Part shown: in pieces, positions 1-64,000 of the stretch
How positions within the stretch are numbered: position 1 is the first letter of the stretch
How the letters are laid out: each line of letters opens with the position of its first letter
Assembly (NCBI GenBank): GCA_027491915.1
Contig: JAOZGC010000002.1
Location: 1 to 64,000, forward strand
DNA length: 64,000 nt
Source of the DNA: Thermoproteota archaeon
Lineage (GTDB): Archaea; Korarchaeota; Korarchaeia; Korarchaeales; Korarchaeaceae
Direction: 5' to 3'
Program-made: the position numbers and the translations under genes
Notes under the pieces: generated by a model
The model's database searches: none
What the model was told of the DNA's origin: nothing
What the model saw: only the letters and a program-made list of their open reading frames with translations

Positions 1-240
1 CATCTCCGACACCGGGACCTCCCTCGTGTCGACCCCGTCCACCTCCACCCTGCCCTCCATCTCTCCCGGGTAGAAGTGGGGTATCAGACCGTTTAGGGTC
101 CTCAGGAGGGTTGACTTCCCGGCGCCGCTGCGTCCCACCAGGAGGACGACCTCCCCCCTCCTCACGTTGGTCGTTATACCCCTGAGAGCCCACTCTCCCG
201 ACCCGGCGTACCTGAACCCCACGCCCTCGAGGGAGATCAA
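1..240 (-). CDS. ABC transporter ATP-binding protein, N-terminal part (ECF/CbiO-like)
   Basis: The first 80 residues of an ABC ATPase; the gene runs off the left edge. A Walker A motif GRSGAGKS is visible around residue 32, followed by a GLIPHFYPG segment typical of the energy-coupling-factor or cobalt-type ATPases (EcfA/CbiO). It would power uptake of a vitamin or metal at the membrane, but the substrate cannot be read from this fragment. The start is taken as TTG at 240 because an in-frame TGA lies shortly upstream with no other start in between. Divergent from rps3ae. Confidence 0.8.
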   Translation of the reverse strand, partial: MISLEGVGFRYAGSGEWALRGITTNVRRGEVVLLVGRSGAGKSTLLRTLNGLIPHFYPGEMEGRVEVDGVDTREVPVSEM

Positions 241-275
241 AGGCGGACCCCGACTTCAGCCGACCTGCCTCAAAA

Positions 276-284
276 GAATTTAAG
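276..284 (+). promoter_or_regulatory. Candidate TATA box for rps3ae
   Basis: GAATTTAAG in a GC-rich intergenic stretch about 35-40 nt before the rps3ae start; it is the only AT-rich box between the divergent genes. Confidence 0.4.
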
Positions 285-318
285 AGCCCCCAGCCGCGCC
301 CGGCGTCGGTGCATCCGC

Positions 319-972
319 TTGCCTAGAGGGAGAGGCAGGAGGGGGAGGAAGAAGGTATCCAAGACCTGGTACAGGGTTTACGCCGCCGACGTGTTCCCCG
401 GGGAGTTCATAGGAGAGACCCCGGCGGCGGATCCGTCCAAGCTGTACGGAAGGAGGGTCGAGGTGACCCTCAGGGACCTGACCGGCGACTTCATGCACGA
501 GAAGTACAAGCTCTGGTTCAGGATATACAGGGTGGAGGGATCCAACGCGTACGCCAGGTTCGACTTGGAGATGCTCAACAGGGACTACCTTAGATCCATA
601 GTCCAGAGGAGGGTCAGCAGGATCGACGTTCAGGTGGAGGGGACCACCTCCGACGGCCACGACGTTAGGTACTTCGCCCTGATAATAACCTCCGTCAGGG
701 TGAGGCACAGCCAGGAGCGGGCCATAAGGGCCGCGGCCTCGAAGTACCTCGAATCCCTGATACCGGAGCTGACCCTCGAGGATCTGGTCAGGGCCGCCGT
801 GCTCGGCGATAAGGTGAACATAGGCGACGAGCTGACCAGGCTGTCCACCAAGATAGCTCCCATAAAGAATGTCGAGCCGAGGAAGATACAGGTCCTCAGG
901 TTCGGAGCCGGCGAACCGGAGATCGTGGAGGTGGCCGCCCCGGTTGATAGCGGTGGTGCTGGCGGCGGGTGA
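319..972 (+). CDS. rps3ae: Small ribosomal subunit protein eS1 (S3Ae)
   Basis: Archaeal/eukaryotic-type 30S protein S3Ae, 217 residues, about the family length. The N-terminus is a basic PRGRGRRGRKK stretch followed by the SKTWYRVYAADVF segment characteristic of the family, and the C-terminus is a Gly-rich tail. It starts with TTG at 319. Its 3' end overlaps the next gene's TTG start by 29 nt, so the two are probably cotranscribed and translationally coupled. Confidence 0.93.
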   Translation: MPRGRGRRGRKKVSKTWYRVYAADVFPGEFIGETPAADPSKLYGRRVEVTLRDLTGDFMHEKYKLWFRIYRVEGSNAYARFDLEMLNRDYLRSIVQRRVSRIDVQVEGTTSDGHDVRYFALIITSVRVRHSQERAIRAAASKYLESLIPELTLEDLVRAAVLGDKVNIGDELTRLSTKIAPIKNVEPRKIQVLRFGAGEPEIVEVAAPVDSGGAGGG

Positions 973-1981
973 GGGGCGGCGGCTGAGGCCCGTGACGCTG
1001 GCCACCCCAAAATCCCTCCTCCCGACCCCGGGTTTCTCTATGATAGAGCGGATCATGGAGATCCTCTCCGCCCTCGGGATCTCAGACGTGCGCCTGGTCG
1101 TCTCTCACCTGTCTTGGAGATTGAGAAGACTGCTGGGCCGCGGGGAGAGGTGGGGCGTCTCCATATCCTACGTCGAGCAGGGTCAGAGGCTGGGGACGGG
1201 ACACGCCTTCCTCAGGGGGGTTGAAGGGACCCGCGGCGAGGACTTTCTCCTCCTGTACTCTGACGTGGTGTTTCCCTGGCAGAAGGTCAGGGATCTGATT
1301 GACGCGCCCGCCCCGGCCGCGGCGGTGGCGGAGGTGAATGAGCCCTGGAGGTACGGCGTGGTGAGACTCTCTGGGGGAGTCGTGGTCGACCTCGTCGAGA
1401 AACCCCCGAGGGGGAGGGAACCCAGCCGCTTGGTTCTGGCGGGCGCCTACCACCTGGACCCCGATTTCGTCGACTCCGTCAGGAGGGTCGGGTTCTCCCC
1501 CAGGGGGGAGATAGAGATAACCGGGGCCCTGAGGGCCGCGGCACGAGACGGGGGAATAAGGCCCATAATCCTGGGGAGGAGTTGGATAGACGCGGGCGTG
1601 CCGCCCGACCTGCTGAGGGCGTCGGAGTTCATGCTGAGCGAGGGGCTGTTGAGGGCTGATCCCTGTCCCCTCTCCCCTCCGGGCCGGACCCACTGCGGGA
1701 GGGTGCTCCTCGGCTCGGGCGCCAGCGTGGGGGACGTGTCGGTAGTGGGTCCCGGAGTCAGGTTGGGTCCCGGGTCTCGGGTCGATAGGTCCATAATACT
1801 CCCTGGGGCGTGGATCGGACCAAGATCTCTGATTAGGTGGGCGATAATATCAGAGTGGGCTAGAATCCCGGAGGGGACCGAGATATTGGGCTCTCCAGAA
1901 TCCCCGGCCGTGGTCGGCCCCTGGGCGAGGCCCCCCCCGAAGATGGGTCCCGGGCAGGTGTGGCCCGCTACCTCCTCCTGA
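944..1981 (+). CDS. Sugar-phosphate nucleotidyltransferase with beta-helix C-terminus
   Basis: NTP:sugar-phosphate nucleotidyltransferase, making an activated nucleotide sugar (for example GDP-mannose or dTDP/UDP-glucose type). The first residues give the fold signature IAVVLAAGEGRRLRPVT, the pyrophosphorylase nucleotide-binding loop, so the TTG at 944 is the natural start. Residues up to about 230 form the Rossmann-like catalytic domain. The rest (GRVLLGSGASVGDVSVVGPG and following) has hexapeptide-like repeats of a left-handed beta helix. The exact sugar is not decidable. Its 3' end overlaps the convergent ychF gene by 14 nt. Confidence 0.85.
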   Translation: MIAVVLAAGEGRRLRPVTLATPKSLLPTPGFSMIERIMEILSALGISDVRLVVSHLSWRLRRLLGRGERWGVSISYVEQGQRLGTGHAFLRGVEGTRGEDFLLLYSDVVFPWQKVRDLIDAPAPAAAVAEVNEPWRYGVVRLSGGVVVDLVEKPPRGREPSRLVLAGAYHLDPDFVDSVRRVGFSPRGEIEITGALRAAARDGGIRPIILGRSWIDAGVPPDLLRASEFMLSEGLLRADPCPLSPPGRTHCGRVLLGSGASVGDVSVVGPGVRLGPGSRVDRSIILPGAWIGPRSLIRWAIISEWARIPEGTEILGSPESPAVVGPWARPPPKMGPGQVWPATSS

Positions 1982-3167
1982 CGACCACCTTGACGATATC
2001 TCTGTGATTCAGAGGCCTGTCGAGCGATATCCTGATCTTCTTACGGACGTCCACTCCCCCTATAGCTCTGTCGGCCAGCTCGGTGTGCACGGCGGCGGCC
2101 AGATCAAGAACGGTAGACCCCCGGGGGAGTAGAAGGACGTCCGGCAGGATCCTCCCATCCTTGTCCGAGAGCCGGTTCTCATCTTCAACCGGAAAGACCG
2201 CCAGGAACCCCCCCACCTCGAAGACCGCCTTTTCCAAGGCTTCCTGGACACCCGTACTGCCGAACCTCTTGAGCACCCTCTCCCTAACGAGCTCTAGAGC
2301 CCTAATCTGATCTCTGCTCATCCCATCTTCGTTCAATATTTCAAAGTCGCCGTCCCCAGGCTCGTATCTGATGTAACCCTTCTCGGCCGCCTTCCTCAAT
2401 ATGTACTCCGACTCCGCTGACGCTGGCACGACCGGCTCCTCCTCGACCTCCCTCATCCTGGCGACGTTTTCCTCCGCCTCCGGAACGTCCACCTTGTTGG
2501 CCACTATCACGAACGGCTTCGCCAATCTCCTGAGGCTGGACGAGAAGGAGAGCAGTTCCCTGTCCCCCCAGGATCCCAAGTTCTCCAGCTTCACCCCGGA
2601 CCCCGAGGCCGCGGCCTCGACCTCCTGCCTCTCGACGGCCAGCCCGGAGAGGACCTCCGCCAAGACCTCCGAGGCCTTACGACCAGATTGAATTCTCCTG
2701 AGGACCTTATTCATATTTCTTTTCAAAATTTCGGCGATCCAATGGGCGAATTCTTCCTTCACCAGATCCACGTCCTCGATCGGATCGTGGCTCCCGGGCC
2801 TGACGGGATTCCCATCCGAATCCGTCCCGCCAGACGCGTCCACGACGAGGAGGTTGACGTCGGCCCTCCTGAGGTCGTCTAGGAACTTGTTTCCGAGCCC
2901 CCTACCGGCGTGGGCTCCCCTCACCAACCCGGCTACATCGAGGAGCCTCACCGGGACGTACCTGTTCCTCCCGTTGCACCACCCGCTCTTGGGCTGGCAC
3001 CTGAGGCCGAACTCAGAGCACGCCGACCTGACCCTGACGTATCCTATACCCTCGTTCGGGTTGATGGTCACGAAGGGCCTGTTTCCCCGCTCGGCATCGA
3101 CCAGGGTCGCCGCCGAGAAGAACGTCGTTTTCCCCACGTTGGTCTTTCCAACTATACCGAGCAGCAT
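1968..3167 (-). CDS. ychF: YchF/OLA1-type Obg-family GTPase/ATPase
   Basis: Translation-associated P-loop NTPase of the Obg family, 399 residues. G1 is [13 protein letters not shown] at the N-terminus, G3 is [10 protein letters not shown], and G4 is NKVD near residue 225. The C-terminal part (about 320-399) is the TGS domain thought to contact RNA or ribosome. Archaeal orthologs have the extra insert between G1 and G3 seen here, which contains several cysteines. Convergent with the nucleotidyltransferase and divergent from rpl15e. Confidence 0.92.
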
Positions 3168-3242
3168 GCCGGGACCCGATCTCCCTGGCCGACCTCGGAA
3201 CGTTTAAAACCCCCACCGATCTCGCCCGCGGGAGGGTTCGAG

Positions 3243-3833
3243 GTGGCGACCGCCGGACGCTACTACGAGAGATACGCTTGGAGGAGGCGAAAGGAGGACC
3301 CAATGTTGGTGGATCTGTGGCGCGCGAGGCTGGCCGAGTGGAGGACCCAACCATCCGTCCTCAGGATTGAGAGGCCGACCAGGCCGGATCGCGCCAGGGA
3401 GTTGGGATACAAGGCCAAGCAGGGCTTCGTCGTGGTCAGGGTCAGGATAAGGAAGGGTGGGAGGAGGAAACCCAGACCCAGGTCGGGGCGGAAGCCGGCT
3501 GGCATGGGAGTCAAGAAACTTACCCCGGGGAAGAGCCTGAGGTGGATTGCCGAGGAGAGGGCCGCCAGGAGGTATCCCAACCTGGAGGTCTTGAACTCCT
3601 ACTACGTGGCGGAGGACGGGACCCACAAGTGGTTTGAGATCATAATGGTCGATCCGAACCACCCGGCCGTGAGATCCGATCCGGACGTCTCTTGGATCGC
3701 CGGAAAGTGCAACAGGGGCAGGGTATTCAGGGGTCTCACCAGCGCCGGTAAGAAGTCGAGGGGGTTGAGGAGGGTCAGGGGAATACCCAACTGGGTTAGG
3801 AGATTCAAGAAGAAGGGGAGGAAAGGCGCCTAG
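3243..3833 (+). CDS. rpl15e: Large ribosomal subunit protein eL15 (L15e)
   Basis: 50S protein L15e, 196 residues and strongly basic, with [15 protein letters not shown] near the start and the [20 protein letters not shown] segment near the end. The GTG at 3243 is preceded by a good Shine-Dalgarno (GGGAGG) about 6 nt upstream; longer in-frame extensions run into the ychF 5' region and are not credible. It is the first gene of the exosome superoperon; the next gene begins 1 nt after its stop. Confidence 0.94.
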
Positions 3834-3834
3834 A

Positions 3835-4287
3835 TTGGAGGTCCCCCCGGTCTCCGAGGTCAGGGTTGAGTTCTACGTCTACCCGACCGAGGAGGAGGAG
3901 AGGGTCCTTGAGGGGCTGCGCCGGCTCCTCTCGGGGAACGTCGAGAGGTCTGAAAAGATATTTCGAAGTCACCACGGTTACCCTATCAAATTAATAAAAC
4001 TTAAGGTCTCAGGCGAGAAAGCGGCCGCTTCTTTCCTGAGAATAATTCGGCTTCTCGACGAAAGAGAACTGGATAGGGTGAGGGGCACGCTGGAGTCAAG
4101 AATCGAAGGTAGAGAACTGTACATGAGGTTAGACAAGCAGGGACTGGTGGAGGGGAGACTGGACGTGAACCCCGATCCGGTCGGGGGGCAGGTGCGGGTC
4201 GTGGTCAGGTTTCGTAGGAGGGTGAGACCCGGTCCGTTGGGTGAGTGGCTTGCCCAAGTTCATCGATCTCAAGCTGGGCCGGTTTGA
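3835..4287 (+). CDS. COG1325 predicted exosome-associated RNA-binding protein
   Basis: A 150-residue protein of the archaeal RNA_binding family (COG1325), repeatedly found in the exosome superoperon and predicted to bind RNA; its precise role is unknown. Family-like features are the alternating EVRVEFYVYPTEEEERV opening and the SHHGYPIKLIKL segment. TTG start right after rpl15e. The 3' end overlaps the Rpp30 gene by 47 nt, an unusually long overlap. Confidence 0.82.
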   Translation: MEVPPVSEVRVEFYVYPTEEEERVLEGLRRLLSGNVERSEKIFRSHHGYPIKLIKLKVSGEKAAASFLRIIRLLDERELDRVRGTLESRIEGRELYMRLDKQGLVEGRLDVNPDPVGGQVRVVVRFRRRVRPGPLGEWLAQVHRSQAGPV

Positions 4288-4927
4288 CTCGGAAGCTTCC
4301 CTCCGGGGTGTTCTGAGGGACGCCCTCCGAGGGGGGTACGTGGAGGTGGGCGTCGTGGTCTCCCCGTCCATCGACCTCAACTCCTACGGTCCGCCAACCT
4401 ACCCACGCGTTCACCGCGTCGCCGAGCTAAGCACCAGGGATCCGGCCTGGACTTCCAAGCTCAGGCCTGATCGCCCCTACAGGTCTGTCCTACCCCACAC
4501 CGTGGAGGCCTGCAGGAGGGCCGCAGGCTTGAGGATGGTGGACGGCATAGTGCTCCCGCCCTCTCCCAGGAGGATGATATTCGACGAGGTCTGCGCCAGA
4601 AGGCTGGCCCGCTCGGGCGGCGTCGTCGAGGTGGGGTTGGCTCCCCTGCTGGGGCTCCGGGGATGGGAGCTGTCGGCCACCCTGAGGGTGATCAGGAGGG
4701 AGCTCAGGATCGCCTCCATCAGGAGGGTGCCCGTACTGCTGACGACGATGGGGGGGGCTGGACCCGGCGTCCCCGATGCCAGGTCGGCCGTCCTGCTGGC
4801 GGAGTCGCTCTTGGGCATATCCAGAGACCAGGCTATGGCCGGGTTGACGGACGTTCCCGCCGAAATTTTATCGGGGATGCTCTCACTCCGAAAGAGGGGG
4901 TTCACCGTTGCGCGCGAAGATGCCTAA
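4241..4927 (+). CDS. rnp3: RNase P protein component 3 (Rpp30)
   Basis: Protein subunit of archaeal RNase P, the ribonucleoprotein that removes 5' leaders from pre-tRNA; a PHP/TIM-barrel-like fold. It shows a FIDLKL start, VHTVEACRRA-like and LRMVDGIVLPPSPRR segments, and is 228 residues long, normal for Rpp30. GTG at 4241, or TTG 9 nt later. It sits between COG1325 and pop5 as in many archaea; the stop overlaps the next gene's start. Confidence 0.88.
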   Translation: MSGLPKFIDLKLGRFDSEASLRGVLRDALRGGYVEVGVVVSPSIDLNSYGPPTYPRVHRVAELSTRDPAWTSKLRPDRPYRSVLPHTVEACRRAAGLRMVDGIVLPPSPRRMIFDEVCARRLARSGGVVEVGLAPLLGLRGWELSATLRVIRRELRIASIRRVPVLLTTMGGAGPGVPDARSAVLLAESLLGISRDQAMAGLTDVPAEILSGMLSLRKRGFTVAREDA

Positions 4928-5288
4928 ATCTGCCAGGAACAGGAGGAGATACCTGCTGTACGAGACTGCTGGAGGACCCCTTCGAGAGGAGGAACTATCA
5001 GCCAACCTCAAGAGGGCAGCCTTGGCCCTGTACGGGGCGGTCGGCGCGTCCGAGCTAGAACTGACGGTGATCGTGAGGAAGGCCCGCCCGACCACCTTCC
5101 TGCTGGGGGTCGACTCCGTCCACGTTCCGGAGGCCGCCGCCGCGGTCGCATACTCATTCGCCCTGAAGGGCGAAGAACTTCCGATCCTGTTGGCGATCTC
5201 CGGAACCATCAGATCCGCCGTCGAGCGGTCGCTCCGGGAGGCCGATGCCAAAAATTCTAAATCCCCCTCCCATCCAGTTGGCCGATAG
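4908..5288 (+). CDS. rnp2: RNase P protein component 2 (Pop5/Rpp14)
   Basis: Pop5-type subunit of RNase P, which pairs with Rpp30 in the archaeal holoenzyme. The ARNRRRYLLYE opening is typical of Pop5. TTG at 4908 or ATG at 4920 are both possible starts. Its Ser/Pro-rich tail covers the likely promoter of psmA, whose ATG lies 22 nt after this stop. Confidence 0.83.
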   Translation: MRAKMPKSARNRRRYLLYETAGGPLREEELSANLKRAALALYGAVGASELELTVIVRKARPTTFLLGVDSVHVPEAAAAVAYSFALKGEELPILLAISGTIRSAVERSLREADAKNSKSPSHPVGR

Positions 5289-5310
5289 TTCTGAGGGTGG
5301 TGTTTTTCGG

Positions 5311-6036
5311 ATGTACCCGCAACTGGCTAGCGCCTATGACAGGGCCATTACGGTTTTCAGTCCCGATGGTAGGCTCCTCCAGGTTGAGTACGCCCTCGTC
5401 GCCACTAAGAGAACTCCCCTCGCGGTTGGAATGAGGTGCGGAGACGGGGTGATCTTGGCCACCGTCAGAAAACACGTCTCTCCCCTAGCCTCGCTGCCCA
5501 GGAAGATATACCAGATAGACGAGCACATAGGGGCGATAGCGGCGGGCCTGGTGGGAGATGGGTTGGTGCTCATAGACAGAAGCAGGATAGAGGCGCAGTA
5601 CCACAGGCTCATATACGGGGAGCCCATAACCGTGGAGACCTTGGCCAAGAGGATGGCCCTCTTCAAGCAGCAGTACACTCAGTACGCCGGGCTCCGCCCC
5701 TTCGGGGTCATAATGATATTCGGCGGGGTGGACAGATCCCCTGGCCTCTACGTGACCCACCCCGGCGGGGCCTACTACGCCTACTCGGCCTTCGCCGTTG
5801 GGAAAAACTCGGAGAAGATCAACGAGATCTTCAAGGAGAAATATAAGGAGTCCCTCACAATGGCCGAGGGACTCAAGATGATCGTGGACGCGGTCAAGAC
5901 GGCAGCGGCGGAGGGGAAGGAGGTCGAGAAGGAGGGGGCCCCGCTGACGGGAGACCTGGAGGTCGCCATCGTGTCGGCCAAGGACAAGAAGTTCAGGGTC
6001 CTGTCCAGGGAAGAGATAGAAAAACTCATAGCTTGA
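5311..6036 (+). CDS. psmA: Proteasome alpha subunit
   Basis: Alpha-ring subunit of the 20S proteasome (241 residues), forming the gated antechamber. The alpha signature YDRAITVFSPDGRLLQVEYA is at residues 9-28; the N-terminal gate segment contains YDRA. ATG at 5311 chosen because it places the signature at the family position. Its usual position inside the exosome superoperon is conserved. The beta partner is at 41998-42618. Confidence 0.96.
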   Translation: MYPQLASAYDRAITVFSPDGRLLQVEYALVATKRTPLAVGMRCGDGVILATVRKHVSPLASLPRKIYQIDEHIGAIAAGLVGDGLVLIDRSRIEAQYHRLIYGEPITVETLAKRMALFKQQYTQYAGLRPFGVIMIFGGVDRSPGLYVTHPGGAYYAYSAFAVGKNSEKINEIFKEKYKESLTMAEGLKMIVDAVKTAAAEGKEVEKEGAPLTGDLEVAIVSAKDKKFRVLSREEIEKLIA

Positions 6037-6050
6037 TTTCTCTCCCCAAT

Positions 6051-6058
6051 TTTATATG
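6051..6058 (+). promoter_or_regulatory. TATA box before SBDS
   Basis: TTTATATG, 40 nt upstream of the SBDS start in the only sizeable gap inside the superoperon, suggesting an internal promoter for SBDS and the three exosome genes. Confidence 0.5.
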
Positions 6059-6092
6059 AATGGGATCGGACTTGCCTTGAGGGGGGAAGAAC

Positions 6093-6779
6093 TTGCAGAC
6101 CGTGATCGCGAGGCTGGAGAGAGGGGGAAAAAAATTTGAAATATATGTGTACTCCGAGCGGGCCTACTCCTACAGGGAGGGAAAGAAGGTGGACATATCT
6201 TCCATCCTGGCAGTCGATCAAATATTTACAGATGCCCGGAGGGGTATAAAGGCTTCCTCCCAAGATCTGAGGAAGGTCTTTGGAACGGACGACGTCCTCC
6301 GGGTCGCCGAGGTTATATTGAGAGACGGGGAGGTCCAGCTCACGGCGGAGTACCGGAAGAGGCTTCAGGAGGAGCGGCTTAACTGGATCGTCTCCTTCAT
6401 ACACAAGAACTTCGTCGATCCGCGGACCGGGCTCCCCCACCCCGAGTCCCGGATCAGGGCGGCGCTGAAGGAGGCCAAGGTGAAGATAGATCCCCTAAGA
6501 GAACCTGAGACTCAGGTGAATAGGGTTTTGGAGAAGGTGAGGAGGGTCCTCCCGCTCAAGACCGGGACCGTCACCATGAGGGTCAGGATAGGTCCCAGCG
6601 GATACGGGAGGTTGAGATCCTTCTTGGCCTCTCAAGGGAAGATCCTGACCGAGAAGTGGGCTTCCGATGGATCCGAGGCCGTGATAGTCGTCGAGATTCC
6701 CGTGGGATCCCGCCTCCTCGTCTTGGAGAGGATAGGCGAGGCTGGCGGGACCGCGGAGGTGGTTGAGGAGGGTGATTGA
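6093..6779 (+). CDS. sdo1: Ribosome maturation protein SBDS (Sdo1)
   Basis: Archaeal ortholog of the Shwachman-Bodian-Diamond protein, which acts in late 50S maturation (release of aIF6 with an EF2-like GTPase). 228 residues with three domains: the N-terminal FYSH domain (GKKFEIYVY...), a central helical domain (RLNWIVSFIHKNFVDPRTGLPHP) and a C-terminal ferredoxin-like domain. TTG start with GGGGGGAAG upstream. The next gene starts directly after the stop. Confidence 0.94.
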   Translation: MQTVIARLERGGKKFEIYVYSERAYSYREGKKVDISSILAVDQIFTDARRGIKASSQDLRKVFGTDDVLRVAEVILRDGEVQLTAEYRKRLQEERLNWIVSFIHKNFVDPRTGLPHPESRIRAALKEAKVKIDPLREPETQVNRVLEKVRRVLPLKTGTVTMRVRIGPSGYGRLRSFLASQGKILTEKWASDGSEAVIVVEIPVGSRLLVLERIGEAGGTAEVVEEGD

Positions 6780-7490
6780 TTGAGCCTCTTGGTGAAGAAC
6801 AGGGAGATAGTCCTCCCCGGCCAGCTCTTGGCCAAGGGAAACCTCAAACCGGGAGAAAACGTATACGTCGACGGGAGGGGGTTCCTGAGGTCCAGCAAGG
6901 TCGGGCTAGTTGACCTGAGCCGGGGAGAGGTCAGGGTGATCCCCCTCAGGGGGGTTTACATGCCGAAGGTGGAGGACATCGTGGTCGGCGTGGTATCCAG
7001 GGTGGCCGGAAACACCGTCCTGCTGGACATAAACTCCCCCTACACCGGGGTTCTCCTCCTCCCCCGCTCCAGGGAGGGGAGGAGGTCTGGCAGGCGGAGA
7101 ACCTTCTCCGTGGGAGACGTCGTCCTGGCCAAGGTGAGGGCGTTCGACGGCGCGTCCAACCCTCTCCTCACGGTCGAGGGAGAGGGTCTGGGAAAGCTCT
7201 CAGGAGGGACCATAATAAAGGTGAATCCGGCCAAGGTTCCCAGGATCATAGGGAAGAGGAGATCAATGATAAACCTTTTGAGAGATAAAATAGGTAGGGA
7301 TATCGTGGTTGGCCGAAACGGATTTGTGTGGGTAAAGGTGAGGGATCTTCAGAGCTCCCTGCTGCTGGAGAGGGCCCTCCGGCTTATAGAGAGGGAGTCC
7401 CACGTTCCCGGGTTGAGCGACCGGGTGACCGATCTCCTGGAGGGAGGGATCGCGGCGGAGCTTCCCAATTCGGACTACCGGGAGGTTTGA
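6780..7490 (+). CDS. rrp4: Exosome complex RNA-binding subunit Rrp4
   Basis: Cap subunit of the archaeal exosome that binds RNA and feeds it to the Rrp41/Rrp42 ring. 236 residues: an N-terminal domain with VLPGQLLAKG, a central S1 domain (about 60-140), and a C-terminal KH-type domain with the VPRIIGKRRSMINLL motif. TTG start immediately after the SBDS stop, so translation is coupled. Confidence 0.95.
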   Translation: MSLLVKNREIVLPGQLLAKGNLKPGENVYVDGRGFLRSSKVGLVDLSRGEVRVIPLRGVYMPKVEDIVVGVVSRVAGNTVLLDINSPYTGVLLLPRSREGRRSGRRRTFSVGDVVLAKVRAFDGASNPLLTVEGEGLGKLSGGTIIKVNPAKVPRIIGKRRSMINLLRDKIGRDIVVGRNGFVWVKVRDLQSSLLLERALRLIERESHVPGLSDRVTDLLEGGIAAELPNSDYREV

Positions 7491-8255
7491 TTGAAGATGC
7501 CGATATACCTGCAGGAACCCCCGGAGATCTTGATAACCCCTGAGGGAGTGAGGACGGACGGCAGGGGGCCCCACGACCTGCGTCCCATCAAGATGACTGT
7601 CGGGGTGCTCAATCGGGCCGATGGATCTGCCTACGTAGAGTGGGGCGGCAATCGGATCCTGGCCGCCGTTTACGGCCCCAGAGAGGTTCATCCTAAACAC
7701 CTCACCCTGCCAGACAGGGCTCTCGTTAGGTGCAGATACAACATGGCCCCCTTCTCGACGGAGGAGAGGAAGCGGCCCGGCCCGGACAGGAGGAGCATAG
7801 AGCTGTCCAAGGTTATAAGGGAGGCCCTGCTGCCGGCGATCTTCGTCGACAAGTATCCGGGAACCGTGATAGACATATTCGTGGAGATAATCCGTTCCGA
7901 CGCGGGCACAAGGTGCGCCGGCACCACCGCGGCCTCCCTCGCCCTGGCGGATGCGGGAATCGCGATGAGGGGTCTCGTGACGGCGCTGGCGGTTGGCAGG
8001 GTGGGCGACTGGATAGTTATGGACCCAAACCACGACGAGGACATGTACGGCGACGTTGACGTTCCCGTGGCCTTCCTGATGGAGGACAAGGAGATAACCC
8101 TGCTTCAGCTGGACGGCCCCCTGACTGAGGATGAGTTCAACGAGGCCCTGGACCTGGCCATGAAGGGGGCCGATCTAGTGTACGAGATGCAGAAGGAGGC
8201 CCTCCGCCGGCCTTATCTGGTGGTGGAGAGGAGCGTCGCCGGGAGGGAATCCTAA
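7491..8255 (+). CDS. rrp41: Exosome catalytic subunit Rrp41
   Basis: RNase PH-family active subunit of the exosome, a phosphorolytic 3'-5' exoribonuclease and polymerase. 254 residues, with RCRYNMAPFST and RSDAGTRCAGTTAASLALADAG motifs and catalytic acidic residues in the MDPNHDEDMYGDVDVPVA region. TTG at 7491 or ATG at 7497. The stop overlaps the rrp42 ATG (TAATG). Confidence 0.96.
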   Translation: MKMPIYLQEPPEILITPEGVRTDGRGPHDLRPIKMTVGVLNRADGSAYVEWGGNRILAAVYGPREVHPKHLTLPDRALVRCRYNMAPFSTEERKRPGPDRRSIELSKVIREALLPAIFVDKYPGTVIDIFVEIIRSDAGTRCAGTTAASLALADAGIAMRGLVTALAVGRVGDWIVMDPNHDEDMYGDVDVPVAFLMEDKEITLLQLDGPLTEDEFNEALDLAMKGADLVYEMQKEALRRPYLVVERSVAGRES

Positions 8256-9067
8256 TGGGATCTCAGGAGGAGGTTTCGGCCGCGAGCCTGCTCAGGGAGT
8301 ACCTGAGGGACCTCGCCTCCCGGGGGGAGAGGAAGGACGGGCGCGCGATGGACGAGATGAGGCCCATAGAGATAAGATCCGGTCTGTTCACCAAGGGAGA
8401 GGGAGAAGCCTGGCTGTCCCTCGGCGACACCCAGGTCCTGGTGGGGGTGAAGGTGGACGTCGGGACGCCCTTTCCGGACACGCCGAACAAGGGGGTCCTG
8501 ATGACCAACACCGAGCTCCTGCCTATAGCCTCCCCGACGTTCGAGCCGGGCCCCCCAAATGAGGATGCCGTGGAGATGGCCAGACTGGTCGACAGGGCAT
8601 TCAGGGGGTCAAACGCAATAGACTTCGAGGAACTGGTCATTAAGGAGGGTCAACTCGTATACCTGGTCATGGTCGACATGTACGCCCTCGACCACGACGG
8701 GAACCTGGTGGACGCCCTGGAACTCGCCTCCCTCTTGGCGCTCAAGAGGACCAACGTCCCTAAGGTGGTGGTCAGAGAGGACGGGGGGGTGACGCCGTCG
8801 GGCGACTTCTTCCCCCTCCCCGTCAGAGAGACGCCTATTAGCTTCAGCTTCGCCAAGATAGCTGGGAGATTGATGCTCGATCCCTCCTTGGAGGAGGAGG
8901 TCGCCGCCGACGCGCTCATGACGATGGTCGTGGATAGTCAGGGAAGGGTCTGCTCGTTCCAGAAGAGGACTGGGGCCTTCGCCCCCGAAGAGATTAAGAG
9001 GGCCCTCTCCATCGCGAGGGAGAAGTGGCCCCAGGTGGCTGAGCGGCTGGGGCTGCTTGAGGGGTGA
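8255..9067 (+). CDS. rrp42: Exosome subunit Rrp42
   Basis: Non-catalytic RNase PH-like partner that alternates with Rrp41 in the hexameric ring and shapes its active site. 270 residues, family length, with DGRAMDEMRPIEIR near the N-terminus, LGDTQVLVGVK, and ELLPIASPTFEPGPP. The ATG at 8255 overlaps the rrp41 stop by 1 nt. Confidence 0.96.
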   Translation: MGSQEEVSAASLLREYLRDLASRGERKDGRAMDEMRPIEIRSGLFTKGEGEAWLSLGDTQVLVGVKVDVGTPFPDTPNKGVLMTNTELLPIASPTFEPGPPNEDAVEMARLVDRAFRGSNAIDFEELVIKEGQLVYLVMVDMYALDHDGNLVDALELASLLALKRTNVPKVVVREDGGVTPSGDFFPLPVRETPISFSFAKIAGRLMLDPSLEEEVAADALMTMVVDSQGRVCSFQKRTGAFAPEEIKRALSIAREKWPQVAERLGLLEG

Positions 9068-9070
9068 GCG

Positions 9071-9334
9071 GTGGTGGGCAGATCCAGGGGCGGATTCCTC
9101 AAAACTCCGAGATATGGCCTCAAGATAAGGAGGAGATACGACTACGTCATGTCCAGGGCCAAGTCAACGTACAGATGTCCAAGATGCGGGAGCGAGGGGG
9201 TCAGGAGAGTCATGCTCGGCGTGTGGCGGTGTCGGAAGTGCGGGTTCGAGTTCGCCGGCGGCGCTTGGGATCCAAAGACCAGCGTGGCGTCCTCGGCCGA
9301 GTCTTCTCTGAGGAGGGTGACCGAACAGGCCTGA
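9071..9334 (+). CDS. rpl37ae: Large ribosomal subunit protein eL43 (L37Ae)
   Basis: 50S zinc-ribbon protein, 87 residues, with CPRCG at 38-42 and CRKCG at 56-60 forming the zinc site. GTG start 3 nt after rrp42. In many archaea rpoP follows L37Ae; here the Brix gene follows after 16 nt, so rpoP is not at this locus. Confidence 0.93.
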   Translation: MVGRSRGGFLKTPRYGLKIRRRYDYVMSRAKSTYRCPRCGSEGVRRVMLGVWRCRKCGFEFAGGAWDPKTSVASSAESSLRRVTEQA

Positions 9335-9350
9335 TCGGTGAGGGGCGCAG

Positions 9351-9929
9351 TTGATACTGATAACCTCCTCAAGGAAACCATCTCGCAGGACCAGATCCCT
9401 AATGAGGGATCTGTCCCACGTGATACCGCGGGCCCTGAGGATCAACAGGGGTAAGAGCAGCCTGTGGGACCTGGCCCAGACGGCGATCTCCAGGGGTATG
9501 GGGAGGATCTTGGTAGTCTGGGAGCGCAAGGGGAATCCGAGATCATTCGTCTTCTACAGGGCATCCCTCGCCGGTGTGATACCGGTTAGACGCGCCATCT
9601 ACTTCAATTCTGTCAGGCTCAGGAGGGAGATCCCGGGTGGGAGGCCGCGCAGGGTCGAGGCGGACACGATCCGCCTAGCCAGGATGGGGGGTCCCATCGA
9701 CCGGGTGACCGCCGTCCTGGCAGAGGGATTCGGCCTCTCTCCCGTGGAGATAGGGGGGCCATCTGAGATAAGAGAGTTGGACTGCGACGTCGTCCTGCTC
9801 GATAGGAACGTCGGTGAAGAGCGAGAGCTGACCTTCTTCACCGCCGACGGAGTTGAGGTTGGGCCCACAATGAGGGTGGGGGGCGTGTTCGAGTTTGGAG
9901 GTGAGGGGAAGCTTCTCCCTAAGGATTAG
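9351..9929 (+). CDS. Brix domain ribosome-biogenesis protein
   Basis: Archaeal Brix/Imp4-like protein, 192 residues, predicted to act in rRNA processing or large-subunit assembly. The opening ILITSSRKPSRRTRSLMRDL and central RGMGRILVVWERKGNPRSF segments fit the fold. TTG start. The 3' end overlaps pcc1 by 35 nt. Confidence 0.87.
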   Translation: MILITSSRKPSRRTRSLMRDLSHVIPRALRINRGKSSLWDLAQTAISRGMGRILVVWERKGNPRSFVFYRASLAGVIPVRRAIYFNSVRLRREIPGGRPRRVEADTIRLARMGGPIDRVTAVLAEGFGLSPVEIGGPSEIRELDCDVVLLDRNVGEERELTFFTADGVEVGPTMRVGGVFEFGGEGKLLPKD

Positions 9930-10146
9930 CGGCGGAGGATCCGAGATCGCGGCCCTGGCCGCGGCCCTGGAACCAGAGCTGGGAGATTTGGGATTAAATC
10001 TTAAGAAAGAGGGGGAAAATCTCATAATTACATCGGTAGAATTTCCCCAAGGAAGATTAAAAGCATCCATAAACTCCCTCTTAAGATTGATAGACCTGTT
10101 CAGGGCTTTGTGGGAGCTCGCCGAGTCTGGGATCAGGGAAACTTAA
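9895..10146 (+). CDS. pcc1: KEOPS complex subunit Pcc1
   Basis: Small subunit (83 residues) that dimerises and bridges Kae1 in KEOPS, the tRNA t6A37 synthesis complex. The C-terminal GRLKASINSLLRLIDLF helix matches the family pattern. TTG at 9895 or GTG at 9901. Last gene of the superoperon; it is followed closely by tRNA-Val, and no prefoldin beta gene follows as it does in some archaea. Confidence 0.78.
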   Translation: MEVRGSFSLRISGGGSEIAALAAALEPELGDLGLNLKKEGENLIITSVEFPQGRLKASINSLLRLIDLFRALWELAESGIRET

Positions 10147-10172
10147 ATTGACGTTCCCGCCGCCGCAGCAGC

Positions 10173-10248
10173 GGGCCGGTGGTCTAGCGGCCATGACGCC
10201 GCCTTGACGAGGCGGAGGTCGGGGGTTCGAGTCCCCCCCGGCCCACCA
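10173..10248 (+). tRNA. tRNA-Val (anticodon GAC)
   Basis: Full cloverleaf: acceptor GGGCCGG/CCGGCCC, anticodon stem CCGCC/GGCGG around loop TTGACGA (anticodon GAC at 10206-10208), T arm GGGGG-TTCGAGT-CCCCC, discriminator A, and encoded CCA at 10246-10248. No intron. Outside the anticodon loop it is identical to tRNA-Val(CAC) at 16923-17012. The minus-strand ribK reading frame ends inside it. Confidence 0.95.
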
Positions 10249-10960
10249 CTCTGCGGCCCTGAAGGCTATTGGACCACGGCGTCAGCCTGACGGTCAGCAG
10301 GCTTCCGTCCCTGAGGCCCAGCCTCCCGCGTAGGTTGACGTTCGATATCAACTCCAAAACGTCGTCTCCGTAGTGCCGCCTCACGGGCAGCACGGCGTGA
10401 ACCGCGTCGACGCCCGGCACCTCAACAGGATAAACGAGGATCTCGCCGAAGGTCCTCCCCTCTGACTCGAATCCGGGTATTATAACCGGGGAGACCGCTT
10501 TTCTCCATAAAATTATAGATCTTACGTCATCTTGAGAAATTATTTTCAAATTTAAAGTTCCGGGATACGGCCTGTAGCCCAGAAGCTCCTCTATAGGCGC
10601 GGCGTACCCCTCCCTCGACAGGTAGTAGGCGCCCTCCCCCATTCCCGAGAATACTTTCCCAACTATAGATTTTATTCTAAAATTCTTCACAGCTTGACTC
10701 AGATCTGATAATAAATCTTCTATGACAGCCAGCCCCTCGCCCGTCAGGGTTATCATGGAGGACCTCCCCCTCCTGACGAATGCTATGAGCCCTCCGGCAG
10801 CCGCCTCGTGCAGCCACCTAGAGAGGGTTGACCTGGGCAGCCTCATCTCCCTCAACAGATCTTCCTGTGAGATCGGATTGATGTTCGCCCTGAGCTTGGC
10901 CAGTTTTATCATTAGAAGGTATTGCCTGGCGATCTTGAGGGCCTCCGATCTTCCACTCAA
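10184..10960 (-). CDS. ribK: CTP-dependent riboflavin kinase with N-terminal HTH
   Basis: Archaeal RibK converts riboflavin and CTP to FMN and CDP. Residues 1-90 are a winged-helix domain (ISQEDLLREMRLPRSTLSRWL), and about 95-230 are the kinase domain with GYRPYPGTLNLKI and DDVLELISNVNLR motifs. The family-like sequence ends near TVRLTP; no stop follows until 10184, so the last 21 or so codons are read from the antisense of tRNA-Val. The tail GGLEPPTSASS is the well-known translation of an antisense tRNA. TTG start overlapping the upstream gene's stop (TTGA). Confidence 0.85.
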   Translation of the reverse strand: MSGRSEALKIARQYLLMIKLAKLRANINPISQEDLLREMRLPRSTLSRWLHEAAAGGLIAFVRRGRSSMITLTGEGLAVIEDLLSDLSQAVKNFRIKSIVGKVFSGMGEGAYYLSREGYAAPIEELLGYRPYPGTLNLKIISQDDVRSIILWRKAVSPVIIPGFESEGRTFGEILVYPVEVPGVDAVHAVLPVRRHYGDDVLELISNVNLRGRLGLRDGSLLTVRLTPWSNSLQGRRVVGRGGLEPPTSASSRRRHGR

Positions 10961-11562
10961 CTTCTATCGCCCCCGGAGGAGATCATCTCCCTGAAGAGTA
11001 CCTCCGAGGACGTCCTGTCTATTAACGCCCTCAGAGCGTCCACCTTCCTCTTCAGCGGCACTATGGAGTCGGGGAGGGTTATGGGACTCAACCCTTCAAA
11101 GATGCGGGTCATGATCGACAGGACGTCCCTCGCCCCATCCACGTCGCCGGTCATGAGGAGGTTGAGGGCAATCCTCCTGAGCTCGCCCGCGGCGTCCGCC
11201 AGTCCCAGTAGGAACTCCCTGGGGGGTATCTCCTCTGGCCGGTGGACGACCCTACCCTCCACTATGTCCGCCAGCGCTAGTCCCTCCGCCAGCTCTTGGA
11301 TTGCCTGGGAAAGGGCCCTCAATACCGTACATTTATTTTCTTTGTTCAAATTATTATTTAAGAAATTTCTCAATTTCTCCAGGCCGGACTCCAGCTCGGC
11401 GGAGCCGGCCTGGGCATCCCCCCGGACGATCAGGTTAACCGCCCTCCTGGCCGTCCTAAGGAGTTCCCTGCTCAGGGACAGCGCGGCCTCCCTGGCCGAC
11501 TCCTCCTCCATCAGGAGGATCTCACACGAAGCAATCTCCTCCTCGATAGAGGGCAAAGTCAT
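10957..11562 (-). CDS. Translin-family predicted RNA-binding protein
   Basis: All-helical protein of the archaeal translin-like family (COG2178), related to the nucleic-acid-binding proteins translin and TRAX. The AREAALSLSRELLRTARRAV and AELESGLEKLRNFLNN helices fit. ATG at 11562 chosen (201 residues) because upstream codons would run through the divergent promoter. Downstream ribK starts inside its stop codon, so the two form an operon. Confidence 0.72.
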   Translation of the reverse strand: MTLPSIEEEIASCEILLMEEESAREAALSLSRELLRTARRAVNLIVRGDAQAGSAELESGLEKLRNFLNNNLNKENKCTVLRALSQAIQELAEGLALADIVEGRVVHRPEEIPPREFLLGLADAAGELRRIALNLLMTGDVDGARDVLSIMTRIFEGLSPITLPDSIVPLKRKVDALRALIDRTSSEVLFREMISSGGDRS

Positions 11563-11596
11563 CTCCCCGACGCCCTCTTCGTCTATGGCCCAACTC

Positions 11597-11606
11597 CTTT
11601 TATTTG
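11597..11606. promoter_or_regulatory. Shared TATA box, translin-like gene / pyrH
   Basis: CTTTTATTTG lies 23 nt before the pyrH ATG (leaderless start expected) and about 35 nt before the ATG of the divergent translin-like gene. It is the only AT-rich box between the two. Confidence 0.55.
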
Positions 11607-11628
11607 TGGGATCCGCCGGCGGGATGCG

Positions 11629-12318
11629 ATGAAGTTCACCCTCCTGCTCGGGGGAGTCGTTTTCGACGCCGCCCTGGGAGATCAACCGGACATTCTATCT
11701 GAATACGCCAAGATAATCAGACGCGTTCGCGATGAGGGACACGAGGTCTCCGTGGTCACGGGGGGAGGGAAGCTGGCCAGGGTTGGGATAGAGAGGGCGA
11801 GGAACCTGGGGGCCAACAAGAGCCTTCAAGACGAGGTGGGGATATCGGCCACGAGGTTACACGCCCTGCTCATGATATCCGCCCTGGGCGGGTGCGCCTA
11901 CCCGACCGTGCCTACGACCTACGAAGAGTTCAGACGATACCACGAGGGCGGTAAGGTGGTGGTCTCCGGGGGAATGGTGCCCGGGCAGTCCACCGATGCC
12001 GTCGCCGCCGTCATCACCGAGATGATCGGGGGGGACCTGATGATCAAGGGGACGGGAGTCGACGGCGTGAGGGAGATCAGAGCTGACGGAACTCTGGGGG
12101 GACTGATCCCTCGCATCTCCTACGAGAGATTGGAGGATCTCTTGAGGAGGTACGAGCAGTCCCCCGGGAGGTACGAGCTTCTCGACTTGGTGGCCCTGAA
12201 GGTCCTCCGCAGATCCGGGATAAAGTTGATTATCTACAACGGCTTGAGGCCGAGTGATCTCGAGCGTATATTGGGCGGAGAGAACGTGGGAACCGTTGTG
12301 GAGGGAGATCCGACATGA
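11629..12318 (+). CDS. pyrH: UMP kinase (archaeal PyrH type)
   Basis: Amino-acid-kinase-fold enzyme phosphorylating UMP to UDP in pyrimidine synthesis. 229 residues; VVTGGGKLARVGIERAR and VVVSGGMVPGQSTDAVAA segments bind phosphate and UMP, and a LMIKGTGVDGV loop follows. ATG start about 23 nt after a TATA box implies a leaderless mRNA. The stop overlaps the next ATG (ATGA). Confidence 0.9.
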   Translation: MKFTLLLGGVVFDAALGDQPDILSEYAKIIRRVRDEGHEVSVVTGGGKLARVGIERARNLGANKSLQDEVGISATRLHALLMISALGGCAYPTVPTTYEEFRRYHEGGKVVVSGGMVPGQSTDAVAAVITEMIGGDLMIKGTGVDGVREIRADGTLGGLIPRISYERLEDLLRRYEQSPGRYELLDLVALKVLRRSGIKLIIYNGLRPSDLERILGGENVGTVVEGDPT

Positions 12319-12698
12319 AGAGGAGGGGGGGATTGCGATCTTCTTGGAGGGCCAGGGCCAGGCCCTCCCTCGGGGTACCCGCCTCCCTGAGCTTCTCCCT
12401 GAGGGAGATGCTCTTGGGGCTGATCACCGGGACGGTGTCCTTCGCGGCATCCATCCTGATATCCGAGTTCGGCGTCTGGGTTTTCACCCTGTGGATGATG
12501 CCGGAGGGGGACATCGTAAACTACTTTTACATTACTTTCTCTTTTCTAAATTTGATCATAATGATTGTTCCCATAAAGAAGAAAAGATATTTCAGATTCT
12601 TGGTGGCACTGATCCTTGTGATCGCGTTGACCTACTTGGCGGTCAATTATTTCAATTTCCATCCAATACATACTATATTTGGAGAACTGAATTACTGA
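12315..12698 (+). CDS. Small membrane protein of unknown function
   Basis: 127 residues: a basic N-terminus (RRGGLRSSWRARARP), then three probable transmembrane helices at about 32-56, 70-87 and 92-110. I do not recognise a family. Its ATG overlaps the pyrH stop by 4 nt, which supports translation. The 3' half is noticeably more AT-rich than its neighbours. It ends 7 nt before the CCA end of the convergent tRNA-Glu gene. Confidence 0.55.
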   Translation: MKRRGGLRSSWRARARPSLGVPASLSFSLREMLLGLITGTVSFAASILISEFGVWVFTLWMMPEGDIVNYFYITFSFLNLIIMIVPIKKKRYFRFLVALILVIALTYLAVNYFNFHPIHTIFGELNY

Positions 12699-12705
12699 GA
12701 AGAGG

Positions 12706-12783
12706 TGGTGCTCCGGCCGGGATTTGAACCCGGGTCTGGGGCTCGAGAGGCCCCTATGCTTAGCCGGGCTACACCACCGGAGC
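12706..12783 (-). tRNA. tRNA-Glu (anticodon CTC)
   Basis: Acceptor GCTCCGG/CCGGAGC, anticodon stem GGGGC/GCCCC around loop CTCTCGA (anticodon CTC), T arm with GGTTCAAATCC, discriminator A and encoded CCA at 12706-12708. The body resembles other archaeal tRNA-Glu genes. Confidence 0.93.
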
Positions 12784-12802
12784 GGGTTCCGGGCCGCCGC
12801 GG

Positions 12803-12814
12803 GGTAATAAGCTT
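12803..12814. promoter_or_regulatory. Shared TATA box, tRNA-Glu / adenylate kinase
   Basis: GGTAATAAGCTT is centred 25 nt from the tRNA-Glu 5' end on the minus strand and 26-27 nt before the adenylate kinase GTG on the plus strand. Confidence 0.55.
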
Positions 12815-12834
12815 GTCGATTCCCCCTCCCCGCG

Positions 12835-13422
12835 GTGGCGGTCGTAATAACTGGTACTCCGGGCGCGGGCAAGTCCACCGTCGGGAGGGAGCTGGCCCTC
12901 CTCCTGGGATACGGGCTGCTCGATCTGGACGGTATCCTCGAGAAGGAGGGTGTCCTCCGATTCGACGACGAGAGGAACGTTCCCGTGATAGATCTCGAGG
13001 TCGCGAGGCGGAGGATCGCTGGGATGTCCGGCCGCCGGATCGTCGTGACGACGCTCCACCCCGACGCCGCCGATCGCTTGGAACCGGAGGCGGTGGTCAT
13101 CCTGAGGTGCGACCCGCTGATACTCAGATACAGGCTAGAGTCCAGGGGTTACCCCAGGAGGAAGATCGTGGAAAATCTGGAGGCCGAGATAATCGGCTAT
13201 CTGACCTCGTTGTCCGTGGAGACCTTCGGCGCGAACAGAATCCTCGAGGTAGAGACCTCTAGGGGATCCCCCCGAGAGGTGGCTGCGGAGATAGCGAGGA
13301 GGGTGAACTCGGGAGGGGTCTGGGGTCCGTCCATATCTTGGCTCCACCGAGAGGGGTTGGCTGTGAGGCTCAGGAGTGCGCTCGCCCGGGGAGATTGTAG
13401 AACCCCGGAGCTTCCCTCTTGA
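12835..13422 (+). CDS. Adenylate kinase-like NTPase (AK6/Fap7 family)
   Basis: P-loop kinase of the archaeal Fap7/hCINAP type (COG1936), linked in eukaryotes to 18S rRNA maturation; archaeal members act as nucleotide kinases or ribosome-assembly factors. Walker A GTPGAGKSTVG is at the very N-terminus, followed by LLDLDGILEKEG and the LID-like RGYPRRKIVENLEAEI helix. 195 residues; GTG at 12835. The C-terminus overlaps the convergent HerA-like gene by 53 nt. Confidence 0.85.
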   Translation: MAVVITGTPGAGKSTVGRELALLLGYGLLDLDGILEKEGVLRFDDERNVPVIDLEVARRRIAGMSGRRIVVTTLHPDAADRLEPEAVVILRCDPLILRYRLESRGYPRRKIVENLEAEIIGYLTSLSVETFGANRILEVETSRGSPREVAAEIARRVNSGGVWGPSISWLHREGLAVRLRSALARGDCRTPELPS

Positions 13423-15088
13423 GGATTTTTAGGGCCAGATCCACGGGGGTCGGTGCGTATTCCGGTCTCCTCACGCGGATCAGGTTGGCCCCACCCTCTC
13501 TCACCACCACCGCCTCCCCCACCTCCAGTATGGGCAGGACGTCGGCGGCCCTAACCATCCTGCCCGGGCCCAGCTCGACCTCCCTCCCTATCAGGCTGAT
13601 CGCGGCCCTTATGTCCTCCGGCTCCCCGAGGGCGTGGAATATCTTGGTTGAGGAGTTCCTCAGGACGTGTCTGGAGAGGCCGGACGGGGTCTGCGATATG
13701 ACCATCATTCCGACGCCGAACTTCCTGAGCTCGGAGAACATCTTATCGGAGATGGTCATCCCCCTCCTATCCTCCAGCCTGGGCATTATGTGGTCGGCCT
13801 CCTCGAGGATGACCGCCAAGAAGGGGGAGCCGGTCTTCCCTCTTCTCTTGGCCCCGTCGTACACCCTTCCCAGGATGGAGTGGGCGACCGCGTCCCTGAC
13901 CACCGGGGTGGATATCCCCCCGACCTCCACGACGAGAGGCGCCTCAGATATAGCGTCGAGGTCCGGCAGGGTCTCCCTCATCAGGTGCTGTGCCCCCTCC
14001 CCGGTGACCAGCGGGTCCATCTTCCTCATGAGGGAGAGTTTGCTCTCAAACTCCGGTCCGGTCCTCTCCCTGAATTCCGATATCTCCTCGTACAGGTCCG
14101 CCAGCGTGGGAGCTTCTCCGGGAGGGAGAGACCCCTGGAGCCTGTTCAGACACCTCTCAACTATGAAGAGCTGGGTCGGGGTCAGGTTCAGCAGGAGATC
14201 CAGAACCTCTATGACCGAGCCTATCCTGCGTGGTTCCCATCCAGAGAGCCCTTCTAGCAGATTAACCGACAGATCCTCCGCCTTTATGATCCGACCTCCA
14301 AGCTCCAACGTCATCATCCCATATTCGCCGTGATAATCCAGGACCAAGAATGGAACGCCCGCGTCCCACAGGAGCCTCGCGATGGTCATCGCCGTCGTGG
14401 TTTTCCCGCTCCCAGTCCTCCCGAGTATGGCCACGTGTCTCACGATCTCTCCGAGATCCCACAGGAACTCCCCGCCCGATGGGGTGGTACCCAGGGGGAC
14501 GGCGGTCGGGGCCGGACCGGTCGAACTCTCCCCCATGCCAGAGAAACTCGCCCTGGAGAAGTGGGGGCCAGGGGTGGTGGCCAGAGAGAGAGCCAATTCC
14601 GCCAGCGACCTCGCGGTCGCATCGCCCAGCTCCTCCACGACCGCGCCCTTGAGGAAGGACCTCATCAACCTCATTGCGGCCGACAGTATCTCTCTGGAGT
14701 TCTCCCCCTCCGACCATATCACACCGCAGGCCGCCGCAGAGGGACCGAACTCTCCACGATGTGGTCCGTGCAGGACGAATGCTGAGGAGACCCCCAGAGA
14801 AGACAGCAGGTCCATGAGCTCTGACAGCTCGATGCTGAGCTCCCCCCTCTTATCCATAGGACGCAGTCTGAAGCCGACAAACTCGTAGCCCTCTATCTCC
14901 TTCCGCCCTCTCCCAATCGCTGAAAACCCGTAAGCGAGAAGCCCGGCCGCTGGGACCGCCGCCAGGAGTGCGGGGAGGTAAGATGATAGGTCCGGCGGGG
15001 GAGAGATCTCCGAGACCTTCCTTACCGCCCAGTAGAGCGCGACGCTCAGCGGCAGAAGGAGAGGCCAGGCGTCTCGGCCGGAACTCAA
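13370..15088 (-). CDS. HerA/VirB4-like ATPase with N-terminal membrane anchor
   Basis: About 572 residues. Two probable membrane helices lie near residues 8-25 and 38-58. The ATPase domain has Walker A GRTGSGKTTT, a LDYHGEYG strand typical of HerA/DUF87 proteins, Walker B LAVILEEADHI and ISQTPSGLSRHVLRNSS. Such ATPases pump DNA or work with the NurA nuclease; no nurA is adjacent here, and the membrane anchor argues against a standard HerA. TTG start overlaps the TFB-like gene's stop (TTGA), so it is the third gene of the rpo8 operon. Confidence 0.8.
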   Translation of the reverse strand: MSSGRDAWPLLLPLSVALYWAVRKVSEISPPPDLSSYLPALLAAVPAAGLLAYGFSAIGRGRKEIEGYEFVGFRLRPMDKRGELSIELSELMDLLSSLGVSSAFVLHGPHRGEFGPSAAACGVIWSEGENSREILSAAMRLMRSFLKGAVVEELGDATARSLAELALSLATTPGPHFSRASFSGMGESSTGPAPTAVPLGTTPSGGEFLWDLGEIVRHVAILGRTGSGKTTTAMTIARLLWDAGVPFLVLDYHGEYGMMTLELGGRIIKAEDLSVNLLEGLSGWEPRRIGSVIEVLDLLLNLTPTQLFIVERCLNRLQGSLPPGEAPTLADLYEEISEFRERTGPEFESKLSLMRKMDPLVTGEGAQHLMRETLPDLDAISEAPLVVEVGGISTPVVRDAVAHSILGRVYDGAKRRGKTGSPFLAVILEEADHIMPRLEDRRGMTISDKMFSELRKFGVGMMVISQTPSGLSRHVLRNSSTKIFHALGEPEDIRAAISLIGREVELGPGRMVRAADVLPILEVGEAVVVREGGANLIRVRRPEYAPTPVDLALKILKREAPGFYNLPGRAHS

Positions 15089-15909
15089 TCCATCCCCACC
15101 CCCAGGGAGAGCAGCTCGGAGACTCTCCTCCTCAGAACGGACTCGTTCACTCCAACCGCCCTGGCTATCAGGGCCTGGGACGGATTCCTCATTCCCAGGG
15201 TGAGGGCCGCTATGTACACCACGGCGGCGGCGGTCACCAGGGGACTCTTGCCCGGGGACAGCCTCCTCAGCCCCTCGTTCCGTGACAGTCTCAAGGCCCT
15301 CATCCTTATCCTCTCTAGGACGGACCAAAATCTCCTCTCTGGGAAGGACTCTTTCATCCTCTTCTCGACGTCCCTGCTCCTCCCCATGCTCCGAATGACG
15401 CTGGACACGTACTCGCTTAGGGGGGGAATCCTCCATACACCGAGCGACTTCCCATGATTCGCGACTCGGACCGCTATTTTCCTCTTAGACACGCTCAAAC
15501 CCAGCCTCCTCAAGGCTGCCGCGGCCTCTCCGGTCGTTATCAGGTAATGCAGCTGCCTTCCGGCCAAGATGAGGGCCACGGCCGCCAGTAGAAATCCACC
15601 CCTGGAATCCGACTTCAGGACCCAGTATATCCTCGCGGCGAGCTCTTCCACTTTCCGCGGCGCGTCTAATAGTCCGGCCAACTCCCTTACAGGGGGAGGA
15701 ACCTCGGCCGTGATGGGGTAAGATTGGGAGCGCTCGACGTGGGTATAGCAGAGCTCGGGATGGTCGAGTTCTCCGCCCGGATCCAGAGCGGCCACATATC
15801 CGCTGGGCACGGGTTCGCCGGACATCCTGAAATTCAAACAGTTTTCTGAGTGATCCGTACTTAGGGAGGCCTGAGGATTATTTTTCCATATTCCAGAATT
15901 ATTTTCCAT
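15085..15909 (-). CDS. TFB-like transcription factor lacking a canonical zinc ribbon
   Basis: 274 residues. Two cyclin-like repeats are visible: about 85-160 (GGFLLAAVALILAGRQLH...) and about 215-272, where GKSPLVTAAAVVYIAALTLG matches the second TFIIB repeat closely and is followed by an IARAVGVNESVLRRRV recognition-helix-like segment. The N-terminus should carry a CxxC...CxxC ribbon to recruit RNA polymerase, but only isolated cysteines (CLNF, ELCYTH) are present. It overlaps rpo8 by 11 nt upstream and the HerA-like gene by 4 nt downstream. It may be a specialised or regulatory TFB, or a non-transcriptional cyclin-box protein. Confidence 0.72.
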   Translation of the reverse strand: MENNSGIWKNNPQASLSTDHSENCLNFRMSGEPVPSGYVAALDPGGELDHPELCYTHVERSQSYPITAEVPPPVRELAGLLDAPRKVEELAARIYWVLKSDSRGGFLLAAVALILAGRQLHYLITTGEAAAALRRLGLSVSKRKIAVRVANHGKSLGVWRIPPLSEYVSSVIRSMGRSRDVEKRMKESFPERRFWSVLERIRMRALRLSRNEGLRRLSPGKSPLVTAAAVVYIAALTLGMRNPSQALIARAVGVNESVLRRRVSELLSLGVGMD

Positions 15910-16252
15910 ACAAGACTATTTTTAAATAAATCACATCTCCAACCTCTACCTCCGGCCGCGCGGAGCCGGTGAGGCGAATCAACATCCCGTGGGCCGAGGC
16001 GCTCGCGGCCTCACCGTCAACGGAGTATACAACTCCTCTGAGGACGAGCGCGTCAGGGCTGGAGGCAGGTCTATCCCTCGATATCTCCACCTCCACCTCC
16101 ATCTCCTCTGAAATTTCGACGAGTTTGGGTGGGATCTCCAGGGTCACGTTTCCTCCGTCGAGGGAGATATCCACCCTCAACATCTTCATGTTGGGGATCC
16201 CCGAAACGCCGACCACCCTACCCCTTGTCGTCAGTAAGGGCCCCGATTCCAT
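15899..16252 (-). CDS. rpo8: Probable RNA polymerase subunit Rpo8 (RpoG)
   Basis: 117-residue, beta-rich, OB-fold-like protein. The pattern LVLRGVVYSV ... SAHGMLIRLTG ... VEVGDVIYLKIV resembles archaeal Rpb8 orthologs, which occur in Crenarchaeota and Korarchaeota. This is a pattern-level match without a search, so an unrelated OB-fold protein remains possible. The ATG at 16252 lies about 25-30 nt after a TATA box, consistent with a leaderless first gene. It is followed in the operon by a TFB paralog, supporting a transcription role. Confidence 0.55.
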   Translation of the reverse strand: MESGPLLTTRGRVVGVSGIPNMKMLRVDISLDGGNVTLEIPPKLVEISEEMEVEVEISRDRPASSPDALVLRGVVYSVDGEAASASAHGMLIRLTGSARPEVEVGDVIYLKIVLYGK

Positions 16253-16275
16253 GGCGTTGGAGGAACCGAGAGACC

Positions 16276-16290
16276 TTCAATAAACTTTCC
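16276..16290. promoter_or_regulatory. Shared TATA box, rpo8 / downstream hypothetical gene
   Basis: TTCAATAAACTTTCC reads as a TATA box on both strands: 25-30 nt before the rpo8 ATG on minus and about 50 nt before the ATG at 16334 on plus. Confidence 0.5.
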
Positions 16291-16333
16291 TCTCCCGCGG
16301 CCCGCATAATCCCGAACTCTCTCTGGGAAGGAG

Positions 16334-16630
16334 ATGGGGGGGGTTGAGAGGGCCCTGATGGATCAGATCCTGATAAAGAGGATCGTCAGATCCATCCTTT
16401 TCGAGGGCGGGAGCTGGTCGCCCGGCGTCCTCCTGAGTTCGATAGTCGACCTCAGCGAGTCCCTCCCCGGAGCGGAAGATGGGATCGCGAGGAGCACCGT
16501 GGAGGAGATAAAGAAGCTGGTCGCCGAGGGTGATCCCGAGAACGTCCTGGTGATCTCCTCCTCGGTCACCAATCTGGTGAGGAGGGGAGTCCGCCACCTC
16601 GTGGCTGCTGGAGATCAAATCTCCTCGTGA
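16334..16630 (+). CDS. Hypothetical protein
   Basis: 98 residues, mostly helical, with no recognised motif; segments such as STVEEIKKLVAEGDPENVLVISSS look like a folded protein rather than shadow sequence. Start is ATG 16334 or ATG 16358. It overlaps the convergent PRC-barrel gene by 16 nt. Confidence 0.5.
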   Translation: MGGVERALMDQILIKRIVRSILFEGGSWSPGVLLSSIVDLSESLPGAEDGIARSTVEEIKKLVAEGDPENVLVISSSVTNLVRRGVRHLVAAGDQISS

Positions 16631-16902
16631 GTGGCTATGTATATCTTCAACAAACGTTCATCTATAACTATCATCTCCCTTATATATTTCACGGTAGAAT
16701 AGGGAACAAGCACCAGACCTTTCCTATCTTGCTTCAACTTCTTCACGAGAGATTCTGCCGCTCCCTTGGCCTCCTTGACCACCAGGGAGAGGGCCTTCCC
16801 GGAGAGCTCGTCCACCACCAGATCCACCAGCTCTCCTATTATCAAGCCCCTATCCGTGACGACCCCCTTTCCGGCGAGCCTCCCTATCGAGTAACGCGGC
16901 AT
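16615..16902 (-). CDS. PRC-barrel domain protein
   Basis: 95 residues with a PRC-barrel pattern (IGRLAGKGVVTDRGLIIGEL ... LVLVPYSTVKYIREMIVID). Archaeal single-domain PRC-barrel proteins include CdpB-type cell-division adaptors and RNA-metabolism proteins; the specific role is not clear here. ATG at 16902 chosen because longer frames enter the tRNA-Val gene. Confidence 0.72.
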   Translation of the reverse strand: MPRYSIGRLAGKGVVTDRGLIIGELVDLVVDELSGKALSLVVKEAKGAAESLVKKLKQDRKGLVLVPYSTVKYIREMIVIDERLLKIYIATHEEI

Positions 16903-16922
16903 CAATCTCCCCCAACTCCGGG

Positions 16923-17012
16923 TGGTGGGCCGGGGGGGACTCGAACCCCCGACCTCCGCCGTTTCCTCCCGCGGGAGTGAGGGCGGCGTCATGGCCGCTA
17001 GACCACCGGCCC
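16923..17012 (-). tRNA. tRNA-Val (anticodon CAC) with 14-nt intron
   Basis: Acceptor GGGCCGG/CCGGCCC, T arm GGGGG-TTCGAGT-CCCCC, discriminator A, and CCA encoded at 16923-16925. The anticodon stem CCGCC/GGCGG encloses 21 nt instead of 7. CCTC/GAGG pairing with three-base bulges ACT and AAA forms a bulge-helix-bulge; removing 14 nt (about 16963-16976) leaves loop CTCACAC with anticodon CAC. The exact splice sites could shift by 1 nt. The body is identical to tRNA-Val(GAC) at 10173-10248. Confidence 0.9.
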
Positions 17013-17032
17013 CCTGTGAGATTCCGGGAGGG

Positions 17033-17043
17033 CCATAAAAAGG
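17033..17043 (-). promoter_or_regulatory. TATA box of tRNA-Val(CAC)
   Basis: CCTTTTTATGG on the minus strand, about 25 nt before the tRNA 5' end at 17012. Confidence 0.55.
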
Positions 17044-17067
17044 TTGGTGCGGTACCGATCTCCAGAC

Positions 17068-17088
17068 GGGGGCTCGGTACTCAAGATC
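17068..17088 (+). repeat. Left attachment-site repeat (attL)
   Basis: Five G followed by CTCGGTACTCAAGATC; matches 27836-27856 in 20 of 21 positions in the same orientation. It lies 25 nt outside the tRNA-Val(CAC) TATA box, not within the tRNA. Confidence 0.75.
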
Positions 17089-17246
17089 AAATTTTTTGTC
17101 GTGATCAGGGGATAACCGGGATCTTCCCCTACCGAATAAGGGGACTTTCTAACGCTTATTAGCTTTTCCCCCGGGGGTACTGATCAACCCCCGCGTCGGG
17201 AGGAAGGAGTGGGGATTGGTCACCATTATTGAAATCCGGGATTTGG

Positions 17247-17365
17247 CCGCCAATTTTTCTCTGGATTCCCAGAGCGATCTGCCATAGCAGAGGCGCCAAA
17301 ATTATCGGCACCCGATAATTGCCGGTTTTTCTCGCGAAAAGGAGAGAGAAGAGCGGGTTTCGCTG
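17247..17365 (+). repeat. 119-bp hairpin-rich inverted repeat, copy A
   Basis: By eye identical over 119 bp to the reverse complement of 23853-23971. It contains four consecutive small hairpins: CTCTGG/CCAGAG at 17259-17274, TCTGC/GCAGA at 17278-17291, AATTATCGG/CCGATAATT at 17300-17320, and TTTTC/GAAAA at 17327-17340. It supplies the last codons and stop of the membrane protein gene. The remaining 17089-17246 stretch shows no convincing gene. Confidence 0.85.
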
Positions 17366-18039
17366 TCGCGGTGAGGGTTGGGTGGTTCTGGACGCTCGAA
17401 GAATGGCATGCCACTTTCTTCCGGGGTCAAGATCCCCGATATCCCCTCGGCCAGGTCGGCCGCCGCCCCCTGGAGCCGCAGCAGGGAGGCGACCAGTAGG
17501 GCGGGGACCGCCGCGACCTCCACCAACATCAGCGCGACGACGGCGGCCGCCGCGGTCATGCCCACGAGATCCCAGGGGTCCGCCCCGGGGGGAGGGACCG
17601 GGGATCCACCCCCCCCGACCACCGCCAGGGCGGACTCCAAGGCCCCGGTCAGCGGGAGGAGCGAGACCGCCAGGGCGGAGGAGGTCGCGCCCACCCCGAT
17701 CGCGCCCACCACCCTGGCGGCCCTGGAGACCTCCCACCCCCTCCTCCTCAGGAGCGCCACCACGACGGGGGTGGCGGCGTCCGAGACCAGCCTCACCATC
17801 CCCTGGAGCCCGATCGTCCAATTCGACCAGAGCCCCGCCAGGGCGGCGGGCAGCCCCTCGATCAGCACCGCCGCCGCGGCGCCCAGGGCACCCGGCATCC
17901 CCAGGGCGGCGGGGATCACGCCCCCCGCCACCAGGGAGCCCAGGGGAAAGAGACCCATCATCCCCCCCAGGACGGCCCCCATCGCGGTCCTGGCGGCGAA
18001 CCAACTCCCGATCCCGATCCCCCCGGCTGGTCGACTCAC
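17302..18039 (-). CDS. Element multi-spanning membrane protein
   Basis: 245 residues, rich in Ala/Gly/Leu/Val, with about five hydrophobic segments (roughly 18-45, 48-72, 107-135, 160-192 and a weaker one near 85). No family recognised; in this context it could be a pore or anchor for DNA transfer or virion egress. The GTG at 18039 overlaps the nuclease stop (GTGA). The last 20 or so residues (ETRSSLSFSREKPAIIGCR) and the stop come from the 119-bp repeat, so the native C-terminus was replaced or fixed by it. Confidence 0.62.
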   Translation of the reverse strand: MSRPAGGIGIGSWFAARTAMGAVLGGMMGLFPLGSLVAGGVIPAALGMPGALGAAAAVLIEGLPAALAGLWSNWTIGLQGMVRLVSDAATPVVVALLRRRGWEVSRAARVVGAIGVGATSSALAVSLLPLTGALESALAVVGGGGSPVPPPGADPWDLVGMTAAAAVVALMLVEVAAVPALLVASLLRLQGAAADLAEGISGILTPEESGMPFFERPEPPNPHRDSETRSSLSFSREKPAIIGCR

Positions 18040-18488
18040 AGCAGGCCCGCCCACCTGAGCCACCTCTCGAGGTTCCTGGGGGTCAACCTCCCCAGTCTCC
18101 CGCCCCTCCCCGGCCCGACCCACACCCAGGCCCGGGCCTTGGATAACAGGGTCTCGGGCCTCTTGGGAAATCCCAAGACCCCGACGACGCAGAAGGGCTC
18201 CGGGTGCTCCCTGCGAAAGGCCCTATTGACCCCCCTGATCAACCCATCGAGGCGGCGGGAGCCCTTAACCTCCACGAAGGCCCTGATTCCCCTCCCGATC
18301 AGCTCGATGTCATAGGGGGCGTGGTCCGACTGCGTTACAACCCTCACGTCCGGCAGGTTGAGCCGGGCCAAGATGATCTCCAGGGCCCCGGCAACCGTCC
18401 GCTCGAGCCTCCTACCCATCCTTTTGTTGTAGCCGCCGAGGGCGGACCTCGGGGAGACGCGGACCTCGGGGAGACCATTGTCATCCAC
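18036..18488 (-). CDS. PD-(D/E)XK nuclease, Hjc-like
   Basis: 150 residues. A basic KRMGRRLERTVAGALEIIL helix with its glutamate is followed by PYDIELIGRGIRAFVEVKG, the PD-(D/E)XK core (D ... E-V-K). This order matches Holliday-junction resolvases of the Hjc type and related element nucleases; substrate unproven. GTG at 18488 chosen: GGGAAG lies just upstream, and a TATA-like box is at 18534-18544. It is followed by the membrane protein with a 4-nt overlap. Confidence 0.65.
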   Translation of the reverse strand: MDDNGLPEVRVSPRSALGGYNKRMGRRLERTVAGALEIILARLNLPDVRVVTQSDHAPYDIELIGRGIRAFVEVKGSRRLDGLIRGVNRAFRREHPEPFCVVGVLGFPKRPETLLSKARAWVWVGPGRGGRLGRLTPRNLERWLRWAGLL

Positions 18489-18533
18489 CTTCCCACTACC
18501 CCCCCAACTGATCTCCCCCAGGGATCCCTTTTG

Positions 18534-18544
18534 TTTTATTTTTG
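18534..18544 (-). promoter_or_regulatory. TATA-like box before the element nuclease gene
   Basis: AAAAATAAAAC on the minus strand in the 185-nt gap between the ATPase and nuclease genes, about 50 nt before the GTG start. It breaks an otherwise tightly overlapped operon. Confidence 0.45.
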
Positions 18545-18673
18545 AACGGAGTGAAAGTTTCCAATACCTCCAACTGCTTGGGGGAGGGAGGCAGCGGGGG
18601 GAAATCCGAGGCAGAACAGAGTCGGAGAGTGTGAGATGAAGGGCTGGGAGGAAAATGCGGCCGGAGATGGGCC

Positions 18674-20308
18674 TCAACTTCTGCCACCGGCTGCTGGAAG
18701 CCTCTTTATGACCCTGTCGTACTTGGACCCGTGGGCTCTGAGGTGGGCCCTGTAACGCTCGACCTCCAGGGTTCCGCCCAGGTTCCCCTCGCTGTCACGC
18801 CAGAACCTGAAGCCCATCACCCTGAGCTGGATCCTATTCTTCCTCGACCTCAGCATCTGCTCGACCTTGCTCGGGGCTATCGCCATCTGGGCTCGGGGTC
18901 CCCAGACCTGTCTGGCCCAGGCGGCGGGCTGAGAGATCGAGAAGCTGAAGACCTCACGCCCGTCGAGCGGGGCCCTGAGCTTGAAGATCTCAACGAATAA
19001 CGCGAGTTTTTGGGGGATGCGGTCGAGTATCATGGTCTCGGGAGGCGGCAGCTCTATCTCAAGCTGGTCCAGCTCGTCGAAGTTTTCCCCCTGTAGGAGC
19101 CGAGCCCTGGCCAGCCAGTACCTGTACCTCCTCCTGGCCTCCTCGAACTCCTCCTTGAGCTTCCTCCTGGGGACCAACTCAGCGTACAGCTTGCTGAGTC
19201 CGGCGGCATCTTCTGAACTCTTAGGTTCCGGCATCCTGAGACTCATGGGGGGAGGAAACGTCACGAGTTCGGCGTGCCCGCTCTTGGCGATGAAGATCCA
19301 CTTGCCGGGGATCATCCTGCGCATCGGAACCACCGTGTGGATGACGGCCTTGGAGATCGGGAAATACTTGGCCAGCTCCTTCCTCTGCCTCTCCTCCTTC
19401 AGGTTCATGGGGTGGATGAAGACCGCCTGAGTGTTATCGAGGAGAGTTTTGGGGACGCTCTGGACGTTCTGAACCTCGTAGAAGACCCTGGTAAGGGCTG
19501 TCCTGGTCTGTCTGAGCAGGGTCACGAAGTTCTCGATCCTCTCCCTCAGGTGCCAGGTGGAGCCCATCGCCCCGACCCTGGGGGCCACCTCCCTCAGCTC
19601 GCGGAAGTGCACGATCATCCTGGCGTCCTCTATAGCCTGAACCAGGTGCCCCATGAGGTTGTCCAGCACGACGTTGAGGGCGAACCTCCCCAGGTCCCGC
19701 ACGGAGGGCTTGAAGTACGCGCCGCTCAGCACCGTGAAGTCGCGCCTCTGGACGATCTCGACGAGCCTCTCGGGCTCGAGGGGCGATTCGTCTGCCAAGA
19801 ACCCAGAAGTGAGGAGGGCCAAGAGCCTGGGGCTCACCTTCTCCCCCCTCTTCCTGAGCAAGGCCTCGATTATGGCGTCGAGCTCCGCGTCCGGCCCGCC
19901 GGCCGAGTAATAGGCGTCGAACAGGTCCCTGGTCTCCGAGGGGCTCAGGAAACCCCCAAGGCTCCTAAAGTGCCCGAAGCTGAGCATCTTAATGCTCAGG
20001 GAGGCCAACCTGAACCTCGTGGGCACCGCATCCATGGCCAGGGGGAAGTTGAAGGTCAGGTACTCGGTATCCCATCCCCTCGGCTCCAGGCCCCTGGCCC
20101 TGAGGGAGAGGGCCTGGACCCCCCTCGCCGGGAGGTGAAGGGTCTCGTCCTCTCCCTTCACGTCGATCACGAGGGGGTGCCAGCCCCTCAGTGCCAGGAG
20201 CTCGAGGACTAGCTGAGCCGTCCACGTCTTGCTTGCGCCCCTTATCCCTATGAAGCCGATGCAGGACGTCTCCCGCGCCAGGATCTGCTGGAGGTACTCC
20301 TCGCTCAA
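18674..20308 (-). CDS. FtsK/HerA/VirD4-type ATPase with altered Walker motifs
   Basis: 544 residues. The N-terminus has GIRGASKTWTAQ, a P-loop in which the usual Gly before Lys is Ser, followed by PLVIDVKGED, the strand typical of FtsK/HerA/VirD4 ATPases. The Walker B position reads MIVHFRELREVAP, with Arg-Glu where Asp-Glu is normal. The later TRVFYEVQNVQSVPKTLLDN fits the conserved Gln region of this class. A C-terminal domain of about 200 residues is unrecognised. Likely a DNA pump for conjugation, packaging or partition; activity is uncertain given the substitutions. ATG overlaps the coiled-coil gene's stop. Confidence 0.62.
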   Translation of the reverse strand: MSEEYLQQILARETSCIGFIGIRGASKTWTAQLVLELLALRGWHPLVIDVKGEDETLHLPARGVQALSLRARGLEPRGWDTEYLTFNFPLAMDAVPTRFRLASLSIKMLSFGHFRSLGGFLSPSETRDLFDAYYSAGGPDAELDAIIEALLRKRGEKVSPRLLALLTSGFLADESPLEPERLVEIVQRRDFTVLSGAYFKPSVRDLGRFALNVVLDNLMGHLVQAIEDARMIVHFRELREVAPRVGAMGSTWHLRERIENFVTLLRQTRTALTRVFYEVQNVQSVPKTLLDNTQAVFIHPMNLKEERQRKELAKYFPISKAVIHTVVPMRRMIPGKWIFIAKSGHAELVTFPPPMSLRMPEPKSSEDAAGLSKLYAELVPRRKLKEEFEEARRRYRYWLARARLLQGENFDELDQLEIELPPPETMILDRIPQKLALFVEIFKLRAPLDGREVFSFSISQPAAWARQVWGPRAQMAIAPSKVEQMLRSRKNRIQLRVMGFRFWRDSEGNLGGTLEVERYRAHLRAHGSKYDRVIKRLPAAGGRS

Positions 20309-21414
20309 TCGGTCTCCCTCCTTCTTCCCCCCTTGAGCAGGGCCTCCTCTATCTTACTCTTGGGGAGGCCCCTCTCGGTCACGATCGAGAAGGCCCTGTT
20401 GAGCACCTCTGGGTACTTGCTGGCTATCTGGCCGATGGTGTAGTTGGCGAAATCTATCATGGTCTGGACGAGGGCCCCGATCGGGAGGTCACCCTCGTTC
20501 ACGTGACCCACGCCTCTTTTGGATCTATTGGCGGCGATCCAGGCCCTGTACACCTCTTCGGGATTGTAGACCCTTATGGTCTTCTTCTCCACCTTCCAGG
20601 TAAGGAAAGGCTTCTTTCTCGTGTGATCCCCCACCTCTATCCCCGCGGCCCTGGCGAGGGGCAGGACGTTCGAGACGAAGGCGGTTATCTTATGCTCTAT
20701 CTCATAGAAGGCGAAGTATTGGGCCAGGACCTTGGCCAAGGCGTCAGCGATCTCCCTCCGGAGACTTTGATTTTCCTCGACGGATCCGACCGGGGTGACG
20801 TACTGAAACACGTCGACAGCTTTCTCTGGCATTATGTGAAGCTCCCGGCCGTCCAGAACCACTACCTTCCCGTCGAACTCGCCCCCCCTGATCTTCAGAA
20901 ACTGAAATACGCTCCCCTCCAGCCTCCCCTCGTAGAGGGTCCAACCGCGATTCCTGATCAACTCCCAGATGACGGCTGCCGCTTCCTTGGGAAGTTCCAT
21001 CGAGATCCCCCCCGTCTCATCATCCCTCCTCACTCGGTACTGGTTCCTCATTCTCTTGTTCTCGGCCCTGAGCCGCTCGATCTCTGCCTTGAGGCCCTCA
21101 ATCTTGCTGGACAATTCTCTGAACTTGGCCAACAGGGAGGAGGCCTCATTCTTGGTGAATTCGACGGAGAACCAATCAAAATATGTGCGGTGGAGCCTTT
21201 TCCTCACCTTGTCCAAGGCCCTCTGGGCCGCCGACGAGTCGACCTTCACCGACGAGTCGACCTTCAGGGGGACCAGGCTCTCCGTGGCCTCCCCCGCCTC
21301 TGCGGGGGTTTTTCGATCGTTTACGGGGGTATCGAGAGGACAGGCCCACCGAGATCTCCCCGCCAGACGTGAACGGTTTTCAGATCGGTGTGTGCGGGTT
21401 TCCGCCCGAGACAT
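20305..21414 (-). CDS. Coiled-coil protein of unknown function
   Basis: 369 residues. A low-complexity basic N-terminus (about 1-60) contains the repeated KVDSS motif from an 18-bp tandem duplication. A strong coiled coil follows (LSSKIEGLKAEIERLRAENK, about 103-125), then a mixed alpha/beta domain of about 230 residues. No family recognised. Linked by 4-nt overlaps to the short recombinase upstream and the ATPase downstream, so probably a partner of the ATPase. Confidence 0.6.
   Translation of the reverse strand: MSRAETRTHRSENRSRLAGRSRWACPLDTPVNDRKTPAEAGEATESLVPLKVDSSVKVDSSAAQRALDKVRKRLHRTYFDWFSVEFTKNEASSLLAKFRELSSKIEGLKAEIERLRAENKRMRNQYRVRRDDETGGISMELPKEAAAVIWELIRNRGWTLYEGRLEGSVFQFLKIRGGEFDGKVVVLDGRELHIMPEKAVDVFQYVTPVGSVEENQSLRREIADALAKVLAQYFAFYEIEHKITAFVSNVLPLARAAGIEVGDHTRKKPFLTWKVEKKTIRVYNPEEVYRAWIAANRSKRGVGHVNEGDLPIGALVQTMIDFANYTIGQIASKYPEVLNRAFSIVTERGLPKSKIEEALLKGGRRRETD
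21231..21266 (+). repeat. 18-bp tandem duplication
   Basis: Two exact adjacent copies of CCGACGAGTCGACCTTCA. In the coding strand it adds six codons in frame, giving KVDSSVKVDSS in the coiled-coil protein. Confidence 0.9.
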
Positions 21415-21983
21415 CAACCGCCCACCCCCCTCAGAACCTCCAGGGCCTTGGCCTTCTGCGTATACCGGAGGAGGTGGCTCAGGTCGCTGTGTCCAAGGAT
21501 CTTTGCTATCAGTTGGGCGCTCACACCCCTCTCCGCCAGGCGGGTGACGAAGGCGTACCTCATGCTGTGCGTGTTCACTCCGAGGTGGTACCTGGCGAAG
21601 GCCTTGACCCGGTGCCGGTTCAACCCGCCCACCACGGGGGAGACCAACCTGAGGTCCTCCCGGGTCACGGACCTGGGGAGGACGACCGTCCTGGTCTGCG
21701 GGACGCGCTTCTTCTCGATCCGGACCTCCACCTCCCTCTCCCCCGTCTCGCAGAACCTCCTCAGGGCCTCGATGGCCTCCCCAACCCGGCACCCGTTCCT
21801 CAGCTGAATCAGGAGGACCAGGATGTCGGCGAGCCTCCCGATCCTCCTGCGTCCTCCCCTCCTGGCCGACTCCCTGGCCTCCCTGAGCATCCTGGTGAGC
21901 CTCCTCATCATCCCCTCGTAGTCGACCCCGCGGTCCCAGGTTCCAGGGACCCCGCGCCTCCGACCTGACGGTCTGGCCGTCAC
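21414..21983 (-). CDS. Short tyrosine recombinase (catalytic domain only)
   Basis: 189 residues. The catalytic set is present: Arg in RNGCRVGEAIEAL, HSMR in VNTHSMRYAFVTRL, the LGHSD segment and the nucleophile Tyr in LLRYTQ. The N-terminal core-binding domain of usual integrases is missing. It is related to the broken fragment at 26106-26459 (shared GTW-RGVDY, LLIQLRN and RVGEA) but not closely to the main integrase. GTG start; the stop overlaps the coiled-coil ATG. A role in resolving multimers or inverting DNA between the 119-bp repeats is speculative. Confidence 0.78.
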   Translation of the reverse strand: MTARPSGRRRGVPGTWDRGVDYEGMMRRLTRMLREARESARRGGRRRIGRLADILVLLIQLRNGCRVGEAIEALRRFCETGEREVEVRIEKKRVPQTRTVVLPRSVTREDLRLVSPVVGGLNRHRVKAFARYHLGVNTHSMRYAFVTRLAERGVSAQLIAKILGHSDLSHLLRYTQKAKALEVLRGVGG

Positions 21984-21989
21984 GCCACC

Positions 21990-22091
21990 TCACCTCCCCT
22001 TACTCTCGCCCCGATCGGATCCGGGGAGTCCTCCTGCGGTCTGCCTTCCCCTTAGGTCGATAAGGGGAGCGGAGGGTGCCCCGGTCCTCAT
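21990..22091 (-). CDS. Possible 33-residue small protein
   Basis: Starts with ATG inside the stop of the upstream gene (ATGA) and ends 6 nt before the recombinase start. Polar, no motif. Position and coupling are the only support. Confidence 0.3.
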   Translation of the reverse strand: MRTGAPSAPLIDLRGRQTAGGLPGSDRGESKGR

Positions 22092-22411
22092 CCGGACACC
22101 TCCCTCTTCTTCCTCTTCCCGGGAGGTCTGAGGACCTCGAAGTCGACTATCGCGGTCTTGACCAGCGCGATGCCCTCGCTCCTCCTCTTCCGCCCGCCCT
22201 GGAGGGTCCTCCCGTAGGTGAGAACGAGGTAACGTTCGTCTGAGGTGTTCAAGAAGCCGATGTACTCCAGCAGGATGGGTCTCTCGAGCTCCTCCTTCGG
22301 GTCTACAGAATCCTCGAAGGAGAAGTGGTCGAGGACGACCACCCTGACCAGCGCGCCCTCGGGCGCGTTCTCCCAGGGTGGCCTCTTTTCCCTCCTCTCC
22401 GACGCAGTCAA
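22088..22411 (-). CDS. Element hypothetical protein, 107 aa
   Basis: A beta-rich central part (ALVRVVVLDHFSFED, RPILLEYIGFLNTSDERYLV) is flanked by charged termini ending in a basic PPGKRKKREVSG tail. No family recognised. TTG start overlapping the upstream stop (TTGA). Confidence 0.55.
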   Translation of the reverse strand: MTASERREKRPPWENAPEGALVRVVVLDHFSFEDSVDPKEELERPILLEYIGFLNTSDERYLVLTYGRTLQGGRKRRSEGIALVKTAIVDFEVLRPPGKRKKREVSG

Positions 22412-22719
22412 GATCGGACACCTCCCTCTCCCCCCGGCCGGCCGTCTGCCGCCGACCCGACCCGAGCGAGGAGGATCTCCCCGCCCAACCGGGCGGCCAA
22501 GTCGGCCAGGCCGCCCACGTGCGGCGGATCCAAGAGCCTCCTCTTGCCCAGTCCCAGCACGACGGGGGGTCCCCCGGACCTGAGCCTGACCCTGGCGTAG
22601 AATCCATCCCTCCAGAACAGCTCGACGATCGACTCGAGGGTGACCCGCTCCAGCAGGAGCCGGGAGCCCCTCGGCAGCTCGGTCAGCACCCGAACCAAGC
22701 CCTCCCTCCGTCTCCGCAT
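22408..22719 (-). CDS. Element hypothetical protein, 103 aa
   Basis: Basic N-terminus MRRRREGLVRVLTELPRGSR followed by a beta-strand-rich region. No recognised family. ATG at 22719, 4 nt after the upstream stop; the earlier in-frame ATG would overlap the upstream gene deeply. Confidence 0.5.
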   Translation of the reverse strand: MRRRREGLVRVLTELPRGSRLLLERVTLESIVELFWRDGFYARVRLRSGGPPVVLGLGKRRLLDPPHVGGLADLAARLGGEILLARVGSAADGRPGGEGGVRS

Positions 22720-22723
22720 CCCA

Positions 22724-23419
22724 TCACCCCACGTAGTCCAACTCACCCCCATCTCTCCCCCCTCCCCTCCCTCCCGCCAGATCGTCAACGAACCTCTCGA
22801 TCAGCTCTGGGGTCTCCCTCCTCCTGCTCTCGAGGAACCGCCCCACCCTCTCGGAGTAATCTCTCAGCCAGGAAGCCCTCGGGAACGCCCTCACGAGCTC
22901 CCCATAGGATCGGAGGTGCATGCCCGCCAGCACCTCGTCCGGGACGGAACTGAAGAGCCTCAGCAGGGTCGAGATCCTCCTGAGGTGGACCGCGGACTCT
23001 TCCCCGACCCGGAGGTCGATCACCACGACCTCCCTCCCATCGGAGAGTCCCAGCTTCCCACCCTCGAGGATCTCCGAGACGAAGTCGAATAGCGGGGGGA
23101 GGAAGAGGTAGGCCCGCCTCAGGGGTTTCTCCCTCCCCCGGACGACCCTGACGTTCAGGATCGCCAGGGTCGGGAGCACCACCTCGAGCCTGAGCTCCAA
23201 CTCACGGGGGTTCGGGAGGTCCCTGACCCTCAGCCTCCTGTCGACGATCACCGGGAGGGTCGGGCTCGGGGGGGATCCCCAACCCTCCTCTCCCCTGATT
23301 TCGAAGAACCCAGCATCCCCCGGTCCGACGATGAAGATGCTCTTCCCCCCCAAGAGGCGCCTGAGGTGCCTCGTGAGGTCGGAGGTGGGGAGGAGCTCGA
23401 AGGTTCGGACGGAGCTCAC
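22724..23419 (-). CDS. Element hypothetical protein, 231 aa
   Basis: Alternating beta and helical segments (KSIFIVGPGDAGFFEIRG, REVVVIDLRVGEESAVH) and a Gly/Asp-rich end. No recognised family. GTG start overlapping the stop of the replication gene (GTGA), so it is in the same operon and expected at similar levels. Confidence 0.55.
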   Translation of the reverse strand: MSSVRTFELLPTSDLTRHLRRLLGGKSIFIVGPGDAGFFEIRGEEGWGSPPSPTLPVIVDRRLRVRDLPNPRELELRLEVVLPTLAILNVRVVRGREKPLRRAYLFLPPLFDFVSEILEGGKLGLSDGREVVVIDLRVGEESAVHLRRISTLLRLFSSVPDEVLAGMHLRSYGELVRAFPRASWLRDYSERVGRFLESRRRETPELIERFVDDLAGGRGGGRDGGELDYVG

Positions 23420-25590
23420 GGATTGACACCTCCCACCTCTCCCCCCGGGAGGAGGGGCTCGGCCTTCCCGGTCTGGATCAGAACGCGGGCCACCTCCCTG
23501 GGGAGCCGGACGACCCTCCCGGGGGAGAAGGGGCCGGCGGTCCTCAAGCTTCCGTCCTCCCCCACCCCAACGACGAAGGACTCGACCTCCTCCAAGATGC
23601 GGACCACGACCCTCCCGTCGTCCACGTACTCCACCAGGACCCTGGTAGTCGACTCTCTCTCCCCACAGAGTTCGCAGACCCCGCCGGAAACCGACTCCCT
23701 CTTAAGGATGACTGCGCCGGGGTGGCCCGAGAGGTCACCCAGGCAGGACGGGCAGACGTCGATCCACTCCCGGGTCCGGGCGGCCGGCGCCTCCGGGGGT
23801 TCGGGTTGAGGGGAGGGACGAGAAGGTGGAGGGGTGGCTTTCAACTCTGAGTCAGCGAAACCCGCTCTTCTCTCTCCTTTTCGCGAGAAAAACCGGCAAT
23901 TATCGGGTGCCGATAATTTTGGCGCCTCTGCTATGGCAGATCGCTCTGGGAATCCAGAGAAAAATTGGCGGACGAATTCGGAATTCTCAATATTCCGGTG
24001 ATCGTTGATCCCGACCACCACCCGCATCCGCGGGTGATACCTCCTGAGCCTCCCCAGAGCCTCATCGAGCGAGAACTCCTCGAGGATCTCCGACGCCGAC
24101 AAACGCCTCCTTCTCCCGCCGATCTGATCCGGCAGCCAGATGTGGATGAGAGCCCGCCGTCGGTCCTCCGGGTCCTCCCTCCTGTCGACGTAGCCCGCCG
24201 CGAGCAGGGGTCGAATGTATCGCTTCCGGATCCGGTCGGAGGAGATCCTCTCCCCGCGGACCTCGAAGTACCGGTCCCCGATCTCGTCGTAGCCGACATC
24301 CTCCTGTCCTTCCTCGGCGAGAGGTTTTAAGATGTCCCAGTAAAACCGGAGGACGTCCTCCGCAACCCCCGCGAAGGTGGACTCGTAGACCCTCTGAAAG
24401 AGTTCCACCGCGTCGACGTAGTCCTGAAACGTTGCTAGGATGGAGCTGGCCCCGTCTCCCTCCATCACAACGGGCCTCTGGTTAGCCCTCAGGGCGGCAA
24501 AAATTTTAACCAAAATCAGAAGTTTCCCCAGGTCCCGCATGTCACGCGGGAACCTCATTCCGTAGGCCTTGGCGACGATTGGACCGAACAGGACCCTCAC
24601 CCTGAGCCCTTTCTCGAACTCGTCTCGGAGCCACCCGACATATCGTCTGATCGTGTCGCGGAGGAGTCTCAGCTCCGGATTGTCGAATTCCTCGGGGTAC
24701 CCGGCCTCCAGCCCTATTTTCTCCCCCGCGGCCTGGTACTTATGCCCCCCCATCTTAGGGGTCAGTGTGAGCGTCCTCGTCTCTAGGTAGTTGAGGGGCT
24801 GCTCGGAGCAGAAGATCGCGACGGGCCAGCCCCTCAGGACCACGGTCTGGGTTCGGAGGGACCCCCCCCTCGGCCTATCCGCGAACTTCCAGACGATCTC
24901 GCGTCGATCGTGGCTGAGCAGGGGCTTGAGCCGGTTGAAGGTCTCCAGGTGTGGGGGCTCGAGGAAGAGAAGCACCTTCCCATCGAGGTCGACGACCGTC
25001 CTAAGCCCAGCGACGACCTCGTAGTACGCTTCTTTACTCCTCCTCCTCAACTCCCGCAGGAGGGCGGGATCGACCGGCTGGCCCGAGCTGTCCTCCAGCC
25101 TCCCGCGCTCGTGGACGAGCGCAGTGGGGCTCATCCCCCCGAGCCACCAGACATCCTCCTCGGGGAGGAGGGAGAGGGCCATGATCGCAGTGTAGGTCTT
25201 CCCGACGGACTTCGGGCCCAGGAGGGCCAAGTTCAGGGGGTCGACGTAGGCCGACAGGCCCGCGAGGAACACCGCTAACCCCGTGACCTCATCCTCCCGC
25301 ACGTAGTGACCCAAATAGGCGAGGATGACTGGGAGGGGATCTGGCATGAGGGCTAGGCTGGTTTTCCGCGAGACCTCGGACCTCAGCCACCCGTGCCAGT
25401 CGACCGCGGGCACCCCGAGCGCCTCCTCGACGTCCCGAGGGTCCACCTGTTCGAGGAGGAGGTAGGGTCCGATTTCTCTATCCTCCTTAGCACCCGAGCG
25501 CCTGAGCCAGAACGCCGCCGTAGGGCCGTCCCGCCAGAGCACCTCGATCCGCCCGTCACAGGCGACCGCGACGACCCGCTCAGCCTCCAT
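23416..25590 (-). CDS. AAA+ replication-type ATPase with zinc ribbon
   Basis: 724 residues. Walker A GPKSVGKTYTA is near residue 125; a Walker-B-like hydrophobic strand ends in KVLLFLEPPHLETFNRLKPL; a sensor-like IFCSEQP follows. About 430-500 is a winged-helix domain (SSDRIRKRYIRPLLAAGYVDRR). Near the C-terminus CPSC ... CELC forms a zinc ribbon. The layout fits a plasmid-type replication helicase or initiator. About 40 residues before the Pro-rich linker are encoded by the 119-bp repeat read in frame, an insertion between the winged helix and the ribbon. Confidence 0.6.
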   Translation of the reverse strand: MEAERVVAVACDGRIEVLWRDGPTAAFWLRRSGAKEDREIGPYLLLEQVDPRDVEEALGVPAVDWHGWLRSEVSRKTSLALMPDPLPVILAYLGHYVREDEVTGLAVFLAGLSAYVDPLNLALLGPKSVGKTYTAIMALSLLPEEDVWWLGGMSPTALVHERGRLEDSSGQPVDPALLRELRRRSKEAYYEVVAGLRTVVDLDGKVLLFLEPPHLETFNRLKPLLSHDRREIVWKFADRPRGGSLRTQTVVLRGWPVAIFCSEQPLNYLETRTLTLTPKMGGHKYQAAGEKIGLEAGYPEEFDNPELRLLRDTIRRYVGWLRDEFEKGLRVRVLFGPIVAKAYGMRFPRDMRDLGKLLILVKIFAALRANQRPVVMEGDGASSILATFQDYVDAVELFQRVYESTFAGVAEDVLRFYWDILKPLAEEGQEDVGYDEIGDRYFEVRGERISSDRIRKRYIRPLLAAGYVDRREDPEDRRRALIHIWLPDQIGGRRRRLSASEILEEFSLDEALGRLRRYHPRMRVVVGINDHRNIENSEFVRQFFSGFPERSAIAEAPKLSAPDNCRFFSRKGERRAGFADSELKATPPPSRPSPQPEPPEAPAARTREWIDVCPSCLGDLSGHPGAVILKRESVSGGVCELCGERESTTRVLVEYVDDGRVVVRILEEVESFVVGVGEDGSLRTAGPFSPGRVVRLPREVARVLIQTGKAEPLLPGGEVGGVNP
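23853..23971 (-). repeat. 119-bp hairpin-rich inverted repeat, copy B
   Basis: Exact reverse complement of 17247-17365 by eye. It lies within the coding region of the AAA+ replication protein and stays open in that frame. No target-site duplication or terminal inverted repeat of its own is visible. Confidence 0.85.
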
Positions 25591-25708
25591 CGCCGCCCAC
25601 CTCCCTCGCCCTCTCGACCTTGGCCAACTCCGCCCTCCGCTCCGCCTCCTCGAGAATTTCCAAGAGCTTCCTCTCCACCGGCGAGAGGAAGGACCCCAGA
25701 ACCGTCAT
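25580..25708 (-). CDS. Small helical protein, first gene of the replication operon
   Basis: 42 residues (VLGSFLSPVERKLLEILEEAERRAELAK...), a single amphipathic helix pattern. ATG at 25708 is preceded by GGGAGG and lies about 30 nt after the predicted transcription start. A longer frame to 25849 exists but would run through the promoter and operator. The 3' end overlaps the replication gene by 11 nt. Confidence 0.45.
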   Translation of the reverse strand: MTVLGSFLSPVERKLLEILEEAERRAELAKVERAREVGGDGG

Positions 25709-25734
25709 CCCTCCCTTATTTTCTGTTAAACCCT

Positions 25735-25771
25735 CAAACGTCAAGCCAAACGTTGGTTCAAGTTTAATTAC
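25735..25771 (-). promoter_or_regulatory. Promoter with candidate RHH operator
   Basis: A TATA-like GTAATTAAAC (minus strand, 25762-25771) is followed by two direct copies of ACGTTTG (25747-25753 and 25735-25741) spaced 12 nt apart, covering the expected transcription start. This is a typical repressor position, next to a ribbon-helix-helix gene. Confidence 0.45.
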
Positions 25772-25855
25772 ACCCGGGCGGGAACCGGGCCTGGCCGCGG
25801 GGAGGACCCGGTCGGACTTGCGACCCACACGCGCGCGAGAGCCGCCCATCCATTC

Positions 25856-26038
25856 TCACCCCTCACCCGCGGCCTTTATCCCGACCCTCTCCAACTCCCT
25901 CCTGACGAGGTCTCGGATCAGCTCCGACCTCGTTGTGTAGCCTAGTTTTTTGATCAATCTCCATGTCGCGGCATCTAAGTCGTACGGAACCCGCACGAAC
26001 CAAATAATAGACCTCCCACCAGCCTGAGGCCTTCCCAT
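25856..26038 (-). CDS. Ribbon-helix-helix DNA-binding protein
   Basis: 60 residues. The strand WFVRVPYDLDAATW and helices RLIKKLGYTTRSELIRDLVRRELERV match the RHH (CopG/MetJ-like) fold of element copy-number and transcription regulators. ATG at 26038 with GGGAG upstream. Probably represses the replication operon through the ACGTTTG repeats just downstream, and perhaps itself through the inverted repeat in its own leader. Confidence 0.75.
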   Translation of the reverse strand: MGRPQAGGRSIIWFVRVPYDLDAATWRLIKKLGYTTRSELIRDLVRRELERVGIKAAGEG

Positions 26039-26057
26039 ATCTCCCTTTCTCCCGGGG

Positions 26058-26092
26058 GGATCGCACCCCGCGTGGGCGGCGTCAAGCGATCC
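26058..26092. promoter_or_regulatory. Inverted repeat in the RHH gene leader
   Basis: GGATCGC and GCGATCC separated by 21 nt, between the RHH start and a TATA-like GAATATAAGG at 26114-26123 (minus strand). Either an operator or an RNA hairpin. Confidence 0.35.
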
Positions 26093-26105
26093 GCCCTGAA
26101 ACTAG

Positions 26106-26459
26106 CTAGCCTCTCCTTATATTCTCTTCATATTTTCCCATGCTTATAATCATTATATTCGAAAAGTGGCCTCCAATGGTCATTTGTGGACATACGCCTC
26201 CCCTGAGGGTTCGGGAGATGTCGCCATTAGGATTGAGCGCCTCCACCGCCTCCCCCACCCTCATGGCGTTCCTCAGCTGGATCAGGAGGATCATCCTGTT
26301 CCTCAGGCCGGCGAGCTTCTTTCTCCCCCTGGTCTGCCTGGCCTCCTGGGCCAGGGCCCGGATGTCCCTCTCCAGGGCCCGGCGGGCGGCGTCGTAGTCG
26401 ACCCCCCGGGCCCAGGTCCCCCTCTTCGCCTCCCCCCCTAGGCGCGTTCCTCTTCGCAT
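26106..26459 (-). pseudogene. Truncated tyrosine recombinase fragment
   Basis: The first about 75 residues (GTWARGVDYD ... MILLIQLRNAMRVGEAVEAL) match the N-terminal part of the recombinase at 21414-21983, including the first catalytic Arg. After ALNPNGDIS the frame enters unrelated AT-rich sequence and stops; the His-X-X-Arg and Tyr boxes are absent. A remnant of an older copy or of a recombination event. 26460-26602 shows nothing convincing. Confidence 0.7.
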
Positions 26460-26602
26460 AATCTCCAAAAACGTAGATGAACATCTCCCTTGGGCATCAT
26501 CTCCGTAGATCCGCCCCTCTCGGGGGAACCCCGGGCGCCCCGCATCCGAATGCTGAGCCCCGCCAGAGCCGACGCGCCGCCGCGGGGGGTGGGGGTAACC
26601 TC

Positions 26603-27781
26603 TCACTCCCTCCCGTTCTGACCCTTCTCCCTCAACACCTCTGCCAACGCCCTTATCAGGGGTTCCCTCACCCTCGGGTCGCTCAAGAGCCTCAGGATCA
26701 TCTCCTCGAACTCCCTCTTCTCCCTGGCCGCCTCCCTCCTGGCCCTCTCGGTCAGCGGGTAGCCGCACCTCAGGCAGAACTCGGCCTCCCTGGGGTTCAC
26801 GTATCCGCACTCCGGGCACGTCAGGGGCTTGAGGGCCTCCACCCTCCTCCTATCCTCCCTCTCGGGAACCTCCATCCCGTAGGCCTTGAGTATCGCCCTC
26901 TCGGCGTCCCTCCCCGAGAGGTGGACGTAGACCGAGGCCATCTTGGAGTCCGGGGTCCAGCCGGCGAAGACCTTCAGCTCCTGCTCCGTCAGCCTGGTGG
27001 CCAGGTGGGTCAGCCTGGTGTGCCTCAGGGTGTGGGGGTGCACCCTCCTCCCCAGGCCGGCCTTCCTGGCGGCGTACCTCACGACCGCGGCCACCCCCCC
27101 CTCGGACATCCCCTCCACCCGGCCGCCCCTCCCCACCCTGGCGAACAGCGGGGCGTCGGGGTTCCCCGGGTCCGGGTGCACCAGGAGCCACTCCCTCAGG
27201 TAGGGAGCCGAGTTGACCAGGGGGACCGTCCTCTCCCCGGTCTTCCCGGACACCCTGATCTTGTACCCGTACCCGGTGCGCTCCAGGTCCCTCATCCTGA
27301 GGGAGCACAGCTCCCCCACCCTCAGGGCCCCCTCGTACAGGACCGCTATCGCCGCCTTGGCCCTGGGGGAGCGGGCGGCCCTCACCAGGGCCTCCACCTC
27401 CTCCGGGGAGAGGACCTCGTCCCTCAGGTTCCTCCTCCTGGCCCTGGGGGAGGATTTCCACCAGGCCAGGGGGTTGTCCCCGGGCCTGAGCCAGGAGTAG
27501 AAGGCCTTCAGCCTGGTCAGGTAGGTGTCCACCGTCGCCCCGGAGAGGGACGAGGCCAGGGTGTCCCTGAACCTCCTCAGGTCCCCCTCCGTCGCCCCCA
27601 GCGGGTCGATCCCCTCCCCCGCCAGCCTCTCCAGGGCCAGGGTGTAGACGTCCCTGGAGTGGGGGTTGGTCAGCCCCCTCTCCGAGAAGAACCTCTCCAC
27701 GGCCTCCCTCAGCTCTGGGGGGAACCTGGCCAGCCTCCTGGCCACCTTCGTCTCCTTCTTCTCCCTGGCCGGCCTGCCCAA
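26603..27781 (-). CDS. int: Tyrosine integrase with C-terminal zinc ribbon
   Basis: 392 residues. N-terminal SAM-like core-binding domain (about 20-110), then the catalytic domain: Arg in YEGALRVGEL, Lys in SGKTGERTVPL, HTLRH, and the Tyr in SVYVHLSG. A zinc ribbon follows (CPECGYVNP ... CLRCGYPL) with a charged helical tail. It catalyses integration/excision at the 21-bp repeats. Start TTG 27781 chosen because a TATA box lies at 27811-27820; a longer frame to 27832 is unlikely. Strongly biased to G/C-ending codons. Confidence 0.87.
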   Translation of the reverse strand: MGRPAREKKETKVARRLARFPPELREAVERFFSERGLTNPHSRDVYTLALERLAGEGIDPLGATEGDLRRFRDTLASSLSGATVDTYLTRLKAFYSWLRPGDNPLAWWKSSPRARRRNLRDEVLSPEEVEALVRAARSPRAKAAIAVLYEGALRVGELCSLRMRDLERTGYGYKIRVSGKTGERTVPLVNSAPYLREWLLVHPDPGNPDAPLFARVGRGGRVEGMSEGGVAAVVRYAARKAGLGRRVHPHTLRHTRLTHLATRLTEQELKVFAGWTPDSKMASVYVHLSGRDAERAILKAYGMEVPEREDRRRVEALKPLTCPECGYVNPREAEFCLRCGYPLTERARREAAREKREFEEMILRLLSDPRVREPLIRALAEVLREKGQNGRE

Positions 27782-27810
27782 CCAACCACCCGCGTCGCCC
27801 GCGCCCGATC

Positions 27811-27820
27811 GGATAAAAAG
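27811..27820 (-). promoter_or_regulatory. TATA box of the integrase gene
   Basis: CTTTTTATCC on the minus strand, 30-40 nt before the proposed TTG start, between the gene and the right att repeat. Confidence 0.5.
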
Positions 27821-27835
27821 AGATCGCCACAAAAT

Positions 27836-27856
27836 GGGGGCTCAGTACTCAAGATC
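27836..27856 (+). repeat. Right attachment-site repeat (attR)
   Basis: Five G followed by CTCAGTACTCAAGATC; one mismatch to the left copy at 17068-17088. Immediately upstream of the integrase promoter, the usual place for an integrase-proximal att site. Confidence 0.75.
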
Positions 27857-27913
27857 CTCATCAGGAGATCAGGGGGCCGAGGTCCTCATCGCCCCGTCCC
27901 CCGGGACGCGTCA

Positions 27914-27923
27914 ACGATAAAAT
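27914..27923 (+). promoter_or_regulatory. TATA box of the 27949 gene
   Basis: GATAAAATAC, about 27-30 nt before the ATG, so a leaderless transcript is expected. Confidence 0.5.
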
Positions 27924-27948
27924 ACCCACCGGCGGATTCCGCCGTCGG

Positions 27949-28308
27949 ATGGGCGACCAGATACCCCCCGAAATAGGGCGGATAATCAATATCTTATTTG
28001 TAAATGACGGAGGTCATAGAAAGAACAATCTGAGTGAGGTCCAACATAAAATTAAGGAAATTCGAGAGAGGGCCGACTCGGATTTCATCTCCGGTCTCGC
28101 CTTGGCCGCAGAGGGGGCGCTGACGGCCGTTGTGGAGGGGAGGGAACTCAGCCTCCCGGCGAGGATCCTGCGAGGACGGCGGAAGACTCTCCTCGAGGCT
28201 ATCTCAAGGTGGAGGCTCCCTCCGGCGCGCCTAGAGATGGAGGAGGGCTACATCTCCTTCTGGAGAGAGGTGGCCAAGATTGCCGGCATTGATCATCGCG
28301 GGAGGTGA
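27949..28308 (+). CDS. Hypothetical protein outside the element
   Basis: 119 residues, helical, with no family recognised. ATG at 27949 with a well placed TATA box supports expression. It overlaps the convergent AAA ATPase gene by 16 nt. The first chromosomal gene right of attR. Confidence 0.5.
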   Translation: MGDQIPPEIGRIINILFVNDGGHRKNNLSEVQHKIKEIRERADSDFISGLALAAEGALTAVVEGRELSLPARILRGRRKTLLEAISRWRLPPARLEMEEGYISFWREVAKIAGIDHRGR

Positions 28309-29363
28309 TACCTCCCCCTCCCCTTCTCCAACAATCCCCTGTTGACGTACTCTTCGAGAATCCTCCTAGCCTCCGTTATGGTGGTTCCCAACGCCCTGGA
28401 TGCCTCTATTATCGACACTCCATTGGACCTCGAGGCCAGGGACGCCAGCTCATCCGGGAGAGATCCCTTGGCCAGTTCCCTCGTTCCCCCTATCAGCCTC
28501 AGGAGGTCATCCTCGGTCGGCACGGTCCTGGACTGCTCCACCGCCAGGTGGGCGAGCACCATCCTGGCCAGCCTCAGCAGCCTCCTGGGGTTTCCTCTGG
28601 CCATTTTATTCATTTCTTTTATTAATTTTTCCGTGAATGGTGCTAAATTATCCCCATTTTCCGCTTTTATTCTATAATTTCTGAGCCTCTTCCTTATGAT
28701 CTCGACGGCCAGCTCGTCCGTGATCTCCGGGACCCTCATGACCTCCGCCCGCTGAATGAGGCTTCCCAACCTTGGCACCGCGGCGGGCACGCAGGAGATC
28801 AGTATGACCTTACCATCGCGCAGGGAAGAGTGGACCTCCCCTAGGAAGGTCACGAAGGCCGTTGAATCCCTCTTGGTGCCGCTGACCACAACGTTCTCTA
28901 TCTCATCCAGCATGAGCAGTAGCCTCGGGATCTTGTTTGCAGCCTCCGCCACCCTCCTCGCCAGTATCTTTATTCCCCTACTTCCACCTTCTCTGTGGCC
29001 CTTCCCAAAGAGCGGAAATCTCGGTCTGCCGAATGCACGCAGTATCTTCTCGGCCGACTCTAGGGCGTCGTCCGAATCTATCTTTACGTAGATCCTCTCG
29101 GCGTCGGCTAGGCTCTCCGACACGTATCTCAACTTCTGAGTCTTACCCATTCCAAATCTTCCTATTAATATGATTAATTTTTTTCCGTTTCCGCTCAGAG
29201 AATCCCTTATTACTTTCAGAAGCCTTTCATCAAACTCGGTCTTCACGTGGAGCGCGGCCACCTCGGGGGCCCCCTCGCTCGATAGGAACGAGAAGGGGTT
29301 GCCCCTCAGGGACCACCTGAGGTACCCCGCCTGGACCACCGCGCTCCTCTCTCCCTCGAACAT
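28293..29363 (-). CDS. AAA ATPase with C-terminal winged helix (Orc/ExeA-like)
   Basis: 356 residues. Walker A GRFGMGKTQK near residue 78, Walker B LLLMLDEIENV, a sensor LISCVPAAVPRLG, the lid helices ARGNPRRLLRLARMVLAHL, and a C-terminal HTH (VSIIEASRALGTTITEARRILEEYVNRG). The layout resembles Orc1/Cdc6 and related DNA-binding AAA proteins, but it lacks a clear initiator signature, so the substrate is open. ATG at 29363 is about 30 nt after a TATA box. Confidence 0.7.
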   Translation of the reverse strand: MFEGERSAVVQAGYLRWSLRGNPFSFLSSEGAPEVAALHVKTEFDERLLKVIRDSLSGNGKKLIILIGRFGMGKTQKLRYVSESLADAERIYVKIDSDDALESAEKILRAFGRPRFPLFGKGHREGGSRGIKILARRVAEAANKIPRLLLMLDEIENVVVSGTKRDSTAFVTFLGEVHSSLRDGKVILISCVPAAVPRLGSLIQRAEVMRVPEITDELAVEIIRKRLRNYRIKAENGDNLAPFTEKLIKEMNKMARGNPRRLLRLARMVLAHLAVEQSRTVPTEDDLLRLIGGTRELAKGSLPDELASLASRSNGVSIIEASRALGTTITEARRILEEYVNRGLLEKGRGRYHLPR

Positions 29364-29388
29364 CTCGGCCGCACCAGCCGACCCCAAC

Positions 29389-29400
29389 TAATATACTATG
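29389..29400 (-). promoter_or_regulatory. TATA box of the AAA ATPase gene
   Basis: ATAGTATATTAG on minus, about 26-30 nt before the ATG at 29363. Confidence 0.5.
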
Positions 29401-29443
29401 ATTCGTCCCCCGTCTAATCTCTCTTCCTCTCGCCTCACCCTCT

Positions 29444-29453
29444 CTTTTTATAG
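29444..29453 (+). promoter_or_regulatory. TATA box of the surface protein gene
   Basis: CTTTTTATAG, 30 nt before the ATG at 29483. Confidence 0.55.
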
Positions 29454-29482
29454 TCCCGATCCGACGGGCTCAGGATCCAAGC

Positions 29483-30484
29483 ATGGGGAAGAGGAGGGTC
29501 TCCCTCTCCGCGATAGCCCTTGCGTTGCTATGCGCCGCCGTCGCTCATCATCCGGCGCCCGCATCAGCCCGACAGCCCTTCATTCCGATAATGTACTACA
29601 AGATAGATACCCTGATGGACTTCAGGTCCCCGGATGAGGCAGAGGTCACGATAAACCAGACCGTTTATGGCGACGCCTCCACGTTGGTTGAGAGGCTCAT
29701 CTCCAGATCCGGTGAGGAAGTCTACTGCGCTCAGGAATCTGATCTAACCAGGCTGAGGCTAGCCGACAGACCCCTAGTGACGGGAACGGCCATCTTCAAG
29801 CTCGCCGGGAACGTGAGCGTCCTCATAGACAGGGGTCTCTCTCCGATAAACTGGACGAGAATTTCAACGAAATTTACAATAAGAGCCAATATAACCGATA
29901 ATTCCACTGTTGAATACATGATTACGGACTATCTATCCCAGCTTTACACTCAACCTCTCGTGATACCGACGGTGACGGGCGAGAAGGTGATGCTCCTCCC
30001 GATATACACCCTGAACCTGACCGCGGTGATGCCCCCCGGATACATAATTCAGACAGGAGGTCCCCGGGCCTCCTACGTGAAGCCCATCTATTACGACGGT
30101 CAGAAGAGGGCCCTGATCAACTGGTTTATTAGAAATCCGGCGATGGAATACAGGGGAACCCAGCATCCGTTCACGACCTTCTACGTGGTGTTGGCCCGCG
30201 CCCCCCCAGACATACTGGAGCTCGAGGACTCCCTAAGCGGCCTCTTATCGGCGGCCGAGGGAAAGGAAGTGGATCCCGCCCTCATGGCCAACGCCTCCTT
30301 CGCTCTCTATCAGGTCAGCCTCTACGGATACGCCGAGCGGGTGAATCTCACGTCCATCATGAATTCCCTATCGACTGCTCAAGAGAGACCCCCCTCTATC
30401 AGGGAGATTTCCTGGGCGATCTCCGCCGCGGTCACGGTGACGATCTTGCTCGTCGCGATTAGGAAGGGGAGAGGGGGTAAGTGA
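29483..30484 (+). CDS. Secreted, C-terminally anchored surface protein
   Basis: 333 residues. A signal peptide (KRRVSLSAIALALLCAAVA) is followed by an extracellular domain with many N-X-S/T sites (NQT, NVS, NWT, NIT, NST, NLT, NAS), then one transmembrane helix near 310-328 and a basic KGRGGK tail. No enzyme motif seen. Probably a glycosylated cell-surface protein; function unknown. Confidence 0.7.
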   Translation: MGKRRVSLSAIALALLCAAVAHHPAPASARQPFIPIMYYKIDTLMDFRSPDEAEVTINQTVYGDASTLVERLISRSGEEVYCAQESDLTRLRLADRPLVTGTAIFKLAGNVSVLIDRGLSPINWTRISTKFTIRANITDNSTVEYMITDYLSQLYTQPLVIPTVTGEKVMLLPIYTLNLTAVMPPGYIIQTGGPRASYVKPIYYDGQKRALINWFIRNPAMEYRGTQHPFTTFYVVLARAPPDILELEDSLSGLLSAAEGKEVDPALMANASFALYQVSLYGYAERVNLTSIMNSLSTAQERPPSIREISWAISAAVTVTILLVAIRKGRGGK

Positions 30485-30563
30485 GGGAGAAACTTTTCAC
30501 GATCCCCCTCTAGTCACGCGCCCTTCTGAAAACGTTATAGGGACCCTCGACCGCAAAACTTAG

Positions 30564-31748
30564 ATGCCCCCAACCAGCGATCTGACCGCGACGAGGGTGC
30601 TCCTAAATCCAGCCGCCCTATCCAGCTCGTATCTCCCCAAGGATCTTCCTCACAGAGACAAAGAAGTTAGAATCCTCTCATCCGTGGCCGAGAGGTACGC
30701 CATCACCTCCATCACCCCACCGGCAATCCTGATAAAGGGTAGGCCGGGGGTCGGCAAGACCGCCGTCTCGCTGAACTCAACCCTAGGCAGGTTCGATTCG
30801 GAGAGGTTGAGGGTTATCCACGTCAACTGCAGGAAGTATCCCTCCCCAAACACGGTCGTGAGGATAATATCCAGGGGAGTCGGCGGGCCCTTCGTCCCCG
30901 AGAGGGGGCTCTCAATGGGGGAGCTCATTCTCTTCTTGGAAGAGGGCTTGGCGGCCGGGGCGACTCCAACGGCCCTGATACTGGACGAGATAAACTATCT
31001 TCGGGATCCAGCCGATCTAATCTATGCGCTCCTCAGGATCCACGAGACCTCCAAGGTCAGGGTGCCCCCCATGCTGATACTCATATCCCGAGAGTGGATC
31101 CCGGAGTTCCTCTTTGAGAGGTCGATCTGGAGCTTCTTCTCCATTAGATTAAACCTCAAGCCCTACACAAGGAACCAGCTGTATGACATAATCAGATACA
31201 GGGCCAGGGAGGCGCTCGATCCGCGCTCTTACGACGACAATCTCCTCATGTACATAGCGGAGGCGGCCTCAGTCTCCGGCGACGCCAGGCAGGCCATCCG
31301 CCTGCTATACAGGGCCGCCCTCTTGGCGGAGGCGAGCGACAGTTCTGAGATCACTTTAGAACACGTCAGAATCGCCGAGGCGGAGGACAGCCCCGTGATG
31401 GATCGGGCGGCCGTGGATCAGCTCTCGGTTCACGAGAAATTAATCCTACTGGCAGCCGCCAAGAGGTTGAAGGAAAAGCAAGCGATGTGGCTCAGAATGG
31501 GGGAGTTGGAGGGGGCCTATCGGGAGATCTGTGAGGTATACGGGGTTCCCCCTTTCAAGCACACCGCCGTGTGGAGGAGGGTTAAGAATTTATCTTCTGA
31601 AGGCTACATCTCAACCAGGCGTTCCGGAGAGGGGATGAGGGGACAGACCACACTTATCTCAATAAACGGACCCTTGGAGAGGTTGATTCAGATAATAGAG
31701 GGAGATCTCGACACCAATCTGGGTAAGTGGCCCGAGGACTGGAGCTGA
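30564..31748 (+). CDS. cdc6: Orc1/Cdc6 replication initiator
   Basis: Archaeal origin-binding initiator, 394 residues. N-terminal LPHRDKEVRILSS, Walker A GRPGVGKTAV, Walker B ALILDEINYL, and a DARQAIRLLYRAA sensor-2 region; the C-terminal winged helix is about 310-380. ATG at 30564. The 79-nt gap upstream (30485-30563) holds a TATA-like GTTATAG but no ORB motif that I can recognise. Convergent with rfcL. Confidence 0.9.
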   Translation: MPPTSDLTATRVLLNPAALSSSYLPKDLPHRDKEVRILSSVAERYAITSITPPAILIKGRPGVGKTAVSLNSTLGRFDSERLRVIHVNCRKYPSPNTVVRIISRGVGGPFVPERGLSMGELILFLEEGLAAGATPTALILDEINYLRDPADLIYALLRIHETSKVRVPPMLILISREWIPEFLFERSIWSFFSIRLNLKPYTRNQLYDIIRYRAREALDPRSYDDNLLMYIAEAASVSGDARQAIRLLYRAALLAEASDSSEITLEHVRIAEAEDSPVMDRAAVDQLSVHEKLILLAAAKRLKEKQAMWLRMGELEGAYREICEVYGVPPFKHTAVWRRVKNLSSEGYISTRRSGEGMRGQTTLISINGPLERLIQIIEGDLDTNLGKWPEDWS

Positions 31749-31774
31749 GTCCGTCGCCGGGCCGGCAACGGACC

Positions 31775-33016
31775 TCAATCTCCCCTCGGCAGATACTCTC
31801 TCAGCAGCGCCTCAAGGTCTCTGGCCGGAATGTTCAGGTCCAGGGACATCTCCCTCAGCGCCCCCATCTCCCTCTCGGCGGCAAGCGCCATCAGCGGGAG
31901 GATCTCTTTCCTTACAATCTCCGTCGACGAGTGGATCCTCTTAGCGATGGCCTCGACTATCTCCCTCACCTCCTTTCTCCTCTTTGAGGCAGAAGAGGCG
32001 GCCTTGACGTAACCGGGGAACTGCAGTCTCGTGTACCCTGGCCTCTCCCCGGTCTCCTTTCTGGCGGCGCATACCCCCAACGTCAGCAGATCTTGGGCGT
32101 AGGACATCATGGAGTAGTTCTGCCTCCTGACGATCCTGCCCAGCAGGACGTCGGCCTGGGCTATCCTCTGGTAGGCCTTGAATATGGTTTCGGGTTTCTT
32201 GTACGCCCGGGGGGCGTTCTCCTCGACCCATCTGAGCACCATATCAATGTCTACGTCGATGCTGTATACCATATTTCGAGAATCCACGCACTTCCCCCAG
32301 AACAATATGTTATTTAGGAGATCGAAGATGGTTTTCTGAACGTCTCTCCTGCCTATCAGGACCTCAACCTCCCTCGGACTGGCTGAGACCGCGGCCGCCA
32401 CCTCCAAATCGTTTATGGCCGCCCTGAGATCCCCTGAGCATCTCTTGGCTATATTGGCGATGGTTCCCTCTGGAATCTTCATGCCCTCCCGCTCCGCTAT
32501 CGCCTTTAGCACCCTGTGGACGCTCTGCCACCTCAGTCGCGTGAACTTCACCATGACCGACAGGTTCCGTAGGTCGGCCAATCCCCTCTCGTATGCGCTG
32601 TTCGCGGTCATGACCACCGGAATCCCACTTTTCCTCAAGAGAACTCCAACCAGTCTGCTCAGTCTTGTGTACCCTCCCCCGTAGGCGTCCACCTCATCCA
32701 GTATAATCATTCTCCCCCCGTCGCCCAGGACTGAGGCTGATGCCGAGCTTATCACCCTCTCCAGCGTTTCGGCCGCCCTCTCGTCGCCAGCGTTTATCTC
32801 GATGGGATCCAACCTCAGCTCTCTGGCGATCGCGTAGGCCGCCGAGGTCTTGCCGGTGCCCGGCGGCCCCACCATGAGCAGCGCCCTCTCGACCTCCCCG
32901 GAGGAAACCGATTCCATCCACTCCCTGATCTTCCGGACCGCCTGACCCTGTCCGACCAGTTCGTCCAGGGTCCTCGGCCTGTACTTCTCCATTAGGGGGA
33001 TCTTCTCCCAGCTCAT
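31775..33016 (-). CDS. rfcL: Replication factor C large subunit
   Basis: Clamp-loader large subunit, 413 residues. EKYRPRTLDELVGQ at the N-terminus, Walker A GPPGTGKTSAAY, Walker B MIILDEVDAY, and a DLRAAINDLE sensor-2 region. No C-terminal PIP box (QxxLxxFF type) is visible; the protein ends LLREYLPRGD. ATG overlaps the rfcS stop (ATGA), an rfcS-rfcL operon as in many Crenarchaeota. Confidence 0.94.
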   Translation of the reverse strand: MSWEKIPLMEKYRPRTLDELVGQGQAVRKIREWMESVSSGEVERALLMVGPPGTGKTSAAYAIARELRLDPIEINAGDERAAETLERVISSASASVLGDGGRMIILDEVDAYGGGYTRLSRLVGVLLRKSGIPVVMTANSAYERGLADLRNLSVMVKFTRLRWQSVHRVLKAIAEREGMKIPEGTIANIAKRCSGDLRAAINDLEVAAAVSASPREVEVLIGRRDVQKTIFDLLNNILFWGKCVDSRNMVYSIDVDIDMVLRWVEENAPRAYKKPETIFKAYQRIAQADVLLGRIVRRQNYSMMSYAQDLLTLGVCAARKETGERPGYTRLQFPGYVKAASSASKRRKEVREIVEAIAKRIHSSTEIVRKEILPLMALAAEREMGALREMSLDLNIPARDLEALLREYLPRGD

Positions 33017-34011
33017 CTGCGCCTCACACCCATCGCCACCAACCTCGCCAGGAGGGCCGAGATCTGAATGTCCCCGTGGGCCCCCTCCGATAGCCTGAAG
33101 TCGGCCTCGCCCAGATAAAATATGAACTCAGCCTTCTCTGGCTCACTCATGTCTGGCGTTCTGAGTATTTCTCTATGTAACTGTTTGACTATATCAGACG
33201 CAGTCATACCATAATTTAACATAAGATCCCTGGCGATCGACCTGGCCCTCAGGAAATCGCCGCCGAGGGCCATCCTTATCATCTCCTTCACCTCCTCCGG
33301 CCTGGCCAGGCCCGCCACGCGATACACCTTCTCAGCGGTCACCTCTCCCCCATACGCCGCAGCGGTCTGAAGGAGGTTTATCGCCTTCCTGAGGTCTCCC
33401 TCGCTCACGTACGTTATCGCCTCCAACCCGTCATCCGCTAGGGGGACGGATTCCTTCTCCGCTATGAACCTCAACCTCTCTTTGACGGCCCTGTCGGGTA
33501 TCGGCCCGAACCTGAACACGGCCGTCCTGGACTGTATCGGCTCTATTATCTTGGAAGAGTAATTGCACGCCAGGACGAACCTCGTGGTGCCGGAGTACAT
33601 CTCCATTATCCTCCTCAAAGCGTGCTGGGCATCAGCCGTCAGGCTGTCCGCCTCGTCCAGGTGAATCATCTTGAAGGGGACGTCCCCCATCGGGAGAGTT
33701 CTCGCGAATTCTTTTATCTTAGTTCTGATTGTGTTGATTCCTCTTTCGTCAGATGCGTTTAATTCTAAATAATTCTTACTCACCAAATCCTCTGATCCGT
33801 ATATCTCGTGGGCGAGGGCGATGGCGACCGTGGTCTTTCCTGTCCCAGCGGGCCCGGAGAACAGCAGGTGCGGGAGGGATCTCCTCTCCACAAAACCCCT
33901 GAGGGCCTTGATTACCTGCTCCTGATCGACGACCTCGGCCAGACTCTTGGGCCTGTACTTCTCGACCCAGAGCTCCAACGTCAACTCCCGGCTGACCTCC
34001 CCCCGGTTCAA
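33013..34011 (-). CDS. rfcS: Replication factor C small subunit
   Basis: Clamp-loader small subunit, about 332 residues. [17 protein letters not shown], Walker [12 protein letters not shown], Walker [11 protein letters not shown], and the SRC-like motif region [16 protein letters not shown], which supplies the Arg finger. The true start is uncertain: the TATA box at 34036-34046 puts the transcript start near 34019, which excludes the TTG at 34035 and leaves TTG 34011 or TTG 33984 (after GGGGGGAGG). Confidence 0.92.
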
Positions 34012-34035
34012 TTTATCATTTCGAGTCTCGGACAA

Positions 34036-34046
34036 GAGTTATATCC
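34036..34046. promoter_or_regulatory. Shared TATA box, rfcS / rpoN
   Basis: GAGTTATATCC (GGATATAACTC on the other strand) lies 25-30 nt before the rpoN ATG and about 25 nt before the expected rfcS transcript start. Confidence 0.6.
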
Positions 34047-34067
34047 CCCCAACCCCGGGACCTCGGG

Positions 34068-34301
34068 ATGTTCCCAGTCAGGTGTTTCACCTGCGGTAAG
34101 GTGATCGGAGACAAGTGGGATGAGTATGCCGAGAGGGTGGCCTCGGGCGAGCCTCCCGGAAAGGTCCTGGACGATCTCGGCATAGACAGGTACTGCTGCA
34201 GGAGGATGTTCTTAACCCACGTAGATCTGACGGGGGAGTTCTCCAGATTCGCGGCTCTGGCGCGAATCGACGCGACCCCGGAGAGTCCTCCCAACGTTTA
34301 A
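34068..34301 (+). CDS. rpoN: RNA polymerase subunit Rpo10 (RpoN)
   Basis: Archaeal Rpb10, 77 residues. The zinc-binding atypical CX2CGX(n)CC motif is complete: [15 protein letters not shown] and [11 protein letters not shown] about 25 nt after a TATA box. Followed by rps2, part of the usual archaeal rpoN-rps2 cluster (rpoK and enolase are not here). Confidence 0.95.
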
Positions 34302-34326
34302 TTAGGGGTCCGCGCGGCCGCGGGAG

Positions 34327-34992
34327 GTGTCTGGCCTGAGAGATCCGCCCGAAGATTACCTGGAGGGATTTCCCCCGGTGGAGGACAAGGACCTCCTGGT
34401 CCCTAAGCAGAAGTACCTGTCGGCCGGGGTTCACGTGGGGACCAAGATAAGAACCAAGTCCATGTCTCGATTCATCTACAGGGTCAGATCCGACGGCCTG
34501 TGCATGATCGACATAAAGAAGACAGATGAGAGGCTCAGGGTGGCCGGCAAATTCCTGTCCAGGATCGAGCCTAAGAAGATAGTTGCGGTGTCCTCTAGGA
34601 TATACGGGTTCAGGCCGGTCAGGAGGTTCGCGGACTACGTCGGCGCCGTGGCGATAACCGGCAGGGTACTCCCGGGCATATTCACCAATCCCAGGGCCCC
34701 GGTGTACTACGAGCCCGAGGTCGTGCTCCTATCCGACCCTAAGGTGGATAAGCAGGCCCACGACGAGAGCGTGAAGATGGGGATACCGGTGGTGGCCCTG
34801 GTGGACGCCGACAACGAGCTGGACTTCATCGACCTCGCCATACCGGCTAACAACAAGGGAAGGAGATCCCTCGCCTTCATATTTTGGCTGCTCACGAGAC
34901 AGGTTCTCAGGGAGAGGGGCGACCTGCCCCCAGACGGAGAGCTCGAGGAGGACTACGAGGCATTCGCCACCAGGATAATGGGGATAAGGTAG
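34327..34992 (+). CDS. rps2: Small ribosomal subunit protein uS2
   Basis: 30S protein S2, 221 residues: [33 protein letters not shown] and [21 protein letters not shown] are classic archaeal S2 segments. GTG at 34327 after GGGAGG. Followed by the MEMO gene in the conserved order. Confidence 0.95.
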
Positions 34993-35015
34993 ACTTACCT
35001 GGCCGCGCCGGCGTG

Positions 35016-35867
35016 ATGGCGATGCTGCGCAGGCCGGCCGTCGCCGGTTCCTTCTATCCCTCCGACCCGAAGCGGCTGCTCGAGGAGATATCCAACTCTT
35101 TTGCGAGGGCTGGCTTTCCCGGAATACCCAAGCCAGCTGATAAGCCCGCGGATAGGGTGGTTGGCCTGCTGTCCCCCCACGCCGGATACCCATACTCGGG
35201 TTGGGTCGCCGCCTCCGGCTACAAGAGACTGGCCGACGACGGGTCCTTCGACTCAGTCGTGATCCTAGGACCGAATCACTGGGGAATCGGTCATCCCGTG
35301 GCGGTGTACTCTTCTGGCAGCTGGCTGACCCCGCTGGGCGTGATCGACGTGGACGAGGAACTCGCCAAGGCCATCGCGGCCGAATCCAACTTGGTGGCCG
35401 AAGACGGCCTGGCCCACAGCAGAGAGCACTCTATAGAGGTTCAACTCCCCTTTCTCCAGGCCATCTACGGAGAGTTCTCCCTGGTCCCAATATCCATGTT
35501 TGATCAGAGCTTAGACACGGCCGTCTCGCTGGGGGAGGTGATAGCCGACTGTGTCAGAGAATTGGGTAGGTCAACGGTGGTGATAGCCTCCTCGGACATG
35601 TCTCACTACGTGACCGACGACGCGGCTAGGGAGAACGATCTATACGTTCTGAGGGCGGCTGAGGAGTTAGATCCGGAGGAGATGTACCGTCGAATAGAGG
35701 AGCGGGGCGTCAGCATGTGCGGACCCGGTCCGGCCGCAGTCATGATGACGGCGGCCAGAGAACTGGGCGGATCCAGGGGGAGGCTGCTCTCCTACCACAC
35801 GAGCGGAGAGGTGACCGGGGATTATATCTCCGTGGTGGGATACGCCTCCCTGGTGGTCGAGAGATGA
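35016..35867 (+). CDS. MEMO family protein (AmmeMemoRadiSam system type)
   Basis: 283 residues. RRPAVAGSFYPSDP at the start, then LLSPHAGYPYSGWVAA and SSDMSHYVTDDAAREND with conserved His residues of the metal site. MEMO proteins are related to extradiol dioxygenases; the archaeal role is unknown. It sits between rps2 and IPP isomerase as in many archaea. ATG at 35016, with GTG directly before it as an alternative. Confidence 0.9.
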   Translation: MAMLRRPAVAGSFYPSDPKRLLEEISNSFARAGFPGIPKPADKPADRVVGLLSPHAGYPYSGWVAASGYKRLADDGSFDSVVILGPNHWGIGHPVAVYSSGSWLTPLGVIDVDEELAKAIAAESNLVAEDGLAHSREHSIEVQLPFLQAIYGEFSLVPISMFDQSLDTAVSLGEVIADCVRELGRSTVVIASSDMSHYVTDDAARENDLYVLRAAEELDPEEMYRRIEERGVSMCGPGPAAVMMTAARELGGSRGRLLSYHTSGEVTGDYISVVGYASLVVER

Positions 35868-36964
35868 GCACGCCCAACAGAAAGCTAGATCACCTCATGC
35901 TGGCGGTCAAGAAGGAGGTGGAATACGAGGAGGGAAACTGGTTCGACGAGGTCGTCCTCATACACGAGGCCGCTCCCTCCTGGGATCTGGAGGACGTGGA
36001 CTTGAGCTCGGAGTTTCTCGGCATGAAGATCTCCGCTCCCCTCCTGATAGAGGGGATGACGGGGGGTCACCGCGCCGCCGCCGAGGTGAACAGGTCCCTG
36101 GCCCGCGCCGCCGCCGAGGTGGGCGTGCCCGTTGGGGTGGGCAGCCAGCGCGCGGCCATAGAGGACCCGGACCTGGAGTGGACCTTCCGGGTGGTGAGCG
36201 ACGAGGCCGGGGGGAAGGTCCCCATAATAGCAAACATAGGGGGAACCCACGCGCGGCTGGACGACGGAATTACCCTGGCGGAGAGGGCCGTCTCTATGTT
36301 GGAGGCAGACGCCCTGGCGATCCACCTGAACGCCCTCCAAGAGTGCGTTCAGCCGGAGGGTAGGCCCAACTTCTCCGGCCTCCTGACGGCCGTGGCGGAC
36401 ATATCCTCCTCCCTGGAAGTGCCCCTGATAGTCAAGGAGACCGGCTCTGGGATGTCTCGACAGACTGCAATAAACCTAGAAAGGGCCGGGGCAGCCGGAA
36501 TAGATGTTGGTGGCCTGGGTGGAACAAACTGGGCCAAGATAGAGTCTTTCAGAGGCAAGAAGGGTCCTCTCAGGGGGGAGAACTTCTTCGGTTGGGGGAT
36601 ACCGTCGGTCGTCAGCGTGCTGGAGGTGGGGGGCGCCCTCAGGAGATCCTTCCTGATAGCTTCCGGTGGGGTGAGGGACGGCGTTGCGGCCGCCAAGGCC
36701 ATAGCCCTGGGGGCCAATTACGCCGGCGCAGCCCTTCCCTTCCTGCGGGCTCACTTCTCTGGCGGGTGGAAGGCGGTGAAGGGATTGCTGCTCTCTTTTC
36801 TTGAGGAGATGAGGGTCGCCACATATCTGTCTGGATCTAGAACCCCAGAAGAGTTGCGCCTTAGGAGGAGATTCGTGCTGCTGGGGAGGGCCGCCGCGTG
36901 GGCCGCCTCCCGGGGGCTCTCCAAAACTTTTAATCCCGCGTCGATCGCCCAGCCAGGGGAATGA
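35864..36964 (+). CDS. fni: Isopentenyl-diphosphate delta-isomerase type 2
   Basis: FMN-dependent enzyme interconverting IPP and DMAPP for archaeal lipid synthesis. 366 residues: RKLDHLMLAV start, PLLIEGMTGGH, VGSQRAAIEDP, VKETGSGMS, IDVGGLGGTNW and IASGGVRDG flavin-binding loop. ATG overlaps the MEMO stop (ATGA). The rest of the mevalonate pathway is not in this window. Confidence 0.94.
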   Translation: MSTPNRKLDHLMLAVKKEVEYEEGNWFDEVVLIHEAAPSWDLEDVDLSSEFLGMKISAPLLIEGMTGGHRAAAEVNRSLARAAAEVGVPVGVGSQRAAIEDPDLEWTFRVVSDEAGGKVPIIANIGGTHARLDDGITLAERAVSMLEADALAIHLNALQECVQPEGRPNFSGLLTAVADISSSLEVPLIVKETGSGMSRQTAINLERAGAAGIDVGGLGGTNWAKIESFRGKKGPLRGENFFGWGIPSVVSVLEVGGALRRSFLIASGGVRDGVAAAKAIALGANYAGAALPFLRAHFSGGWKAVKGLLLSFLEEMRVATYLSGSRTPEELRLRRRFVLLGRAAAWAASRGLSKTFNPASIAQPGE

Positions 36965-36967
36965 AGG

Positions 36968-37357
36968 ATGAGCCCTGGTGACAAACCCTTCTATGTCAAC
37001 TTTGATATGCCTGAAGATCTTATATCGAAAGTCTACGAGCTGATAGAACTCGCCAGAACTACCGGGGGTAAGATCAAGAAGGGAGCCAACGAGACCACGA
37101 AGGCGGTCGAGCGGGGGGAGGCATCGATGGTGGTGGTGGCGGAGGATGTCGACCCGCCCGAGATAGTCGCCCACCTGCCCCTCCTATGCGACGACAAGAA
37201 GATACCATACGCGTTTGCGCCGAGCAAGGAGGAACTGGGCAAGGCAGCCGGAATAGAGAGACCGGCCTCGGCGGTCGCAGTTATAGATCCCGGCCAGGCG
37301 AAGACCCTCATGGAGGCCCTCATCGACAAGATAAGAGAGATCAGAGGGGCGGGATGA
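36968..37357 (+). CDS. rpl7ae: Ribosomal protein eL8 / L7Ae
   Basis: Kink-turn-binding protein of the 50S subunit, also a core part of box C/D and H/ACA RNPs and of archaeal RNase P. 129 residues with [20 protein letters not shown] and the [19 protein letters not shown] motif. A TTTTAATC box within the fni 3' end may be its promoter. Confidence 0.96.
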
Positions 37358-37399
37358 GGTTTTATACCCTTGCATCCGCTTCGGGCCCGGTGATGGGTC

Positions 37400-37618
37400 T
37401 TGTCTTCTAAGGCCGACAGGGGCTACCCGGCCGAGGTGGTGGAGATAATAGGGAGGACCGGAGTGGCGGGGGAGGTAATACAGGTCAGGGCCAGGGTTCT
37501 GGCTGGCAAGGACAAGGGGCGAGTGCTGACTCGAAACGTAAAGGGCCCCGTCAGGGTTGGAGACGTGCTGATCCTCCGCGAGACCGAGATGGAGGCCAGA
37601 AAGCTCAAGCCGAGGTGA
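37400..37618 (+). CDS. rps28e: Small ribosomal subunit protein eS28
   Basis: 72 residues with the typical VIGRTG-like [15 protein letters not shown] and [15 protein letters not shown] ending. TTG at 37400. The stop overlaps the L24e start. Confidence 0.94.
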
Positions 37619-37845
37619 GTTCCTTGTCGACCGCCAAGATCCTCAGGAGGTGCGACTTCTGCGGCTCTCCCATAGAACCCGGCACGGGCGTGATGTACGT
37701 GAGATCCGATGGGACTATCCACTATTACTGTTCCTCCAAATGTTTTAAAAATGCTGTCAAGTTAAAGCGGAAACCGGAGAAGGTTAGGTGGACCGAAAGG
37801 TACGCCGAATTAAAGAGGAGGCGATTAGGACGGAATGTCAAATGA
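37615..37845 (+). CDS. rpl24e: Large ribosomal subunit protein eL24
   Basis: Zinc-containing 50S protein with [17 protein letters not shown] and [14 protein letters not shown] 37615 (4-nt overlap with rps28e) or TTG 37624. In many archaea ndk follows; here aIF5B overlaps it directly. Confidence 0.94.
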
Positions 37846-39634
37846 CGCCCCCGAGCCCCCCAGGTACAGGCAGCCGCTGGTGGCCGTGCTGGGTCACGTG
37901 GACAGCGGGAAGACCACCCTGCTGGATTACATAAGGAAGACCAGGGTCGCCGCCAAGGAACCAGGCTCCATAACCCAACACGTCGGCGCCTCCGAGATAC
38001 CGGCTGGCGTCATACGGGAGATATGCCAACCCGTATTCGACGCCCTTGGGACTTCCTTCACCATAAAGACCGGGGGGCTCCTCTTCATAGACCTGCCCGG
38101 CCACGAGGTGTTCACCAACCTCCGGAAGAGGGGGGGCTCCGTCGCCGACATAGCCATATTGGTGATAGACGCATTCAAGGGAGTCGAACCTCAGACCGTG
38201 GAATCCATCAACATCCTCAGGGAGAGGAGGACCCCCTTCGTTATAGCCATGAACAAGATAGACCTCATAAGGGATTGGAAGTCGCACCCGGGGAGGCCCT
38301 TCATAATCTCGGTCAACGAGCAGCCCCCCCGGGCCGTGAGTGAGCTTGAAAATCGCATGTATTCCATCCTGGGTCAGCTGGCTAAGTTGGGAATAGGCGC
38401 CGAGAGGTACGACAGGGTGACCGACTTCACCAAGACCTTCTCCCTGGTTCCCACCAGCGCGGCCACCGGCGAAGGGGTACCGGATCTGCTGGCGGTTCTC
38501 CTCGGCTTGGTTCAGAGGTACATGCTGGACAGGTTGGAGATCACGAGAGAGGAGGGCCTCGGCGTCGTGCTCGAGGTCAAGGAGGAGCCCGGCCTGGGAA
38601 AGGTGATCACCGCGATAATATACGACGGGGAGATAAGGGTGGGGGACGTCGTGGTCTTGGGAGGGTCGAGGGGGCCGATAACCACCAGGGTCAGGGCTCT
38701 CCTGAGACCCAGGCCTATGGACGAGATAAGGGCCCCGAGATTCAAGTTCTCCAGGGTAGGGTCTGCCAGGGCCGCCTCCGGGGTTATGATATCCGCCCCA
38801 GGGCTGGAGGATGCCATGCCAGGGTCCACCCTCTTCGTGGTCAGAGACGAAGCCGAACTGGAAGATGTCAAAAGGACCCTTCGGGAGGAGATGGCCCAGA
38901 TATTGATCAGAACCGATTTGGAGGGTGTGATAGTTAAGGCGGACACCCTGGGATCTGTCGAGGCCCTTGTGGCCCAGCTCAGGAGATTCGGCATTCCGGT
39001 CAGGAGGGCGGACGTCGGCAGCGTGAGCAAGGCGGACGTCTTCGAGGCCCAGGCCATGAGGTCCAGCAACCCGAAGTACGCCGCCGTATTGGCATTCAAC
39101 GTCAGGGTTCCGGATGAGGTCGCCCGAGAGGCGGCATCGAGGGGGGTCAAGATAATTCACGATGTAATAATCTATCAGTTGGTGGATAGGTTCATTGAGT
39201 TCCTTGAATCTGAGAAGGCGAAAGAGGTAGAAGAGCTATTGAACAGGTTCCCTCTCCCGGCCAAGATAAGGGTCATACCCGGCTACGTCTTCCGCAGGAG
39301 CGATCCTGCCATAGTGGGAGTCGAGGTCTTGGAGGGCAGACTGAGGCCGGGAGTGCCCCTAATCAACGAGAGAGGGAGAAGGGTTGGGACCCTGATTGAG
39401 ATTCAGGATAAGGGAGAGAGGATACGGGAGGCCTCAAGAGGGGACAAGGTGGCCATATCCGTCAGGGGGGGCGTGGTCGGCCGGGGAATAAAGGAGGGTG
39501 CCAACCTACTGGTGGAAGTTGTGGAGATATATGACGCCAAGGTTAGAGAGCTGTACTTCTCCCTCCTGTCCCCCGGAGAAGTTGATCTCTACCGGGAGAC
39601 CGTGAGACTCCTGAGGAGGGCCGGGGAGAGATGA
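37835..39634 (+). CDS. infB: Translation initiation factor aIF5B
   Basis: Ribosome-subunit-joining GTPase, 599 residues. G1 GHVDSGKTTL, switch 1 GSITQHVGA, G3 DLPGHEVF, G4 NKID; then beta-barrel domain II, domain III and a C-terminal domain IV. No intein. Starts within the end of rpl24e (11-nt overlap). Confidence 0.96.
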   Translation: MSNDAPEPPRYRQPLVAVLGHVDSGKTTLLDYIRKTRVAAKEPGSITQHVGASEIPAGVIREICQPVFDALGTSFTIKTGGLLFIDLPGHEVFTNLRKRGGSVADIAILVIDAFKGVEPQTVESINILRERRTPFVIAMNKIDLIRDWKSHPGRPFIISVNEQPPRAVSELENRMYSILGQLAKLGIGAERYDRVTDFTKTFSLVPTSAATGEGVPDLLAVLLGLVQRYMLDRLEITREEGLGVVLEVKEEPGLGKVITAIIYDGEIRVGDVVVLGGSRGPITTRVRALLRPRPMDEIRAPRFKFSRVGSARAASGVMISAPGLEDAMPGSTLFVVRDEAELEDVKRTLREEMAQILIRTDLEGVIVKADTLGSVEALVAQLRRFGIPVRRADVGSVSKADVFEAQAMRSSNPKYAAVLAFNVRVPDEVAREAASRGVKIIHDVIIYQLVDRFIEFLESEKAKEVEELLNRFPLPAKIRVIPGYVFRRSDPAIVGVEVLEGRLRPGVPLINERGRRVGTLIEIQDKGERIREASRGDKVAISVRGGVVGRGIKEGANLLVEVVEIYDAKVRELYFSLLSPGEVDLYRETVRLLRRAGER

Positions 39635-39639
39635 CGGCA

Positions 39640-39650
39640 TTTTTTTATCC
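39640..39650 (+). promoter_or_regulatory. TATA box of rps6e
   Basis: A T-run ending in TTTTTTTATCC, about 30-40 nt before the rps6e ATG; the T-run could also terminate the infB transcript. Confidence 0.45.
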
Positions 39651-39680
39651 CCATCCGGAGGTCTGGCCCGGTAGATTGGC

Positions 39681-40085
39681 ATGCCCGAGTTCATCCTCGA
39701 CATCGGCGATCCCGAGAGCGGGAAGACCTTCCACCTCAAGGTGGACGGTGACAGGGCCGTCTCCCTAATCGGCAAGAGGATAGGCCAGGAGGTATCCGGG
39801 GACGAGATAGGTCTCCCAGGCTACGTCTTCAAGATAACCGGCGGCTCTGACAAAAACGGTTTCCCCCTGCTGCCGACCCTGGCAGGATCCATCAAGAAGA
39901 GGATCCTCCTGTCGGCGCCCCCCGGATTCAGGCCAAGGAGGAGGGGGGAGAGGAGGGCGAAGACCGTCAGGGGGGGGATGATATCCGAGGAAACTAGGCA
40001 GATAAACATGAAAGTGATAAAGCGGGGAGAGATGAGCTTGGAGGAGATGCTCTCCGCCCCGTCTGTCGAAGAACAAGGTGGGTGA
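39681..40085 (+). CDS. rps6e: Small ribosomal subunit protein eS6
   Basis: 134 residues: DPESGKTFHLKVDGDRAVSL, GKRIGQEVSGDEIGLPGY and GGSDKNGFPL are family hallmarks. ATG at 39681. Stop overlaps the aIF2 gamma start. Confidence 0.96.
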   Translation: MPEFILDIGDPESGKTFHLKVDGDRAVSLIGKRIGQEVSGDEIGLPGYVFKITGGSDKNGFPLLPTLAGSIKKRILLSAPPGFRPRRRGERRAKTVRGGMISEETRQINMKVIKRGEMSLEEMLSAPSVEEQGG

Positions 40086-41347
40086 TGGATCGATTGCCGG
40101 AAGAAGAACCCCTTCAACCGGAGATGAACGTCGGGACGGCTGGACACGTCGATCACGGGAAGTCCACCCTTGTACAAGCCTTAACAGGAGTGTGGCCTGA
40201 GAAGCACAGCGAAGAGCTCAAGAGGGGCATAACGATAAAGCTGGGATACGCCAACGCGGACCTGAGAAGGTGCGCCTCCTGCGAAGGCGACGACCCGAGG
40301 TGCTACACTACGGCCAGGGTGTGCCCGATCGACTTCGGGCCGACGATCCTCCTCAGGAAGATCTCCTTCGTCGATTGCCCCGGCCACGACACGCTGATGG
40401 CGACCATGCTCGCCGGCTCAACCCTCATGGACGCCGCGGTTTTGGTGATCGCCGCCAACGAGGATGTTCCCCAGCCGCAGACGAGGGAGCACCTGGCGGC
40501 CCTGAAGATAATGGGGGTCGAGCAGATGGTCGTCGTCCAGTCTAAGATAGAGCTGGTGGACGATGAGGCCGCCGTCAGAAATTACAGGCAGATAGTGGAA
40601 TTCTTGGACGAGGAGCTTGGCAGGGTCCCACCCATAATTCCGGTCTCCGCCCTCCACGGGGTCAACATGGGATATCTGATAAGGGAGATGGCCAGGACTT
40701 TCTCCCCGCCGGAGAGGGATCCCACCAAACCGCCTAAGATGTACGTCGCCCGCTCCTTCGACATAAACAAACCGGGAACCAGACCGAGAGATCTCAAGGG
40801 AGGGGTCCTCGGGGGGACCATAGTCCAGGGCAGGTTCGCCGTCGGAGACGAGATCGAGATAAGGCCGGGGGTCTACGTGGGAGGGGAGTTCCGCCCGCTG
40901 ACGACGGAGATAGTCAGCCTCAGGAGCGAAAACGTCGATCTCGAATACGCCCAGCCCGGCGGCCTTATAGGGGTGGGAACGAAGCTCGACCCGGCGCTCA
41001 CCAAGGCGGACAACATGGTGGGCAACGTGGTCGGGCTTCCTGGCGAGCTGCCTCCGGTCTGGGAAGAGCTGGACGTTGAGATCCACCTGCTGGGGAAGGT
41101 AGTTGGCCTCAGGGAGGAAATAGAGACGAGAATGCCGAGGAAGGGGGAGTTCATAACCCTGAACGTCGGAACCGCCACGATCCCGGCGCTGGTGAGATCC
41201 GTGGCCGACGGAGAGATGGGGGTAGCCGTTAGGATACCCGTGTGCGCGGAACTGGGGCAGAGGCTCGCCGTGTCCATGAGAGTCGAGGGCAGGTGGAGGC
41301 TGGTGGGGTACGGCTTCATTCGTGGTGGGAGGGAGCGTAAACAATAA
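40085..41347 (+). CDS. eif2g: Translation initiation factor aIF2 gamma
   Basis: GTPase subunit of aIF2, which delivers Met-tRNAi. 420 residues. G1 GHVDHGKSTLV, switch 1 RGITIKLGY, a zinc knuckle CASC ... C ... C, G3 DCPGHD, and a variant G4 (QSKIELVD). No intein at G1. ATG 40085 overlaps the rps6e stop; an in-frame GTG lies just before. Confidence 0.96.
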   Translation: MDRLPEEEPLQPEMNVGTAGHVDHGKSTLVQALTGVWPEKHSEELKRGITIKLGYANADLRRCASCEGDDPRCYTTARVCPIDFGPTILLRKISFVDCPGHDTLMATMLAGSTLMDAAVLVIAANEDVPQPQTREHLAALKIMGVEQMVVVQSKIELVDDEAAVRNYRQIVEFLDEELGRVPPIIPVSALHGVNMGYLIREMARTFSPPERDPTKPPKMYVARSFDINKPGTRPRDLKGGVLGGTIVQGRFAVGDEIEIRPGVYVGGEFRPLTTEIVSLRSENVDLEYAQPGGLIGVGTKLDPALTKADNMVGNVVGLPGELPPVWEELDVEIHLLGKVVGLREEIETRMPRKGEFITLNVGTATIPALVRSVADGEMGVAVRIPVCAELGQRLAVSMRVEGRWRLVGYGFIRGGRERKQ

Positions 41348-41372
41348 ATTCCATGGAAAATACACCGTACAC

Positions 41373-41449
41373 GCGGCCGTGGTCTAGCCTGGACAGGATG
41401 GGGGCCCTCCAAGCCCCAGACCCGGGTTCAAGTCCCGGCGGCCGCACCA
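41373..41449 (+). tRNA. tRNA-Gly (anticodon TCC)
   Basis: Acceptor GCGGCCG/CGGCCGC, anticodon stem GGGGC/GCCCC with loop CCTCCAA (anticodon TCC), T arm around GGTTCAAGTCC, discriminator A, CCA encoded at 41447-41449. An AATAAATT box lies about 28 nt upstream. Confidence 0.94.
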
Positions 41450-41507
41450 GCCGCAGACGGACGGGGACTGTCTCCCCGTCGCGAACCGGTCCGTGCGGTG
41501 ATCGAAC

Positions 41508-41828
41508 GTGGGAGCCGACGATGTCCGATCTCTCCTGAGGGATGCCGCCAGGGCTTACGCCTCTGAGCGGGGGGTAGTTGATGAGGAGGCCCTGAACCTC
41601 TTTTCCGACCTGATCTTGGCCTTTGCGGATGCCCTGACCGAGGGAGAGAGGATTCCCGGGGCCCCAGAGTGGATGAACATAGCATTTAGAGCCAAGAAGA
41701 TCCCATCTTGCAGAACACCGTGCCACTTTTCCAGCAAATTAGAATCCGTTTTGAGCATGAAAGGTTTCAACAATCCGATGTATCTCCTAGCGCTCAGCAG
41801 GATGGGGTCACGACCCCCCGGCGGGTAA
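41508..41828 (+). CDS. Hypothetical protein
   Basis: 106 residues; helical N-terminal half, cysteine and proline in KKIPSCRTPCHF, no family recognised. GTG at 41508. Lies alone between two tRNA genes. Confidence 0.5.
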   Translation: MGADDVRSLLRDAARAYASERGVVDEEALNLFSDLILAFADALTEGERIPGAPEWMNIAFRAKKIPSCRTPCHFSSKLESVLSMKGFNNPMYLLALSRMGSRPPGG

Positions 41829-41859
41829 CGTTTTTCAACCTCACGTCGCGGCAGCGCGC

Positions 41860-41934
41860 GCCCCGGTAGCTCAGCCCGGTCGGAGCGCCCGCTTGGTAAG
41901 CGGGAGGTCGCGGGTTCAAAGCCCGCCCGGGGCT
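41860..41934 (+). tRNA. tRNA-Thr (anticodon GGT)
   Basis: Acceptor GCCCCGG/CCGGGGC, anticodon stem CCCGC/GCGGG with loop TTGGTAA (anticodon GGT), T arm GCGGG-TTCAAAG-CCCGC, discriminator T. Unlike the other tRNAs here, CCA is not encoded. Confidence 0.94.
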
Positions 41935-41963
41935 CTCCGGTCTAAATCCCTTGGTCGAGTTCT

Positions 41964-41975
41964 GCTTAAATATCG
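41964..41975 (+). promoter_or_regulatory. TATA box of psmB
   Basis: GCTTAAATATCG, 25-30 nt before the GTG at 41998, predicting a leaderless mRNA. Confidence 0.55.
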
Positions 41976-41997
41976 CCCGGATAGATCAGGCGAGAAG

Positions 41998-42618
41998 GTG
42001 ATCGCGCTGCTCGCTACGGCCCTGGGCTTGAAGTTCAGGGATGGGGTGGTCCTGGCGGCCGACAGGCGGGTCTCCTACGGGGGGTTCGTCTATAGCCGTT
42101 CTATGAAAAAAGTCTTTCCTGTTAACGATAGAGTTGGGGTTGCATTCGCCGGCTTACCGGCAGATTTTCAAGAGTTATATGATAGCCTCATATATAATGT
42201 TCGCATATTTGAATTAGATGAGATGAAGCAGGCCAGCCCGGTCAATGTCGCCAAGCTCCTGTCCCTGCTGCTCTACGGCAGAAGGCTCTCGGTTCTCATG
42301 TACGCCGAAGTGGTGGTCGGCGGAATGGGACCCTCCGGTCCACAGATAGTCACGATAGACGCCGCCGGCGGCACCATAGAGGAAGATTTCGCGTCGGAGG
42401 GCTCCGGCGCCCAGCTCTCCACGGGGATACTGGAGAGGGAGTACAAACCCGGGATGACGGAGAGGGAAGCCGTCAAGCTGGCGGTGAGGGCCATGAAGGC
42501 AGCCATAGAGAGGGACTCCCTGTCTGGAGATGGGATAGATCTCCTCATAATCAAGGGGGAGGGGATTTCCCATAGGTTCCTGCCGGTCAGGATGAGCTGG
42601 GAACGGGTTGAGATCTGA
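41998..42618 (+). CDS. psmB: Proteasome beta subunit
   Basis: Catalytic subunit of the 20S proteasome. GTG at 41998 gives a six-residue propeptide (MIALLA) followed by the mature N-terminal Thr in TALGLKFRDGVVLAADRR, with the conserved Asp and Lys (SMKKVF) of the active site. 206 residues. The TATA spacing supports this start. Only one beta gene is in the window; other archaea may have a second elsewhere. Confidence 0.9.
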   Translation: MIALLATALGLKFRDGVVLAADRRVSYGGFVYSRSMKKVFPVNDRVGVAFAGLPADFQELYDSLIYNVRIFELDEMKQASPVNVAKLLSLLLYGRRLSVLMYAEVVVGGMGPSGPQIVTIDAAGGTIEEDFASEGSGAQLSTGILEREYKPGMTEREAVKLAVRAMKAAIERDSLSGDGIDLLIIKGEGISHRFLPVRMSWERVEI

Positions 42619-42666
42619 GTCATTTTAGTAGAAGTCCGGAGTAAACCTATGAGGTGTTGGTGAGAG

Positions 42667-43827
42667 ATGACGGGGGTTGCCGACAGGGTGGATCCCCTGA
42701 GGATCAGGGAGAACCTTCTCAATATGGTCAGAATCAAGAGCGTTTACTCCCACGAGGAGAAGATGGTCGACTACCTCCTGGATTTTCTCCCCAGGTTCGC
42801 CAACAGAGTGGAGCACCAACCCGTCAGGGGTTGCGCCGGCAACGTCATCGCCCAGTTTGGTCCCACAGACGGTCCTAGATTGCTCCTCATGTCGCACATG
42901 GACACCGTGGAAGTTATGTCCGGCTGGACCAAGAGTCCCTGGGGAGAGGTTCAGGGCGACCTGATCTTCGGCCTTGGATCTTGGGACGCCAAGGGGTGCT
43001 TGGCTGCCATGATAGAGGCGGCCGTGGTCGCGTCGAGCGCCGGCGACGAGGGGATCGGAATAACCCTCGCGGCAGTTTGCGACGAGGAAGGCTTCAGCAG
43101 GGGGACCTACGAGCTGATAAAGGGCGGAAAGTTGTCGGGCGTCGCGGGCGCCGTCGTGGGCGAGCCGACCGGGGAGAAGATCGGCGTTGGGGCGTACGGT
43201 AGGTTCGTCTTAGACGTGAAGGTAATCGGTAGAGCTGGCCCTGACGTGGAGGAGGGAGTAAATGCCATAATAGAGGCCGCAAAATTGGTTCTGTGGGCTT
43301 CAGAGTTTCCTAAACTGCCCAAATCTTGTGGAGGTACCGTGGCCCCTCTGAGCATAAAATCTAGGGAGCTGATGATAACCCACCCGGACCTCTGCGTCCT
43401 GAGGGTGGACAGGCACTATCCGCCGGGAGAGGATGAGCAGTCGGCCAAGAGGAAGTTCATCTCCCACCTCAAGAGGGCGCCCAACCTCAGGGCCCATTTG
43501 GAGGTGGACGTGATGGACAGGCCCACCCCCTTTCTCACCCCCTACCGGTTGAGCGAGGACGAGCCGATCGTCCGCGCCGCCGGGGAGACGGGTCGAGAGA
43601 TTTTTGGGAGAGAGCCGGAGACCGTCGTGCTGAGATACGTCACGGACGCGAACTATCTCTCCACCTTGGCCGGGATACCAACGATCACCCTTGGTCCGAA
43701 GGGCGGAAACATGCACTCGCCTGATGAGCACGTTTCATTTTCTTCTGTGGTCGCTCTGGCAAAAATAATAAGTTCTATACCGGAAAAAATTAGTAAATAT
43801 TTACCGAATGTGGGCAAACTGCGGTAA
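42667..43827 (+). CDS. M20-family metallopeptidase / deacylase
   Basis: 386 residues, ArgE/DapE/LysK-like. Metal and catalytic residues are visible: MSHMDTVEV, GSWDAKGCLAAM, CDEEG (general base Glu), VGEPTGEK and NMHSPDEH. A lid domain lies between about 180 and 290. Substrate (acetyl-ornithine, succinyl-DAP or LysW-bound lysine) cannot be assigned, as no pathway genes are nearby. Confidence 0.82.
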   Translation: MTGVADRVDPLRIRENLLNMVRIKSVYSHEEKMVDYLLDFLPRFANRVEHQPVRGCAGNVIAQFGPTDGPRLLLMSHMDTVEVMSGWTKSPWGEVQGDLIFGLGSWDAKGCLAAMIEAAVVASSAGDEGIGITLAAVCDEEGFSRGTYELIKGGKLSGVAGAVVGEPTGEKIGVGAYGRFVLDVKVIGRAGPDVEEGVNAIIEAAKLVLWASEFPKLPKSCGGTVAPLSIKSRELMITHPDLCVLRVDRHYPPGEDEQSAKRKFISHLKRAPNLRAHLEVDVMDRPTPFLTPYRLSEDEPIVRAAGETGREIFGREPETVVLRYVTDANYLSTLAGIPTITLGPKGGNMHSPDEHVSFSSVVALAKIISSIPEKISKYLPNVGKLR

Positions 43828-44973
43828 TTGGTGGGCTGGGGGGCGCGGTTGGACCTGCCGACTATACTCGGGGTCTACTCCCTCGGCTGGCTCGCGGTGT
43901 TCGGCCTCTCCAGGGTGGTGGACCTCTCCCGCTGGGGGCTCGCGGTGGGTCCCCTCTACGTGGAGTGGAGCTCCAGGCTGCCGGAGTGGAATCTCTCCGG
44001 CAGGTTCATAAAATATATACTTGATTTCGGGATTTTTCTTTCCATTATTTTCTCCTTTTTGGGTATATATATGATATTCTCTGGCCTCCTCAGCGCAGCC
44101 TTCCTCTGGGGCAGGGCGGCCCCGACGATCGCCCCGCCCGTGCCGGGACTGACGGTGAGGCTCGATCCGCCCACCATCCTGGCTCTGGCCGCGACTCTGA
44201 TGGCCCACGAGTTGGGCCATGCAATCGCGGCCTCCGCCGAGGGAATTGGAACCAAGAGAATCGCTTTCTTCTTTCTCTTCATATTACCCGGGGCCTACGT
44301 AGAATTGGATGAGGGAGACGTTGCCGAGAGCCGCCCGAGATCTCGCGCCAGGGTTTTCTCGGCAGGGGTACTCTCCAACGCAATCGTCGCCGGGTCCATC
44401 CTAATGCTGGGAGTGCTCCTCATGTCCGGCTTCCCGAACAACCCCTCGGGGATCTACGTGGAGGCCACCGTGGAGGGCGGACCCTCTTGGGGCCGGCTGA
44501 TTCCTGGAGACGTGATAACGGCCGTCGACGGCGTGAGGGTCACCACCACCCCAGAGCTGATCTCCGTCCTCTCGGAGAGGTGCCCCGGATCGACCGCCGT
44601 GATTACGACTCTACGCGGAGATTTTGAGGTGATACTCGGCTCTAGGCCTGGCGGCGGAAACAGATCATGGTTGGGAGTGCTATTGAGCCCCTTTGGCTAT
44701 TATAAACCGAGAATCCCCATGCCCGCGGGTCTGGTGGTGGCCCTCTCCGAGTTCTCCCTGCTCTCCATCATCTTCAATTTGAGCGCCGCTGCCCTAAATG
44801 CCCTGCCGGCCCTACCCCTCGATATGGGAAAGATATTCGAGGACGCCCTGAGGAGGCTCCTCTCCAATCCCAAGACCGCCGCTCGGATAGCCACGATCTC
44901 CTCCATTATCATTTGGTCGGCCGTGGCGTTCGACCTGACCTATTCCCTGCTGTGGGTGGCGAGGATCATTTGA
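43828..44973 (+). CDS. Site-2 protease (M50) with PDZ domain
   Basis: Intramembrane zinc protease, 381 residues. Active site HELGH in LMAHELGHAIAA near residue 128; third ligand in LNALPALPLDMGK; a PDZ domain between (GRLIPGDVITAVDGVRV, about 215-275). Four or more membrane helices. Regulated intramembrane proteolysis of an unknown substrate. TTG start; the stop overlaps the GTPase start. Confidence 0.88.
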   Translation: MVGWGARLDLPTILGVYSLGWLAVFGLSRVVDLSRWGLAVGPLYVEWSSRLPEWNLSGRFIKYILDFGIFLSIIFSFLGIYMIFSGLLSAAFLWGRAAPTIAPPVPGLTVRLDPPTILALAATLMAHELGHAIAASAEGIGTKRIAFFFLFILPGAYVELDEGDVAESRPRSRARVFSAGVLSNAIVAGSILMLGVLLMSGFPNNPSGIYVEATVEGGPSWGRLIPGDVITAVDGVRVTTTPELISVLSERCPGSTAVITTLRGDFEVILGSRPGGGNRSWLGVLLSPFGYYKPRIPMPAGLVVALSEFSLLSIIFNLSAAALNALPALPLDMGKIFEDALRRLLSNPKTAARIATISSIIIWSAVAFDLTYSLLWVARII

Positions 44974-45995
44974 AGGGAGAGGGCCTAAACCCCTTCTCTC
45001 GGGTAAATCCTCCACCCAAGCCGGACGATCTCCTGTCTAGGGCGTTCAGGAGGGCCTTCTCGCGGGGGAGGGGATTGGGGGGGTCCCTCGTGGCGAGGGC
45101 GAGGGCGAGGGAGATACAGAGAATAAGATCTATGGTACAATCCGTATCGGATAGGCTGATCCTCACCGTGAGATCCTTCCCAAACCTGGATAACGTGACC
45201 CCATTCTACTTGGAATTGGCTGGCTCGTTGGTCAACATAGACGAGCTGCGACACTCTCTCGGTGCCCTGTACTGGGCCGCCAAGACCATAAGAGTTGTGG
45301 GCAGGAGACACGTGGTCCTGGTCAGGCGGGCTAAAAATCCCAGGGAGATGGAATTAGCCAGGAGGGGGGCCATGGGGAGAATATCCTCCATAGTTAGGGA
45401 CGTGAAGGGAGAGATCATCTTCGTCAGGGAGGCGGCCTTCGCTCTGCGGAAGCTTCCATCCATAGACGTGGATCGACCTTCCTTGATCGTGGCCGGTCCT
45501 CCAAATGCCGGGAAGAGCACGCTGGTTCGTAGGATCTCGTCTGGCAGCCCGGAGGTTGCTCCCTATCCCTTCACCACCAAAGGCCTCCTTCTGGGTCACC
45601 TGAACCTGCCCCGGGTGGGTACCGTCCAAGTCATAGACACGCCTGGACTGCTGGATAGGCCCCTCTCCGAGAGGAATAAACTGGAGCTCCAGGCCATATT
45701 GGCCATAAGACATCTGAGAGGCGTCGTTCTGATGTTGCTGGATCCGACGGAAACCTGCGGCATGGAGGTTCGGAGTCAGCTCTCCCTTGCCGAGGAGATA
45801 TTAAAAACTTTTCCGGAAAAGAAATTTCTATTTGGACTCAATAAATCGGATTTGGGTATTTTATTTAATCAGAGGTCACCCATAATAAAAGAAGCTATAT
45901 CAAAGCTGGGATTCACCCCCATCGAGATCTCGGCAGAGACGGGGGAAGGAATCCCTGGGCTCCTGGCGGCCGTCAGAGAGGCCCTTCTTGGGTGA
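44970..45995 (+). CDS. Nog1-like GTPase (COG1084)
   Basis: Obg-superfamily GTPase, 341 residues, implicated in large-subunit assembly. N-terminal helical bundle, then G1 GPPNAGKSTLVRRIS, switch region YPFTTKGLLLGHL, G3 DTPGLLDRPLSERNKLE, and G4 NKSD. TTG at 44970 overlaps the M50 stop (TTGA). Confidence 0.87.
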   Translation: MKGEGLNPFSRVNPPPKPDDLLSRAFRRAFSRGRGLGGSLVARARAREIQRIRSMVQSVSDRLILTVRSFPNLDNVTPFYLELAGSLVNIDELRHSLGALYWAAKTIRVVGRRHVVLVRRAKNPREMELARRGAMGRISSIVRDVKGEIIFVREAAFALRKLPSIDVDRPSLIVAGPPNAGKSTLVRRISSGSPEVAPYPFTTKGLLLGHLNLPRVGTVQVIDTPGLLDRPLSERNKLELQAILAIRHLRGVVLMLLDPTETCGMEVRSQLSLAEEILKTFPEKKFLFGLNKSDLGILFNQRSPIIKEAISKLGFTPIEISAETGEGIPGLLAAVREALLG

Positions 45996-46001
45996 GATCT
46001 A

Positions 46002-47048
46002 ATGTATGAGATCCTGATTCTCCTGTCCGGAGAGCATCCAACGCTCCCTCGATCGGAGGTCCTGGGGGTGCTGGAGGCGGAGAGAATCGAGTACGGCCGG
46101 GTCGCGGGAGAAGGTCGGCTTATGTCGGTGGAGGTCTCCAATCCAAAACGCGCCGCAAGCAGGGTGGCTGCCAGATCGGCATTCGCCAAGAGGATAGCCC
46201 TGTCCCTGGCCAGCCTCCCGCGGCCGTCGACTCTGGGAGAACTCCTATCCCACCTTAGGGGAATTGACCTCCCACAACTCCGCGGATCCTTCAGGGTCAG
46301 GGTCTACAAGATATCCGGATCACCTCCGGCAAATTCTATCGAGATTGAGAGGGAATTAGGTCGAATAATATTAGATAATGTGGAAAATTTGAAAGTTAAC
46401 TTAACAGAGCCGGACTACGAATTCATGGTCATCTTCACCGGCGGGGGGGTGAAGCTCGCCCTCCTGCTGGACTCGGTCGACAGGTCCGACCTGGTGGCGA
46501 GATCCGTTTCCATGAGGCCCTTCAGGCACCCCTCCTCTATGAATCCCTTCCTGGCCAGGGCCATGCTCAACCTGGCCAGGGTTAGGCCGGGAGATCTGGT
46601 ACTCGATCCCTTCGTGGGGGCCGGTGGGATAGCCCTGGAGGCCCTATTCTTGGGGGCCCGGCTGATCGGTTTCGACGTCGATCCAAAGATGATTAGGGGG
46701 GCCGAGATCAACCTCACTTCGTACAGCTTCTTCTCAGGCTACAAGCTGGCCGTGGCCGACGTTAGAGATCTGAATCTCGACGTCGTTCCCGACGAGGTGG
46801 TCACGGACCCCCCCTACGGGAGGTCGACCAAGATAGTTGGGTCTTCCCCGAGGGAGCTAATTTCAGCCATGTTGGAGAGGGCCAGAGAGTCCTTGAGGCC
46901 CGGAGGACATATAGTCTTCTCCGCTCCCGTCGAGATGAGGCCTTCGGAGATGGCGGCGAGCCGCGGCCTGATGGTCAGGGAGAAGCACCTCATCAGAATA
47001 CACCGGGGCCTCACCAGGGAGATTGTAGTGGGGGTGAATCCACCGTGA
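46002..47048 (+). CDS. tRNA (guanine-N2) methyltransferase, Trm-G10/Trm11 type
   Basis: 348 residues. N-terminal THUMP-like RNA-binding region (about 1-150), then a Rossmann methyltransferase domain with DPFVGAGGIALEALFLGARLIG (SAM site) and the catalytic TDPPYGRS, which marks N2-guanine methylation. Most likely forms m2G/m22G at position 10 of tRNA. Stop overlaps the RNase Z GTG. Confidence 0.88.
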   Translation: MYEILILLSGEHPTLPRSEVLGVLEAERIEYGRVAGEGRLMSVEVSNPKRAASRVAARSAFAKRIALSLASLPRPSTLGELLSHLRGIDLPQLRGSFRVRVYKISGSPPANSIEIERELGRIILDNVENLKVNLTEPDYEFMVIFTGGGVKLALLLDSVDRSDLVARSVSMRPFRHPSSMNPFLARAMLNLARVRPGDLVLDPFVGAGGIALEALFLGARLIGFDVDPKMIRGAEINLTSYSFFSGYKLAVADVRDLNLDVVPDEVVTDPPYGRSTKIVGSSPRELISAMLERARESLRPGGHIVFSAPVEMRPSEMAASRGLMVREKHLIRIHRGLTREIVVGVNPP

Positions 47049-47977
47049 GGGTGACCTTTCTGGGAACCAGCAGCGCGGTCCCCACGCCGGAGAGACGCGT
47101 CACGTCCATAGCCGTCTCCTTCGGCAGGGAATACATCCTCTTAGACGTCGGTGAGTGCGCCCAGATAGGCCTGATGAAATCGGGGCTTGGGTTCGGGAGG
47201 CTAAAGAGGATCTTCATATCTCACCTGCACGGGGATCACTTCTTCGGCCTGTTCCCCCTGATTCAGACCCTCGGCATACTCGGTAGGAGGGATCCCCTTG
47301 AGATATACGCTCCCCCCGATCTGGAGGCCATTCTGGATCTGATGATGGAAAAGGAAATACTTATACCAGGATTCAAGATAATCTTCCATCCTATTATACC
47401 CAATTCTAGATTAAAATTCGGCGAATACTCAATAACGGCCTTCCCGGTGATCCACGGAGACGCCCCGACCTACGGATTCAAGGTGGTGGAGAGGGCTAAG
47501 AGAGGCAGGTTCGACGCCGCCAAGGCCGAAGAGTTGGGGGTCCCCCCCGAGCTGAGGGGGGTGCTGATTAAGGGCTTCCCGATAAGGCTGAGCGACGGTA
47601 GGATCGTCAGGCCGCAGGATCTGATAGGCCCGCCGAGGCCGGGGAGGTGCTTGGTTTACTCATCTGACTCTAGACCCTGCCGGAGGGTGGTGGAGGAGGC
47701 TAGGGGGTGCGACCTTCTCATACACGACTCCACCTTCAGATCGGACATGGCCGACAGGGCCGAGTCCACCGGTCACAGCACCGTGAAGGAGGCCTGCGAG
47801 ATAGCGTCGGCCGCCGGGGTCGGCCTGCTCGTGCTCACGCACTTCAGCGCCAGGTACCGAGAGTCCGACTTGAGAGAGATAGAAGAAGAGGCGAGGAAAC
47901 TCTTCTCCGACGTGATCGTGGCTAGGGATCTCCTGTCGATAGATCTTGAAGATCTTCCCGCCCGCAAAAAATTCTAA
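47045..47977 (+). CDS. rnz: Ribonuclease Z
   Basis: Metallo-beta-lactamase tRNA 3' endonuclease, 310 residues. FLGTSSAVPTPERR opening, zinc motif SHLHGDHFFG, VIHGDAPTYGFKV, SSDSRPC and THFSARY. GTG overlaps the methyltransferase stop (GTGA). The 3' end overlaps the convergent UPF0201 gene by 56 nt. Confidence 0.94.
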   Translation: MRVTFLGTSSAVPTPERRVTSIAVSFGREYILLDVGECAQIGLMKSGLGFGRLKRIFISHLHGDHFFGLFPLIQTLGILGRRDPLEIYAPPDLEAILDLMMEKEILIPGFKIIFHPIIPNSRLKFGEYSITAFPVIHGDAPTYGFKVVERAKRGRFDAAKAEELGVPPELRGVLIKGFPIRLSDGRIVRPQDLIGPPRPGRCLVYSSDSRPCRRVVEEARGCDLLIHDSTFRSDMADRAESTGHSTVKEACEIASAAGVGLLVLTHFSARYRESDLREIEEEARKLFSDVIVARDLLSIDLEDLPARKKF

Positions 47978-48437
47978 TTAGATCGGCCGAGGTGATCTCC
48001 TGCACTATCTTACCATCCCTCGTCCGGGGAGCCATCCAGTCGATCAAATACTCCAGGCCGCCGCCCTCAACCCAGATGCGGATCTCTATCGCCCCCAATG
48101 GGGACTCTTCCTGGCTCTCGCACAGGCGGATCCTCCCGTACAGGGCGGCCTGCTTGTGCACCAGGAGGGAGGTCTCCTCGCCGACCCTACGGGCTCTGAG
48201 CAGCATCCTGGCCGTATCCAATATCCTGTCGTTCCTTAAGGACCTCCACAGCTTCGCGAGCGGCGCCAGCCCCCGGCCCTCCCCCCTAACGAAGTCACCC
48301 TCCAAGTCTAGGCTCTCCTCCGGGAGGGGGACCACCTGGAGTATTGCCCTGGCCACCCTCCCAGCCACCTCGGTGGGGAAAACGCGCGCCGAGACTCGAA
48401 CCCTCACGACGTCCTCCAGCAGTTCTCTCCCATCCAA
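47922..48437 (-). CDS. UPF0201 family protein (COG1931)
   Basis: 171 residues; VRVRVSARVFPTEVAGRVARAI opening, then NDRILDTARMLL and an alpha/beta fold related to ribosomal L5-like RNA-binding proteins. Function unknown. Starts inside the end of the Toprim gene (34-nt overlap), so the two form an operon. Confidence 0.8.
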   Translation of the reverse strand: MDGRELLEDVVRVRVSARVFPTEVAGRVARAILQVVPLPEESLDLEGDFVRGEGRGLAPLAKLWRSLRNDRILDTARMLLRARRVGEETSLLVHKQAALYGRIRLCESQEESPLGAIEIRIWVEGGGLEYLIDWMAPRTRDGKIVQEITSADLIRIFCGREDLQDLSTGDP

Positions 48438-48859
48438 GGGTACCCCCTCCTCTCGAGGTATGGCAGGAGCTCCTCCACCCTACTCGGTAGGTTCAGCCTC
48501 AGGTACTCCTCCCTCGGCCACCTTATAACGGATCCGCCGAGCGCCTCTATCTCAGACGATAGTCTCTTCAAGATCCTCCTGCCCTCCGAGTCAAAATCGA
48601 CCATGAGAACGAATTCAGCACCCCTCAGGCCTCCCCCTGAGAGCGACCTCATCGCCCTCTTGAGTTCCCTCACGGTCTTCACGGTCCCCGAGATCCCCAA
48701 ACCGCGGAGACTTTTTCTGTCTTCTTCCCCCTCCACCACGATGCTGATTCCGCCTACCTCGGAAAGTCTACGCAATTTGTCTAGGTATTCCCAGATAACT
48801 TCAAAATCCCTCCTACTCATCCGTCCGTTTTTCCCCCTCCTCTTCCCCAGCCTCTTCAC
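48404..48859 (-). CDS. Toprim-domain protein (COG1658, small primase-like)
   Basis: 151 residues with a Toprim fold: GISIVVEGEEDRKSLRGLG (conserved Glu) and FVLMVDFDSEGRR (D-x-D motif). Function unproven; related to the Toprim part of DnaG and RNase M5. Start GTG 48859 fits the TATA box on minus at 48901-48910; ATG 48820 is the alternative. Confidence 0.78.
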   Translation of the reverse strand: MKRLGKRRGKNGRMSRRDFEVIWEYLDKLRRLSEVGGISIVVEGEEDRKSLRGLGISGTVKTVRELKRAMRSLSGGGLRGAEFVLMVDFDSEGRRILKRLSSEIEALGGSVIRWPREEYLRLNLPSRVEELLPYLERRGYPWMGENCWRTS

Positions 48860-48899
48860 CCTGAGATCTCCCTCGAGCTGAGCCGCCCGACGATCAATA

Positions 48900-48910
48900 C
48901 AAATATAATG
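48900..48910. promoter_or_regulatory. Shared TATA box, Toprim gene / membrane wHTH gene
   Basis: CAAATATAATG: 25 nt before ATG 48935 on plus and about 40-45 nt before GTG 48859 on minus. Confidence 0.55.
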
Positions 48911-48934
48911 TGCTCCTCGGGTGAAACCGAAACC

Positions 48935-50083
48935 ATGCCCCCCACTCCCGAAGCCCTCGCTCTGCTGGTCTTGGTGGCCTCGGCGGCGGCCGTTCAAGTC
49001 GCCGCGGCCCCGCGCGGCGCGGTCCTGAAGAACATGGAGGTTTTCGTTGACATCTCGAGAGACGACAGCTGCTCCGTCGAGGTTCGGGCCGTGGTCACCA
49101 ATCCGGACGACGGTCAGGCAGAGCTGAGATCCATCAGGCTCCCATTGCAGGAGGCGGCGGGCAACTCCTCCGTGCTGGAGGGCTCTCTCTTACCAGTTTA
49201 CGGGGACGTCTCGGTCTCCATAAGGACCACCTCGGCCGGAAGATCCATAATAGTGACTCCGGCGGATCCCGTGGGGCCGGGCGGGGAGCTAAACTTCTCT
49301 TTCAGGTTTAACGCCAACCCCCCCTTCTGCTCCCAACCCTACGGTGGCAACGTCAATTCCAGCTTCAGGGTGGTGGTCTTCTCCATAGGGAAGCCCAATC
49401 TGACGATCTCTCCGGAGGTCGGCTCCAGGGTAGAGGTGAGCATTAAACTCCCAGTAGATTCAGGGGTGATCCAGCTGGTTCCGTCCCCCATTTTCTATCC
49501 CCCAAACCCAGAAATCCAGCTCGACAGTTGGGAGAGGAGGGTGATCCTCACCTGGGGAGGGTTAGAGTCGCTTCCCGGTGGGGGTTGGTCCTTTCGCCTC
49601 TACTACTACAGGGGTCACCCCCCCACCTCCATACCCGTGGCCCCCAACCCGGTGATCCCGAACAGGTCACCATCCCGAGGGGAATTCTCGCCCGATCCCG
49701 TGATATTCGTGCTGCTGGGCACCAACGTGGTGACGCTCATCCTGGCTCTGCTGGCCTGGAGGAGATCTGGAAATCCGCCTCCTGGACCGGGGGACCTCTT
49801 CAACCGGGGCGTTCAGGGTTTCGTCGAGCCCTCGATAATCCGAGATCTCGACCCGGATGAGAGGACTGTGGTGGAGATCCTGGCCGAGAATCAGGGCAGC
49901 ATGCCCCAGAAGGATCTCCCCTACGCCTCCGGCTTCTCCAAGAGCAAGATCTCCCGTATCTTAAAGCGCTTGGAGGGTCTCGGGATAGTGAGCAGGACCA
50001 CCAGCGGGAAGACCAAGATAGTTGAGCTGGACCCGAACTTATTCGTGGCGCTCAGATCCGGTGAGGGCGAACCGCGGGGGTGA
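48935..50083 (+). CDS. Membrane-anchored winged-helix protein
   Basis: 382 residues. A signal or anchor segment (ALALLVLVASAAAVQ), a secreted beta-rich domain of about 225 residues with N-X-S/T sites, a transmembrane helix near 258-278 (FVLLGTNVVTLILALLAW), and a cytoplasmic winged helix (MPQKDLPYASGFSKSKISRILKRLEGLGIV). This COG2512-like layout suggests a one-component sensor-regulator. ATG 48935 chosen from the TATA spacing; an upstream ATG at 48908 is inside the promoter. Confidence 0.75.
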   Translation: MPPTPEALALLVLVASAAAVQVAAAPRGAVLKNMEVFVDISRDDSCSVEVRAVVTNPDDGQAELRSIRLPLQEAAGNSSVLEGSLLPVYGDVSVSIRTTSAGRSIIVTPADPVGPGGELNFSFRFNANPPFCSQPYGGNVNSSFRVVVFSIGKPNLTISPEVGSRVEVSIKLPVDSGVIQLVPSPIFYPPNPEIQLDSWERRVILTWGGLESLPGGGWSFRLYYYRGHPPTSIPVAPNPVIPNRSPSRGEFSPDPVIFVLLGTNVVTLILALLAWRRSGNPPPGPGDLFNRGVQGFVEPSIIRDLDPDERTVVEILAENQGSMPQKDLPYASGFSKSKISRILKRLEGLGIVSRTTSGKTKIVELDPNLFVALRSGEGEPRG

Positions 50084-50096
50084 CAACCCTAAGGAC

Positions 50097-50184
50097 TGGT
50101 GCGGGGGGTGGGATTCGAACCCACGAACCCCTACGGGAGCGGATCTTGAGTCCGCCGCCTTTGACCTGGCTCGGCAACCCCCGC
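50097..50184 (-). tRNA. tRNA-Leu (anticodon CAA)
   Basis: Type II tRNA with a long variable arm: acceptor GCGGGGG/CCCCCGC, anticodon stem GCGGA/TCCGC with loop CTCAAGA (anticodon CAA), T arm GTGGG-TTCGAAT-CCCAC, CCA encoded at 50097-50099. Confidence 0.93.
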
Positions 50185-50206
50185 TCCACCCCGCAGGGGT
50201 CGGCAG

Positions 50207-50216
50207 CCTATATAGA
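50207..50216 (-). promoter_or_regulatory. TATA box of tRNA-Leu inside the nadK stop
   Basis: TCTATATAGG on the minus strand, about 25-28 nt before the tRNA 5' end; the TAG stop of NAD kinase is part of it. Confidence 0.6.
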
Positions 50217-51041
50217 TCTTCCGAGCCTCTGCAGGAGGGCGCCATACCTTGCCCTGGAGATCCTGACGATCAATCTTGCGTAGAAATTATTCTTTATTCC
50301 CCCCTTAACGCTAAGGAATTTTGCACCACCTTCCGCGAGGTGGAGTTCGACATCCCTCCCGACGGGCACCTCCACCTGCCCGTCAGCTATCGCGCTCAGC
50401 TCCCTGCTGGATCTGACCCTCACCTCGCTGTCAGGCGGGATCACCAGGGCCCTGGTCGGAACCTCCATGCTCGGGGGCCACGGGGCGAGCGGGGAGATCA
50501 CCATGGCCGGGATCCTGGGATCTACTATGGGACCGCCGGTTGATAGGGAGTAGGCCATGGAACCCAGAGGGGTGGAAAATATCACTCCGTCCGACAGGAA
50601 CCTGTTTATCTCCGTTCCATCTACCTCCACGGAGAACCAGGCGGCCTTCCCCCTCTGGGCCGCCAGAAGCAGGATCTCGTTGATCGCCCTCAGGCCGAGG
50701 TCTCGGACCGCGGCGGTCGGGACCTCCTCTACCGCGAATCTTCCCTCCACTATATCCCCCACCGCTTCTAGGGCCTCTCCCATTTCCAACTCCATAAGGA
50801 GACCGTAAGTTCCATCCTTGACTCCGATGATTGGGATCCTACCCCCGGTTAGGTGAAAAGCCTTGAGCAGGGTCCCGTCGCCGCCGAAGGCCATCGCGAA
50901 GTCTCCCTCTCCCACGTCGACGGGCGAGTCGGAAATCCTCAATACCTCCAGGCCAGAGGCAGAGAACTTCCTCTCAACCCTCCCCACGACATCCTCGACG
51001 TCGGGAACTCCCCTCTTTACCACCAGGATGGCCCTCCTCAA
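50208..51041 (-). CDS. nadK: NAD kinase
   Basis: Phosphorylates NAD to NADP. 277 residues: FAMAFGGDGTLLKAFHL (GGDG motif), GVKDGTYGLL, INEILLLA, and SDGVIFSTPLGSMAYSLSTGGPIVDP. TTG at 51041 chosen with GGAGGT 8 nt upstream; longer frames cross the divergent promoter. Confidence 0.92.
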   Translation of the reverse strand: MRRAILVVKRGVPDVEDVVGRVERKFSASGLEVLRISDSPVDVGEGDFAMAFGGDGTLLKAFHLTGGRIPIIGVKDGTYGLLMELEMGEALEAVGDIVEGRFAVEEVPTAAVRDLGLRAINEILLLAAQRGKAAWFSVEVDGTEINRFLSDGVIFSTPLGSMAYSLSTGGPIVDPRIPAMVISPLAPWPPSMEVPTRALVIPPDSEVRVRSSRELSAIADGQVEVPVGRDVELHLAEGGAKFLSVKGGIKNNFYARLIVRISRARYGALLQRLGRSI

Positions 51042-51088
51042 ATCCGAGACCTCCGGACCAGAAGGAACCGAAGCCCCTCTCCGGGAAC

Positions 51089-51100
51089 TAAAATATAATT
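51089..51100. promoter_or_regulatory. Shared TATA box, nadK / GINS operon
   Basis: TAAAATATAATT: 25 nt before the GINS ATG on plus and about 25 nt before the expected nadK transcript start on minus. Confidence 0.55.
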
Positions 51101-51117
51101 CGGGACAATAACCTGAG

Positions 51118-51663
51118 ATGGGCCTGATCCTCACCCTATCCAACGAGGACCTGCGCCTCATGCTCAGGCTGCTCCCGGTGACGGTCAAGGGGCGGGAGGA
51201 TCAGAGCCTGCTTCCCCTCCTCCCGTGGCACGTTCGCGCCGGCATTCGGGTGGACGTCCCGTCTTGGGCCGCCCGCCTCTTGGAAGCGGAGGGAAAGGTC
51301 GAGGTGGAGGAGGGAGAACACACGATCAGGGAGCTGGACAGGCTGATACACAAGGAGGACATCACGGCCAGGCCCACCAAGATGAGCGACTCCATCCTGA
51401 GGTGGATGATCCTCCGACTCGGGGAGCTCGGCAAGACGGGGCCTTCTCAGGATCTCGAGAAGCTGTCCCTCGCTGCCAGGGAATTGGGGATAAAAAGAAT
51501 AACAAAAATAGTGAAATATGCCGTCTTATCTCTGGAGTATCCAGATATAGAGAAGAAGATAGGAAGTAGACTCACCCTCCCCGAGAGGGTGGTGTACGGA
51601 CAGGTGAGAGAGATAATAGCCGACTGGCTCTCCCTCGAGGTCGGCGGCGGGGGGAGGAGATAG
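51118..51663 (+). CDS. gins23: GINS23 replication protein
   Basis: 181 residues. The small beta domain is at the N-terminus (LLPLLPWHVRAGIRVDVPSWAARLLEAEGKV), as in Psf2/Psf3-type subunits, followed by the helical A domain. Part of the archaeal CMG-like helicase (with MCM and a Cdc45/RecJ homolog). It directly precedes mcm, as in Sulfolobus. Leaderless ATG expected from TATA spacing. Confidence 0.82.
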   Translation: MGLILTLSNEDLRLMLRLLPVTVKGREDQSLLPLLPWHVRAGIRVDVPSWAARLLEAEGKVEVEEGEHTIRELDRLIHKEDITARPTKMSDSILRWMILRLGELGKTGPSQDLEKLSLAARELGIKRITKIVKYAVLSLEYPDIEKKIGSRLTLPERVVYGQVREIIADWLSLEVGGGGRR

Positions 51664-51666
51664 GCC

Positions 51667-54600
51667 TTGACCGAGATGTACGATGAGTCTGAGGACTATT
51701 TAAAAGAGATATACAAATCGTTCATCTTAGAATTCACCGATGAGAATGGAGTGCCAAAATATAGGCAGTTAGTGACCCAGATGATAGACAGAAAGAGGAG
51801 GTCCCTCCCGGTGGACTATGAGGACCTCAGGGACTACCTGCCGACGCGAGACCTGGCCAGGGAGCTGCTGTCTCACCCGTCCCTTCACATAAAGGCGGCC
51901 TCAGAGGGACTCGCCGATATAGTCTCTTCCAGAATGATCGAGCTCGGATCCGGGTCGGCGGCAGATCTCTACGCGAAACTGCCCTTTCACGTCCGTATAA
52001 GGGGGCTGCCGACCAGCGTTGGCATCAGGGAGATCCACTCCTACCGGCTGGGCTATCTGATCCAGGTCCCCGGGATAGTGACGAGGATCTCAGACGTCTT
52101 CGATCGGGCGATAAAAGTGGCCTACTCCTGTCCCCAAGGCCACGTTCAGTACTACGAGCCCGGAGAGGTCTCTAAAGCCTCCAAGATAACCTGCCGAGAG
52201 TGCGGAGAGCAGATGAAGATGGATCCGGAGAAGACCATATTCGAGAGCTGGCAGGTCATCCGCCTTCAGGAGAGACCAGAGGACCTGCCCCCGGGGACCA
52301 TGCCAAAACACATCGACGCCATACTGACCGACGACCTGGTGGACGAGGTTAAGCCCGGGGACAGGGCCGTCATTACCGCCGAGATAAAGCTCAGAGCGGC
52401 CAGATCGAGGGAAGACGCAGGCTATGGCGTCTTGTTTAAGAGGTATCTTCTTGTAAATCATGTGGAAGTTCCCGCCAGAACTTATGAAAAAATAGATATA
52501 TCTGAGGAGGATAAGCAGAGAATATTGGAGCTATCCAGGGATCCGGATATAGAAAACAAGATAGTGGGATCTATAGCCCCCTCCATCTACGGGATGAGGT
52601 TCGTCAAGAGGGCCATAGCCCTCGCCCTCTTCGGGGGCAGGGGGATGGAGCTGCCGGACGGCACCAAGGTTAGGGGGGAAATAAACCTACTTCTGGTTGG
52701 GGATCCTGGGACCGCGAAGTGCATCGCCCCTGGTACCGTGGTCCTGGTCGAGGATGGGGTCGTCCCGGTGGAGGATCTAATCCCTGATCCGGATCCCGGC
52801 GGCAATCCTGACTCCGAGAGGCTGATCTCGAGCGACGTTAAGATACTGTCTCTCGACTCCGACCTAAAGCTCAGGTGGGTCGAGGCTGCGGCCGTGTCAA
52901 GGAGGCGGAATTGGGGGGACTTGATAGAGATAACCACCGAGAGCGGGCTCAGGATCCGTGTGACCGCCACTCACCCGGTCCTGACGATCAACAAGGAGGG
53001 ACTCATGGAATTCGTTCAGGCCTCCAACATGTCCGAGGGGGACTACCTCGCCGCCCAGGGAAAGATCCCCGCGCCGCCCGCGTTCGCGGCGGAACCGGAT
53101 CTAGGTGGAGCAGACTCGGCCGATTTCGCGGAGCTCCTCGGAGCGTTGCTGCATTCGGCCTCCGTAGAGCAGGATGCGATCAGATTCCGGGTCAACGATT
53201 CCTACCTGGGGAGGATCGAGGCCCTCTTCCCTAAAGTCTTCGGCGGCGCGCTCGAGGAATTCCACTCCAAGGCGGGCGGATCCGTCATCTGCCGACTGAG
53301 GCCGGGCGATCCGGCGGCCGACCTCCTGAGGGAGTACCTCTCCCCCCACAAGACTATACGCTCAATTCCGAATTGGCTCATATTCGGCAGGCGGGAGACT
53401 TTGGAGAGGTTCATCTACGGCTGGATCATGGCCAACTCCCGGACCATAAAGAAGGAGAAGAGGCTGGCCATACCGACCCGGAACGAGCCGACGGCCCATC
53501 AGCTGAGGATGGGCCTGATGAGGTTGGGGGTTCCATTCCCCGAACTCAGGAGGATGAGCTCCGGAATACGCGTCTGCCTGAGGGGCGGGGATTTCAAGGT
53601 CCTCTCCGATAGACTGGCAGCCTCGGGGCTCAATCTTCCAATCCCGCCAGAGCTAGAGAACTCAGGAGGTTTTGATGATAGGATTCCCCACCTAGGGAGA
53701 TTCTTGCACAAGATCAGGAAGGCGATAGGAATCACCATCTCCGAGATACCCATTCCCCAGCAGACCTACAGGAGGTACGAGGACGGCGCGTCGGCCATCC
53801 CCCGATCGAGGCTGCTAGCCGTACTCGAGTCTTTCCGCCGAAAGGTGTCCCAACTGTTGGACTCCGGGATTGAGGTGGATGGGGACGTCCTGGATCACCT
53901 GGCTTACCTAGAGGAAGTCGCCAGGTCGGACATCGTGTGGGATAGGATAATCTCGGTGAGACGGGTTCACGGATCCAGGTGGGTCTACGACGTTGAAGTT
54001 CCATTCACGAGAAATTTTGTCGCCGCTGGATTCGTAGTACACAACAGCCAGCTGCTGAAGTACACAGCCCAGCTGGCTCCGAGGGGGCTGTATACCACCG
54101 GCAAGGGGGCCACGGCCGCAGGTCTGACGGCCGCGGTGGTCAGAGATGCATCCACGGGAGGGTGGACTCTAGAGGCCGGGGCCCTGGTACTGGCAGATAG
54201 GGGAACGGCCTGCATAGACGAGTTCGACAAGATGAACGAGGACGACAGGAGGGCTATTCACGAGGCTATGGAGCAGCAGACGATCTCCATAGCCAAGGCT
54301 GGGATAGTAGCAACCCTAAACGCCAGAACCACGATAATAGCCGCCGCAAACCCCAAGAGGGGGAGGTATGATCCACTGCTGAGCGTGGCCGACAACATAA
54401 ACCTGCCGCCAACGATACTCTCCAGGTTCGACCTGATCTACGTGTTGAGGGACCTGCCCCAGGAGGACAGGGACGAGCTGGTCGCCGAGCACATACTCAG
54501 CGCCAGGATGGGGACCAACCCAAACGTGAACCCCCCGATTCAGTTGGACCTCCTTAAGAAGTACATCTCCTTCGCCAGGGAAAACGTCTCCCCAGTCCTA

Positions 54601-55116
54601 ACCAGGGAGGCAGCCGACGTAATCAGGAACTACTACTTGGAGATGAGGGGGATGAGCGGTCAGTACTCCGAGCGAGGTTCTGAGATGCCCATCGCACTAA
54701 CCGCCAGGCAGCTGGAGGCCCTCATCAGGTTATCCGAGGCCAGGGCCCGCTTGTTCCTCAGGAACTACGTGACGGAGGAGGACGCCAGAGTCGCGGTGGA
54801 GCTCATGGACCGCATGCTGAGGCAGGTCACCTACGACGAGACCGCCGGGGCCCTGGACATATCCGGGGTGGCCGGCCCCTTCATATCCGCCGCGAAGAGG
54901 AGGGAAGAGATACACAGGATATTGGTGCGTCTGAGCAGCAAGTACGAGGATGGGGCCGTCCCAGAGAACGAACTGCTGGACGAGGCCGAGAGAATCCTGC
55001 GCACCTCCAAGGACATACTAATGAGGGACCTGGACGTGCTGAAGGACAGCGGGCTGATCCTGATGCCTAAGGTAGGATACGTGAAACTCGCCTACAGCAG
55101 GGAGAGGATGGGTTGA
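51667..55116 (+). CDS. mcm: Replicative helicase MCM, intein-containing precursor
   Basis: 1149 residues; about 707 after removal of a 442-residue intein. N-terminal DNA-binding region with a zinc site (CPQGH ... CRECG), AAA+ core with Walker A GDPGTAK^SQLLKY interrupted by the intein (at ^), Walker B ACIDEFDKM, the SRFDLIYVLRD Arg-finger region, and a C-terminal winged helix. Activity requires splicing. TTG start 3 nt after gins23; stop overlaps the hel308 start (TTGA). Confidence 0.95.
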   Translation: MTEMYDESEDYLKEIYKSFILEFTDENGVPKYRQLVTQMIDRKRRSLPVDYEDLRDYLPTRDLARELLSHPSLHIKAASEGLADIVSSRMIELGSGSAADLYAKLPFHVRIRGLPTSVGIREIHSYRLGYLIQVPGIVTRISDVFDRAIKVAYSCPQGHVQYYEPGEVSKASKITCRECGEQMKMDPEKTIFESWQVIRLQERPEDLPPGTMPKHIDAILTDDLVDEVKPGDRAVITAEIKLRAARSREDAGYGVLFKRYLLVNHVEVPARTYEKIDISEEDKQRILELSRDPDIENKIVGSIAPSIYGMRFVKRAIALALFGGRGMELPDGTKVRGEINLLLVGDPGTAKCIAPGTVVLVEDGVVPVEDLIPDPDPGGNPDSERLISSDVKILSLDSDLKLRWVEAAAVSRRRNWGDLIEITTESGLRIRVTATHPVLTINKEGLMEFVQASNMSEGDYLAAQGKIPAPPAFAAEPDLGGADSADFAELLGALLHSASVEQDAIRFRVNDSYLGRIEALFPKVFGGALEEFHSKAGGSVICRLRPGDPAADLLREYLSPHKTIRSIPNWLIFGRRETLERFIYGWIMANSRTIKKEKRLAIPTRNEPTAHQLRMGLMRLGVPFPELRRMSSGIRVCLRGGDFKVLSDRLAASGLNLPIPPELENSGGFDDRIPHLGRFLHKIRKAIGITISEIPIPQQTYRRYEDGASAIPRSRLLAVLESFRRKVSQLLDSGIEVDGDVLDHLAYLEEVARSDIVWDRIISVRRVHGSRWVYDVEVPFTRNFVAAGFVVHNSQLLKYTAQLAPRGLYTTGKGATAAGLTAAVVRDASTGGWTLEAGALVLADRGTACIDEFDKMNEDDRRAIHEAMEQQTISIAKAGIVATLNARTTIIAAANPKRGRYDPLLSVADNINLPPTILSRFDLIYVLRDLPQEDRDELVAEHILSARMGTNPNVNPPIQLDLLKKYISFARENVSPVLTREAADVIRNYYLEMRGMSGQYSERGSEMPIALTARQLEALIRLSEARARLFLRNYVTEEDARVAVELMDRMLRQVTYDETAGALDISGVAGPFISAAKRREEIHRILVRLSSKYEDGAVPENELLDEAERILRTSKDILMRDLDVLKDSGLILMPKVGYVKLAYSRERMG
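52720..54045 (+). other. MCM intein (442 aa) with degenerate LAGLIDADG endonuclease
   Basis: Begins with Cys (CIAPGTVVLVEDG, block A), has TATHPVLT (block B), and ends RNFVAAGFVVHN followed by extein Ser. The endonuclease blocks are recognisable, but ELLGALLHSAS and FIYGWIMANS lack the catalytic Asp residues expected in each LAGLIDADG helix. An HTH-like segment (ISEIPIPQQTYRRYEDG) lies between the endonuclease and the C-terminal splicing part. Confidence 0.9.
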
Positions 55117-57317
55117 CCCGCCCCGGAGGGGGAACTCGCGTGGGGGGGAATTTAGAGGATCTTCCTCTTCCAGAAGAGCTTAGGAAGATCCTCAGGAGCT
55201 GGGGCATAGAACGCCTCTACCCGCCGCAGATGGCGGTCGTCGAGAGGGGGCTCATCTCGCGCGGCAACTTCGTCCTGGCCTCGCCCACAGCCAGCGGCAA
55301 GACCCTGGCTGCGGAGCTGGCCATGATCTCGAGCCTCTTAAAGGGGGGGAAGGTGCTCTATGCGGTTCCCCTGAGGGCTCTCGCGGCGGAGAAACTCAAC
55401 TCTTTCGGCAAGAGATATGGGTCTCTTGGCTTCTCCGTCAGGATGACCATCGGCGACTTTGACTCGTCTGAGGAGCCGCTCGGGTGGGACGATCTGATAA
55501 TCTTGACCTACGAGAAGCTGGACTCCATAATAAGGCACGGCGCATCCTGGTTGTCCTCCATCTCATGCGCCGTTTTCGATGAGATACATTACGTCGGAGA
55601 CCCGTACAGGGGCCCCACCATCGAGATGACCGTCGCCAAGTTCTTGGACGTGAACCGCTCGTCCAGGGTGATCGCCCTCAGCGCCACCATAGCCAACCTG
55701 GATCAGGTGGCCGAATGGCTGCGGGCCGTCCCTATAGCCGTCGATTGGAGGCCCGTTCCGCTTGAGATATGCACTTACTCCCAGGGATTTCTCTTCTGTG
55801 GAGGGGGAAGTAGGGAGATTGAGCGAGAGACTGGGGTCGACGATCTGGACGTGGTGCTTGAGACTCTGCGGTCCGGAGGTCAGGCGCTGGTCTTCTACCC
55901 AACCAGGAGGGGGGCCGTGGCCGGGGCAAAGAGGTTCTCCAAACTCATCTCTAGCAGGGGTATTCCACTGGACTCGGAGTTCCTGCGTGAGCTGGCCAGG
56001 GATCTCCTTGACAGCGAGCCGCCGTCTCACCTGATAGAGGAGCTCGCCGCTGTAATCAGGGGAGGATCTGCCTTCCACCACGCTGGCCTCAGCCACGGGG
56101 CCAGGGTGGCCGTCGAGGAGGCCTTCCGCTCGGGCAAGCTTTTGGTCATAGCGGCCACCCCGACCCTGGCGGCGGGCGTCAATCTCCCCGCCAGGACCGT
56201 CGTCGTGAAATCACATAAGAGGTACGATTCCAGGGCCGGAAGGTCAACGTCCATGAGCGTCATGGAATTCCTCCAGATGGCTGGCCGAGCCGGACGGCCC
56301 GGTTACGACGATCTCGGGAGGGCGGTCTTACTGGCCAAATCGACCATAGAGGCACTGGATCTCTTGGAGACCTACAAACCGGCTAACTTAGAGCCAATAA
56401 CGTCGAACCTGAACGATCCGACCATGGTCAGGTTTCACCTCCTCTCCGTGCTGGCCATGAAGTCTCCCACCACCTGGGATGACGTCATGGAAACGTGGTC
56501 CAAAACACTAATATTTATTCAGGCATCTATTAATGATATATACTCAAATCTGAGAGAATCAGCAGATTTCTTGGCAGAAGCTGGGTTCATCAAGGAAGCA
56601 GGCGGCAACATCTGGGCGACCAGGATCGGCGAGAGGGTCTCCGAGCTCTACATAGATCCGGTCTCGGCTCTGCTGTTGTTGAAGGCCGTCGATAAGATGT
56701 CCGCCGGAGCCGCCGAGGAGATGGCGATCCTTCAGGTGATCTCCATCCTGCCCGATATGCCAAGGCCCTCGATCGGAAGGCGGGATCTCGATCTGCTGGC
56801 AGAGGTTGACGCCTCCCTCTCGCCCCTAATCCCCCCCGACGATCTTCCCCTCGGACTTGCGTCAGACTATCCGCGCTCCCTCAAGACCGCGGTGATCCTC
56901 TCCATGTGGATAGGGGAGGCCTCCGAACGGGAACTAGAAGAGAGGCTGAGGGTCGAACCCGGGGACGTCAGGAGATACGCAGAGATAGCGTCATGGCTGG
57001 CCTACGCCGCCTCTGAGCTGGCCAGACTCAGAGGGGGAACCAAGATCGGGGCGACGAAGTTCTTCAGGGAGCTCTCGGTGCGGCTTAAGTACGGCGTGAG
57101 GCCCGAGCTCATACCCCTCATATCCATCAGGGGGATCGGCAGGCGCAGGGCTAGAACGCTCTATCGGGCTGGCTTCACCGACCTGAGAACTCTGGCCTCG
57201 ACCGAACCGGGGAGGTTGGAGTCCCTCCCGGGGATAGGCCCAAAGCTCGCGAAGGATATCGTTTTGTACGCCAGGTCCAGGATTGGCGGGAGTGGGTATG
57301 CCAGTCCACCCGATTGA
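55113..57317 (+). CDS. hel308: ATP-dependent DNA helicase Hel308
   Basis: Ski2-like 3'-5' helicase acting at stalled forks, 734 residues. Q motif region YPPQMAVVERG, Walker A SPTASGKTLAAE, DEIHYVGDPYRGP, SATIAN, motif VI QMAGRAGRPGYD, then winged-helix, ratchet and C-terminal HhH domain (IRGIGRRRARTLYRAG). TTG 55113 overlaps the mcm stop. Overlaps purB by 20 nt. Confidence 0.94.
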   Translation: MTRPGGGTRVGGNLEDLPLPEELRKILRSWGIERLYPPQMAVVERGLISRGNFVLASPTASGKTLAAELAMISSLLKGGKVLYAVPLRALAAEKLNSFGKRYGSLGFSVRMTIGDFDSSEEPLGWDDLIILTYEKLDSIIRHGASWLSSISCAVFDEIHYVGDPYRGPTIEMTVAKFLDVNRSSRVIALSATIANLDQVAEWLRAVPIAVDWRPVPLEICTYSQGFLFCGGGSREIERETGVDDLDVVLETLRSGGQALVFYPTRRGAVAGAKRFSKLISSRGIPLDSEFLRELARDLLDSEPPSHLIEELAAVIRGGSAFHHAGLSHGARVAVEEAFRSGKLLVIAATPTLAAGVNLPARTVVVKSHKRYDSRAGRSTSMSVMEFLQMAGRAGRPGYDDLGRAVLLAKSTIEALDLLETYKPANLEPITSNLNDPTMVRFHLLSVLAMKSPTTWDDVMETWSKTLIFIQASINDIYSNLRESADFLAEAGFIKEAGGNIWATRIGERVSELYIDPVSALLLLKAVDKMSAGAAEEMAILQVISILPDMPRPSIGRRDLDLLAEVDASLSPLIPPDDLPLGLASDYPRSLKTAVILSMWIGEASERELEERLRVEPGDVRRYAEIASWLAYAASELARLRGGTKIGATKFFRELSVRLKYGVRPELIPLISIRGIGRRRARTLYRAGFTDLRTLASTEPGRLESLPGIGPKLAKDIVLYARSRIGGSGYASPPD

Positions 57318-58647
57318 GTACAGATACGGCAGCCCCGAGATGAGGAACATCTTCTCGTTGGAGAATCGTTATCGCCTGATGATCAGGGTAGAAGTTGCCC
57401 TGGCCAGGGCGGAGGCTGAGGTGGGCCTCATTCCGAGGTCTGCGGCGGAAGCCATAGAATCTGCCGCGGATAGGGTTGACCTGAATAGAATCTCTGAGAT
57501 AGAGCGGGAGATAGGTCACGAGACCATGGCCCTCGTCAGAGCGCTCGCCGAGGCCGCCGGCGAGTACGGAGAGTACGTCCATTTTGGGGTGACGTCCAAC
57601 GACATATTGGACACCACGACCGCCCTGCAAATAGTAGAGGCCTCCAAAATAGTGTCCAGGAAGTTGAGGAGTCTCCTTCGAGTCCTGATCGACAGGGGCA
57701 GGGATCTGCTGGACGTCCCCGCTCTTGGTAGAACTCACGGGATGGCCGCCCTGCCAATCCCCTTCGGATTCAAGTTCGCCGTCTGGGCGACTATGGTGCT
57801 CAGGGGGCTCCAGAGATTCGAATCGGCGGCCTCCAAGGCCGCCGTCGGTAAGGTTTCCGGGGCCGTCGGAACCATGGCCGCCCTAGGGGGTGCCGGCCCG
57901 GAGGTGCAGAGGAGGACGATGGCCCTACTCGGACTGAGACCGGCGACGATAACCACCCAGGTCGTGCCCAGGGATCTGTTGGCGGATCTTATTCTATCTA
58001 TGTCCCTCTTATCTACAATTTTCGATACGATAGCCAATGAAATAAGAAATCTTCAGCGAACTGAGATAGGAGAAGTAGAGGAGCCTTTCAGGACCGAGAC
58101 TCAGGTGGGATCCAGCACTATGCCCCATAAGAAGAACCCGATAGTGTCGGAGAAGGTGTGCGGACTGGCGCGGGTAATGAGGGGTCTCTCGGTCGCCGCC
58201 CTGGAGAACGTCGTTCTGGAGCACGAGAGAGACTTAACCAACAGCTCTGCCGAGAGGATCATTCTCCCGGAGGCTTTTCTGATAATCGACGAACAGCTGG
58301 ACTCTCTAGTGGGGATCATGTCCGGCCTCAGGGTGAGGGTCGACAGGATAGAAGAGAACCTCAGGAGAGCCGGGACTTTCATACTCGCCGAGAGGATAAT
58401 GATCGAACTTGCCAGGAGGGGGCTTGGCAGACAGACTGCCCACGAGCTGATCAGGAAATTGGCCATGGATTCTTACGATAAGGGGGTCGACCTGTCTGAA
58501 ACCTTGAAATCCGACGAGAGGGTGAGGGCGATCCTGGGGGCCGATCTCGAGGAGCTGCTCGATCCTAGGACCTACCTGGGAATGGGGAGAGAACTGGCGG
58601 AGAGGGCCTTTGACGAGGTGAACTCATTTTTACGGGAGACCTCATGA
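57298..58647 (+). CDS. purB: Adenylosuccinate lyase
   Basis: Purine biosynthesis enzyme cleaving SAICAR and adenylosuccinate. 449 residues: HPIEYRYGSPEMRNIFS opening, GHETMALVRAL, HFGVTSNDILDT, GRTHGMAA and the superfamily signature GSSTMPHKKNP. ATG at 57298 matches the conserved N-terminus. Last gene of the GINS-MCM-Hel308 operon. Confidence 0.95.
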   Translation: MPVHPIEYRYGSPEMRNIFSLENRYRLMIRVEVALARAEAEVGLIPRSAAEAIESAADRVDLNRISEIEREIGHETMALVRALAEAAGEYGEYVHFGVTSNDILDTTTALQIVEASKIVSRKLRSLLRVLIDRGRDLLDVPALGRTHGMAALPIPFGFKFAVWATMVLRGLQRFESAASKAAVGKVSGAVGTMAALGGAGPEVQRRTMALLGLRPATITTQVVPRDLLADLILSMSLLSTIFDTIANEIRNLQRTEIGEVEEPFRTETQVGSSTMPHKKNPIVSEKVCGLARVMRGLSVAALENVVLEHERDLTNSSAERIILPEAFLIIDEQLDSLVGIMSGLRVRVDRIEENLRRAGTFILAERIMIELARRGLGRQTAHELIRKLAMDSYDKGVDLSETLKSDERVRAILGADLEELLDPRTYLGMGRELAERAFDEVNSFLRETS

Positions 58648-58680
58648 CGTCCGGCTGAAACCTGTAATGGGGGGAGGAGA

Positions 58681-60003
58681 CTGAACCTCCGGCTGAGGTT
58701 CTTGGGAGGGGCCGGGCAGGTCGGCCGATCTTCGATAGAGGTGGTCTACGGACGGACCAGATTGATACTGGACTCTGGGATACACCCAGGCGAGACCGGC
58801 GCCGGGAGGTATCCCCTCCGCCCGGACGGCGACCCAGATTTCCTCATCGTGACTCACGCTCACGTGGACCACTCCGGATACTCCCCGGCCCTGGTCAGGG
58901 AATACGGCTGCGACGTCGTCGCTACCCCCCCAACCAGGGACTTCTCCGAGCCCCTGCTCGTCGACGGCATCAACCTGACCCCGAGGGGGGAGAACCCCCC
59001 CTACTCCAACGAGGACGTCATGGCGCTGAGGAGGAAGGAAAAGCCGGTTAGATACGGGGAGGATCTGAGCCTGGGAGAGATCACCCTCAGGCTGCTGGAT
59101 GCGGGTCACGTCTTGGGAAGCGCCATGGTCCACCTGGAGGCCGACGACGGCCCCAGTCTGCTCTACACCGGGGATATCAACGTCGGGCGGACGAGGATTC
59201 TCTCGGGGGCCGAACCCTCCCCGCCGCCTGTGGATTACCTGATAATAGAGTCGACCTATGGGGGAGACGAGGATAGGCACCCGGCCAGGAAGAGGGTCGA
59301 GAAGAAGTTCGCCTCAGACATTTCTCAGACGATTAAATCGGGCGGCTCCGTCCTGATACCGGCCTTCGCCCTCGGCAGGGCCCAGGAGGTGCTGATGACC
59401 CTCATATCTTACATGGAATCCGGGGTCATTCCGGAGGTCCCCGTATTCATAGACGGCATGATACGTGAGATAAACAGAATATCCTCCCTTTACTGGAGTT
59501 GGATGAGGCCGGAGATAAGGAACAGGGTACGTCGGAGCAGGAGGATGCCCTTCGAACATCCCTATATCGAGCCCGTCGACGACCGGTCGGAGATCCTGGA
59601 GATCGCGGAGCCGCACATTGTGGTCACGACCTCCGGGATGCTCCAAGGGGGACCAGTCGTGGAGTACCTACCCAGATACGCGGTAAATCCGCAGAATCTC
59701 ATCTATCTCACCGGTTACCAAGTCAGGGGGACCAGAGGAAGAGACCTGCTGGAGGGGAGGAGGAAAGTCTCCCTTCCGGGAGGAGGGACCTTGGAGGTCA
59801 GGTCCAGGGTAGAGTTTGCGGATTTCTCTGCGCATTCCGATCAAAGTGGGCTCCTCCAATACATTTCTAGGATCCCAGATCTGAAGGAGGTCCTGATAGT
59901 GCACGGAGAACCGAAGAAAGCCAGACAACTGAGATCTAAGGTGGAGAGGAGGGGGCTCATGGCCTACGTGCCCTCGGTGGGAGAGAGGCTCTCACTAGGT
60001 TAA
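58681..60003 (+). CDS. Beta-CASP metallo-ribonuclease (aCPSF-like, no KH)
   Basis: About 440 residues. THAHVDHSG (HxHxDH), DAGHVLGSAM, GDINVGRTR, ESTYGG, FALGRAQE, TSGMLQGGP and DFSAHSDQ are the metallo-beta-lactamase/beta-CASP motifs. Lacks the N-terminal KH domains of aCPSF1, so it belongs with aCPSF2-like proteins: an RNase of uncertain substrate. The family N-terminal strand LRLRFLGGAGQVGRS requires a CTG start at 58681, which has GGGGGGAGG just upstream; TTG 58702 would cut off that strand. Confidence 0.87.
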   Translation: MNLRLRFLGGAGQVGRSSIEVVYGRTRLILDSGIHPGETGAGRYPLRPDGDPDFLIVTHAHVDHSGYSPALVREYGCDVVATPPTRDFSEPLLVDGINLTPRGENPPYSNEDVMALRRKEKPVRYGEDLSLGEITLRLLDAGHVLGSAMVHLEADDGPSLLYTGDINVGRTRILSGAEPSPPPVDYLIIESTYGGDEDRHPARKRVEKKFASDISQTIKSGGSVLIPAFALGRAQEVLMTLISYMESGVIPEVPVFIDGMIREINRISSLYWSWMRPEIRNRVRRSRRMPFEHPYIEPVDDRSEILEIAEPHIVVTTSGMLQGGPVVEYLPRYAVNPQNLIYLTGYQVRGTRGRDLLEGRRKVSLPGGGTLEVRSRVEFADFSAHSDQSGLLQYISRIPDLKEVLIVHGEPKKARQLRSKVERRGLMAYVPSVGERLSLG

Positions 60004-60030
60004 TATCCTGGTATTAAAATCGCCTGCTCA

Positions 60031-60041
60031 AGATAAAAACC
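60031..60041 (+). promoter_or_regulatory. TATA box of the Era-like GTPase operon
   Basis: AGATAAAAACC, about 28-30 nt before the ATG at 60066. Confidence 0.5.
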
Positions 60042-60065
60042 CGGCGTGGCCCACCCAAGTGGGAT

Positions 60066-60725
60066 ATGCCCTACGGTGCCGTCGCGCTCGAGGAGAGGAG
60101 ATCCTTGAATCCAATATCCTGGCTGATGAGGGTCATCAGGAGGACCAGGAGGCTGAATCTGGGCATATACGGTCCGGTGAACTCAGGCAAGACCACCCTC
60201 GCCAATAGGATAGCCGCCGACTTCGGCGGCGGCGAGGTGGGCAGCGTCAGCAGAGTCCCTCACGAAACTAGAGAGGTCCAGTTCAGCGAGCAGATAGACA
60301 TGAGGTTGGACGGCGCCGGGAGGATCCTGCTGACCGTGGTCGACACCCCAGGCCTGGCCACCAAGATAACGTATAGGACCTTCCTTAGATATGGTTTCAA
60401 GAAGAGCGAAGCCCTAAAAAGGGCTAGAGAGGCCGCTAAGGGAGTTGTCGAGGCCATAAGATCCCTGGATCTTGTGGACGCGGCCCTGATGGTGTTAGAC
60501 TCCACAAAGGATCCGCTGATGCAGGTCAACCTCATACTCCTCGGAAACCTACAGGCCAGGTCTATCCCGACGATTGTGGTCGCCAACAAGATAGACCTCC
60601 CCCACTCCCAGCCTTGGAAGGTTCAGGGGGCCTACCCAGACTACACGGTCATTCCCGTATCCGCCCTGAGGGGGACCAACTTCGATAAGTTGTACAGGGC
60701 GATAGCGGAGGTGGCCAGAAAGTGA
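60066..60725 (+). CDS. Era-like GTPase (archaeal)
   Basis: 219 residues. G1 GPVNSGKTTLANRI, G3 DTPGLATKI, G4 NKID. Conserved in archaea as a trio with DUF2073 and a zinc-ribbon protein; function unproven, perhaps ribosome assembly. No KH domain as in bacterial Era. The stop overlaps the next GTG. Confidence 0.85.
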   Translation: MPYGAVALEERRSLNPISWLMRVIRRTRRLNLGIYGPVNSGKTTLANRIAADFGGGEVGSVSRVPHETREVQFSEQIDMRLDGAGRILLTVVDTPGLATKITYRTFLRYGFKKSEALKRAREAAKGVVEAIRSLDLVDAALMVLDSTKDPLMQVNLILLGNLQARSIPTIVVANKIDLPHSQPWKVQGAYPDYTVIPVSALRGTNFDKLYRAIAEVARK

Positions 60726-60994
60726 GGGGAATAATAGTCTATAGGGAACCGCCCTCTAAGGAAGAGATGCTAGACGGATTGTCCAGGGGAGACGTGTTGG
60801 TTCTCCCGTCGGCCAGGCCAGAGGAAGTCGTGGCCCTCTTGGAGGAGATCTTAGAGTCTGAGACCGTCGGCGACGATCCCGTGGGTTTCGAGTCGGAGTT
60901 CTTAGGACCGGACGGACCGGCGGTTATAGTGCCTCCGAGATCTGCCCGCCTGAAGAGGTCTAAGAACCGCATAATAATAGACGTGGTGGGTTAA
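60722..60994 (+). CDS. DUF2073 protein
   Basis: 90 residues; IIVYREPPSKEEMLDGL opening, acidic middle, and basic SARLKRSKNRIIID end. Always near the Era-like GTPase in archaea that have it. GTG overlaps the GTPase stop (GTGA). Confidence 0.8.
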   Translation: MRGIIVYREPPSKEEMLDGLSRGDVLVLPSARPEEVVALLEEILESETVGDDPVGFESEFLGPDGPAVIVPPRSARLKRSKNRIIIDVVG

Positions 60995-60995
60995 A

Positions 60996-61310
60996 TTGGC
61001 ATTCATGGCGGTGGTCGTCTGTCACCGCTGCGGGTTCTCCAAGATCTATCCGGCGGAGGACGTCCCGGAGGGATGTCCATCCTGCGGGTTCGGAGACCTC
61101 TCGGTATCAGTCTTTAAGGGATGGGATTCGTCCCTCAACGATCGTCGTCCCAGAAAGTTTGGGAAGCCTAGTTTCAGGAAGAGAAGGGTTGCGGTTCCCA
61201 TACTGAAGGTCGACGAGGGCAGGTTTCTGCTTAACCTGCCTCTGCTCTTTGAAGCCGATCCGGCGCCGATAGCCGAGCTGGGGTCGGGAGAATTCGAGCT
61301 TATAACCTAA
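60996..61310 (+). CDS. Zinc-ribbon protein of the Era/DUF2073 cluster
   Basis: 104 residues. CHRCGFSKIYPAEDVPEGCPSCG is a clear zinc ribbon at residues 9-31, followed by a basic linker and a beta-rich tail. TTG at 60996. Ends exactly where the convergent trmI gene ends. Confidence 0.78.
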   Translation: MAFMAVVVCHRCGFSKIYPAEDVPEGCPSCGFGDLSVSVFKGWDSSLNDRRPRKFGKPSFRKRRVAVPILKVDEGRFLLNLPLLFEADPAPIAELGSGEFELIT

Positions 61311-62117
61311 TCAATCCCGCAGCATCTTGCGTCCCACCACCAGGAACGCGGTGTGGCCGATCATCCTGGCCGAGGGCCTGGTCCTCCTCTCGTCGACGTC
61401 GTACTCCCTATCAAGTATCTCGTGGACCTCTATCAATCCGAAGCCCTCCTCCCTCGCCGCGTTGACGAGCTTTGGTATCTGCTCGCAAGATGGGATCAGC
61501 GCGGCAAAGGGTCTCCCTGGCTTGAGGGCCCGCCAAGCGGAGGACAGCGCGTTCCAGGGATCACCTATGTCTATAAAGAAGGAATCGACCTCCTCCTCAA
61601 CCACGTCGGATGTGATGTCCCCGAGCTTGAATTCCACGTTGGTCGCGCCCAGCCTTTCGAGGTTCTTCTTGGCCAGCTTAAGAAATCTATCATCTATCTC
61701 ATAGGTTACGACCCTGCCGCTCCCACCAACAGCCCTCGATAGGGCGAACGCCAGAGCCCCAGAGCCGGTCCCCCCCTCAACCACGACGTCCCCTGGCTTG
61801 ACGTCCGCTCTCATCAGCAAGAAGGCAATATCCTTCGGATAGGCTATCTGCGTCTTCCTCGGAAATTTCTCTATTACCTCAGCCGCCGTGGGCGGTAAGA
61901 CGAGGACGCGATCTCCGCGGCTGGTCTTGGTGGAGGTCCCCCACTCCGCCCCTATCAGATCTCCGAGATCCACGAATCCCCTGTGGGTATGAAATCTCTC
62001 CCTCCTCACCCTGACCAGGTACTTCTTCGGCCCACCTCTCCTTCGCTCGAGGACCAGCAGAGCCAGGTCTTCCTCCTTGATAGGCAATTCCCACCGCACT
62101 CTCCACTTTCCTCCCAC
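61311..62117 (-). CDS. trmI: tRNA (adenine-N1) methyltransferase TrmI
   Basis: Makes m1A57/58 in the T loop of tRNA. 268 residues: N-terminal beta domain, QIAYPKDIAFLLMRADVKPGD, SAM motif VVEGGTGSGALAFALSRAVG, and DSFFIDIGDPWNALSSAW with the catalytic Asp. GTG at 62117. 62118-62240 upstream shows no gene. Confidence 0.92.
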   Translation of the reverse strand: MGGKWRVRWELPIKEEDLALLVLERRRGGPKKYLVRVRRERFHTHRGFVDLGDLIGAEWGTSTKTSRGDRVLVLPPTAAEVIEKFPRKTQIAYPKDIAFLLMRADVKPGDVVVEGGTGSGALAFALSRAVGGSGRVVTYEIDDRFLKLAKKNLERLGATNVEFKLGDITSDVVEEEVDSFFIDIGDPWNALSSAWRALKPGRPFAALIPSCEQIPKLVNAAREEGFGLIEVHEILDREYDVDERRTRPSARMIGHTAFLVVGRKMLRD

Positions 62118-62240
62118 CCTTTTGAACTTTTCACTGCTCTCTTGACCCGCGTCCCCTACCGGGAGTTCAAACAGGCAGCCGCGCGATCAGCCCCCTCCCC
62201 CGGGCGTCCATCGGCGTCGACGAGCGGCGAACCTGAAAAC

Positions 62241-62250
62241 ATTTTTATTC
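62241..62250 (+). promoter_or_regulatory. TATA box of the small winged-helix gene
   Basis: ATTTTTATTC; the predicted transcript start near 62275 leaves an unusually long GC-rich leader of about 55 nt before the GTG at 62329. Confidence 0.45.
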
Positions 62251-62328
62251 GCCTGCCGCCTTATGTTGGTGGGGTCCCCCTCGGTGGGCGGGCCTCTCCC
62301 GGTCAGCCTCTGACTGCGATGCGGGGGA

Positions 62329-62571
62329 GTGAGTTTGAAGGTCTTGTTGGATGCCCACCTGAGGATCTTACGGAAACTCGAACGTGCCGGCGACGACGGT
62401 CTGGTCGCGTCCGAACTCGTCCCGGACAGGGTGGCAAGGGATTTCGTGCTCAAATTCCTTTATTCTAACGGTCTGATAGACAGGAGGAGGAGGTTCAGAG
62501 GCGAGAGGATCTTCATAACGAGTAAAGGGCTCCATCTTCTTAAGACCTTCGGCGACGGGGGCCGGATATAG
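62329..62571 (+). CDS. Small winged-helix-like protein
   Basis: 80 residues: helices LLDAHLRILRKLERAG and RDFVLKFLYSNGLIDRR, then a wing-like RRRFRGERIFITSKGLHLLK. Resembles single wHTH proteins of archaea, so DNA or RNA binding is likely. GTG at 62329. Precedes tgtA by 36 nt. Confidence 0.6.
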   Translation: MSLKVLLDAHLRILRKLERAGDDGLVASELVPDRVARDFVLKFLYSNGLIDRRRRFRGERIFITSKGLHLLKTFGDGGRI

Positions 62572-62607
62572 GCCCCCCTCCCCTAATTTTCTCTTCCGGG
62601 GATCCGC

Positions 62608-64000
62608 TTGGCGCACTTCACCGTCCGCGCCAGAGACGCCGCCGCCAGGTTGGGGCGGCTATCGACCGGGCATGGTACCCTGGACACCCCCCTGCTCTAC
62701 CCGGTGTACAATCCTAATCAACCGTTAGTCAGTCCGAGGGAGATGAGGGAGGCCGGCGCCCAGGCGATCATGACGAATTCCTACATCCTCTACAAGAGCG
62801 GGCACCTAAGAGAGGCGGCCCTAGAGAGGGGGGTACACGGTCTCTTGGACTTCGATGGCGTGGTGGCAACCGACTCCGGGGCGTATCAGCTCTACAGGTA
62901 TGGCAAGATTGACGTCTCGAACTTGGACGTGATAAGATTCCAGCATGCCATAGGGGCCGACGTGGGGAGTATAGTAGACGTTCCCATGTCCGACAGGATC
63001 GGCAGGGAGGAGGCGGAGCGGGGCGTCGCCAAGACCATAGAGGCCGCGAGAGAGTGGGCCAGCATCAGGGACGAGTTGGAGGGCACCCTCTGGATCGGAA
63101 CACCTCAGGGTTCCGTGTATCAGGACCTGGCGGAGAGGGCGGCGCGGGAACTGGCCAGCCTCCCCTTCGACTACTATGGCGTCGGCTCGCTCAAGATCGC
63201 CCTAGAGGAGTACAGGTACTCGACCCAGGTGGATCACTTTATCGCGGTTAGACGGAGGCTCCCAGCGGGGAAGCCCGTCCACTTCTGGGGGGTAGGACAC
63301 CCGTCGACCTTCGCCCTGTTCGCGGCCATGGGCGCCGACAGCTTCGACTCGGCCGCCTACGCCCTATTTGCACGGGACTTGCGCTACATGACGCCGGAGG
63401 GCACCCTTACACTCGGTGAGATAGAAGAATTTCCCTGCTCATGCCCGATATGTTCAAAATATGATCCGAAAGATCTGAAAAACATGCCAAGAGAGGAGGC
63501 CGTTCGCCTGATCGCCCTTCACAATCTGTACGTCTCCTTCTCTGAGATGAGGAGGGTGAGGGAGGCCATAAGGGGGGGTTGGCTCTGGGAACTGGTTCAG
63601 GAGAGGGTGCGCTCCCACCCGAGGCTGTTGGAGGCCTTATACAGGCTGCTCTCCGGTCACTCAGACTATCTGGAGGAGAGAGAGCCCTTCACCAAGAGGA
63701 CCGGTCTCTTCTACTCTGGGATCGAGACTGCCATGAGGCCTGAGGTCGTGAGGGCGCGGAGATTGCTCAATAGATTTGACGGGGGAAGGAAAATAAGGAT
63801 CCCCTTATTTGGGGAGGTCCCGGTCGGACTGAGGTATACCTACCCCTTCGGTCATATTTCGGCGCCCTCGTGGGATGAAAGGGGCATCTTGGATCCAGAT
63901 CCCACTGAGATTCTGACGTCGGTGCTCACGTACCAATTCGGCTCCGAGGCCAAGCTGGCCTTCTCCGATCCCAGGGTCGAGACCTCAAAATCGACCGGGA
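62608..64000 (+). CDS. tgtA: Archaeosine tRNA-guanine transglycosylase (truncated by window end)
   Basis: Exchanges G15 of tRNA for preQ0 in archaeosine synthesis. 464 codons visible. TGT core: VYNPNQPLVSPREM, TNSYILYKS, the catalytic DSGAYQL and substrate site MGADSFDSAAYA, and the zinc site CSCPIC with a downstream His (RLIALHNLY). After about residue 360 the archaeal-specific C-terminal region begins; its end lies outside the window. TTG at 62608. Confidence 0.93.
   Translation, partial: MAHFTVRARDAAARLGRLSTGHGTLDTPLLYPVYNPNQPLVSPREMREAGAQAIMTNSYILYKSGHLREAALERGVHGLLDFDGVVATDSGAYQLYRYGKIDVSNLDVIRFQHAIGADVGSIVDVPMSDRIGREEAERGVAKTIEAAREWASIRDELEGTLWIGTPQGSVYQDLAERAARELASLPFDYYGVGSLKIALEEYRYSTQVDHFIAVRRRLPAGKPVHFWGVGHPSTFALFAAMGADSFDSAAYALFARDLRYMTPEGTLTLGEIEEFPCSCPICSKYDPKDLKNMPREEAVRLIALHNLYVSFSEMRRVREAIRGGWLWELVQERVRSHPRLLEALYRLLSGHSDYLEEREPFTKRTGLFYSGIETAMRPEVVRARRLLNRFDGGRKIRIPLFGEVPVGLRYTYPFGHISAPSWDERGILDPDPTEILTSVLTYQFGSEAKLAFSDPRVETSKSTG

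Follow-up and report, generated by a model that had tools for sequence, protein, structure and literature searches.

What is the 10.8-kb block of genes that lies between a tRNA-Val gene and an AAA ATPase gene in this korarchaeal genome, and what did it integrate into? The block occupies positions 17068-27856 of the window (the whole 64,000-nucleotide stretch of DNA that was analyzed) and is a real integrated element. We predict a site-specific korarchaeal integrative element that recombines a 21-bp core with the 3′ end of a small RNA (sRNA) gene and thereby rebuilds the gene, a reading to which we assign a probability of roughly 0.87.

The original prediction described near-identical 21-bp direct repeats around a minus-strand block, and the repeats stand up to statistical scrutiny. 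The attL copy (17068-17088) and the attR core (27836-27856), both read on the minus strand, are identical at 20 of 21 positions. When the two 300-bp border regions were shuffled 2000 times under a first-order Markov model, the closest pair of 21-mers always had at least three mismatches. Only one pair of att-like repeats was detected for the block. The element genes are all on the minus strand, in one direction throughout, and GC content is about 0.58-0.72 within the element versus 0.54-0.62 in the flanks.

On one side, the chromosomal flank encodes a PRC-barrel protein (16615-16992, minus strand) and tRNA-Val (CAC) with a small intron (16923-17012, minus strand). The other flank contains a small ORF (27949-28308, plus strand) and an AAA ATPase (28293-29387, minus strand) that has an orthologue in 23 of the 24 genomes of the family. 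At least 15 related Korarchaeia genomes, and as many as about 20, have the empty site; in them the order is the AAA gene, a small opposite ORF, a conserved sequence of about 60 bp, tRNA-Val, and the PRC-barrel gene. The small ORF in the window has the position and orientation of the one beside the empty site. In 14-15 relatives, about 575-973 bp separate the PRC and AAA genes, and in about 18 the distance from the AAA gene end to the sRNA guide (described below) is 405-627 bp, compared with 437 bp in the window. Local order is altered in some relatives (G002, G003, g4, and g5). The failure of any genome to show an empty site was named at the outset as a result that would count against integration; the empty site proved to be common in relatives. 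The occupied site is known from this one genome only.

Both 21-bp copies sit upstream of minus-strand genes, and they could be read as a regulatory or transcript-end motif shared by tRNA-Val and the integrase gene, with the block having arrived otherwise and the sRNA gene not being the integration site. We consider this highly improbable: relatives hold a single copy, inside the sRNA gene and between the flanks that the element separates here, and the second copy falls exactly at the opposite border of the element. The empty site also led us to reject a shared promoter motif.

The conserved sequence of about 60 bp is a predicted box C/D sRNA gene, with boxes C, D′, C′, and D and a terminal stem that are conserved in relatives. 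In the original prediction the 21-bp repeat was simply an intergenic att site; we identify it as the 3′ end of this predicted gene. In the window the complete gene is at 27835-27896 (minus strand), preceded by a TATA-like GTATTTTATC (27917-27926) at a distance of about 25 nt. Its guide GAUCUUGAGU is invariant among relatives, as are box C (GATGA) and the guide GATCTTGAGT across 18 aligned sRNA sequences. The sRNA model matches about 20 Korarchaeaceae genomes, once each and at the same locus. Within the window it matches a single full-length copy with 51.8 bits and, with 18.0 bits, a single partial copy of the 3′ end (17068-17111), both located exactly at the repeats. The Rfam snoPyro_CD match at the locus is 27.4 bits, below the gathering threshold of 45, a score that does not define the class because Rfam C/D models are lineage-specific. 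Weak extra matches to the sRNA model, in Methanodesulfokora and others, were considered as further attL remnants and rejected, as no element genes adjoin them.

An 11-nt match, ACTCAAGATCC, joins the guide complement to tRNA-Leu(CAA), and C34 of this tRNA faces the fifth nucleotide from box D. By the D+5 rule, the predicted guide should pair with the anticodon loop and, if the sRNA is expressed, direct 2′-O-methylation of C34 (Cm34); this role may be why the site is strongly conserved, like tRNA genes. Pyrococcus sRNAs directed to position 34 of tRNA-Leu(CAA) are already known (PMC7994747). The korarchaeal sRNA shares their target tRNA and position but, unlike them, its gene doubles as an attachment site.

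The attR copy provides the guide, the CTGA D box, and the 3′ stem that complete the full predicted sRNA. The attL copy is the displaced 3′ fragment of the predicted gene, consisting of the guide, a D box changed to CCGA, and the 3′ stem. The CCGA of attL need not mean decay, because it also occurs in the intact sRNA of one relative (L022). The sRNA gene was apparently rebuilt by the inserted element. We propose that an element-borne tyrosine recombinase would join the 21-bp core on a circle (attP) to the matching 3′ end of the chromosomal sRNA gene upstream of tRNA-Val, that is, to its second guide, D box, and terminal stem. The element would carry its own sRNA 3′ end, producing a complete gene with the native promoter at attR, and the displaced original 3′ end would stay at attL.

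The element encodes two tyrosine recombinases with full catalytic sets. The larger (26603-27781, minus strand) is Xer-like, has a C-terminal zinc ribbon, and keeps the catalytic R-K-HxxR-W-Y set. It was correctly called an integrase in the original prediction (PF00589, 1.4e-20), but its start, placed there at 27832, is probably at 27781. The second, a compact protein of 189 aa (21414-21983, minus strand; phrog_9208, 3.7e-35), has a catalytic set that is complete by inspection. It had been overlooked, as had a second copy of this compact recombinase gene, truncated so that only the N-terminal part is left (26106-26462, minus strand). Orthologues of the larger integrase stand alone, without element genes, in the relatives whose context was read, which is why the 21414-21983 recombinase may be the active one.

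Several integrase assignments were considered and rejected. An SSV-type (suicidal) integrase does not fit, as the gene at 26603-27781 is intact and att is upstream of its start. The pNOB8-type integrase motif is R...YxxR...Y (PMC8371274), and both recombinases carry HxxR instead. Other orthologues of the integrase do not appear to mark sRNA-targeting elements: there is no sRNA, there are no long repeats, and mostly host genes surround those that were read.

Two complete recombinases, a truncated small copy beside the large one, and a large integrase found alone elsewhere could also indicate that the block is composite, formed by the accretion of two elements. The first would be the Xer-like integrase beside the sRNA and the other the small recombinase with the HerA module (below), with the truncated recombinase as an old junction. 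We view such an origin as possible though doubtful, given that just one pair of att-like repeats was found and the genes point one way throughout.

Under the preferred reading of a single site-specific element, the excised circle (we infer excision) would replicate by means of the AAA+ replication protein (23416-25590, minus strand). This protein is a homologue of the helicase portion of a Methanodesulfokora PrimPol-PriCT-AAA protein (about 32-36% identity over the AAA+ part). It shares the AAA+ part with PrimPol-helicase plasmid replication proteins (Prim-Pol PF09250 plus AAA) but, unlike them, has no prim-pol domain and has a C-terminal GINS B-like (Gins51_C) domain (23458-23610, minus strand; 2.2e-6, over the cut-off in a second search). 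By Pfam profile this is the same small domain as the GINS B-domain/PriS C-terminal domain (PMC2861644), here fused instead to an element-encoded AAA+ replication protein. The domain could dock the protein, a PrimPol-helicase type without the primase part, on the host replisome or primase. No named family could be assigned to the AAA+ protein, for which there was no PDB or phage match and no specific viral or genome-contig match with its own patterns. Its AlphaFold model (pLDDT 36.6) was unusable.

Near attL are genes for a HerA/FtsK-like ATPase (18674-20308), a PD-(D/E)XK-type nuclease (18036-18677; PYD...EVK...HPEPF, start uncertain, NOV_C match below the cut-off), and a multi-pass membrane protein (17302-18123), with a coiled-coil protein (20305-21459) upstream of the HerA gene, all on the minus strand. 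The ATPase has no sequence match in Pfam or PDB. It has a HerA fold match (Foldseek E 4e-6, probability 1.00, TM about 0.37, from a query model of moderate pLDDT, 63.8), and its best structural neighbors include HerA-NurA, TdpAB, DndH, and Nezha HerA. The fold and the pairing with a nuclease are shared with HerA-NurA and other HerA ATPases, but the element pair differs from HerA-NurA in its PD-(D/E)XK-like nuclease and in that its relatives were found only in Korarchaeia. The HerA/nuclease module was found in five genomes in all. We suggest that the ATPase, nuclease, and membrane protein probably serve DNA transport, packaging, or partition. An Rfam search of the borders of two related elements, L064 and L068, found no C/D sRNA.

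The same structural neighbors would suit a defense cargo (like HerA-Sir2, HerA-DUF4297, or Dnd/Tdp) on a plasmid-like integrative element, and DUF3800 adjoins the nuclease in L064 and L068. We think this unlikely, as there is no convincing PADLOC model match for HerA, the nuclease, or the small proteins, and the synteny of the module with the recombinase suggests that it is part of the core and not cargo. An equally unlikely reading is a reduced provirus in which the HerA-like ATPase packages DNA and the relatives' large membrane and Ig-like proteins are virion parts lost here. The korarchaeal HerA/nuclease relatives do adjoin large signal/membrane and Ig-like proteins, which are equally explicable as secretion or adhesion systems. 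The element has no capsid, portal, or viral family match and, beyond one weak terminase-like profile match (0.0024), no terminase, and the patterns used found no relative, of HerA or otherwise, in 2.9 million viral contigs. Neither relaxase nor T4SS proteins were found in the element. A casposon was also rejected, with no Cas1 among the families found.

The gene classes named in the original prediction (integrase, RHH, AAA+, HerA-like ATPase, nuclease, and membrane protein) are all present. Its claim that recognizable hallmark genes are lacking holds for capsid, relaxase, and toxin-antitoxin matches, but the replication protein belongs to the PrimPol-helicase plasmid family and the HerA-fold ATPase/nuclease module defines kin. 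The wider proposal of an undescribed-looking, lineage-restricted integrative element with an empty site in relatives is supported.

The remaining minus-strand genes encode a ribbon-helix-helix (CopG-type) regulator (25856-26038; PF01402, 2.3e-5), a conserved element protein (22724-23419) related to proteins of L064 and, as judged by eye, of the remnant L068, and three orphans without a family, of 89 aa (25580-25849), 126 aa (22408-22788), and 107 aa (22088-22411). A 140-bp structured repeat occurs at 17227-17366 (plus strand), where the C-terminus of the membrane protein extends into it, and at 23853-23992 (minus strand), in frame within the AAA+ gene.

The textbook targets of integration are tRNA genes. 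Archaeal tyrosine-recombinase elements in tRNA genes include pNOB8, pT26-2, SNJ2, and thaumarchaeal iMGEs (PMC8371274, PMC6563490). The korarchaeal element shares with them direct-repeat att sites, a rebuilt target, a displaced 3′ fragment, an att-adjoining integrase, and an empty site in relatives. The archaeal targets listed in these publications are tRNA genes, protein-coding genes, and unassigned intergenic DNA (PMC8371274, PMC6563490), whereas the target here is a predicted box C/D methylation-guide gene; we found no published archaeal case of integration into such a gene in the literature searched. A 2021 review of archaeal C/D sRNAs describes mobile features of these genes as still undiscovered (PMC7994747), and the words "sRNA" and "snoRNA" are absent from a 2021 review of archaeal recombinases (PMC8371274).

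Judged from sequence, the logic of tRNA-gene integration is here moved to a methylation-guide gene, one whose guide is antisense to a tRNA anticodon loop. Tentatively, archaeal box C/D sRNA genes might form a general class of integration sites that has been overlooked, favored because their tRNA-antisense guides copy anticodon-loop sequence known to tRNA-targeting integrases. Some "intergenic" att sites might then be unannotated sRNA genes, and guides might spread and diversify by integration. The korarchaeal case provides a concrete attB that is open to testing and suggests re-reading archaeal "intergenic" att sites. It also opens a family of korarchaeal mobile elements, with an unusual replication protein that has a GINS-like domain.

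The genome carrying the window comprises 1.12 Mb in 4 contigs (the window lies in contig C4) and is 91% complete. The near-identical 21-bp direct repeats of the original prediction are present at 17068-17088 (attL) and 27836-27856 (attR), with a single mismatch; in 2000 Markov shuffles of both border regions the closest 21-mer pair never had fewer than 3 mismatches. The minus-strand gene block predicted between them is borne out by gene content, and its GC content is somewhat above that of the flanks. Named relatives of the element ATPase are Korarchaeia, which points to this lineage for the window genome as well; one example, Candidatus Methanodesulfokora washburnensis, belongs to the same family within the genome set.

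Related genomes have the empty site that was expected if the block is an integrated element: the AAA and PRC-barrel genes are close together, with one repeat copy between them. Of 24 family genomes, 23 have an orthologue of the flanking AAA gene (28293-29387). The PRC-barrel gene, found beyond the other end of the element in the window, lies on the same strand about 575-973 bp from the AAA gene in about 15 relatives, where it is overlapped or adjoined by tRNA-Val. Between the AAA gene and tRNA-Val, relatives have one copy of the repeat sequence and a small opposite-strand ORF that matches 27949-28308 in place, length, and orientation. The distance from the AAA gene end to the repeat is 437 bp in the window vs 405-627 bp in relatives keeping the same order. 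This flank order and spacing indicate an ancestral order of AAA, small ORF, repeat, tRNA-Val, and PRC-barrel gene, with 10,768 bp inserted at the repeat. Locus order is altered in family genomes G002 and G003 and in some genomes of groups g4 and g5, and the site in the window is the only one known to be occupied. Compared with its counterparts in relatives, the tRNA-Val(CAC) gene (16923-17012) has about 14 extra nt, which would fit a small anticodon-loop intron absent from them.

Judged by its anatomy, the conserved empty-site sequence is an archaeal box C/D sRNA gene. It contains box C (GATGA), D′ (CTGA), C′ (TGAAGA or TGATGA), a guide (GATCTTGAGT), and box D (CTGA), and its ends are closed by a G-rich/C-rich stem. 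The guide and box C are unvaried across 18 aligned sequences. A sequence model matched about 20 family genomes at the same locus, mostly as the sole strong match, and in the window it matched exactly two places, the two element borders: a full copy at 27835-27896 (51.8 bits) and a 3′-partial copy at 17068-17111 (18.0 bits). The closest Rfam model, snoPyro_CD, aligned over its full length with a score under the gathering threshold. The intact copy is preceded at a distance of about 25 nt by the TATA-like sequence GTATTTTATC. The element-side attL flank (17089-17111) retains CCCCTGATC, which resembles the box D′ region of the sRNA. Methanodesulfokora has two extra 3′-half matches (locus L096, ~6979-7018, and locus L097, ~6974-6999) with guides GATTTTGAGTA and GATCTTGAGTA and box D ATGA, one of them adjoining a large restriction-like gene; these would be paralogues, or else fragments displaced long ago.

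An 11-nt stretch (ACTCAAGATCC) occurs both in the guide's reverse complement and in the anticodon arm of tRNA-Leu(CAA) (50097-50184). The wobble base, C34, is opposite the fifth guide nucleotide upstream of box D, and we therefore predict from base pairing that the sRNA directs Cm34 of this tRNA. In the archaeon Pyrococcus, sRNAs targeting position 34 of tRNA-Leu(CAA) have been described (PMC7994747).

The 21-bp repeat spans the guide, D box, and 3′ stem of the sRNA. Integration would join the 5′ part of the host gene to a 3′ part supplied by the element, thereby forming a complete sRNA with its own promoter at attR and leaving the old 3′ part at attL. Box D at attL reads CCGA, which is also found in one intact sRNA of a relative (locus L022), so this change does not in itself demonstrate decay. 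Since it lacks boxes C and C′, the attL copy is expected to be non-functional. Integration into archaeal tRNA genes follows the same logic (PMC8371274, PMC6563490), but here the RNA gene is of another kind.

Either of two recombinases is a candidate for action on the sRNA site. The Xer-like recombinase (26603-27781) combines a complete set of catalytic residues with a zinc ribbon (PF13240) at its C-terminus; its start, from alignment with relatives, is TTG at 27781. Orthologues with the zinc ribbon occur in five other Korarchaeaceae genomes (L070-L074), with no recognizable element genes beside them where context is readable; the one in L072 adjoins an apparent DNA polymerase D small subunit gene. 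The catalytic set is likewise complete in the compact recombinase (21414-21983, 189 aa), a member of phrog_9208; there is a truncated copy of it at 26106-26462. The element possibly arose by accretion of two elements.

The AAA+ protein (23416-25590) shares 32-36% identity with the helicase portion of a protein from Methanodesulfokora that also contains Prim-Pol and PriCT-1 domains; the element protein has no Prim-Pol part. At its C-terminus are a zinc-finger-like segment and a Gins51_C domain (over the curated cut-off). We infer that this domain tethers the protein to the replisome or primase; the GINS B-domain is also common to the archaeal primase subunit PriS (PMC2861644). The host PriS (locus L081, 2-1081) has an apparent GINS-B-like end by inspection, and its gene adjoins that of host Gins51.

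The 544-aa ATPase has a HerA fold (Foldseek, T. kodakarensis HerA, E 4.2e-6, probability 1.00; model pLDDT 63.8). Its relatives, at 66, 54, 38, and 35% identity, are in Korarchaeia only, and none were found in IMG/VR with the patterns used. The next gene encodes a nuclease with a conserved PYD...EVK...HPEPF pattern, predicted to be PD-(D/E)XK-like. A related korarchaeal locus (L064) keeps the order p22724 (a conserved element protein), recombinase, coiled coil, HerA, and nuclease, with a different, unrelated replication protein, and another (L068) holds a decayed copy of the module. At three further loci (L065-L067) the HerA/nuclease pair lies amid large membrane and Ig-like proteins (L067, 2269-17054), possibly an unknown virus or a surface/secretion system; such neighbors would fit a viral, a secretion, or a transfer role alike. 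The element also has a near-identical 140-bp inverted repeat pair (17227-17366, plus strand, and 23853-23992, minus strand), of which about 116 bp match exactly. The repeat is strongly structured (z = -3.3) and, among 29 korarchaeal genomes, confined to this element. The AAA+ gene contains one copy in frame, and the membrane-protein gene has the other at its end. The repeat has the look of a small unit, mobile or duplicated, of recent origin.

In the open-access literature searched, archaeal att sites were in tRNA genes, protein genes, or intergenic regions only, and nothing relevant was found on sRNA genes as integration sites; earlier reports are possible. The terms "sRNA", "snoRNA", and "Korarch" are all absent from a review of archaeal recombinases (PMC8371274), and a review of C/D sRNAs describes mobile features of their genes as still to be discovered (PMC7994747). 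We rate the mechanism as familiar, but neither the sRNA target nor the element lineage.
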